From positions 1 to 36,236 of the forward strand of contig JAAZFC010000005.1 of the NCBI GenBank assembly GCA_012511955.1: a stretch of 36,236 nt of DNA, read 5' to 3'. The notes beneath the pieces are model-generated. The model did not search any database, had not been told where the DNA came from, and saw nothing but the letters and a program-made list of their open reading frames with translations. The position numbers were made by a program, and so were the translations under genes. The stretch is from Fibrobacter sp. (GTDB taxonomy: Bacteria; Fibrobacterota; Fibrobacteria; Fibrobacterales; Fibrobacteraceae). Below are positions 1-36,236 of this stretch, piece after piece (position 1 is the stretch's first letter; every line of letters starts with the position of its first letter).

Positions 1-1
1 A

Positions 2-172
2 ACCGAAGGGCTCAAGCAAATCGCTTTTTATGCGGACAAAGTTAAACCTGACACCCAACATTTAGTGATTTTTGACCGCACCGACAAAGGCCGCGCCATG
101 AGTTTCGCAGACAAAATGTACCGTGAAAATTTAGAGGGCGCTGCCGGTCCCCTTAGCGTATGGTGGTTTTAA
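2..172 (+). CDS. C-terminal fragment of an AAA-ATPase/PD-(D/E)XK-type protein (partial)
   Basis: This is the last 56 codons of a gene that begins before the window; the frame is open from base 2 and ends at a TAA at 170-172. The fragment contains GLKQIAFYADK followed by HLVIFDRTDKG and ends in VWWF. This resembles the C-terminus of the widespread bacterial ATP-binding proteins that pair an AAA-ATPase with a PD-(D/E)XK nuclease-like domain, where a helix with a Q..(E/A)Y.DK pattern precedes a HLVIFDR strand. Only the tail is visible, so neither Walker motifs nor the nuclease core can be checked. It lies 26 bases upstream of aroA on the same strand, but nothing indicates a shared function. Confidence 0.5.
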   Translation, partial: TEGLKQIAFYADKVKPDTQHLVIFDRTDKGRAMSFADKMYRENLEGAAGPLSVWWF

Positions 173-198
173 CCCCACAGATAAACTAAATTTGCTGT

Positions 199-1494
199 AT
201 GAAAGAAATTAGCCACCTCACTTTGTCGCCCGCAGCGAAGTTTAGCGGCGAAATTGTTTTGCCGGGTTCCAAAAGTATGTCCAATCGTGCCTTGCTGTTG
301 GCCGCTTTGTCCACAGGAACCACGGAAATTAAAAATTTGCTGACCAGCGATGATACTGAATACATGCAAAAAGCTTTGTTGCAGTTGGGGGTAGAAATCA
401 TTCCCACTGGCCCCGTTAGCGTAAAGCTAAAAGGCGTGGGTCAAAACTGGGCGCAAAAAGAGCGCGCGGAGTTTTACTTGGGAAATGCTGGCACTGCCAT
501 GCGGTCTTTGACCGCGGCGCTGTGCTTGGGGCGCGGAGATTTTACTTTAACCGGCGATCCCCGTATGTTGGAGCGCCCCATCGGTGATTTAGTGGATGCA
601 CTGCGCCAAGCAGGCGCGAATATTGACTACTTGGGGCAAGAGTCTTACCCCCCCATGCGAATCCAAGCTCGTGGTTTGCAAGGGGGAACTGTGCGCATCA
701 AAGGCAATACCTCGAGTCAATATTTGAGCGCCTTGCTTATGGCAGGGCCATACGCCGCCCAGCCTTTGACCATCGAGGTGGAAGGCGAACTGATTTCTAA
801 ACCCTATGTGAATATTACCCTCAACGAAATGCGTCGTTTTGGCATAAATGTGGAAAACGACGATTTTAAACGCTTTGTGGTTCCCCAGGGAAGCTATGTG
901 AGCCCTGGCGTGCTAGAGGTGGAAGGTGATGCCTCGGCGGCGAGCTATTTTTTGGCGGGGGCCGCCTTGGCCCACGGGCCGGTGCGAGTAAAAGGAGCCG
1001 GTCGCAGCAGTGTACAGGGCGATGTGCTCTTTGCTGAAGTGTTGCAAAAAATGGGAGCCCAGGTAGAGTGGGGCCCCGATTGGATTGAAGTGCGGGGCGG
1101 AACTTTACGCGGAGTGGATCTGGATTTAAACCACATTCCCGATGCGGCCATGACTTTGGTGCCATTGGCTTTATTTGCCCAAGGCAGCACCACTCTCCGT
1201 AATATCGGCAGTTGGCGAGTTAAAGAAACCGATCGCATTCACGCCATGGCCACCGAAGCTCGGAAAATAGGCGCCCAAGTGGAAGAAGGCCCAGATTATT
1301 TGGTGATTAACCCTCGTCCGGTGAGCGAATATGTACATACTGACATCGACACCTACGACGATCACCGCATGGCCATGAGCTTTGCATTGGTGAGTTTGGG
1401 GGGCATTTCCGTAACAATTAACGACCCTAAATGCGTAGAAAAGACATTTCCTAACTATTTTGCGGAATTTCAGAAAATGTTGTCGTATAATTAG
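199..1494 (+). CDS. aroA: 3-phosphoshikimate 1-carboxyvinyltransferase (EPSP synthase)
   Basis: This enzyme transfers the enolpyruvyl group of PEP to shikimate-3-phosphate, the sixth step of the cytoplasmic shikimate pathway. Its 431 residues match the usual length. Visible family motifs in order are LPGSKSMSNRALLLAALS (residues 19-36), LGNAGTAMRSL (94-104), SSQYLSALL, GDASAASYFLAGAALA, WRVKETDRIHAMA and YDDHRMAMSFA near the C-terminus. All are typical of EPSP synthase, including the Asp and Lys-Glu catalytic motifs. The second motif normally reads NAGTAMRPL; here the Pro is Ser103 (codon 505-507), the position known to affect glyphosate sensitivity in class I enzymes. The ATG at 199 has no obvious Shine-Dalgarno sequence. 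Base composition is richer in G+C than the downstream cluster. Identification is firm; altered herbicide response is inference. Confidence 0.96.
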   Translation: MKEISHLTLSPAAKFSGEIVLPGSKSMSNRALLLAALSTGTTEIKNLLTSDDTEYMQKALLQLGVEIIPTGPVSVKLKGVGQNWAQKERAEFYLGNAGTAMRSLTAALCLGRGDFTLTGDPRMLERPIGDLVDALRQAGANIDYLGQESYPPMRIQARGLQGGTVRIKGNTSSQYLSALLMAGPYAAQPLTIEVEGELISKPYVNITLNEMRRFGINVENDDFKRFVVPQGSYVSPGVLEVEGDASAASYFLAGAALAHGPVRVKGAGRSSVQGDVLFAEVLQKMGAQVEWGPDWIEVRGGTLRGVDLDLNHIPDAAMTLVPLALFAQGSTTLRNIGSWRVKETDRIHAMATEARKIGAQVEEGPDYLVINPRPVSEYVHTDIDTYDDHRMAMSFALVSLGGISVTINDPKCVEKTFPNYFAEFQKMLSYN

Positions 1495-1554
1495 ATTGTA
1501 AAGTTTTTGCGATATTAGCAAAGTATTTAGTAGTTTTTAAAGGATGTCTATAAT

Positions 1555-1559
1555 AGGAG
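1555..1559 (+). promoter_or_regulatory. Shine-Dalgarno site that fixes the start of the solute-binding protein
   Basis: AGGAG lies five bases before the ATG at 1565. It supports that codon over the in-frame ATG at 1544, which would add seven residues ahead of an otherwise standard signal peptide. Confidence 0.6.
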
Positions 1560-1564
1560 TCATT

Positions 1565-3070
1565 ATGCGCTTAAAATTTATCCTTATATTATTGCTAGCT
1601 CCTGCTATGTTAATGGCTAAGCCATTAGAAGTTTGGATTATGCCCAATGGAGCTAATCCCCAAGGTATTTTAGAAGAGCGCCTCGTTCAATTCACTAAAG
1701 AAACAGGATTGTCTGCTAAGGTAGTGGTGCTAGATTGGGGTGAGGCCTGGAGTCGTATTAGCGAAGCTTTGGAGTCTGGACAAGGTCCTGATGTCCTGCA
1801 ATTAGGGACTACTTGGGTTTCGTTTTTTGCTTCTAAAGGCTGGTTATCGCCTTTGGATGCTCACTTAGGAAAGGTAGATCCTGGTCGTTTTGTGCCAGTA
1901 AGTTGGAAAACTACCCAAGTTGATGATCAAAATTCTATTTACGCCATACCGTGGTTTATGGATGTACGCGTGCTGATGGCTAATAAAGCCCTACTGGCTG
2001 AGTCAGGGTTAGACAATGAAAATATTGTAACTTTAGATTCTTTTAGGTTGGCACTAGATCGCTTTAAAAGTTTAAACAAAACCAAAGAAACAGGAACCAT
2101 TATTTACCCCTTTGCCTTTCCTGGTAAAAGCGACTGGAATATTCCTCACAATTTTGCTCCGTGGATTTGGTCTCAAGGGGGAGATTTTATTGTTAAAGAA
2201 AACGGCCAATGGCAGAGTAATTTGCTGAACCCCAAGACCATTAAAGGCATAAAACTTTATGTGAATTTTATCTTGGACTCTTTGGTTAATGTTTCCACGC
2301 TTAAAGAAAACACCGCTCAAGTTACTAGCAGATTTAATAATGGCGAACAGCTGTTTTCCATAAACACATCTGAAGTGATAATGCAAACCCGAGTAGATGA
2401 ATCCAAAGGTGGCACTCTCAATAGTCGTATAGGGCAAGACGGAATATCAACATTTCCTATTCCCAGCGGCCCCGCAGGCTCCGTGGCTTTTATTGGTGGC
2501 AGTAATTTAGCTTTACCGAAAGCTAAACAAAATAATTCCAGAGCTTTACAATTGTTGCTGTTTTTAACTCGCGGCGATAATCTGGATATTTACACCCAAA
2601 AAATAGGTTTTTTGCCCCCGGATACCACAGTTCTTAGCGAATGGGCCCAAGACTCTCTTTATAAAGTATTAGTGGATCAAGCCAAAGAAGGTAAGGCTTA
2701 TCCAAATATCCCTAACTGGGGCGAAATAGAGTCCATGTTGGTGGAAATGTTTAGTGCGGTATGGAGTTTGCTCGATGTAGGTGGATTGTACAGTGACGAA
2801 GAACTTTATGAAATCCTCTCTCGTTATCATTTGGTGTTAAACAAGTCTTTAGATGCTGGCGAAGTTGCTGTCTTATCTAAAGATGAATTTTATGATGTAA
2901 TTAAGTCTATAAAAAGCTTAGAAGAGCTAAAGTATGGTCCCAAAAAAGAGAAATCCAGTGCAAGGGTAGATCTTTTGCAAAAAGTTGAGTTCAGAATAGC
3001 TTTGGCGGTGCTGTTTATATTGTTACTTTCATTAATAGGGGTTATAAGGCTTAGAAAAAAGCAGAATTAG
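1565..3070 (+). CDS. Membrane-anchored extracellular solute-binding protein (family 1 type)
   Basis: The protein has 501 residues from the ATG at 1565. A signal peptide (MRLKFILILLLAPAMLMA) leads into KPLEVWIMPNG and a two-lobed family 1 sugar-type binding protein with typical features: LEERLVQFTKETG, GPDVLQLGTTWVSFFASKGWL, a YAIPWFMDVRVLMANKALL hinge strand and FIGGSNLALPKA. There is no lipobox cysteine. Instead the C-terminus carries a transmembrane helix (about residues 475-495, FRIALAVLFILLLSLIGVI) and a basic tail RLRKKQN, giving a periplasmic domain tethered to the inner membrane with its C-terminus inside. No permease or ATPase gene follows; the next gene, nine bases away, encodes a diguanylate cyclase with its own sensor domain. 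A role as a sensory co-receptor is therefore more likely than transport, but this is inference. The ligand is unknown, probably a sugar or oligosaccharide from family precedent. Confidence 0.8.
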   Translation: MRLKFILILLLAPAMLMAKPLEVWIMPNGANPQGILEERLVQFTKETGLSAKVVVLDWGEAWSRISEALESGQGPDVLQLGTTWVSFFASKGWLSPLDAHLGKVDPGRFVPVSWKTTQVDDQNSIYAIPWFMDVRVLMANKALLAESGLDNENIVTLDSFRLALDRFKSLNKTKETGTIIYPFAFPGKSDWNIPHNFAPWIWSQGGDFIVKENGQWQSNLLNPKTIKGIKLYVNFILDSLVNVSTLKENTAQVTSRFNNGEQLFSINTSEVIMQTRVDESKGGTLNSRIGQDGISTFPIPSGPAGSVAFIGGSNLALPKAKQNNSRALQLLLFLTRGDNLDIYTQKIGFLPPDTTVLSEWAQDSLYKVLVDQAKEGKAYPNIPNWGEIESMLVEMFSAVWSLLDVGGLYSDEELYEILSRYHLVLNKSLDAGEVAVLSKDEFYDVIKSIKSLEELKYGPKKEKSSARVDLLQKVEFRIALAVLFILLLSLIGVIRLRKKQN

Positions 3071-3079
3071 GTTCATTTT

Positions 3080-4876
3080 ATGGATAGAATTCCATTTTAT
3101 CGCAGTTTTCGTTTTCGTTTGGTGTTTTTTATAGTAGTTATTCAACTTCTGTTTTTGAGTGTGTCTGCTATTTACACCCTGCGCAAGCAATCAGATGCGG
3201 AAACCTTAAAGGCTTTTAATAGCAACGAATCTAGCATAAAAATTGCTACTTCTTATGTAAATAATACCATGGCTGCTTTCGAGCAAAACCTTAACCTTAT
3301 GGCGGTTACTCCTGCTTTGGCATCCTTTGATCCCACAGAGAGCGGCAAATTCTTAAAAACCTATAAAGTATCTTCTCTTTTTATTACAGGAGAAAGGCTA
3401 ACTCTTTACGACAATAACAATAAATTTGTGGCAGATAATTGGATGGTGGGAGGTAGTCGTGATACAGCTGGTTTCGAAGAATTTGCTAATGTAGAACCTT
3501 TAAATGCTTATATGGGGAAAATCAAATGGGAAAACTATAGTCCCATGCGGAGTTTTGCAGTAACGGTGCAAAACTATGCTCGGGCCAATGGAGTTTTGGT
3601 GGCCGATTTTTCTTTTCGTCGTTTGCACTCTTTTTTGTCAGAGTTTAAAGTTGGAGAACAGGGGCATTTAATACTCATAGACAATTTAGGGCGCATCATT
3701 TATCACCCCGATAGTAAATGGACTCGAAAACCGACTAATATGTCAGCTTTGGGGTTTCCTGAACTTAATGTTAAGGAATACAGCACTGAAGAACCAACTT
3801 ATGTACAGTTAAATAATGGCATAAGCTACATGATTAATTATCGTTATGAAAATCAAACGGGCATTGGGATAATGACTTTGCTACCCTGTGCTGAAATAGA
3901 TAAACAAGCTAGCGTGGCCCGGCGTAGTATGTTGTATTTATACGGCGCAATGATGTTCTTTATGCTCGTTTTAATTACCTGGATGTCCACCTTGTTGTTA
4001 AAACCGTTGGTGGTCTTAACTGAAAAAATGCGTTTAGTACAAGATGGTGATTTAGATGTGGAAAGCGGAATTAAAAGAGAAGATGAAATAGGTTTATTGG
4101 CCAGTGTTTTTGATACCATGCGGATTTCCATTAAGCAATATGTCAGTGAACTCGGAGCCCATAGAGATCGTTTGGAGTTGGAGGTGGCTGAACGCACCGC
4201 TGAATTGGAAAAGGCAAACAAAGTTTTAGAGCTAATGTCTCGCACCGACGATCTAACAGGTATTCCCAATCGTCGGGATATCATGGAAAAAATAAAATAC
4301 GAAATGCACAGATCTCGCCGTAGCAACTTACCTTTTGCTTTTATTATTGGAGACATTGATAAGTTCAAGTCATTTAACGATACCTATGGGCATGATTGCG
4401 GAGATGAAGTATTGCGTTCGGTGGCTCAAACCATGCGTTCAATGCTAAGAAAACATGACTATATTGCACGGTGGGGGGGCGAAGAATTTTTGCTGGTATT
4501 GCCTGAAACTTCTGAAGAAGGTGCTATGGTGGTCGCGCAAAGAGTTAGAGCAAAAGTAGCTGAAACACAGCACAAATATGGCGATCTTAAACTGTCGGTT
4601 ACCATAACTTTAGGGGTAGCATTATTCGATGTGCGTTTGGGAATAGAGCGCAGTATTTCTCTAGCGGATCGAGCTTTGTACGAAGGTAAAGAACAGGGGC
4701 GTAACAGAGTGGTTTATTGGGATCCAGCACGAATCACTCCCGAAGAACTAGCTGAAGCAGCAAAGGATAAAGAGTCGCGCTCAGATTCAGATGCCGAACT
4801 AGATTCAAATGTGATATTTCTGTTGGATCAAGAGAGAAAAATGCGTGAGGAAAGAAATCAAAAAGATGAAAGTTAA
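3080..4876 (+). CDS. dCache-HAMP-GGDEF diguanylate cyclase
   Basis: This 598-residue inner-membrane sensor is predicted to make cyclic di-GMP from two GTP. TM1 (about 12-32) precedes a periplasmic dCache-type domain (about 38-280) ending in the diagnostic LIDNLGRIIYHPD (199-211). TM2 (about 284-307) is followed by HAMP (308-360, with EDEIGLL), a coiled coil (361-388) and a GGDEF domain (about 389-550). The active-site loop is GGEEF (466-470), and the product-inhibition I-site RKHD (457-460) lies exactly five residues upstream, so the domain should be active and feedback-inhibited. DIDKFKSFNDTYGH, the metal/substrate strand, is intact. The C-terminal 45 residues are acidic and probably disordered. 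The gene starts nine bases after the solute-binding protein gene, and its end overlaps the next gene, suggesting one operon. The dCache ligand, or a contact with the neighbouring binding protein, is not determined. Confidence 0.93.
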   Translation: MDRIPFYRSFRFRLVFFIVVIQLLFLSVSAIYTLRKQSDAETLKAFNSNESSIKIATSYVNNTMAAFEQNLNLMAVTPALASFDPTESGKFLKTYKVSSLFITGERLTLYDNNNKFVADNWMVGGSRDTAGFEEFANVEPLNAYMGKIKWENYSPMRSFAVTVQNYARANGVLVADFSFRRLHSFLSEFKVGEQGHLILIDNLGRIIYHPDSKWTRKPTNMSALGFPELNVKEYSTEEPTYVQLNNGISYMINYRYENQTGIGIMTLLPCAEIDKQASVARRSMLYLYGAMMFFMLVLITWMSTLLLKPLVVLTEKMRLVQDGDLDVESGIKREDEIGLLASVFDTMRISIKQYVSELGAHRDRLELEVAERTAELEKANKVLELMSRTDDLTGIPNRRDIMEKIKYEMHRSRRSNLPFAFIIGDIDKFKSFNDTYGHDCGDEVLRSVAQTMRSMLRKHDYIARWGGEEFLLVLPETSEEGAMVVAQRVRAKVAETQHKYGDLKLSVTITLGVALFDVRLGIERSISLADRALYEGKEQGRNRVVYWDPARITPEELAEAAKDKESRSDSDAELDSNVIFLLDQERKMREERNQKDES

Positions 4877-7058
4877 AAAATATTCATCGATTTGCGTTGT
4901 TTGGGTTATCTTACTATTCTCAGTAAATTTAAGTGCTTTTTCTACTAAAGAAGCATCCAGATGGATAGATTTAGACAGCTTGGTAGCCGAATTTGTGGAA
5001 TATGCTGATAGTGTACAACCCGGTGCGCGTTTGGGAATATCCATACGCTCGGTACAAAAAGACTCATTACTTATATCTGAACGGGGAGATGAGTGGTTTG
5101 TTCCCGCTTCTACGCTTAAAACCTTGGTTACTGCAGCTAGTATTGATGCTTTTCCCCTAGATTTTGAACCTGCCACCATAGTTGCTTTAGAAGGGGATAA
5201 AAAAGGTAGCGCTTTTTACGGAAATGTGCGTTTTTATGGTCGCGGAGATCCCAACATTTCAGGGCGTTATTTTTCCGATGCCTTAGATATACCTCGTTCC
5301 ATAGTGGATTCTATTAAAGCTTTAGGCATAGATACCATTTATGGTGATTTATTGGCAGATACTAGTTATTATCAAGGTCCCCGGCGACCCAAAGGTTGGG
5401 AAAAACGTTTTTATAACGCTTGGTATGGCGCAGATATAGCAGCTTTGTCATTTAATGATAATTGTTATCGCATAACTATAGAACCAGGTGAAAAGAATAA
5501 GGACAGTGTGCTTTATAGCATTAGCCCCGATGTGGGTTTTGTGCGCGTTATAAATAATGTTAAAACCGTTCCAGGTAGAAGAAATAGGATAAAATATCAT
5601 TTAGAACCTCACCACACTGAAATAACACTATCGGGAACTTTAGGGGTAAATGCAAGAAAATATTCTATGGTTTTGCCTGTGCGCAAACCAGTGCTTTATT
5701 TTTTAGCAGCAATGAGAACCGCCGCCCAAGAAAGGAATTTGTACATAGAAAAAGCGCATATAGCTTCCAGTTCCCCAGTTTGGTCCATGGAGTTTCCCAC
5801 AGCGCCGGTGTTAAGCATCATAGACGAAGTTAATCAGCGGTCACAAAACATGCATGCCGAAATGCTGTTGCGCAACTTGGGAGCTTTCGTTTTAAAAGAT
5901 GGCACCTCGGATGGGGGGATTTTAGCAGAAAAAATATTTTTAAAAAACCAAGATTTAAGTGAAAAAGATTTTTATTTGGTAGATGGCAGTGGCTTATCTC
6001 CTCATAATCGCATTAAACCCGATGCACTAAGTCATTTACTAGCAAAAATGGCAAGGCATCCGCAAAAAGATCTATACATAAACTCCTTGGCTGCTCCCCG
6101 TGTAAGTGGTGCCACTGGCCGCCGCTTAGAAAATTTAGAAGAACCTCATAAAACCAAGACTAAAACTGGTTTTATTAATAATGTGCAAGGTTTGGTGGGT
6201 TATATTATAACTACTCGTGGCGATACCTTGGCTGTGGCCACGCATTTAAATGGCTATAAAAAATCTGATGCCGCTGCCCGTGACTTAATGGACACTATAT
6301 GGTCGAGGTTAATGCGTCATCAAAATATTGAGAGTAAATCCCTTTTACAAGCAAAAAAGTTGCATAAAAGCTACGAGAAAGTTGATGATGTAAACCAGCG
6401 TCTAAAGCTGTTTTCCCAAGAGTTAGAGGGGGTGCCGTATTTACTTGGTCCTACTGGTGAAGGTATGAATGCAAAACTAGAGTCTAAACCGTTGATGAAT
6501 ATGGATTATTTTGATTGCGTTACATATATGGAGCATGTGATGGCTTTGGCTTATGCACCCACGAGGGCCTCAATATTTGATTTTTTGCAAAACATTCGCT
6601 ATGCAAATGGTCAAATTAGTTTTAGTTATCGCAAACATTATTTTGTGGAAGACTGGATAGCTAAAAACCCTTTGGTAAAGTTAAGGTCTTTCCCTAATGA
6701 TACAGTAATTTATCGCATTATGGATAAGAAAAAGTTCTTTGCAGCTAAAAATCTGCTATGGAATAAGCCTAATCCTAAAACTAAAATACCCTATTTACCT
6801 CGTACAGAAGCTTTGAAGTTTGCGGAAAGTGTATGGCAAGATAACGAAGAGGTTCTAGGAGTGGGGATTATGAGTACAGCGCCAAATATTTGCGTAAACC
6901 ATGTGGGTTTTTTAATTTTAGAACCTGGTAAAGTTCCGCATTTCCGCCATGCCTCACAAGCTAAAGGCATGGTGGTAACTCAAACATTAAGCAGTTATAT
7001 AAATAAGCGTTTTTTAAAATCTCCAGGTTTATTGCTCTTTGAATTTGCTAATCCATAG
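4866..7058 (+). CDS. dacB: PBP4-type D-Ala-D-Ala carboxypeptidase/endopeptidase fused to a DUF1460-like domain
   Basis: From the ATG at 4866 this is a 730-residue exported protein; a GTG at 4845 would add seven residues. The signal peptide is about 1-27. Residues 35-485 are a peptidase S13 (PBP4/DacB) domain with all three penicillin-binding motifs: STLK at 82-85, SQN at 326-328 and KTG at 433-435. It should cleave D-Ala-D-Ala stems and possibly cross-links in the periplasm. Residues 505-730 form a second domain resembling DUF1460 (NlpC/P60-like cysteine peptidases acting on cell-wall peptides): FDCVTYMEHVMALA with probable nucleophile Cys551, and NHVGFLI with His679, followed by FRHAS. S13 enzymes normally end near 480 residues, so the extra 230 are a true fusion. 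The start overlaps the diguanylate cyclase gene by 11 bases, implying translational coupling. The S13 call is firm; the DUF1460 call is good but rests on motifs. Confidence 0.9.
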   Translation: MKVKKYSSICVVWVILLFSVNLSAFSTKEASRWIDLDSLVAEFVEYADSVQPGARLGISIRSVQKDSLLISERGDEWFVPASTLKTLVTAASIDAFPLDFEPATIVALEGDKKGSAFYGNVRFYGRGDPNISGRYFSDALDIPRSIVDSIKALGIDTIYGDLLADTSYYQGPRRPKGWEKRFYNAWYGADIAALSFNDNCYRITIEPGEKNKDSVLYSISPDVGFVRVINNVKTVPGRRNRIKYHLEPHHTEITLSGTLGVNARKYSMVLPVRKPVLYFLAAMRTAAQERNLYIEKAHIASSSPVWSMEFPTAPVLSIIDEVNQRSQNMHAEMLLRNLGAFVLKDGTSDGGILAEKIFLKNQDLSEKDFYLVDGSGLSPHNRIKPDALSHLLAKMARHPQKDLYINSLAAPRVSGATGRRLENLEEPHKTKTKTGFINNVQGLVGYIITTRGDTLAVATHLNGYKKSDAAARDLMDTIWSRLMRHQNIESKSLLQAKKLHKSYEKVDDVNQRLKLFSQELEGVPYLLGPTGEGMNAKLESKPLMNMDYFDCVTYMEHVMALAYAPTRASIFDFLQNIRYANGQISFSYRKHYFVEDWIAKNPLVKLRSFPNDTVIYRIMDKKKFFAAKNLLWNKPNPKTKIPYLPRTEALKFAESVWQDNEEVLGVGIMSTAPNICVNHVGFLILEPGKVPHFRHASQAKGMVVTQTLSSYINKRFLKSPGLLLFEFANP

Positions 7059-7181
7059 CTTAATATGGCAATTTGAGTTATTCTAAACTGTAGTTTCATA
7101 AACAAAAAAAAAGACTTTTATCACTAAAAGAAGTCTATATTAATAGTAGTTCTCCTTAGTTATGTTGTTATGTGGTTGAAA

Positions 7182-7211
7182 GGGCTCGGACTTTGTCTGA
7201 GCTCTTTTTTT
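7182..7211 (+). terminator. Rho-independent terminator after the binding protein/GGDEF/dacB cluster
   Basis: A 10-bp stem (7182-7191 with 7195-7204, two G-U pairs, three-base loop) is followed directly by seven T residues. It lies 124 bases after the dacB-like stop codon and only 17 bases before the next ATG, so it separates this cluster from the OLD-like gene. Confidence 0.8.
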
Positions 7212-7220
7212 ATTTGTAAT
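7193..7220 (+). promoter_or_regulatory. Possible promoter giving a leaderless transcript for the OLD-like gene
   Basis: TTGTCT (7193-7198) and TGTAAT (7215-7220) are separated by 16 bases and would start transcription at about 7227-7228, on the ATG itself. No Shine-Dalgarno sequence precedes that ATG, and a terminator occupies the rest of the upstream space. The match is modest, so this is a weak call. Confidence 0.25.
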
Positions 7221-7227
7221 GTAGTTT

Positions 7228-9036
7228 ATGTATATGTGCTCAATACGACTTGCTTCAATTACTATTAAAAATTTACGCTCTATAAAAGATGAAAGCTTTC
7301 CTCTTAGCGACTTTACCGCACTGATCGGTTATAACAATGCTGGCAAAACTAATATTCTTATGGGGTGCCGTTGGCTACTATCCAAATACAGTTTACCAAT
7401 AAATTATTTTAACGATACTAAAAGGCCTGTGGTGGTAGATGGGTTGATTGTGGGAATAAATGCGGAGAGTTTAAAGCGCAAATCCCCAGAAATGTTCGAT
7501 ATTGTTGCACCTTTTTTAAGAGGTTCTAGGTTGAAAATACGGCGGGTACAAAAGATTCCTGGCGGTAACTTAGAACATATTGAACTCTGGGTACAACGTC
7601 AGTTTTTGAGAAACAACAAAAAGATTAGAGAATGGGAGCCAGCGCCTTATGGTTTTGAAGAAGCCTTGGGGCATTTGTTTCCTGCACCTATACAAATTTC
7701 GGATAACTCCTTGGGCGAAGATTATGATGCCAAAAGTTATACCCGTGTGATTGTGGGTAAATTAATTGCGGAGATTTTAAAACCAGTGCAAAAAAAATAC
7801 GCTGATGTTTTAGATAATACACTGGAGTCTTTAAAAGATTTACTGAGTTTGGAAGGAGAAGAGCGCGCCCCCGAATTGCTAACTTTTGATAGGAACTTAA
7901 ACTCTAAAATGGAGCCCTTATTTCCTAGCTTGAAGCTGAAATTGCAATTACAAGCTCCCAATTTGAATGATATTTTTAAGCAGGGCACGCTAAAAGTTAT
8001 AGAAGAAAATGATGGCTTTATCAGAGAGATAGAATCCCTGGGAATGGGAGCGCAACGCGCGGTGCAAATGGCTTTAGTGCGCCACTTAGCAGAGGTTCGC
8101 AAGCATAGTTACAATGATTGTTCATGCACTTTGCTTTTGGTGGATTCTCCGGAGCTGTTTTTGCATCCCCAAGCGGTGGAATTAGTGCGAATCGCTTTGA
8201 AAAAACTAAGCACCGAGGGTTATCAAGTGATTTTTGCTACCCATAGTGCGCAGATGGTTACTTCGGACGATGTTAATTCTTCTTTATTAATTCGCAAAAA
8301 CATTCAGCGAGGCACTCACATGCGTAAACGCATAGAAGATGCGGTGCGCCAAGTGATAGAAGACGCTCCCAGCCAGTTGCAAATGCTCTTTAGTTTGAGT
8401 AATTCCAACGAGCTGCTGTTTGCGGACTATGTTTTGCTCACCGAAGGGCGTACGGAATTGCGAATTTTACCCCATCTTTTTGAACGGGTCAGTGGAGATT
8501 CATTTGCGCTTATTAAATGCGCGTTGGTGCGTCAGGGAGGTGTGTCAAATACGCGGAAATCCATGGCGGTTTTAAGGGCGATGGATATGCCAGTGCGGGC
8601 AATAGTTGATTTGGACTACGCTTTTACCACTGCTGCCCACGATGGTTTTTTAAAAAGAGATGATCGCGATATAGAGTATTGCAAAAATTTATTTAGAGGT
8701 TTAGCTTTGCAAGAACGAATTCGCTTGGTAAATGGAATTCCGGTAAATAGAAATTCCAGCGTTTCCGCCGCCGATGCCTATGCCATGCTAGCTGCCATGG
8801 ACGAAGCCCAGGATGCCATTGAAAATATTCACCAAAAAATGTTAGAAAAAGGGATTTGGGTGTGGAAAAAGGGCTCCATTGAGCATCATTTAGGGCTAAA
8901 TGGTAAAAATGAGCATGTTTGGTCTAACTTTATTGAAAGATTGCGCCGTACCAACAGACCTCACAAAGAAGTACGGGATTGGGAGGGGGTAAAACAAATG
9001 GTGCAGTGGATAAGGGATGGGAGTCCTCGAGATTAA
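7228..9036 (+). CDS. OLD-like AAA/SMC-type ATPase with C-terminal TOPRIM domain
   Basis: The protein has 602 residues. The N-terminus (SIRLASITIKNLRSIKDES) and Walker A (GYNNAGKT, 34-41) are typical of the RecF/OLD/SMC-like ATPases. The signature-like region is SLGMGAQRAVQMALVRHLA, and Walker B is LLLVDSPELFLHP with Asp306; the D-loop/H-loop region ends in FATHSAQMV. The expected acidic residue after the Walker B Asp is Ser307, so ATP hydrolysis may be slow or unusual. A TOPRIM domain follows: LLTEGRTE with Glu406, then IVDLDYA with Asp461 and Asp463. This is the nuclease arrangement of the OLD family. The gene sits 16 bases before dciA and directly upstream of gyrB, the place where recF is common. 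It may be a DNA-repair or defence nuclease; no partner such as UvrD/GajB-type helicase is visible. An ATG at 7234 is an alternative start. Confidence 0.82.
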   Translation: MYMCSIRLASITIKNLRSIKDESFPLSDFTALIGYNNAGKTNILMGCRWLLSKYSLPINYFNDTKRPVVVDGLIVGINAESLKRKSPEMFDIVAPFLRGSRLKIRRVQKIPGGNLEHIELWVQRQFLRNNKKIREWEPAPYGFEEALGHLFPAPIQISDNSLGEDYDAKSYTRVIVGKLIAEILKPVQKKYADVLDNTLESLKDLLSLEGEERAPELLTFDRNLNSKMEPLFPSLKLKLQLQAPNLNDIFKQGTLKVIEENDGFIREIESLGMGAQRAVQMALVRHLAEVRKHSYNDCSCTLLLVDSPELFLHPQAVELVRIALKKLSTEGYQVIFATHSAQMVTSDDVNSSLLIRKNIQRGTHMRKRIEDAVRQVIEDAPSQLQMLFSLSNSNELLFADYVLLTEGRTELRILPHLFERVSGDSFALIKCALVRQGGVSNTRKSMAVLRAMDMPVRAIVDLDYAFTTAAHDGFLKRDDRDIEYCKNLFRGLALQERIRLVNGIPVNRNSSVSAADAYAMLAAMDEAQDAIENIHQKMLEKGIWVWKKGSIEHHLGLNGKNEHVWSNFIERLRRTNRPHKEVRDWEGVKQMVQWIRDGSPRD

Positions 9037-9052
9037 ATGTTAAATTTTAAGC

Positions 9053-9361
9053 ATGAATAGAAGCAGGCGAAAAAGTTTGGATGGCCCTACGGATGTGGGG
9101 GTTATTTTGCAGCGAGTATTGCAAAAGCCCCAGTTCAAGCGCGGTTTAGATGATCAGAAGATTTTTGCTATGTGGCCAGAGATTATTGGGGAGGATTTGG
9201 CCAAGGTGGTGGAAATCAAAGCCTTGCGAAATGGGGTGCTTTTTTTGCATACTGCTTCGAGTTCGTGGAAAGAAACCGTTAATTGGCAGAAAAAAGCTAT
9301 ATTAGAGAAGGCCAATTTGCTCTTAGCCACCACAGAAATTTGTGAAATTCGTTTTGTTTAA
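9053..9361 (+). CDS. dciA: DUF721 protein, DciA-like helicase loader
   Basis: This 102-residue protein matches the DUF721/DciA family. It has an acidic-basic N-terminus, then IFAMWPEIIGEDLAKVV, a short strand region and LFLHTASSSWKETVNWQKKAIL, the family's central KH-like segment. DciA proteins help load the replicative helicase DnaB in bacteria that lack DnaC. The gene is 16 bases downstream of the OLD-like gene and 11 bases upstream of gyrB, a neighbourhood that is common for DUF721 genes near dnaA-dnaN-recF-gyrB clusters. That context strengthens the assignment. The length is at the short end of the family, and the protein appears complete. Confidence 0.85.
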   Translation: MNRSRRKSLDGPTDVGVILQRVLQKPQFKRGLDDQKIFAMWPEIIGEDLAKVVEIKALRNGVLFLHTASSSWKETVNWQKKAILEKANLLLATTEICEIRFV

Positions 9362-9372
9362 AAAGGTTAGCT

Positions 9373-10590
9373 ATGTCTAATGATTATTCAGCTTCAAGTA
9401 TTACCGTTTTAGAGGGTTTAGAAGCGGTGCGCTTGCGCCCTGCTATGTATATTGGTTCCACCGATGTAAGGGGACTGCACCACTTAGTATGGGAAGCAGT
9501 AGATAACTCCGTGGACGAAGCCATGGCTGGTTTCTGTGATCGCATTGATATACACATTTTACCTGGCAACGGCATACGTATTTCTGACAATGGTCGGGGT
9601 ATTCCCATCGATATACACCCTAAGGAAAAAGTGGGAACTTTAGAATTAGTTCTTACCAAGCTACATGCAGGTGGAAAATTTGATAGTGATTCTTACCAAG
9701 TTTCTGCAGGACTACATGGTGTAGGTATTAGTTGCGTAAATGCATTGGCAGAGAAGTTAATCGCTAGAGTAAAACGCAATGGTCGCCATGTGGAACAGGT
9801 TTTCAGCAAAGGTATAGCTTTAGGCCCCCAAAAAGAATTGGGTAGCACCACCGAACAAGGCACCGAAATAGAAATTTGGCCCGATGCCACTATTTTTACC
9901 GAGACGGTTTTTTCTTACGATACTTTGGCTGCTCGTTGCAGAGAATTGGCTTTTTTAAATAAAACCTTAACCATAAATATTGTGGATGAAAGGCCCGAAG
10001 AGCATATTCATACAGAATTTAGTTATCCTGGTGGTTTGGCTAGCTTTGTGGAATATGTCGATCAAAATCGCAAGCCACTATTCGATGAGCCCATCTATAT
10101 TTATAACGATGCCGGTGAATATCCTTTAGAGTTAGCCTTGCAATATAACGAAGGTTACCAAGAAAATTTTTTCAGTTTTGTAAATAATGTGAACACCTTT
10201 GATGGTGGAACCCATGTAACTGGATTTAGGTCGGGTTTGACAAGGGTGGTTTCTCGATTCGCCAATGAACTTTTAGCTAAAAACAAAAAAGATGTGCAAA
10301 TCACTGGGGATGATGTGCGCGAAGGTTTGACGGCAGCGCTGGCTATTAAAATCGCCAACCCTCAATTTGAAGGGCAAACTAAGCGTAAATTGGGTAATTC
10401 CGAAGCGCGAGGTTTGGTTGAGCAAGTGGTGGGTGAAAAACTAGAAGAGTTTTTCTTAGAAAACCCCACAATTATTAGACCCATTATAGATAAAGTTTAT
10501 AATTCTGCGGTGGCACGAGAAGCAGGCCATCGCGCTAGTAGTTTAGCTCGTCGCAAAAATGTTCTCGAAGCTGGTTGCTTACCTGGATAA
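9373..10590 (+). CDS. gyrB: DNA gyrase subunit B, N-terminal ATPase/transducer half (ends at in-frame TAA)
   Basis: These 405 residues are the GHKL ATPase and transducer domains of GyrB. Visible motifs are EAVDNSVDEAMAG with the N-box, DNGRGIPI, GLHGVGISCVNALAEK and the ATP-contacting loop GQTKRKLGN near residue 340. The frame stops at TAA (10588-10590) inside the near-universal LPGKLADC linker: the sequence reads CLPG-stop-LVDCSS, so the stop replaces a Lys codon and one A-to-T change (AAA to TAA) explains it. The following frame continues with a complete TOPRIM half. Together the halves give 637 residues, a normal GyrB length. Other genes here use TAA as an ordinary stop, so general recoding is excluded. 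A sequencing error, a nonsense mutation with readthrough, or a genuinely split gyrase remain possible. Confidence 0.93.
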   Translation: MSNDYSASSITVLEGLEAVRLRPAMYIGSTDVRGLHHLVWEAVDNSVDEAMAGFCDRIDIHILPGNGIRISDNGRGIPIDIHPKEKVGTLELVLTKLHAGGKFDSDSYQVSAGLHGVGISCVNALAEKLIARVKRNGRHVEQVFSKGIALGPQKELGSTTEQGTEIEIWPDATIFTETVFSYDTLAARCRELAFLNKTLTINIVDERPEEHIHTEFSYPGGLASFVEYVDQNRKPLFDEPIYIYNDAGEYPLELALQYNEGYQENFFSFVNNVNTFDGGTHVTGFRSGLTRVVSRFANELLAKNKKDVQITGDDVREGLTAALAIKIANPQFEGQTKRKLGNSEARGLVEQVVGEKLEEFFLENPTIIRPIIDKVYNSAVAREAGHRASSLARRKNVLEAGCLPG

Positions 10591-11286
10591 TTGGTAGATT
10601 GTTCTAGCCGAAACCCCGAAGAATGTGAGCTGTTCTTGGTGGAAGGTGATTCTGCGGGTGGTTCTGCAAAACAAGGCCGAGATCGTCACTTTCAAGCTAT
10701 AATGCCTTTAAAAGGGAAGATTCTCAATGTGGAAAAAGCTCGTTTGGATAGGATCATCGGCAGTGAAGAAATTCAGCTGATAGTTTCTGCCATTGGAACG
10801 GGAATTGGCGAAGCGTTTAATATGGAAAAGCTGCGTTATCATAAAATTATTATTATGACTGATGCCGATGTGGACGGCTCCCATATTCAAACTTTATTGA
10901 TGACTTTCTTTTTTAGACAAATGCGACAATTAATAGAAGGTGGTCATATATATTTGGCACAGCCGCCTTTGTATAAACTAAAAGTTGGTAGAAAAGAGTC
11001 TTATTTGTTTTATGAAGAAGAAAAAGATGAACTTGTAGCTCAATTAACTGATGATGAATGCAGAAGAATGTATTTGCAACGCTATAAAGGTCTGGGTGAA
11101 ATGAACCCTGATCAGTTAAAGGAAACCACCATGGATCCGGAGAAGCGTTTGTTAAAGCAAATTCGTTTGGACGATTTAGTAACTGCAGACCAAGTTTTTA
11201 CTCTGCTAATGGGCGAAGAGGTAGAACCTCGTCGTCGATTTATAGAAGATAATGCTCACTTAGTTTTGGATACTTTGGATATTTAA
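10591..11286 (+). CDS. gyrB: DNA gyrase subunit B, TOPRIM/C-terminal half
   Basis: This is the continuation of gyrB in the same frame, directly after the TAA. The first codon, TTG, could act as an initiator, making a TAATTG stop-start junction, but no Shine-Dalgarno sequence precedes it. The 231 residues carry the full TOPRIM signature: [18 protein letters not shown] (the catalytic Glu), [15 protein letters not shown] and [11 protein letters not shown] with the metal-binding DxD. They then show the GyrA-contacting C-terminus [13 protein letters not shown] and [11 protein letters not shown]. The insert-free length indicates the short, non-proteobacterial type of GyrB. If expressed separately it would have to associate with the N-terminal half; if not, gyrase would be lost, which is hard to reconcile with viability unless another copy exists elsewhere. 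Confidence 0.92.
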
Positions 11287-11369
11287 ATTTGTACGGTTTT
11301 AAAAGAGTTTATAGAAAAGAATAATTCATATATTTTATAGGTTGTTAAAAGAATACTGGAATTTTCTAG

Positions 11370-12677
<1,308 letters not shown>

Positions 12678-12692
12678 CACATAGGAGGCTAA

Positions 12693-13418
12693 ATGGCTAT
12701 TTCAAATATTATCACCTTGTTAAAGGGAGTAGATCTCTTTTCGAGTTTAGATGATAAGCAACTAGAACCATTGGCCTTTCTAATGGAAAAGCAGGCTTTT
12801 GAAAAAGATGAGGTTATAATCTTAGAAGAAGACTCTGCCACCCATGCTCTATTTTTAATTGCTAGCGGTGAAGTTAAGGTTTATGTTACAGCTTCAGATA
12901 AACGCGACACAATTTTAACATTACTGGGAAAAGGTGATTTTTTTGGAGAAATGTCACTCATAGATGAAGAACCTAGATCGGCGTCAGTGAGGGCAGTATC
13001 TAAAAGTGAAATATTAGTTTTAAAGCGCGAACATTTTTTAGAGAAGGTGTATGGCAATCCCGATTTAGCCATGACACTAATGTCAGTGTTAAGTAAAAGA
13101 TTACGCAAAGCTAATAGGCAGATAGGGTCATTAGCTTTGCTTACAGTTTATGGCCGCGTAGCGGGAACTATTTTGAATTTAGCCGAAGATAAAGGAGTGC
13201 GCTCTACTATAGAAGATGGCAGAGTTGTTATTATTATCCGCAATATGCCGACGCAAAGACAGTTGGCAGAAATGTCGGGCACTACTAGAGAAACTGTATC
13301 TAGGGTTTTATCGCAGTTACAAACCAAAGGTTTAATAGCTGTTGTAAATAGAGAAATGATCATATTAGAAGAAAAAGAATTAAAACAGGGTAAGTCAGAA
13401 ACATCTGACAAAAGATAA
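12693..13418 (+). CDS. Crp/Fnr-family transcriptional regulator
   Basis: The 241-residue protein has an N-terminal cyclic-nucleotide-binding fold (about 10-130) and a C-terminal winged helix. The phosphate-binding cassette region reads FGEMSLIDEEPRSASVRA, with the Glu and Arg-Ser expected for cAMP-type ligands. The recognition helix region TTRETVSRVLSQLQTKGLI keeps the R-E-T-V-x-R pattern that in E. coli Crp reads TGTGA half-sites, so a similar operator is possible. There are no Fnr-type cysteines at the N-terminus. A strong Shine-Dalgarno sequence (AGGAGG, spacing about five) precedes the ATG. It is the second gene of a run that goes on to envelope proteins; its targets are not visible here. 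Confidence 0.93.
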   Translation: MAISNIITLLKGVDLFSSLDDKQLEPLAFLMEKQAFEKDEVIILEEDSATHALFLIASGEVKVYVTASDKRDTILTLLGKGDFFGEMSLIDEEPRSASVRAVSKSEILVLKREHFLEKVYGNPDLAMTLMSVLSKRLRKANRQIGSLALLTVYGRVAGTILNLAEDKGVRSTIEDGRVVIIIRNMPTQRQLAEMSGTTRETVSRVLSQLQTKGLIAVVNREMIILEEKELKQGKSETSDKR

Positions 13419-13424
13419 GATTTT

Positions 13425-14165
13425 ATGATTAAGAGATTTTTACAAAAACCAGTGGTTTATGCGTTGATATTTTGGGTAGTTTTTGGCTTTTTGGGTTTTA
13501 TTGCTGTGGATAAAATCCTGATGCCAATCATTGCTGGCCATTTAAAAACCACAGTGGTAATCCCCGATTTAGTGGGTAAAACTGGTCCTGAAGCGGAATT
13601 AGCCTTGGATAATGTTGATTTATTGTATAAATGGGATACGGTGGGACGCTATTCTACTGAAATTGATGCAGGTTCTGTGCTAATTCAATTACCGGAAGCG
13701 GGACGTACGGTAAAAAAAGGCCGTACTATTCACCTGATAGTCAGCAAGGGCTTGCGTGAAGTGGAAATTCCTGAGTTGCGCGGGCGTTCCCAGAGACAAG
13801 CAGAAATTTCGTTAAATCGTTTAGGTTTAGTGCAAGGACAAATTGTGCCTGGAGCTCATGCTTCTATTCCTCGGGGAGTGGTGATTCGCACTGAGCCAGC
13901 TGCGGGGTCGGTGGTGCGTGTGGGGCAAGAGGTAGATATTGTTATATCTTCGGGTATGACTGCGGGGAAAATCCAATTACCAAACATGCAGGGTTTATCA
14001 CTAGAAAAAGCTAAAGAGCAACTAAGCAGCTTAGGGTTTAAGCTGGGTAACATTATGCGTAAATCTAGTGAAGCCGAGCTTCCTAACACTATTTTGACGC
14101 AACATCCCCGTTATGGGGAGTATTTAGAACGCGCAACAGCTATAGATTTTGTTGTGGCGGAATAG
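13425..14165 (+). CDS. Single-pass membrane protein with three PASTA domains, no kinase
   Basis: The protein has 246 residues. A short cytoplasmic N-terminus and one transmembrane helix (about 10-28) are followed by three tandem PASTA domains: about 43-108 (VVIPDLVGKTGPEAELAL), 111-177 (VEIPELRGRSQRQAEISL) and 180-246 (IQLPNMQGLSLEKAKEQL). PASTA domains bind peptidoglycan stem peptides or muropeptides in penicillin-binding proteins and PknB-type kinases. Here neither a kinase nor a transpeptidase is attached, so this may be a separate wall-sensing or scaffold subunit. It starts seven bases after the Crp-type gene, and the TPR lipoprotein follows without a gap, suggesting co-transcription. A Ser/Thr kinase without PASTA repeats lies at 30009. 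Confidence 0.88.
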   Translation: MIKRFLQKPVVYALIFWVVFGFLGFIAVDKILMPIIAGHLKTTVVIPDLVGKTGPEAELALDNVDLLYKWDTVGRYSTEIDAGSVLIQLPEAGRTVKKGRTIHLIVSKGLREVEIPELRGRSQRQAEISLNRLGLVQGQIVPGAHASIPRGVVIRTEPAAGSVVRVGQEVDIVISSGMTAGKIQLPNMQGLSLEKAKEQLSSLGFKLGNIMRKSSEAELPNTILTQHPRYGEYLERATAIDFVVAE

Positions 14166-14169
14166 TGGT

Positions 14170-15936
14170 ATGCGGTTTTTAAGCATTATATTTAGCATTT
14201 TGTTGGTAGCTTGTGCATCTAAACAGCCTAAAGGTGTCGATCAAGAGCATTTAGAGAAGATGCAGAAGCGGTTTTTAGAAGAAATTACTAATACCCTAGC
14301 CCATGATTATTTTTTAAAAGGCCAAGACTTTTCTAATTTAGGGCAATTAGATTCTGCAGAATTCTACTTTACAATGGCTCATAAAGTAGCACCTAAAAGC
14401 AGATTTTTAGCTTTTAATTTAGCTATGATATCTTTGGTAAATGGCAACAAAGAAAATGCTCGATCTTGGGTGCATTCTGGTCTAGACTTTGAAGGTGAAC
14501 TCAATTTAGATGAGGCGAGAATTGCAGCTGAGATTTACTTCAAAAGCAATATGCCTGACACTGCAAAAATCTGGTACGAAACCATTGTAGAAAAATGGCC
14601 CACTGACTATGAAGGATTATTTCTATACACGGTTTTGTTAGAAGAAGAGCAAGATTACGAAAATTTATCCCGTATTTATGGTTTATTGCTTCCTCAATTA
14701 AATTATCCTAAGCATTTTGTGGAAAAGCAGATATTGTTGTTAAAGCTCCAAGGGGATGTCTCCAAGCTTATCGCCTTTTTAACTGATGTTTATAAAGTAA
14801 ATAAAGACCCAGAAATAGGCAGAGAATTGGTGTCGTTTTTGTTAAAAGAACAAAAATATGAAGAGGCATTGACTGTCAGTCAAAGCATTATAGAAGTTGA
14901 TTCTGCTTCTATAGATACTTGGAAGTTGATGGTGCGTTTAGCTCAATATTCTAAGAGATACACTGAGGCCATAGAGTGGCAAAAACGCATTGTGGAGCAA
15001 CACCCCGACCAAGTGCAAGAATTAAAAAGATTAGCGTTGTTAGAATTTCAGGAACATCAGCTAGACAGCGCTCAAAAGAACTTTAGTATATATATAGATA
15101 AGGTACCCAATGATCATTTGGTGTATTTTTATTTAAGCAATATTTTCAATATTCAGGGAAACCGAAAAAAAGCCATAGAGCATGCGCAAAAAGCCATAGC
15201 TTTGCAACCTAATTCCCTAGCATATCGCAACCAGTTAGCAGCTATTTATTACTTAAATGGTGAGTACTCCCAAGCTCATCAAGCTATAGATTTAGGGATG
15301 CAATTAAACCCGCAAAATGCGTTGGCTATGCGCTTTAAAGCAATGGCATATATCCACCAAGCTATTTCATTGGAAGACAAATGGCCACACGACGATAGCG
15401 ATGAGCATAAGTTGTCGGTAAGTGTGAGGTTAAAAGCCATGAAATGGCAGAAAAACGCTTTGGAAATAGATTCTTTATCTACAGATTTGATGTTTGATTT
15501 AGCAGCTAACTACGAGCGTTTAGATTCATTAAAAGCTTCTTTGGATTTGTTTGAAAAACTGTTGAAAATAGAACCGCAAAATCATCGCGCTTTGAACTAT
15601 TTAGGTTATTTGCTAGTGGATAACGAGTTAAATATACCACGAGGGGCGCTTTTAATAGATTCTGCTTTGGTTTTGGAACCTGAAAATTTAGCGTATTTGG
15701 ATTCTAAAGCTTGGGCCTATGCCAAGCAAAAAGAGTATGAAAAGGCGCGAGAAATTTTAGAGAATTTAGTACAAAAAGCTACCAGTGATTTTGTTACCTA
15801 CTGGGAACATTTAGCCTATGTTTATCATAAAATGGGTTTAAAAGATAGGGCTATTCCACTGTGGGAAAATGTTCTTAAAATAAATCCCCATAGTAGCGTA
15901 GCACAAAAATATTTGCAAGTATTAGCAGATGAATAA
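14170..15936 (+). CDS. TPR-repeat lipoprotein
   Basis: From the ATG at 14170 the product is 588 residues with a lipoprotein signal peptide (MRFLSIIFSILLVACAS; lipobox LVAC). An upstream in-frame ATG at 14149 would bury the signal peptide and overlap the PASTA gene, so it is not preferred. The mature protein is a long array of tetratricopeptide-like helical repeats. The best repeats are DHLVYFYLSNIFNIQGNRKK, PNSLAYRNQLAAIYYLNGEYSQA, PQNHRALNYLGYLLVDNELN and the C-terminal copy ending KINPHSSVAQKYL. TPR lipoproteins of this kind act as scaffolds in envelope complexes. The stop overlaps the next lipoprotein gene by eight bases, so the two are probably translated together. Its partner is not known. 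Confidence 0.85.
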   Translation: MRFLSIIFSILLVACASKQPKGVDQEHLEKMQKRFLEEITNTLAHDYFLKGQDFSNLGQLDSAEFYFTMAHKVAPKSRFLAFNLAMISLVNGNKENARSWVHSGLDFEGELNLDEARIAAEIYFKSNMPDTAKIWYETIVEKWPTDYEGLFLYTVLLEEEQDYENLSRIYGLLLPQLNYPKHFVEKQILLLKLQGDVSKLIAFLTDVYKVNKDPEIGRELVSFLLKEQKYEEALTVSQSIIEVDSASIDTWKLMVRLAQYSKRYTEAIEWQKRIVEQHPDQVQELKRLALLEFQEHQLDSAQKNFSIYIDKVPNDHLVYFYLSNIFNIQGNRKKAIEHAQKAIALQPNSLAYRNQLAAIYYLNGEYSQAHQAIDLGMQLNPQNALAMRFKAMAYIHQAISLEDKWPHDDSDEHKLSVSVRLKAMKWQKNALEIDSLSTDLMFDLAANYERLDSLKASLDLFEKLLKIEPQNHRALNYLGYLLVDNELNIPRGALLIDSALVLEPENLAYLDSKAWAYAKQKEYEKAREILENLVQKATSDFVTYWEHLAYVYHKMGLKDRAIPLWENVLKINPHSSVAQKYLQVLADE

Positions 15937-16591
15937 AGTTTTGAGTTTTATGGCAGCATTAAGCCTTGTAATATTTTTGACGGGTTGCTCCACCAGACCT
16001 AAAACTGAATTAATACCTAAAGCTTATATCCAGCCAGAAATAGATTCTCTCAGGCTTAAATTGTCTTTAACTTCTCATTCGCCCCAAGGAAAGGTCGAAA
16101 AAGTCAGTGGAACTTTATGGGCGGTTCCCGAACAACGCTATCGCTTAGAAATTAGCGGAACCATGGGGATGAGTGTGGCTTCGGTGTTGTGGGACAAAGA
16201 ATTTTGGCTTTTTAATTTTAATACCATGGAAAAACATCAAAAAGGCATTGGCGATCTGCTAATGGTTCCAGACTCCCCTTTACCCCCTTTATCCATACAT
16301 AAAGTTTTGGCTCCTTGTTGGGGAGAGTGGATAGAGTCAGAAAGCTCTAGCATAAAGTTTGCGAAACATTACGGTGAAACTTGGATAGAGCAAATAAATT
16401 ATCCCGAAGAACAAATCATGATGAAGTTTGGAAAACCAGAATTATTAGACTCATTGGTTATACCTTCGTATTTAGAATATTATCATCAAAAGCAAAAACT
16501 TTTAACTATTACAGTAAAAGAGGTCAAACGCGATTTGTCTTGGTCACCGAGTGTGTGGCGTTTGCGACCTGTGGGAAAAGCTCTTAATTAG
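15929..16591 (+). CDS. LolB/DUF4292-like lipoprotein
   Basis: This 220-residue lipoprotein has a signal peptide ending in the lipobox LTGC. The mature part begins with an extended linker. It then shows a strand-rich fold: LKLSLTSHSPQGKVEKVSGTL, QRYRLEISGTMGMSVASVLWD and EFWLFNFNTMEKHQKG. This is the pattern of LolA/LolB-like half-barrels and of DUF4292, which hold lipid or lipoprotein acyl chains. It overlaps the TPR lipoprotein gene by eight bases, a pairing that suggests they act together at the outer membrane. The family assignment is by fold pattern and therefore moderate; a direct role in lipoprotein sorting is inference. Confidence 0.6.
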   Translation: MNKVLSFMAALSLVIFLTGCSTRPKTELIPKAYIQPEIDSLRLKLSLTSHSPQGKVEKVSGTLWAVPEQRYRLEISGTMGMSVASVLWDKEFWLFNFNTMEKHQKGIGDLLMVPDSPLPPLSIHKVLAPCWGEWIESESSSIKFAKHYGETWIEQINYPEEQIMMKFGKPELLDSLVIPSYLEYYHQKQKLLTITVKEVKRDLSWSPSVWRLRPVGKALN

Positions 16592-16625
16592 TGGCAATGA
16601 TGCTTGGATTTAGTAAATTTTAATT

Positions 16626-19600
16626 ATGCAAAAAAATATTCACAAATTCCCTCGTAGTACAATTTTGCTGCTTATTTTAGCAGTTGTTGCTTTGTGGGCA
16701 GATATTGACACTTTAGAAATTTATGCTTTTAAAGTTGAGTTTAAATATGAAGATCCCGACAATTCTTTAACTACTGGACGCGGGTTATTTGATAGTGATG
16801 CAGATACTGCTAGTGCTAATTATTCCTTAGATCCCATGGGGAATAGAGCCAGTTCACTGTACTGGACTAAGCATTTAGATTTTGCCAAAAACTATTTTGC
16901 CGCAGCGAGTTGCAATAAGTTGCATATAAGTTATAAGCTTTTTCCCCAGCATAAAAGATCTTATGTGTTAGATAAAGGAATAATAGATTACAATAGAACT
17001 GCTCGCAAAAAAGATGAAAAGGTGGCGGAGTTTGACGATGCTCGCTCCCAAGATTATATGACTTTTGTGTGGGATGCTTTGCAAAAAGCCGCTGAAGACC
17101 CTAAAGATTCCCCTTTTGCCGATGAATTACCGCTTTCTCCACGGAAAAAACGCGCTTATTTGATAATCCATGCCGGAGCTTCGCGTTTAGTAGATGGTGG
17201 CTCCATGGGTACAGCTGGAGCTGATACACCCGGTGATTTTATGGATGTCTTTGTAAATAAGCGCAACGATACTTGGGGGTATTTAGCTGGGGATTCTCTG
17301 CGTAAAAAGTCTAAAAAAGGCTTTGTTTTAGAAAATTACCCCCTAGACACCATCCACGAAGTCATGGTGCTTAGTGAAACTGCTTCTCAGGATGGCTTAA
17401 ATTGGGGAACTAATGGGATTTTAGTAAATCAAATTGCCCAGCAGTTGGGGATGCCTCAAACTTATGATATTGTAAAAGGTATATCCCGTTTAGGATATTA
17501 TGATGTCATGGATTTTGCTGGTTATAATGCCGCTAATGGCTTTTTGCCGGTCTTACCCAGCGCATGGCTACGGGCTTTTATGGGCTGGTCAAAAACCATC
17601 AACGCCCGTCCCAATTCCCAAGGGGAATTTGAGTTTGAACTGCCCCGCGCTGGCTCTTGCGGTAACGATATTGTTCGCATAGATATTTCTCCTTCGGAGC
17701 ATTTATTAGTAGAAAATCGCCAGCGCAGCGCTCAAAAAAATGGCAATATAAAAATAGAATTAGACAATAAAAGTGTAGAAATTCCCGTGGATAGCTTGCA
17801 TTTAATGTTCCAAGATTCAATTTGCAATGACAAAGGCACGGATTGTAAAATAAATAAACGCAAAGCTAAGGGAATAATTACCAATATAGATTCTTACGAT
17901 GCTGCTCTACCTGCTTCGGGGGTGGCTATTTGGCATGTAAATGATTGGGTTTTGCGAGAAACTCTTAAATATAATGCTGTGAATTTATGGTCTGGAGATG
18001 CTTTTAGGGATTATCATTTCGGAATTTCTTTATTGGAAGCTGACGGGATACCCAGTATTGGAAAAGAATTTAAAAATGCTTTGGGGCAGCCAGCATTTGA
18101 TTATGGAAGTGGCGCTGACTTATTGCCTCATATTCGCAAAGGTGATACGGTAAACAACTTAAAAACTCAAGGTTATACTAACAGCGCCACCACTTTTGGG
18201 GCTTATAGTGGCATAGAAGTTTCGGTTAGCCCCATGACCAAGACCACGGAAAAAACCGCCAATAGCTTTTTGGGAGATAGTGTGATAAATTGGCGTTCAG
18301 CGGCTATGAAAGTAAAGGTGAGTTGGGGAGAGGATGCCTTGGCAGGCTCTGAATGGCCTCGTCAAATTGGAGATGGGATTTTACCTGGCCATGGAGTTAT
18401 GATAGATTTGCCAAAATCTGTAAAACAAGAAAAAGCGGTGGCGGTGCTAAGTCAGCAAGGATTGTTGCAAGTTTTTGGCGCCAAAGGTGAAGTTCTTTTC
18501 GATGGAGTGCAAGTCTTGGAAAAAGAGCATCCCAGTATTGCCGATAGTATAGAAGAAATTTCTATTTGGCCTTTGGGTTCACCGCTGGGCGAAAGTTGGG
18601 GTTTAGCTGCGAGGGACTCTTCTCTTTTTAGTTTGCACCAAAACAGCTTGGTTAAAACTCAGCTTGTGGCTCCTGCAGAAAAATTGAGTTATCAGCGGCA
18701 AAGCGTGGAATTATCTGGGCATAAGGTGGGTCCCATGCTTAGCGATAGTTTGGTTTGGGTGGCAGACGAGCAGGGGCTTAAAGCTTTTGAAACCAGTTCT
18801 CTAAAAGAGCGTTTTATCATCAAGTGGACCAAGGAATTTTATCCTACTGATATGGCGATGTGCGGTGATTTAGACGGTGATGGCAAAGGGGAAGTGGCAG
18901 TTATTGCCAATGATGGTCGTTTGGGCATTTTTTACAGCCAGTCCCATAATCTTTCGGTTTTTCCCTCCATGGGCAATCACACTGATTTTAACGATGTGCA
19001 TTTTAACCTAGCCTGCACAGATTTTAACAGAAATGGCAGGCCTGAAGCTTTTATTTTGGGTGACAAAGGTACTGCTTGGTTTGTGAACTTAAAAACCAAG
19101 AAAAGACAAGCTATGATTCGCAACTATGATTGTGGAATTCAGAGCGAAAATCCCAAAATTCCAGGGGAAATTAGTCCTATAACTTTAGCAGATATTAATG
19201 GTGATGGCTACCCTGAAGCGATATTTTTGGGTCGCAATAATCTTTATGCCGTAGATTCCAATGGTGTACCTTTGGCGGGTTTTCCCGTGCTTTTAAGCAA
19301 AAATTTACCTGAAGAATTGTTGTATAGCACGCCCCTAGCTGCGGATGTGAATGGAGATGGGTTTCTGGAAATCTTAGTACCATTATCCACCGGTAAGGTT
19401 TTAGCCGTGGATCACCAAGGCAAGCTTTTAAAAGATAAATGGCCGCGTAGTGTGGGTTTCACAGCCTATGATAGTATATATCAACCTCTAAGTTTGTGGG
19501 GCTTTCCCGGTACAGACAAAAATCTTTTGCTTTATGGCGGGCAACGGGATTTTGTTAATGCACAAAATATTGCCGAATACAGAAATCACCCAGGGCAATG

Positions 19601-19967
19601 GCTGGACTATAAGGGTGGTGCAGAGCGTCAAAGTTGGCTAGATCCCAAAAAGCTATCTGCCATAAAAGTGCAGAAATCTACCAAAAGCATAGATGAATTT
19701 ATGATTTTCCCTAATCCAGTGCGCCAGGGCAAAGCTCAAGTGCGCTATTCCCTGGGGACAGTGGCGCAAAAAGCGGTTTTAAAGCTTTTTGATATTGCGG
19801 GTAACGAAGTTCTAAAAGTTGATTTACATGGCTTGGGTAAAGGCTATAATGAGCAATATTTGGGGGAAATCAAAGCTTTGGGTAGCGATGTTTATTCAGT
19901 TTTGTTAGAAGTGTGGTTTGAAGGGGAAAAGAAACAAAAATGGGACCGCATTGCCGTAGTGCGTTAG
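16626..19967 (+). CDS. Secreted M6-peptidase-like protein with degenerate active site, FG-GAP/VCBS-type repeats and type IX-like sorting domain
   Basis: This 1113-residue exported protein has a signal peptide of about 1-25 (ending VALWA). Residues 30-520 resemble the M6 (immune inhibitor A-like) metalloprotease module, including the downstream VAIWHVND and FGISLLEADG blocks. At the position of the zinc motif, normally HExxH before LGLPDLYD, the sequence is NQIAQQLGMPQTYD (Asn268, Gln269, Gln272), so the zinc ligands and the catalytic Glu are missing and protease activity is unlikely. Residues 740-930 hold four calcium-binding-like repeats (DLDGDGKGE, DFNRNGRPE, DINGDGYPE, DVNGDGFLE) typical of FG-GAP/VCBS propellers. 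Residues 1020-1113 (MIFPNPV to RIAVVR) form a sorting domain of the type IX-like class. Likely a surface adhesin or binding protein. It begins 34 bases after the LolB-like gene. Confidence 0.8.
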   Translation: MQKNIHKFPRSTILLLILAVVALWADIDTLEIYAFKVEFKYEDPDNSLTTGRGLFDSDADTASANYSLDPMGNRASSLYWTKHLDFAKNYFAAASCNKLHISYKLFPQHKRSYVLDKGIIDYNRTARKKDEKVAEFDDARSQDYMTFVWDALQKAAEDPKDSPFADELPLSPRKKRAYLIIHAGASRLVDGGSMGTAGADTPGDFMDVFVNKRNDTWGYLAGDSLRKKSKKGFVLENYPLDTIHEVMVLSETASQDGLNWGTNGILVNQIAQQLGMPQTYDIVKGISRLGYYDVMDFAGYNAANGFLPVLPSAWLRAFMGWSKTINARPNSQGEFEFELPRAGSCGNDIVRIDISPSEHLLVENRQRSAQKNGNIKIELDNKSVEIPVDSLHLMFQDSICNDKGTDCKINKRKAKGIITNIDSYDAALPASGVAIWHVNDWVLRETLKYNAVNLWSGDAFRDYHFGISLLEADGIPSIGKEFKNALGQPAFDYGSGADLLPHIRKGDTVNNLKTQGYTNSATTFGAYSGIEVSVSPMTKTTEKTANSFLGDSVINWRSAAMKVKVSWGEDALAGSEWPRQIGDGILPGHGVMIDLPKSVKQEKAVAVLSQQGLLQVFGAKGEVLFDGVQVLEKEHPSIADSIEEISIWPLGSPLGESWGLAARDSSLFSLHQNSLVKTQLVAPAEKLSYQRQSVELSGHKVGPMLSDSLVWVADEQGLKAFETSSLKERFIIKWTKEFYPTDMAMCGDLDGDGKGEVAVIANDGRLGIFYSQSHNLSVFPSMGNHTDFNDVHFNLACTDFNRNGRPEAFILGDKGTAWFVNLKTKKRQAMIRNYDCGIQSENPKIPGEISPITLADINGDGYPEAIFLGRNNLYAVDSNGVPLAGFPVLLSKNLPEELLYSTPLAADVNGDGFLEILVPLSTGKVLAVDHQGKLLKDKWPRSVGFTAYDSIYQPLSLWGFPGTDKNLLLYGGQRDFVNAQNIAEYRNHPGQWLDYKGGAERQSWLDPKKLSAIKVQKSTKSIDEFMIFPNPVRQGKAQVRYSLGTVAQKAVLKLFDIAGNEVLKVDLHGLGKGYNEQYLGEIKALGSDVYSVLLEVWFEGEKKQKWDRIAVVR

Positions 19968-20683
19968 TTTAAATGAGCCCAAGCGGTGTTAATTACCGCT
20001 TGTAACATATTATTTTTAAGGGTATAGGAACCCTCAGTTAGTTGCTCAAGGGATTTGCGTACGGTTTTGCGTTGGGAGTTAGAGTTGTAATCACAAGTAC
20101 AAGAATGTTTGGCTAAACTCAAAGCTTGTACATATTTGCTTATTTCATTCTCTGTTATATACACCAAAGGTCTAATAAGTTTAATTGGATATTTTTTGTA
20201 TTGTACTTTGGGGGCCATGCCCTCTAATTCTCCTTTTAGCATCCAATTCATGGTTATAGTTGCTAAAATATCGTCTAAATGATGCCCCAAAGCAATGGTG
20301 TTAAATTCGTTATTTATGGCAAAATTGATTAGTTCAGTGCGTCTTTGAGTGGAACACCAGTAGCAACTCATTTTTTTATGAGCTTTAAGTCGTTCTTGCA
20401 TGTTTATAGATAGTATATGCAGATTTATTTCCCAATTTTCGCAGATGTTTTGCAAAAAATACCGCGTTTTTGGCTCAGAAAGTTCACTTTCTACATAAAG
20501 GGCGGCTAATTTAAAATCCCAGTGTAAATGTTGCTGAATTAAGTGCATTTCTCGGAGTAAAAGCGTAGAATCTTTGCCACCAGATACGCCTATTAACACT
20601 CTATCACCAGAACTAATCATAGAAAAATTATGCAAAGCCTTAATAACTTTCCGCGAAACCAAAGTTTGCTTTTTATTAGCCAT
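19964..20683 (-). CDS. ttcA: TtcA-family tRNA 2-thiocytidine synthase-like protein
   Basis: This 239-residue PP-loop ATPase is likely to thiolate C32 of certain tRNAs. The P-loop SGGKDST is at 34-40. CYWC at 107-110 and the downstream CTC at 195-197 supply the cysteines that in TtcA bind a 4Fe-4S cluster (two from CxxC and one near the C-terminus). ALGHHLDDI and IRPLVYITENEI are further family blocks. The start overlaps gltA by eight bases on the same strand, implying translational coupling at the end of a long minus-strand operon. Its TAA interlocks with the TAG of the converging gene at 19964-19967. It is slightly shorter than E. coli TtcA; a TtuA-related thiolase is the alternative. Confidence 0.82.
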   Translation of the reverse strand: MANKKQTLVSRKVIKALHNFSMISSGDRVLIGVSGGKDSTLLLREMHLIQQHLHWDFKLAALYVESELSEPKTRYFLQNICENWEINLHILSINMQERLKAHKKMSCYWCSTQRRTELINFAINNEFNTIALGHHLDDILATITMNWMLKGELEGMAPKVQYKKYPIKLIRPLVYITENEISKYVQALSLAKHSCTCDYNSNSQRKTVRKSLEQLTEGSYTLKNNMLQAVINTAWAHLN

Positions 20684-21968
20684 TGCGATGTTCTATAGGG
20701 ATAAAATCTTTTTGGATAATACCCGTATATACTTGGCGCGGTCGTCCTAGTTTAAAGCTGGGATCAGAGTGCATTTCCTTCCAATGGGCAATCCAGCTGG
20801 GCAGTCTGCCTATGGCGAACATTACGGTGAACATATTGTCGGGGATTCCTATGGCTTCGTAAAGCAAGCCTGCATAGAAGCTTAGATTGGGATACAAATT
20901 ATTTTCTGCGAAGTAGTCTTCTTTGCTGGACTGAAATTCGAGTTCTTGAGCGATTTGATACAGAGAAGAATCCATACCTTGATGCTCGTAAACTTCGGCT
21001 AAATATTTTTTGAGAATAGTAACTCTAGGATCTTCTCCAGAATATATGGGATGTCCAAATCCCACTAAGCGAAATGGATCCCGGGGATTTTTGGTTTTTT
21101 CAATGGCTTCGGTGATGCTCAAATCCCCTTGTTGAATTTTTCTTAGGGTTTTAATGGCGTTATAACTAGTGCCCCCATGCAATGGTCCCCATAAAGCGCA
21201 AACTCCTGCACAAACCGACGCATACAAATTTGCGTGGGAACTGCCTACTAAACGCACGGTGGAGGTAGAACAGTTTTGCTCGTGCTCAGCGTGTAAAATG
21301 AGCGCCACATTTAAAGCTTTGATTAGTACAGGATCTGCTTCATAGCTTTCCGTGGGACTATGGAACATCATGTGTAAAAAATTGTCGCAGTAACTTCGTG
21401 TGGCTACGGGATAGACAAAAGGTTCACCTAAAGATTTTTTATAAGAGAAAGCAGCGATGGTGCGCACTTTAGAGATTAAGCGTGCCACCATTAAATCAAA
21501 GGCTTCAGGGTCACTGTTATCCACATAAAAATTGGGATAATACAAGGCCATGGCGTTGATCATAGAAGATAAAATGCCCATGGGGTTAGCGCCCGGGGGC
21601 AAGCCTACGAAAAAGTGCAGCATATCTTGATGAATCAAAGAGTGTTCGGTGAGCATTCTACGGAAGTTTTCTTTTTGTTCCAAATCAGGTAATTCACCAT
21701 AAATCAGCAAATAAGCTGTTTCGGTAAATGTGGTATGATGGGCTAAATCTTGCACATCATAACCTCTATAGCGCAAAGTATTGCTCTGTGGGTCGCGGTA
21801 GCATATTTCGCTTTGAGCTGAGCCTGTATTGTGAAACCCAGGGTCTAAGGTGATTAATCCCGTTTCAGAGCGCATATTGCTAATATCAAGGGCAGGCTCG
21901 CCTATGGAGCTGCGCACAATGGGTAATTCGTATTCATTTTGGTCGTATTTTATGGTAGCTTTTTCCAT
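20676..21968 (-). CDS. gltA: Citrate synthase-like enzyme with Ser at the catalytic Asp position
   Basis: This is a 430-residue hexameric-type (GltA) citrate synthase, which would condense acetyl-CoA and oxaloacetate. Clear family blocks are ILHAEHEQNCSTSTVRLVGSS with catalytic His229, LWGPLHGGTSYNA, VGFGHPIYSGEDPR with His306 and Arg315, MFAIGRLPSWIAHWKEMH with Arg388, and KLGRPRQVYTG with Arg409. In canonical enzymes the third catalytic residue lies in NVDFYSG (Asp362 of E. coli); here the segment is NLSFYAG, with Ser363 (codon 20880-20882). GHR is also GHP. All oxaloacetate-binding arginines remain, so the fold and binding site look kept while enolisation chemistry may be changed. The gene lies 56 bases after the small outer-membrane protein gene and overlaps ttcA. 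Confidence 0.92.
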   Translation of the reverse strand: MEKATIKYDQNEYELPIVRSSIGEPALDISNMRSETGLITLDPGFHNTGSAQSEICYRDPQSNTLRYRGYDVQDLAHHTTFTETAYLLIYGELPDLEQKENFRRMLTEHSLIHQDMLHFFVGLPPGANPMGILSSMINAMALYYPNFYVDNSDPEAFDLMVARLISKVRTIAAFSYKKSLGEPFVYPVATRSYCDNFLHMMFHSPTESYEADPVLIKALNVALILHAEHEQNCSTSTVRLVGSSHANLYASVCAGVCALWGPLHGGTSYNAIKTLRKIQQGDLSITEAIEKTKNPRDPFRLVGFGHPIYSGEDPRVTILKKYLAEVYEHQGMDSSLYQIAQELEFQSSKEDYFAENNLYPNLSFYAGLLYEAIGIPDNMFTVMFAIGRLPSWIAHWKEMHSDPSFKLGRPRQVYTGIIQKDFIPIEHRNG

Positions 21969-22024
21969 TATAAAATCTCAAATTTTTATTGTAAAACTAA
22001 TTATATAAAAAGCTCGCCTTAGTA

Positions 22025-22474
22025 TCAAAATTCTAAAAGTAAGCCTAGGCGAACAAGTAGCTGATTTTCCATTTTTTGATAGTATTGGTGGCCGATTAAG
22101 ATTAAGATTGATGATTTATCGCCGTTTTTTATATCAAGTCCACCGCTAGCTTGCCATGAAAATTGAAATTCTGGTGGGAAAATTATACCCACATCGGCGG
22201 TGGCAATGGGTAAAACTTGTCCACCAATAGGCAGTCGCATAAATAAGCTTGCATTTATAGGTACTATGGATTTGCTGTCTTTTTGTTTATACCCAGAACT
22301 CGCTCCTAAAAAAACCATTTGATCAAATTTATACCATAAATGGGCTTGGAAGTTAGGGGCAGGCGCTTTGAATTTTTTGTATGAAAGCGCTGCACCAGCG
22401 TTTATATCAAGAGCCAAGTTGGCCGCCCATGAGCTTGATAGGAAAAAAAAGACTAAAAGTAAATATTTGCGCAT
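22025..22474 (-). CDS. Small outer-membrane beta-barrel-like protein
   Basis: The 149-residue product has a signal peptide ending SSSWA and a mature part made of alternating strands (ALDINAGAALSYKKF, FQAHLWYKFDQMVFLGASSGY, SLFMRLPIGGQVLPIATADVG, KSSILILIGHQYYQ). It closes with LLVRLGLLLEF, an aromatic C-terminal residue as usual for outer-membrane barrels. No specific family was recognised. Its start codon shares a base with the stop of the glycosyltransferase gene upstream, so it belongs to that operon. A role in the envelope is likely; the function is unknown. Confidence 0.65.
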   Translation of the reverse strand: MRKYLLLVFFFLSSSWAANLALDINAGAALSYKKFKAPAPNFQAHLWYKFDQMVFLGASSGYKQKDSKSIVPINASLFMRLPIGGQVLPIATADVGIIFPPEFQFSWQASGGLDIKNGDKSSILILIGHQYYQKMENQLLVRLGLLLEF

Positions 22475-23637
22475 TATTCATCTCCTCGGGAGACTCTAAC
22501 CCATCCTCCAGATTTTTCAGGTAAAAAGGATAGGAAAAATCCTTTTAGTAGAGCAAAATTCATGGTTAAAAAGTAAAAAGGTGTACTTAAAAAGTTCAGT
22601 TTTTTATTAATCTTAGCTACAAAAAGCCCAATAAAAGCGCTGCTATAAAAAATGATTTGTACAATAAACAGCAATGCGTAAATGGGGTTTTGCGTCCATA
22701 AAAAGAAGTTTGTTACAAACAAAGCAATGGCCATTTGCGGGGAAAACCAGCGCAAAAGCTTATGTGATAAAAAGTAGTAGGCCACTAAGGGACGCAGGGG
22801 GTTTAAAAGGGGTAAATAAGCATATAAATAATTGAAATTAGCTCTGCCAATGCGAACTTTACGCACATATTCTCCAGTTCCTATTTTAGAAGTTTGTTCT
22901 GTGCCTATGGCGCTAGAAATAAAAGTGCTTTTGTAGCCTTTAAGCAAAACCTTAATGGTAATGAAAAAGTCATCCATTACGCTTTTTTTAGAGGGTAATA
23001 CAGAATAAAGAGATTTGCGAATGGCGTAAATAGCTCCATTTCCACCCATCACTGCCCCAGTTTGTCCCTGGAATTTTTTCACTTCGGATTCAAACTCCCA
23101 GTAGGTGCTTTCTCCTTGGCCTAAAGCGCTGCCCGAAAAATCACTGAGAATTAAATGCCCACACACGCAACCCATTTTTTCATCGGAAAAAGCATGGCTA
23201 AGTTTGCGTACCACATTGGGGAAAAACATAGTGTTAGCGTCGCAAAAAATTAGGATTTCACCTGTGGCAGCTTCTTGCAGCTGGTTAAGCATAGCTGCTT
23301 TACCTTGATTTTGGGGTGCATTAATCAGAGTTACTTGGGGGGCGTATTTGCTTACGATTTCAGCGGTGCGATCCGTGGAACCATCGTTTCCTATTAAAAT
23401 CTGCAGTTTTTCTGGAGGGTAGTCTAGGGCTAAGCTGTTATGAATCTTCTTTTCTATGACGCTTTCTTCGTTAAAAGCAGAAATTAAAAGGCTTACGGTG
23501 GGTAATTCAGTGACTGGATTTTTCTTCGTTGGTTTATAGCGAAAAATTTCGGCAATTATAGGCAAAGTTAAGGGGAAAATCACATAGGTGTGAAGTAATA
23601 AAAATGCGAGAATCAAAAAAATAATATCTAGCATCAC
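22474..23637 (-). CDS. Membrane-bound family 2 glycosyltransferase
   Basis: The 387-residue protein has a membrane segment at 1-22, a GT2 catalytic domain at about 45-270, and three or four further membrane helices in the last 110 residues. Catalytic features are VSLLISAFNEESVIEKKI, IGNDGSTDRTAEI (nucleotide-binding Asp), FCDANTMF (a DxN variant of DxD) and MDDFFITIKVLLKGYK (acceptor-activating Asp). KVRIGRANF replaces the QxxRW of processive synthases. The layout is like BcsA/HasA-type enzymes that polymerise or export a polysaccharide, but the QxxRW loss leaves open a single-transfer role. It overlaps the thioredoxin-like gene by four bases (ATGA) and the outer-membrane gene by one. Product unknown. 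Confidence 0.85.
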   Translation of the reverse strand: MMLDIIFLILAFLLLHTYVIFPLTLPIIAEIFRYKPTKKNPVTELPTVSLLISAFNEESVIEKKIHNSLALDYPPEKLQILIGNDGSTDRTAEIVSKYAPQVTLINAPQNQGKAAMLNQLQEAATGEILIFCDANTMFFPNVVRKLSHAFSDEKMGCVCGHLILSDFSGSALGQGESTYWEFESEVKKFQGQTGAVMGGNGAIYAIRKSLYSVLPSKKSVMDDFFITIKVLLKGYKSTFISSAIGTEQTSKIGTGEYVRKVRIGRANFNYLYAYLPLLNPLRPLVAYYFLSHKLLRWFSPQMAIALFVTNFFLWTQNPIYALLFIVQIIFYSSAFIGLFVAKINKKLNFLSTPFYFLTMNFALLKGFFLSFLPEKSGGWVRVSRGDE

Positions 23638-24110
23638 TTCACCTGTTGTGGTTCCGATTGGAGGAGGGTTTTTCGGTTATTTTGAAAATCTTGCAAAATC
23701 AACTTCATCTGTTCTGGGGTTAAGGCCTGACTTATACTCAAAATATAGTTACCTGCGGGGCCAATAAGTGCAATGGTGGGAACTCCTTTAAGTTTCCAGT
23801 TTTCTTTTACGCATTTATCTGTGGGTCGCGGCCAATTATTACATGAAATAATATCTTCGGATTCGGCATTGATTTTTACTGGCAAAAAATAAGTGTTGAG
23901 TATATGCACTACCGCGGAATCTCTGTATGTGGTTTTGTCCATTACCTTGCATGGCACACACCATTCTGCGTAAATGTTGACAAAAACTATCATTTCGTGC
24001 TTTTTGGCGGTTTCTAAAGCCTGAGAGTATTCTTGCCAATGCACTTGGGGGATGGCTGCTTGGGTAATACTGAGCGCCGTTAAAATTATTGTGAAGACGA
24101 TTTTATTCAT
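23634..24110 (-). CDS. Exported thioredoxin-like protein
   Basis: From the ATG at 24110 the product is 158 residues with a signal peptide (MNKIVFTIILTALSITQA). A longer frame to 24212 would place 34 charged residues ahead of that peptide, so it is rejected. The thioredoxin fold has the redox motif WCVPC (Cys51, Cys54) after VFVNIYAE and the cis-proline loop GVPTI (Pro111), as in DsbD C-terminal or thioredoxin_7-type domains. Between them lies an insert with two more cysteines (Cys90, Cys100), which could form a structural disulfide. It is expected to reduce or transfer disulfides in the periplasm. The start overlaps the upstream lipoprotein gene by eight bases and the end overlaps the glycosyltransferase gene by four. 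Confidence 0.82.
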   Translation of the reverse strand: MNKIVFTIILTALSITQAAIPQVHWQEYSQALETAKKHEMIVFVNIYAEWCVPCKVMDKTTYRDSAVVHILNTYFLPVKINAESEDIISCNNWPRPTDKCVKENWKLKGVPTIALIGPAGNYILSISQALTPEQMKLILQDFQNNRKTLLQSEPQQVK

Positions 24111-24510
24111 TTTTATTTTGGTGCGGGGCTTTAATTTGTCGCTGGGGTCTTGAGGTTTGGGGATGATCTTCAATGCGGTGTTGGGATTCAATGCGTTGTT
24201 TAAATCGCTCAACTTCTATGGTTTTTAATGTATCTAAGCGGTTAATAACCAAATTTTGAAAGTCTATCCATAGTTCGGGTTCGCTTGTTAAAAGTTCAAC
24301 TTGTTTAGAAAACTTTTCTGGGCTATAATGGTAATCTTTTAAAATATTTTGTCGCACCATGCGCCCTAAAGAAGTAGTATCGCCGTAAGCTTTAGATGCT
24401 ATTCTTAAATCCACATACATTTCTACAAAATCATGGTCTATTTTGGTTGATTTACATGCAGTTAAGAAACCTATGCTTATTAATGCAGTTATTAACCTAA
24501 GGGGTTTCAT
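24103..24510 (-). CDS. Small lipoprotein, DUF4296-like
   Basis: From the ATG at 24510 this is 135 residues with a signal peptide and lipobox LTAC (Cys19). The mature part is helical, with FVEMYVDLRIASKAYG, a short loop, RMVRQNILKDYHYSPEKFSKQVELL and a long C-terminal helix (LVINRLDTLKTIEVERFKQRIE), then a polar Gln/His-rich tail. The pattern of a helical lipoprotein with a (Y/H)xxSPExF motif is seen in DUF4296 proteins of the FCB group, but this match is tentative. The start overlaps ftsY by 14 bases and the end overlaps the thioredoxin-like gene by eight, so it is translated within the same operon. Its function is unknown. Confidence 0.6.
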   Translation of the reverse strand: MKPLRLITALISIGFLTACKSTKIDHDFVEMYVDLRIASKAYGDTTSLGRMVRQNILKDYHYSPEKFSKQVELLTSEPELWIDFQNLVINRLDTLKTIEVERFKQRIESQHRIEDHPQTSRPQRQIKAPHQNKNE

Positions 24511-25420
24511 TATCCAAAGCCTGAGCAAACAAACCATTAATATACTCAGTTTTATCAAAAGGGGCTAGTTCTTCAATTTTTTCACCCATACCTACCCAAC
24601 GAATGGGAATATCTAGGTTGTTGGCAATGCTAAGCACAGAGCCTCCGCGAGCAGTTCCATCTAGTTTGGTAACTACTAAGCCAGTTAAGGGAAAGCTTTC
24701 GTGGAATATTTTGGTTTGATTAATGGTGTTTTGGCCTGTATTCCCGTCTATGACTAACCAGATATCGTGGGGGTATTCTGGGCTGTGCTTGCGGATTACG
24801 CGTACCATTTTACGAAGTTCATCCATCAAATGCCCTTTGTTGTGCAATCGCCCGGCGGTGTCTATAAGAAGAACATCGCAGTTTCTGGCTTGGGCTGCTG
24901 CACAAGCATCGTAAGCTACGGCGGCGGGATCTGAACCCTCTTGATGGCGTACAAACTCAGCTTGGCTGCGTTCGGCCCACACTTGCAGTTGCTCAATGGC
25001 AGCGGCGCGGAAAGTATCCCCTGCGGCGAGCATAACCTTTTTGCCTTGGGCCGAAAAATGATGGGCAAGTTTGCCAATGGTGGTGGTTTTTCCAGCCCCA
25101 TTTACTCCAATAATTAGAATTATGTGGGGGGAACTTTTCCATTCCATAGGAGGCGGATCCGTAAGTAAATTGCTGGCTTCGGTGGACAGAATTTCTAGGA
25201 TTTGCTTTTGGGTTAAGGATTTTCCCAAAGCATGCTCACGCAGAGCATCAGCTAATGCAAAAGCGGTTTCCACCCCCACATCAGCTTTAATTAAATGCTC
25301 TTCGAGCTGTTCTAAAAGCTCATCTGTAACCTTTCCTGTGCCTACTATGCCCTGGAGTTCGCCTAAAATAGCATCTCTTGTTTTACTAAGACCGCTTCTT
25401 ATTGCTGAAAATAAAGCCAT
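24497..25420 (-). CDS. ftsY: Signal recognition particle receptor FtsY
   Basis: FtsY is the SRP GTPase at the inner membrane that receives Ffh-ribosome complexes for co-translational insertion. The 307-residue protein has a short N domain (about 1-95) and the G domain with all motifs: GVNGAGKTTTIGKLA (G1), DTFRAAAIEQLQVWAER, LLIDTAGRLHNKGHLMDEL (G3), LVVTKLDGTARGGS (G4) and IRWVGMGEKIEELAPFD (G5). It lacks the long acidic A domain of E. coli FtsY, which is normal for many bacteria. It lies 16 bases after clpP and overlaps the downstream lipoprotein gene. The identification is firm. Confidence 0.96.
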   Translation of the reverse strand: MALFSAIRSGLSKTRDAILGELQGIVGTGKVTDELLEQLEEHLIKADVGVETAFALADALREHALGKSLTQKQILEILSTEASNLLTDPPPMEWKSSPHIILIIGVNGAGKTTTIGKLAHHFSAQGKKVMLAAGDTFRAAAIEQLQVWAERSQAEFVRHQEGSDPAAVAYDACAAAQARNCDVLLIDTAGRLHNKGHLMDELRKMVRVIRKHSPEYPHDIWLVIDGNTGQNTINQTKIFHESFPLTGLVVTKLDGTARGGSVLSIANNLDIPIRWVGMGEKIEELAPFDKTEYINGLFAQALDNETP

Positions 25421-25436
25421 TTATTTACCTATTAAA

Positions 25437-26018
25437 TTACTGGAAATTTTCTTTTTTATCGGCTAAGCCGTAATCCACAGCTTCTTGGGCGGTCATAAAG
25501 TAATCCCTATCCGTGTCTTTTTCGATTTGGGATTCATCTTTACCGCAAGCTTCTGCCAAAATTTTGTTGAGCACTTGGCGAATGCGGAGCATTTCTTCGG
25601 CTTGGATCTGAATGTCTGAAGCGGGCCCCACCATTTCCCCTTGAATTAGAGGTTGGTGAATCATCACTCGAGCGTTATTCCACACATAACGCTTATCTGG
25701 CGCACCAGCAGCTAAGAGTACTGCACCCATGGATGCCGCTTGACCCATACATACAGTCACCACATCGGATTTGATAGCTTGCATACAGTCGTAAATAGCC
25801 AATCCGCTGGAAATAACTCCGCCAGGGCTGTTGATAAAAAGCACAATATCGTCGTTATTCAGAGAATCTAACCACAATAAGCGCTTCACTATCTTCTCAG
25901 CACTTTCGTCATCCACACCGCCCCACAAAAATAGACGGCGATTTTTAGCCAAATAGTCTTCGGCTTCTTTAAAAGGGTTGTATTTATCTTTTTTTTCTTT
26001 TCCGTTGTTACACTTCAT
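25437..26018 (-). CDS. clpP: ATP-dependent Clp protease proteolytic subunit
   Basis: ClpP forms the 14-mer serine protease chamber fed by ClpX or ClpA. The 193-residue protein has the catalytic triad Ser96 (GQAASMGAVLLAAG), His121 (VMIHQPL) and Asp172 (EKDTDRDYFM), plus FINSPGGVISSGLAIYD, the oxyanion loop. The N-terminus starts with a charged MKCNNGKEKKDKYNPF segment, somewhat different from the usual propeptide. No clpX or clpA is adjacent. It begins three bases after cysS and is followed by ftsY, so it lies in the middle of a tightly packed operon. It may be one of several ClpP paralogues; that cannot be judged here. Confidence 0.94.
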   Translation of the reverse strand: MKCNNGKEKKDKYNPFKEAEDYLAKNRRLFLWGGVDDESAEKIVKRLLWLDSLNNDDIVLFINSPGGVISSGLAIYDCMQAIKSDVVTVCMGQAASMGAVLLAAGAPDKRYVWNNARVMIHQPLIQGEMVGPASDIQIQAEEMLRIRQVLNKILAEACGKDESQIEKDTDRDYFMTAQEAVDYGLADKKENFQ

Positions 26019-26021
26019 GAT

Positions 26022-27446
26022 TTACTCACTTTCCCAAATAGTTCCTTGGGGGGTGTCTTGTAGTTTAATTCCTTGATTTGCCAGTTCATCGCGAATGCGA
26101 TCGCTTTCTATAAAATTTCTTTCTGCTTTAGCTTGGTCGCGTTGGGCAATTAAAGCTTCGATTTCTTCTGTGGCTAAAGAGCTTTGTTTTGCTTTTTCGG
26201 GCATGGTTTTGTCTAATTGCAAGCCTAAAACCTTGTCAAAATCAAGCACTAAAGCGGATTTTTCACCATCATCCAAATCGCTGCGTAGCATGGAGTTCAA
26301 AATCCCCAAAGCTTTGGCGGTGTTTAAGTCGTCGCTCATGGCGCTTTTAAAATCATGTTGCCATTTCAGAGCAGAATCAGAGCTGATTGCGGTGGCTTTT
26401 CCTATGAGCGGATCTGTGCGCCTGTGCAAATTACGTAAACCATCTTTAGCACTGTCCAAAGCTTCAAAACTGAAGTTTAAATAATTGCGATAATGGCTGG
26501 TGAGGGCCAAAAGCCTGTATTCCATGGGGTGATAACCTTGATCAAGCAAAACTTTTAAGGTTAAAAAGTCCCCGCTGCTTTTGGACATTTTACTGCTTTC
26601 GCCCATGCGTAAAAACTCACCGTGCATCCAAAAGCGCGCAAAGGTTTGCCCGGTGGCACATTCAGATTGAGCAATTTCGTTGGTGTGATGAATGCGAATG
26701 TGGTCGGTGCCGCCGCAATGAATATCTAAGGTGGGACCGAGGTGGTGCATGGCCATGGCAGAACACTCTATGTGCCAACCTGGGAAACCTTTACCCCAAG
26801 GACTAGGCCATTCCATGGCGCGTTGGGAATCGGCAGGGCTAAATTTCCACAGGGCAAAATCTGTAACGAACTTTTTTTCTCCCATATCAATGCGAGCGCC
26901 TTTTTGCAAGTTTTCCACATCTAAACGGGCGAAATCTGCATAGCGATCAAACTTTAGCGAGTCAAAATATACCCCATCAGAGGTATTATAAGTGTAGCCT
27001 TTTGCTTCGAGTTTTTGCACCAAATCAATTTGCTCGGGAATATGATCTGTGGCTTTACACCAAAGGGTGGGAGCGACAATATTTAACAAATCAATATCTT
27101 TGAAAAAAGCTTGGGTGTAGTATTCTGCCACCTCCCAGACGGTTTTTCCCGTGCGTTCGGCACCTTTTTCCATTTTGTCTTCACCTTCATCTTGATCGCT
27201 GGTCAAATGCCCCACATCAGTGATGTTTACGACATGATTAACTTCGTAGTCGAAATACTCCAAGGTGCGTCGCAAAAAATCTTCGAATAAATAACTCCGC
27301 AGGTTGCCAATATGGGCATAATGGTAAACCGTGGGACCACAACAATACATACGCACAGCAGGAACATCTTTGGGTAGAGTAAATTCTTCTATGGAACGCG
27401 ATGCTGTATTATAAAATCGTAAAATAGCTTGCTTAGATTTAGACAT
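26022..27446 (-). CDS. cysS: Cysteinyl-tRNA synthetase
   Basis: A 474-residue class I synthetase charging tRNA-Cys. The zinc/HIGH region is YCCGPTVYHYAHIGNLRSYL, with HIGN in place of HIGH as usual for CysRS. The second zinc segment WHIECSAMA and HCGGTDHIRIHHTNE are followed by the KMSKS loop (KMSKSSGDF). The C-terminal DALR-like helical domain (SDDLNTAKALGIL, IEALIAQRDQAKAERNFIESDRIRDEL) is complete. It is the first gene of the long minus-strand operon that continues into clpP three bases later. The upstream gap of 74 bases to a small lipoprotein gene on the same strand contains a weak hairpin. Confidence 0.96.
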   Translation of the reverse strand: MSKSKQAILRFYNTASRSIEEFTLPKDVPAVRMYCCGPTVYHYAHIGNLRSYLFEDFLRRTLEYFDYEVNHVVNITDVGHLTSDQDEGEDKMEKGAERTGKTVWEVAEYYTQAFFKDIDLLNIVAPTLWCKATDHIPEQIDLVQKLEAKGYTYNTSDGVYFDSLKFDRYADFARLDVENLQKGARIDMGEKKFVTDFALWKFSPADSQRAMEWPSPWGKGFPGWHIECSAMAMHHLGPTLDIHCGGTDHIRIHHTNEIAQSECATGQTFARFWMHGEFLRMGESSKMSKSSGDFLTLKVLLDQGYHPMEYRLLALTSHYRNYLNFSFEALDSAKDGLRNLHRRTDPLIGKATAISSDSALKWQHDFKSAMSDDLNTAKALGILNSMLRSDLDDGEKSALVLDFDKVLGLQLDKTMPEKAKQSSLATEEIEALIAQRDQAKAERNFIESDRIRDELANQGIKLQDTPQGTIWESE

Positions 27447-27468
27447 TAACCCAAAGTTAGAAAATTAT

Positions 27469-27489
27469 GCGTTAGGTCTATGCCTAAGC
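27469..27489 (-). terminator. Weak hairpin between the 45-residue lipoprotein gene and cysS
   Basis: A seven-pair stem with one bulged base (GC-TTAGG with CCTAA-GC, six-base loop) lies downstream of the small lipoprotein gene and upstream of cysS on the minus strand. It is followed by an AT-rich but not strictly T-rich run, so it could be a weak terminator or attenuating leader hairpin. Confidence 0.3.
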
Positions 27490-27520
27490 AATAATCTTAT
27501 TTAAAGGTTTCTAAAGTTTA

Positions 27521-27658
27521 TTAGCAATCGTCTTTGAAACGGCTGTTTTCAGAACAATCATCGTAATCGTGGATTTCTGGTGGAGGAGCATCACTGCAGG
27601 AAGTAACAAAAGTCCCAGCCAAAATCAAAGCTAATAAAATAAATAATTTGTTTTTCAT
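27521..27658 (-). CDS. 45-residue small lipoprotein
   Basis: A short frame codes for MKNKLFILLALILAGTFV followed by TSC, a textbook lipoprotein signal (lipobox VTSC, Cys21). The mature part is only 25 residues: SDAPPPEIHDYDDCSENSRF and then KDDC. It is acidic and has two further cysteines. AAGGG lies about eight bases upstream of the ATG on the minus strand. It lies in a 320-base gap between cysS and the divergent 658-residue gene and shares its upstream region with the promoter of that gene. Similar tiny lipoproteins with acidic tails are common in the FCB group, but no function can be given. Confidence 0.6.
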   Translation of the reverse strand: MKNKLFILLALILAGTFVTSCSDAPPPEIHDYDDCSENSRFKDDC

Positions 27659-27667
27659 GTTTAACCC

Positions 27668-27696
27668 TTGAAAGAAACTTTTAAAAAGAATATAAT
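27668..27696 (+). promoter_or_regulatory. Sigma70-type promoter for the 658-residue exported protein
   Basis: TTGAAA (27668-27673), a 17-base spacer and a perfect TATAAT (27691-27696) point to a transcript starting near 27703. That leaves a 5' leader of about 65 bases before the ATG at 27768, which has its own AAAGGAG site. The -35 element overlaps the ribosome-binding region of the divergent small lipoprotein gene. The region is AT-rich, so chance matches are possible, but the spacing is ideal. Confidence 0.55.
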
Positions 27697-27767
27697 TCTA
27701 TTAGCGTTTAAAAAGAGTAATTAGTATTACTTAAGCGATAAAGCTCATCTTTATAAAAGGAGAAAAA

Positions 27768-29744
27768 ATGCGGAACATAATACTTTCGGTTAGCTTGTTA
27801 ATAGCTGTGACATTTGCCCATGGCATATCAGATGATTTGTCAAATGTCGCAACCCAAAAAGCCCCGCAAAATGAAAATCCTGAAAATTCACCTGCTGAAA
27901 TAATTGATGATGCTGTGGATGGACTGTCTGATTGGGTAAGTGATGAGTCTGCAGATGAAAAGTTATTGGAATTGATGAGCCAAGGTAAATATGTGCGCAA
28001 ATCTATTATGGTTTTACCAGCATTATTTTGGATAGGAGAGGGACGCCCGAGATTATCTAAGCGTCAGGTAAACTTGATAATTGAGTCATTGCGCGATTCT
28101 TTGTCTAACATGAGCCGTTTTGACATTAATCCAGTTCCTGAGAGAGCAAATCGTAGATTGTTTGGGCGTTGGAACAGAGAATTTAATCCCCGAGCAAATC
28201 AAGAACAGAGGATTGCCCTGTTAGGACAACTTATAGGTGAAACACTAACACCAGATCTTTTAGGGTTTATGAGTGGTGTAATGCAAGAAAGAGCAGAGAA
28301 GAATTTAACTGAAGATCAAATGAATTCTTTTATGGTAGATAAAGCCAAAGAAAGTGGAGTTACAGCAGCTGAATTAAACCTAGTGCTCAATTCAGGTTAT
28401 GTGGCTGTGCCTACTATGAGTTATGTCGCTTATGGTTATGATCGAGACAATAATGTAAATGCAACATTGCAAGGGGGATTAATCCTCTATAAAGTTAGAG
28501 TTAGTAAAGAGCGAGCTTGGTTGGAAGAGTACGCAACTATACTACGCGTGGGGCAAAAGATTAAAGAAGATCAGTACTCCCTAGCAGAAATTTTGACATT
28601 TCCCAGTGATTGGAAAACTTTTAGTCGCGAAAAAATAACTTTTAATCTTGCTGTTAGAGATTTTGCGCAATCTGTAGCACAAGATGTGCGCGATCAAAGA
28701 GACTTTCGCTTGCTAACACAAATGTCTTGGGCTGAAGGTAAGCAATATCATTTGCCTTTTTCTGCTGGGGAAATTCAAGAAGTAAAAATGGACAAGTTTT
28801 TTGAAACTGTGGAGCAAGTAGAGGATGATCGTGGTAATATTGTGGAATCAGTTACGGGCTGGGGCTATGTTTATAAAGGCGATAATTTTAAATATCCCAT
28901 ACGCAAACTAGATGAAAATATTGATGAATATACTTGGCAAGCTTATGCTCCTAAAGGAGAACCCATGGCTGGTAGTGTTGCTAGAGAATATTCGCGAGTG
29001 CCTGTGGATGTGGATTTTTTTGGTGGAGTTTCTTTTACGGGTGTTGAAATTCCTGCAGGAGGGCTTATAAGTCGAGGGAGGCCGGTTATTTATAAAAATA
29101 ATGCAGATCCAAATGCTTCCAGTACTATAAATACAGAAGCTACTTATATGGGCTTTCAAACTTCTCTCAGCCCATTGTTTAATGTTAGTCAGCTTTCAAT
29201 GCGTATTAACATTAATTTGACTTTGGCCGATATAAACCGTGAAGAAGAGTTGTATCTCTCTTTGGGTAATGGTGCAGATCCTATAGAATATATGATGTTT
29301 TATAACATAGGTTTTGGGCTGCAGAAAAAATGGTGGTTAGGGCGTTGGATTCCTAGATTGGGCTTAGACTTTGTTATTGGCGATCTGTTTTTGTATGGTA
29401 ATACTGGGCCTATGGTAGATGCGCTAGTTATGGGCGCAAAATCTGATTTGGCCCTGGAATTTGCTTTTAGTCCTAATATTCGTTTAGGAGCCTTTGTAGG
29501 TGGAAATTTCACAACTACATTTAGAACTTGGGATGCTAAGTTAGGCGATAGAAAGTTAGAAAGTTTTTCTCCTGATGCTAATGGTGGAAATGTGCAGTTG
29601 CTTCCGTTGAGTTATCATTTTGGAATAAACCTTATGGTAAATTCGTGGCCATTGCGTAAATTATGGGATAATATCATGTCCAGTTCTACAAGCGGAGTGT
29701 CAGGTGTTGTGAGAAATTTGCAGCTTAGACCAATATATTACTAG
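27768..29744 (+). CDS. Unrecognised exported protein, 658 residues
   Basis: I do not recognise this protein. It has a signal peptide (about 1-18, ending TFA), then an acidic low-complexity stretch (20-70). A strand-helix region follows (VRKSIMVLPALFWIGEG, then SKRQVNLIIESLRDSLSNMSRFDINPVP). This resembles the start of CsgG/LpoB-like domains, in which a VLPF strand and a DxLxxxL helix precede a phenylalanine-containing strand; the resemblance is weak. The middle is mixed alpha/beta. The last 230 residues look like amphipathic strands (MRININLTLADINREEELYLSLG, ARLGLDFVIGDLFLYG-like, IRLGAFVGGNFTTTF), suggesting an outer-membrane barrel, and the protein ends in IYY. It has a strong Shine-Dalgarno sequence and a good promoter, so it is probably well expressed as a single gene. 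Confidence 0.6.
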   Translation: MRNIILSVSLLIAVTFAHGISDDLSNVATQKAPQNENPENSPAEIIDDAVDGLSDWVSDESADEKLLELMSQGKYVRKSIMVLPALFWIGEGRPRLSKRQVNLIIESLRDSLSNMSRFDINPVPERANRRLFGRWNREFNPRANQEQRIALLGQLIGETLTPDLLGFMSGVMQERAEKNLTEDQMNSFMVDKAKESGVTAAELNLVLNSGYVAVPTMSYVAYGYDRDNNVNATLQGGLILYKVRVSKERAWLEEYATILRVGQKIKEDQYSLAEILTFPSDWKTFSREKITFNLAVRDFAQSVAQDVRDQRDFRLLTQMSWAEGKQYHLPFSAGEIQEVKMDKFFETVEQVEDDRGNIVESVTGWGYVYKGDNFKYPIRKLDENIDEYTWQAYAPKGEPMAGSVAREYSRVPVDVDFFGGVSFTGVEIPAGGLISRGRPVIYKNNADPNASSTINTEATYMGFQTSLSPLFNVSQLSMRININLTLADINREEELYLSLGNGADPIEYMMFYNIGFGLQKKWWLGRWIPRLGLDFVIGDLFLYGNTGPMVDALVMGAKSDLALEFAFSPNIRLGAFVGGNFTTTFRTWDAKLGDRKLESFSPDANGGNVQLLPLSYHFGINLMVNSWPLRKLWDNIMSSSTSGVSGVVRNLQLRPIYY

Positions 29745-29812
29745 GCAATAAACACTTTTCTTCTAAATTTTATAGTTTTTAACATAGACTGTTTGGAAAT
29801 GTCGGAGTAATT

Positions 29813-29956
29813 ATGTTAAAAAAAGAACAAAAAAAACTTATTCGCACGGCTTTAATGGAATATCGCACCATGCTCTTTAAAAATTTTAAAGGCACTGCCG
29901 ATGAAAAAAATCGTATTGGAAAAGTGAATAAGTTGTTACAAACTTGGAAAGTGTAA
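29813..29956 (+). CDS. 47-residue basic helical protein
   Basis: This short frame follows GGAG, five bases before the ATG, and ends with TAA at 29954-29956. The product starts MLKKEQKKLIRTALMEYRTM and ends NKLLQTWKV; it is rich in Lys and predicted to be two helices, without a signal peptide. It sits between the 658-residue gene and the Ser/Thr kinase gene, 52 bases upstream of the latter on the same strand. Its Shine-Dalgarno sequence and complete frame argue that it is real. No family was recognised; a small nucleic-acid- or protein-binding role would be a guess. Confidence 0.5.
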   Translation: MLKKEQKKLIRTALMEYRTMLFKNFKGTADEKNRIGKVNKLLQTWKV

Positions 29957-30008
29957 AGCGACAAATAAAAAACCTATAAAACTTGCAGATTTTTGTTAAC
30001 ATTCATAT

Positions 30009-31583
30009 ATGTCAACAAAAGATCCTTTTATTGGAAAGCAAGCAGGTAAATGTGTAATAGAGGAGCTCATTGGTGAGGGCGGTACGGCTTATGTGTATCG
30101 CGCTCATAATGAAGCCTTTAAAATGGATAGGGTGATTAAAATCCTAAAACGAGAGTTTTCTGCTGATGAAGATTACTATCCACGCTTTAAGCAAGAAGCC
30201 CAATTAGTAGCTCGCTTGGATCATCCCAATATACTGCGGGTTTTTGATACTGGGATGTTCGAAAATCATATTTACATAGAAATGGAATACATAAAAGGGG
30301 TGACTTTGCGCGAATATATGATGCGTCATGGTCGTCTCCCTGAAAAAACCATTTTAAATATGGCTTTACAAATAGTGGGGGCCTTGCGTTTTGCCCACGA
30401 ATTGGAACTTAGCACTCCTGAAGGCGTAAGGGTGCGAGGGATTTTACACCGGGATATTAAACCAGAAAACATCATGATCACTCCCAATAAAGAGGTGAAG
30501 CTGATGGATTTTGGAGCCGCTGAGGTTCTGACAGTAGCTGCAGCGGCTGAGTCGGGGGGTAAGATTTTTGGTACTTTGGCCTATATGAGCCCCGAACAAA
30601 TTTCTGGTTACAAATTAGATGTACGCAGCGATTTTTTTGCCCTGGGAACTGTAATTTATGAGATGTTCACTGGGCAAAAAGCCTTTCCCGCCGAAGGTTT
30701 ACATGAGCTTATGGAGCAAGTTAAGACAGGCAAGTATCAACCTGTGCGCAAATTGCGCCGTTCCATATCGCCTTTGACTGAAGAATTATTAGATAAACTA
30801 CTATCTTCTCGACCTTCCCGTCGCCCCAATGACGCAGCAGAAATCGAAGAAGATTTAAAAATTTGCCAACAATTTTATTCCATTTATGGCACGGGTGCGC
30901 GTATAAAGGTACCTATTTCTTGGCGCAAATATTTTTCTGAAATATCTTTAGGCATGTCTTTTGTGGCATTGGTGTTATCGTTATTTGCAATATTTGGCAA
31001 AAATCCAAACATATCGTTGTTAAACTATAGTGGCGAGTCCGCAGAAGCCCAAGTGATGATACACCAAGCTAAATTGTTAGAACAAAAAAACAAAATAAGT
31101 GCAGCCATAGAAGAATACCTAAAGGTGCCCGAAGGCACTAAAGAATATGTAGAAGCGCAGACACACGCTGCCAGTTTGTATTACAGTCGCTTAAAACAAT
31201 TGAGTAAAGCTCGTTCTATTTTAGAGTCCTTGCGTACCAAAGGGGTGAATGATCCCTATGTGGATGCGATTTTGGGGCTTATCTACTATCAAATGGCCTT
31301 GTATCCAGAAGCTAGGCAACGCTTGGATGCCTCTTTGGAGTCCAATAAAACGCCAGTATTGGAAATAGACGACCAATTTAAAGATGATATACAATACTTT
31401 TTGTCCATGGCTTGGGATAGAGAATATAGACATATCAATAAAGATCCTAAAGTTTTGGAAAAAGCATTAAAAGCTTGGAGTTATTACTTAGATGTCAGCT
31501 GTGAGTCGGGGAAAAATTTAAAAAGTAGCCGTTGTCAACATGCGCAAAAAAGAAAAAATGCTTTAGCTAAGTCATTATTGTAG
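30009..31583 (+). CDS. Ser/Thr protein kinase with transmembrane helix and TPR-like extracytoplasmic region
   Basis: The 524-residue protein has a cytoplasmic Hanks-type kinase domain at about 14-290. All key residues are present: glycine loop IGEGGTAYVY (21-30), Lys44 (VIKILK), Glu63, catalytic HRDIKPEN (147-154, Asp149), DFGAAE (167-172) and SPEQ in place of APE. An insert-like TAAAAESGGKI loop precedes it. One transmembrane helix (312-330) leads to an extracytoplasmic region of TPR-like helices (about 345-520). PASTA repeats, common at this position in PknB-type kinases, are absent, though a kinase-less PASTA protein occurs at 13425. The kinase is likely active and may sense through protein-protein contacts. 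It is followed by a weak terminator and an RNase gene. Confidence 0.94.
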   Translation: MSTKDPFIGKQAGKCVIEELIGEGGTAYVYRAHNEAFKMDRVIKILKREFSADEDYYPRFKQEAQLVARLDHPNILRVFDTGMFENHIYIEMEYIKGVTLREYMMRHGRLPEKTILNMALQIVGALRFAHELELSTPEGVRVRGILHRDIKPENIMITPNKEVKLMDFGAAEVLTVAAAAESGGKIFGTLAYMSPEQISGYKLDVRSDFFALGTVIYEMFTGQKAFPAEGLHELMEQVKTGKYQPVRKLRRSISPLTEELLDKLLSSRPSRRPNDAAEIEEDLKICQQFYSIYGTGARIKVPISWRKYFSEISLGMSFVALVLSLFAIFGKNPNISLLNYSGESAEAQVMIHQAKLLEQKNKISAAIEEYLKVPEGTKEYVEAQTHAASLYYSRLKQLSKARSILESLRTKGVNDPYVDAILGLIYYQMALYPEARQRLDASLESNKTPVLEIDDQFKDDIQYFLSMAWDREYRHINKDPKVLEKALKAWSYYLDVSCESGKNLKSSRCQHAQKRKNALAKSLL

Positions 31584-31619
31584 TTTGTATATCTAAGATT
31601 AGCTATATTAACAACTTAG

Positions 31620-31640
31620 TCCCATTGTGGGATGTTTTTA
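31620..31640 (+). terminator. Short hairpin with T-rich tail after the kinase gene
   Basis: TCCCA-TTG-TGGGA (31620-31632) forms a five-pair stem and is followed by TGTTTTTATGTTTTT. The stem is short, so termination would be partial; it could equally be a leader hairpin for the RNase gene, whose mRNA abundance RNase E/G enzymes often control through their own 5' leader. Confidence 0.35.
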
Positions 31641-31656
31641 TGTTTTTATGATTTTT

Positions 31657-31660
31657 GGAG
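31657..31660 (+). promoter_or_regulatory. Shine-Dalgarno site deciding the RNase E/G start
   Basis: GGAG lies six bases before the ATG at 31667. It overlaps the TTG codon at 31655 that could otherwise be read as a start, so the ATG is preferred. Confidence 0.55.
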
Positions 31661-31666
31661 TTTTTG

Positions 31667-33202
31667 ATGAGAAAGCCTAAGCGTGGAATTTTAATTAGTC
31701 TTAGCCCATACGAAAAACGCATTGCTATTATGGAAAACGGAGAATTGGCAGAACTTGTAGTAGAAGGAGTCAGTTCACAACGAACTTTAGGTAATATATA
31801 CAAAGGTGTTGTACAAAAAGTTTTACCTGGTTTAAAAGCTGCTTTTATAGATATGGGTTTAGAAAAAGCTGGTTTTTTACACCAGAATGATGTTATAGAT
31901 CGCAATGCTGTTTTACACAGAGAATTTGGTGATGATGAAGATAGCCAAGGTGCTGTGGAAGAATTAAGCATAGATCAAATGCTCGAAGAAGGGCAAGAGA
32001 TCATGGTGCAGGTTATTAAAGAGCCCATCAGTACCAAAGGGGCGCGTTTAACCACTCATTTGTCCTTTGCTGGTCGCTTTTTGGTGTGTATGCCCAACAC
32101 AAATTTTGTGGGAGTTTCCAAAAGAGAGCGCGATGGTCAGCGCCGCCGAGAATTAAAACGCATTGTGCGTCGCTTAAAATCCCGGGATGTGGGATATATA
32201 GTGCGCACCAATGGTTTGGGGGAAAGCGAGGCGGAAATTGCTAAGCAAATCTCAGTTTTAGAATCTAAGTGGGAACTCACCAAAGAAAATTTTGAAAATT
32301 ATCCTCCTGAAACCTGCATTTATCAAGAGTCTGACTCGGTGGAAACTACCATTAGGGAATATTTTTCGGATGATACAGATTATATCTATGTAGATGATAA
32401 AGATGAATATCATATTATGCGCGATTATGTGAAAGTTTTATCCCCCGATAAAATGAAAAAAATTAAGCTTTGGTCTAGTAACGAAAGTCTGTTTGAGCAT
32501 TTTAAAATAGAAGATGACTATGAACGCACGCTTTCTCGGTCGGTACGCTTACCCCGAGGCGGAAACTTGATCATCGAACAAACCGAAGCTCTAGTTTCCA
32601 TAGATGTAAACACTGGTCCTAAAGTGCACGGCAAAGATCAGGCCAAAAATATTTTAGAAACCAATATTGACGCTTGCCATGAAATTTCCAAGCAGCTGCG
32701 TTTACGAGATATTGGTGGTTTAGTGGTCATAGACTTCATAGATATGGATAGTGACGAAGATCGCGAGACCATAAACAATGAATTTAGAAGGGCAATTCGT
32801 AGCGATAAAGCGCCAATATGCTATATTCCCATTAGTCAGTTTGGCCTTATGGAAGTTACTCGCAAAAGAGTGCGCAGTAATTTAATGACTGAAAAAACCA
32901 CCACCTGTTCTGCTTGTGGAGGTTCAGGATTTGTCTATTCTTTAGAAACCACCATTTCTTTGATAGATCGCTGTTTAGCTCGTGCCCATCGCCGCGGTAA
33001 TCATAAGCATATTACATTATTGCTTTCAAGTCCTATTATCGAGGTGTTTACCCAAGATTTAGCTCGCTATTTCCACTATTTGGAACATAAGCACAGTGTT
33101 AAATTAGATTTAGTAGAAGATGAGTCTGCACCTAGTAGTCATTTTGCCATGTATGACACTAAGACTGGTGAGGAAATTACAGAATTATATTCATTTGCTT
33201 AA
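31667..33202 (+). CDS. rng: Ribonuclease E/G family endoribonuclease
   Basis: From the ATG at 31667 the enzyme has 511 residues, close to RNase G. RNase E/G enzymes cut single-stranded RNA, processing 16S rRNA ends and starting mRNA decay. The N-terminal S1-like domain has GNIYKGVVQKVLPGLKAAFIDMG and EKAGFLHQNDV. The 5'-sensor/RNase H-like region follows. The catalytic core contains VSIDVNTGPKVHGKD and GGLVVIDFIDM with the two metal-binding Asp, and the zinc-link motif CSACGGSG (normally CPxCxGxG) is present. There is no long C-terminal scaffold as in E. coli RNase E. The next gene follows after 22 bases with a strong Shine-Dalgarno sequence. Confidence 0.94.
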   Translation: MRKPKRGILISLSPYEKRIAIMENGELAELVVEGVSSQRTLGNIYKGVVQKVLPGLKAAFIDMGLEKAGFLHQNDVIDRNAVLHREFGDDEDSQGAVEELSIDQMLEEGQEIMVQVIKEPISTKGARLTTHLSFAGRFLVCMPNTNFVGVSKRERDGQRRRELKRIVRRLKSRDVGYIVRTNGLGESEAEIAKQISVLESKWELTKENFENYPPETCIYQESDSVETTIREYFSDDTDYIYVDDKDEYHIMRDYVKVLSPDKMKKIKLWSSNESLFEHFKIEDDYERTLSRSVRLPRGGNLIIEQTEALVSIDVNTGPKVHGKDQAKNILETNIDACHEISKQLRLRDIGGLVVIDFIDMDSDEDRETINNEFRRAIRSDKAPICYIPISQFGLMEVTRKRVRSNLMTEKTTTCSACGGSGFVYSLETTISLIDRCLARAHRRGNHKHITLLLSSPIIEVFTQDLARYFHYLEHKHSVKLDLVEDESAPSSHFAMYDTKTGEEITELYSFA

Positions 33203-33224
33203 ATAGATAATAAAAGGAGTATTT

Positions 33225-33668
33225 ATGAGAAAGTTTTTTGTTGTAGCGTTGGGGCTATGGTTGTGGTCTTGTGGTACCGATAAAACAGCCAATCCTTTAA
33301 CACCGGAACATTTGCAAGATTCGCTGTATTACTCATTAAAAGACAGTTTGCTTGAGAGCTTTAATCAAGCAGGCTACGATGAAATGGTTACTGATAGTGT
33401 TTATGATAGGCTGTATGCACAGTTTTATGACGAGCAGATGGAAAAAATCGAATCGCGTTACGACTCCATAACCCAACACACTTTGGATTCTATAGTGGGT
33501 AATAGAGATAGTGTAATGAGTATAGGGATTCCATGCAAAATGCAGAGTTGGATAGCTTGCGCGGAACTATTTACGACTCCCTATATAATGAAGTGTATTG
33601 GGATTTGTATAGTGAAAATGCTCAGAAAAATCTCAGCGCTTATGTATATGCCTCAAGTAAATATCTAA
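33225..33668 (+). pseudogene. 5' part of a frameshifted transglutaminase-like lipoprotein
   Basis: This frame begins at an ATG with a strong AAGGAG site and gives a lipoprotein signal (MRKFFVVALGLWLWSC). A coiled, Asp/Ser/Tyr-rich segment follows (DSLYYSLKDSLLESFNQAGY, then DRLYAQFYDEQMEKIESRYDS). After DSIVGNRDSVMS (about base 33520) the frame continues into unrelated-looking sequence, while the style of the segment reappears in another frame as YRDSMQNAELDS. A single base lost between roughly 33505 and 33530 accounts for it: adding one base to the 1397-base span gives an intact 465-residue lipoprotein. The true protein in this frame therefore ends near residue 98; the remaining 49 are out of frame. 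Confidence 0.7.
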
Positions 33669-34621
33669 TGCCCGCCACCTATGATTATCAAGACTCTCTT
33701 TACGAAGATATGTCGGTTTCACATTTGATTAAGATTAACATAAATAACCTAGCATCGGGAGGAGTATTACAAAGCAAACCTAGTTATAAGGTGACGGTAA
33801 AGGCTAGAGTACCAGGTTTTACAGAAACGGCTGTGCTCACCAAAAATGTCTCTTCTACTACAGAATTTGCTTTAACCCCCGCTTTAAAATGGGATGCTTT
33901 GGCAAAGTTAGCAGATATTTTAGAGACACAAATTGAGTATGAAGTTACAGTTTTACACAATGATAAAGAGTTTACCCTTGATGCTGGAAATCGCTCTCTT
34001 GAGGTGATGCCAATTAATGTGATGCCTTATTACTATACCTATACCGATGGAACTGCTCCTAAAATCAAAGATTTTTATACTCGGTGGGTACAGGTAGTGG
34101 GTGATTCTATGAGTGCTTTGATACAGGGTGCCAAGGCTCAACACCCCGATAAAAAAATGGTAGGCTACCAAAATCCTGGAAAAGATTCAGCTTTGGTGGC
34201 GCGTAAACAAGTGGAGGCCATTTACAAAGCTATTAAGGCTAGGAATGTGGCTTATGTAAATAGTGCTATTTCTGGAGCTGGACAGCGAGTGCGTACCCCT
34301 TCACAGACTTTGCGTGATAAATCTGCTGTATGTATAGATGGTGTTATACTATTTGCCTCTGCCATCGGAGCAGTGGGACTACATCCAGTGATTGTTGCCG
34401 TGCCAGGTCATGCTTTTGTGGGGTGGAAAACTTGGGAAGATTCTGATGAAATGGAATTTTTGGAAACAACTATGGTAAACACAGGGACATTTGCCAATGC
34501 ACGCACTTCTGCCACAACGGCTTACAATGATGGCGTGACTGCTGGAGATGTGCAAATCATCGATGTTTTGGCCATGCATAAGAAAGGGCTTACACCCTTT
34601 CCTGTAATCTTAGAATACTAA
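33533..34621 (+). CDS. Transglutaminase-like domain (3' part of a frameshifted lipoprotein)
   Basis: The frame is open from 33512 and continues the DSLY-type segment of the upstream lipoprotein (ELDSLRGTIYDSLYNEVYWD). About 120 residues of mixed strands follow. The C-terminal half is a transglutaminase-like (papain-fold) domain: LRDKSAVCIDGVILFASAIG with the probable nucleophile Cys, VIVAVPGHAFVGW with the His, and EFLETTMV near the third catalytic position. Such domains in exported lipoproteins act as peptidases or cross-linking enzymes. The ATG at 33533 has no Shine-Dalgarno sequence and lacks a signal peptide, so it is unlikely to be a natural start; the functional gene would need the upstream frame restored. 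It ends at 34621, interlocked with the converging FNR gene. Confidence 0.8.
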   Translation: MQNAELDSLRGTIYDSLYNEVYWDLYSENAQKNLSAYVYASSKYLMPATYDYQDSLYEDMSVSHLIKININNLASGGVLQSKPSYKVTVKARVPGFTETAVLTKNVSSTTEFALTPALKWDALAKLADILETQIEYEVTVLHNDKEFTLDAGNRSLEVMPINVMPYYYTYTDGTAPKIKDFYTRWVQVVGDSMSALIQGAKAQHPDKKMVGYQNPGKDSALVARKQVEAIYKAIKARNVAYVNSAISGAGQRVRTPSQTLRDKSAVCIDGVILFASAIGAVGLHPVIVAVPGHAFVGWKTWEDSDEMEFLETTMVNTGTFANARTSATTAYNDGVTAGDVQIIDVLAMHKKGLTPFPVILEY

Positions 34622-35505
34622 TAGACTTCAATATTCCAGCGGCCGTTTTGACGGAATTCTTTCTTCATAGCAGCCCAGTCTAAGCCCTCTTGGGCGGCTC
34701 GTTGGGCAAAAACATCATCTACAGATTTTTCCATATTCTTCATACCGCAGAGGTAAAAGGAGAAATTACCTTCTTTGAGCAAATTCCAAATATCTTCTTG
34801 ATTTTCGGCGATTTTATGCTGCACATAAGTCCTTTTTCCATTGCTAATTTCGCTGGAAAAAGTCTGAAAAGCTTCGAAGGTTTCTTCGGTCATATATTGG
34901 TTTAAATCGTCATTTTCTCTATTCATATAAATGTTTTCCATGGCGTTACGCACACCATAATAGAGAATAACTCTGCCTTTCCACGATTTTCTTTCTTTGT
35001 AAATACGATGTATAAAAGCTCTAAAGGGCGCAATGCCTGTGCCCGCAGCCACCATAATTAAGTTGACATTTTCGTCTTGGGGTAAAAAGAAGGTGCGCCC
35101 AGTGGGGCCAATAATGGTGATTTTATCGCCAATTTTAGTGTCGCAAAGGTAGTTGGATGTCAATCCCCGCACTTCGTTGCCATCTTCGTCGTCAAAAACC
35201 ACTCGTTTTACACAAAGAGTTACGGATAAACCGCAGCCGTGGTCGCCATTGCGCGAAGATGCGATGGAGTAGAGTCTGACTCGGTGGGGTCTGCCATTTT
35301 CTTGGGTTCCAGGGACTATAACTCCAATGGATTGCCCTTCTAAGTATTCAATGTTAGAGTCTGAAATGTCTAAAATAATATTGCGAATATCCACATCAGT
35401 GTCTTCTTCTGTGAGGCGTTCATTGCCTAATATTCTAGCAGTAAAAGGCTCACTAGGTCTATAGGATTTTGCAGAATCAGGGATTTCGTATTTTAAAACT
35501 TTCAT
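34618..35505 (-). CDS. Plant-type ferredoxin-NADP(+) reductase
   Basis: This 295-residue FAD enzyme would transfer electrons between NADP(H) and ferredoxin or flavodoxin. The FAD-binding motif RLYSIASS (77-84), followed by LSVTLCVKRVVFDDEDGNE and GLTSNYLCD, is very like the plant/cyanobacterial FNR core. The NADP domain has GPTGRTFFLP, MVAAGTGIAPFRAF (151-164) and YLCGMKNME. The C-terminus, WNIEVY, ends in the Tyr that stacks on the flavin in plant-type FNR (WHVETY there). There is no cyanobacterial N-terminal domain and no ferredoxin gene beside it. It follows the ROK kinase gene by 30 bases on the minus strand. A BoxA-like or other FNR-superfamily oxidoreductase is the alternative. Confidence 0.9.
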   Translation of the reverse strand: MKVLKYEIPDSAKSYRPSEPFTARILGNERLTEEDTDVDIRNIILDISDSNIEYLEGQSIGVIVPGTQENGRPHRVRLYSIASSRNGDHGCGLSVTLCVKRVVFDDEDGNEVRGLTSNYLCDTKIGDKITIIGPTGRTFFLPQDENVNLIMVAAGTGIAPFRAFIHRIYKERKSWKGRVILYYGVRNAMENIYMNRENDDLNQYMTEETFEAFQTFSSEISNGKRTYVQHKIAENQEDIWNLLKEGNFSFYLCGMKNMEKSVDDVFAQRAAQEGLDWAAMKKEFRQNGRWNIEVY

Positions 35506-35535
35506 AATAAACTCGCCAAATAAATTTGATAAAAT

Positions 35536-36236
35536 TTAACAATTTAGGCGAGAAGCTAAAACCATAACTCCACAAATACCTGCTCTATTGCCTAAAAATG
35601 GTGCTGAAAGGTAGTTTTCAGCTCGGTTAATGGCACTTAAAGCGTAGTTTTGACTTAGATGTAAGTATTTTTGATGTACCAACTGATGCAAATGAGTTTG
35701 TTGCATTACGCCACCGCCTAAAATAATCCTTTCGGGAGATAAAATCATGCTTAAGTTTAGCACCGCATGGGCTAAATATGTGGCTTCTAATTCCCAAACT
35801 TCGGGATTTACACTTAATTTTTGGCCGGGTTTTTTCCACCGCTCCGCTATGGCGGTACCCGAGGCTAAACCTTCTAAGCAATTGCCGTGAAAAGGGCATA
35901 TCCCAGGAAAATCATCGCTAGGGTCTTGGGGAATTAATATATGGCCCATTTCAGGATGCAAAGCTCCATGGATGGGGTCGCCTTGGACTATGACTGCGCC
36001 GCCCACTCCTGTACCTACAGTTATATACACTAAAGGGTTACAGTTTTGTCCAGCTCCGTGTTCCCATTCTCCCAATGCTGCCGCATTTACATCGGTGTCC
36101 CAGGCTATAGGGACACCAAGTTTTCGAGAAAAATAACCCACCACATCGCTTTGGGACCAGTGCTTTTTAGGCGTGTTTAAAATATGGCCATAAGTGGGGG
36201 AAGTTGGCTTCAAATCTATGGGACCAAAACAGCCTA
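35536..36236 (-). CDS. ROK-family fructokinase-like sugar kinase (N-terminus beyond the window)
   Basis: The frame runs open off the right edge of the window; its visible part has 232 codons. It starts GCFGPIDLKPTSPTYGHIL, the typical fructokinase segment after the first phosphate motif, which lies outside. The catalytic Asp is in DTDVNAAALGE, and the phosphate loop is VYITVGTGVGGAVIVQG. The zinc site of ROK fructokinases is HPEMGHI then FPGICPFHGNCLEGLASG (Cys-His-Cys), a substrate-specific variant of the usual CxCGxxGC. The ATP-site strand PERIILGGGVM is near the C-terminus. The TTG at 36211-36213 is not a genuine start, since the family alignment continues upstream. The gene precedes the FNR gene by 30 bases and is probably co-transcribed with it. 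Confidence 0.9.
   Translation of the reverse strand, partial: GCFGPIDLKPTSPTYGHILNTPKKHWSQSDVVGYFSRKLGVPIAWDTDVNAAALGEWEHGAGQNCNPLVYITVGTGVGGAVIVQGDPIHGALHPEMGHILIPQDPSDDFPGICPFHGNCLEGLASGTAIAERWKKPGQKLSVNPEVWELEATYLAHAVLNLSMILSPERIILGGGVMQQTHLHQLVHQKYLHLSQNYALSAINRAENYLSAPFLGNRAGICGVMVLASRLNC

Follow-up and report, generated by a model that had tools for sequence, protein, structure and literature searches.

A membrane-anchored, sugar-type solute-binding protein paired with a diguanylate cyclase in Fibrobacter: a candidate two-protein receptor for beta-gluco-oligosaccharides

Some bacterial signalling systems work through a separate solute-binding protein (SBP). In the NspS-MbaA system of Vibrio cholerae (PMC8079147) the gene for NspS, an SBP that binds polyamines and works in signalling, lies immediately upstream of the gene for a membrane c-di-GMP enzyme, MbaA, which contains both GGDEF and EAL domains, and in Salmonella Typhimurium the dCache_1-GGDEF cyclase STM1987 requires the periplasmic arginine-binding protein ArtI for its ligand response (PMC8846402). 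The CuaD-CuaS-CuaR system of Ruminiclostridium cellulolyticum (PMC10384115) employs a further SBP, devoted to sensing alone, for the products of cellulose breakdown; this lipid-anchored CuaD acts on a HAMP receptor with two helices. The receptor domain by itself did not bind these sugars, and the output is a histidine kinase with a regulator. Sugar-binding proteins of a similar fold to the one considered below come from Thermus thermophilus, whose beta-glycosides-binding protein is deposited as the PDB 7c63 series, and from Clostridium thermocellum, whose CbpB (PDB 7x0i, PMC9601137) has KD values of 0.56-1.89 uM for cellobiose to cellopentaose and of about 11 uM for laminaribiose. In F. succinogenes S85 growth on cellulose has been reported to go with about 2.5-fold more c-di-GMP than growth on glucose and with a raised level of the CbpB-like SBP FSU_1047, and the conditions sensed by the GGDEF regulators of Fibrobacter were stated as not known (PMC6851124); our searches of the Fibrobacter literature for an SBP-cyclase pair gave only this paper, which does not describe the pair.

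The locus analysed here belongs to a Fibrobacterota genome (2.68 Mb assembly, 150 contigs, 97% complete), and by the window we mean the whole stretch of 36,236 nucleotides under analysis. On its forward strand aroA (EPSP synthase, 199..1494; Pfam EPSP_synthase 4.5e-124) is followed by the gene for a 501-aa SBP (1565..3070; the open reading frame is 1544-3070, and the start at 1565 is preferred for its AGGAG ribosome site), by a gene for a 598-aa diguanylate cyclase (3080..4876) and by a gene for a secreted 730-aa fusion of PBP4 (S13) and AmiA-like domains (4866..7058), hereafter PBP4/AmiA. An earlier note had read the last three genes as one apparent operon, and on re-reading all of its coordinates proved right, including the nine-base gap from the SBP stop at 3070 to the cyclase ATG at 3080 and the 11-base overlap between the PBP4/AmiA ATG at 4866 (GAGGAAAG upstream) and the cyclase end at 4876; the fusion that it had named PBP4/DUF1460 was recovered with Peptidase_S13 at 4.4e-60 and AmiA-like (formerly DUF1460) at 4e-28 in Pfam. 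No terminator-like site was found between the three genes, and the one strong site of this kind, intrinsic in type with a 14-pair stem and a T run, ends the unit 3' of the PBP4/AmiA gene (7178..7208, forward strand). No permease gene was found within the SBP locus.

The SBP is of family 1 (Pfam SBP_bac_1, 8.5e-26) and starts with a signal peptide, MRLKFILILLLAPAMLMA followed by KP (1565..1618); it has no cysteine anywhere and no lipobox, and it ends in a hydrophobic C-terminal helix with a basic tail, RKKQN (IALAVLFILLLSLIGVIRLRKKQN, 2996..3067), which bears out the description of a binding protein anchored by its C-terminus. SBPs anchored in this manner are known from archaeal importers. The AlphaFold model (pLDDT 92.7) has its best fold match in the T. 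thermophilus protein, with a TM-score by target of 0.91-0.95 (Foldseek), and CbpB scores 0.90-0.91 by the same measure; these are also the nearest solved chains by sequence (phmmer 2.1e-75 and 4.3e-59), with about 30-32% of residues identical across the binding domain and with similar ligand-site residues. Positions W41, W67, E117 and W177 of the solved protein align with W58, W84, D133 (a conservative change) and W191 of the SBP, and the titles of the deposited entries, which name the variants W41A, W67A, E117A and W177X, suggest that these are ligand-site positions. Every anchored SBP that we compared has W, W, D and W there; transporter-type SBPs keep the four positions too, so they cannot separate sensing from transport. 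Because of its relatives in sequence and fold, its ligand-site residues and the affinities of CbpB, the likeliest ligand of the SBP would be a beta-gluco-oligosaccharide of some kind. A search of the window's genome for the Peripla_BP_4 family gave no match.

In the cyclase, two membrane helices are accompanied by a HAMP domain (3980..4135; Pfam 1.3e-8) and a GGDEF domain (4244..4708; Pfam 1e-46), so that this much of the dCache-HAMP-GGDEF architecture proposed earlier stands. The dCache_1 assignment is weak in the window's protein, with a partial match below the Pfam cut-off (37.5 vs 45 bits); among 40 aligned cyclases 33 match dCache_1 at E<=0.001, and we call the domain dCache-like. The inhibition site RKHD (4448-4459) and the active site GGEEF (4475-4489) are intact, as had been claimed, and are both contained in RKHDYIARWGGEEF; the RxxD...GGEEF arrangement is kept in 57/57 cyclases compared. 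Pfam gave no EAL match in the protein. Its AlphaFold model has a pLDDT of 84, and the fold search, dominated by GGDEF domains, said little on the sensor domain. With 13 GGDEF and 3 PilZ matches, the window's genome contains possible receivers of c-di-GMP.

The layout of an SBP next to its cyclase is, by analogy, that of NspS-MbaA, of ArtI-STM1987 and, for cellobiose, of CuaD-CuaS. As in Vibrio cholerae, the SBP gene is immediately upstream and the SBP probably serves signalling; however, the SBP is a membrane-anchored SBP_bac_1 protein of beta-glycoside type and its partner has GGDEF only, so the pair falls outside the NspS-MbaA family in both its SBP type and its output domains. Where ArtI binds arginine, a sugar-type SBP_bac_1 adjoins the cyclase here, and the two-helix HAMP architecture is shared with the receptor of CuaD, whereas the anchor is a C-terminal helix and the output a c-di-GMP cyclase. 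Unlike the two importer subunits of known structure, which have neither a C-terminal membrane anchor nor a cyclase partner, this SBP has both. The C-terminal anchor, the union of a beta-glycoside-type SBP with c-di-GMP output and a second copy linked to a wall enzyme set the present case apart from all these systems.

According to our analysis the related SBPs fall into three types: anchored SBPs followed by the cyclase (type A, or SBP-A), anchored SBPs between aroA and PBP4/AmiA with no cyclase (type B), and unanchored SBPs, several with a lipobox, alongside MalK, MalF and a long MalG gene (type C). Every full-length related SBP of type A or type B carries the C-terminal anchor, and a tree with type C as the outgroup puts the anchored SBPs together in a single group (100*); it is ambiguous on the placement of type B, a long branch, relative to the window.

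A search of 111 genomes of the family, mostly incomplete metagenome assemblies, with a Fibrobacter SBP-A and the sensor half of its cyclase returned 83 SBP-A loci and 97 sensor rows. At 83/83 loci the cyclase gene is the neighbour of SBP-A, no more than about 150 bases away and sharing its strand and contig; these loci have common ancestry through vertical inheritance in one family and do not count as independent observations. SBP-A without the cyclase was never seen among these genomes. A second collection gave the same picture at 56/56 readable loci (55 and the window). The pairing is thus conserved in relatives, far beyond chance. The 80 loci of named genomes, nearly all titled Fibrobacter or Fibrobacteres, among them Fibrobacter intestinalis ATCC 43854 and numerous metagenome assemblies labelled F. 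succinogenes, split into 55 of type A, 23 of type B and two interrupted by contig ends before the partner, and no readable locus among the 80 was without a partner. Cyclases with no SBP-A beside them occupy 13 loci (14 rows), being about 41% identical solo paralogues of one subclade, as the five loci that we inspected also showed, with no SBP neighbour; ten of the 13 sit in genomes without SBP-A. The existence of these paralogues means that the cyclase family can work without SBP-A. In a single genome of another family of the phylum (G095) an anchored SBP, 33% identical, is divergent to the gene of a dCache-HAMP-Hpt-ATPase protein, which by its domains is a sensory pair of similar kind with a kinase-type output instead.

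The question of transport could be approached through the distribution of permeases. A MalF-type permease was found in 23/111 family genomes, and more than 70 genomes bearing SBP-A have none; it is absent throughout four genera (g2, g3, g4 and g5) in which SBP-A is kept, the genus of the F. succinogenes-labelled genomes has only anchored SBPs, with no type C and no MalF-type permease found, and in a further genus (g6) the importer is present and anchored SBPs are absent. Most genomes with the pair therefore have no such permease, and transport through an unseen permease is largely rejected by this distribution among the family genomes. The earlier idea that a cyclase is tied to an anchored sugar-binding protein with no part in transport is supported by these data: the pairing is conserved and the permease mostly missing. 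In the window's genome itself one contig ends with MalK and a lipobox-bearing SBP paralogue (33-35% identical), and another starts with MalF and MalG; the two contigs would join into one CUT1 importer, which may leave a second transport role for the SBP possible there.

The wall enzyme has a different history. PBP4/AmiA homologues, a few of them partial and nearly always in single copy, occur in 120/168 genomes of the phylum; it is a class-wide enzyme, and in outgroup families and several genera of the family aroA directly precedes it with no SBP between, which indicates by gene order that aroA-PBP4/AmiA is the older pair and that the SBP cassette came to lie between these two genes by insertion. 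The 23 type B loci have the SBP directly before PBP4/AmiA, nearly all with aroA upstream, and their SBPs keep the ligand-site residues; the window and one other genome (G010; L041/L127) merge the two settings as aroA, SBP, cyclase, PBP4/AmiA, being the only genomes in which PBP4/AmiA comes after the cyclase. In the tree of the PBP4/AmiA fusion these two form the deepest branch of the family, so a recent chance event as the origin of the merged order is disfavoured. We favour an SBP or SBP-cyclase cassette that would have been inserted early between aroA and PBP4/AmiA and later duplicated and moved, and independent events may also have produced these orders. Of the pathway suggested in the earlier note, from sugar through c-di-GMP to wall remodelling, the sugar-type SBP tied to a cyclase stands, and the step from cyclase to wall is unsupported by conservation, because aroA is the older neighbour of PBP4/AmiA and the cyclase precedes it in two genomes only. 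That wall-remodelling part, read from the gene order, is weak, and PBP4/AmiA is probably an operon neighbour and not the output; a wall link of another kind does exist, since type B SBPs without a cyclase precede the enzyme in many relatives.

Putting together the observed gene layout, the conserved pairing, its independence of permeases, the fold, the ligand-site residues and the intact motifs, we consider it probable, from sequence and by analogy with the described systems, that the SBP and the cyclase are a two-protein receptor in which a tethered beta-gluco-oligosaccharide co-receptor controls c-di-GMP. The SBP would have as its ancestor the subunit that bound the ligand in a CUT1-type beta-gluco-oligosaccharide importer; once exported, it would stay fixed in the inner membrane through its C-terminal helix and close in the periplasm on a short beta-glucan (a cello-, laminari- or similar oligosaccharide), and in its open or closed form it would contact the dCache-like periplasmic domain of the cyclase, from which the two membrane helices and HAMP may relay the change to GGDEF and so alter c-di-GMP synthesis. 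The ligand's identity, the physical contact of the two proteins and the sign of the response are what we infer in this scheme.

It could be argued that the SBP senses a saccharide that is not dietary, for example one derived from the cell's own wall or envelope, and that together with PBP4/AmiA the SBP-cyclase pair reports or tunes wall turnover. The type B loci with their mostly upstream aroA and retained ligand-site residues, the fact that the window's cassette occupies the type B slot, and the drop of wall-turnover proteins of F. succinogenes on cellulose (PMC6851124) would suit this, but the closest solved relatives bind beta-glucans, SBP-A with its cyclase is usually away from PBP4/AmiA and the outgroup enzyme has no SBP at all, and we regard the proposal as unlikely.

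Several SBPs can use one shared permease, and with genes for MalK, a CUT1 SBP, MalF and MalG in the window's genome the SBP might be an extra binding subunit of an importer encoded elsewhere, next to the cyclase by accident; we give this very little credence, given that SBP-A persists in the more than 70 genomes lacking a MalF-type permease, was accompanied by the cyclase wherever we found it, and has a C-terminal helix as its anchor where the importer's own SBP has an N-terminal lipobox. It is likewise quite improbable that the pair is kept merely by co-inheritance of close genes, with the SBP a stabiliser or relic having no signalling role: vertical descent of all orthologues in one family, which deprives the 83 loci of independence, and the solo cyclases are what such an account could draw on, yet the pair is found in differing chromosomal settings across genera, the ligand-site residues are invariant, and a distant family has an anchored SBP next to a dCache protein whose output differs.

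Returning to the tethered co-receptor, we can tentatively, and with more doubt than confidence, extend it to the whole family: such a protein may set c-di-GMP in these cellulose degraders, a sister copy that arose by duplication having been given to the peptidoglycan carboxypeptidase/amidase and not to a transporter, and the window, on the deepest branch of the family, would hold both partners in one operon. In the literature that we found, the ligands of separate SBPs that control c-di-GMP are polyamines and arginine, and a sugar-type case would broaden the scheme. Fibrobacter is a major rumen cellulose degrader in which c-di-GMP goes up on cellulose, and the pair is a candidate for the missing sensor. 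The CbpB-like SBPs of Fibrobacter, so far read as parts of importers, may be sensors, since the genus of the F. succinogenes-labelled genomes has anchored copies only and no MalF-type permease; as far as the sequences indicate, the cell probably uses the SBP to detect fragments of cellulose and not to import them.

Downstream of the SBP-cyclase unit, a gene for an OLD-like ATPase/TOPRIM protein (7228-9036) is placed between the intrinsic terminator-like site (7178-7208) and the DUF721-gyrB stretch. The frame of the gyrB-like gene itself (9373-11286) is interrupted by a single in-frame TAA at 10588-10590 (CLPG*LVDC), which may reflect real damage, strain variation, or an error of sequencing or assembly. 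Further on, a large secreted protein is encoded at 16626-19967, and its C-terminal end, as judged by eye, resembles a type IX secretion signal.

The MalG-like permease of the CUT1 sugar importer reaches about 690-740 aa at L008 and L061 (9712-11886), with an insert of ~400 residues of repeat-like sequence N-terminal to the permease domain.

The gene of the anchored SBP of the cyclase-paired type (SBP-A) is broken into two overlapping frames in genome G001 (locus L073, 6427-7990), the adjoining cyclase being intact. Cyclase relatives without an SBP neighbour (L173-L177), which share about 41% identity with the Fibrobacter query, all come from one Fibrobacter subclade, and several of these loci have neighbours in common. 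In G095, from another family of the phylum Fibrobacterota, the genes of an anchored SBP homologue and of a dCache-HAMP-Hpt-ATPase protein stand side by side in divergent orientation (L057, 7459-11782), and response-regulator and CheA-like genes lie near this pair.
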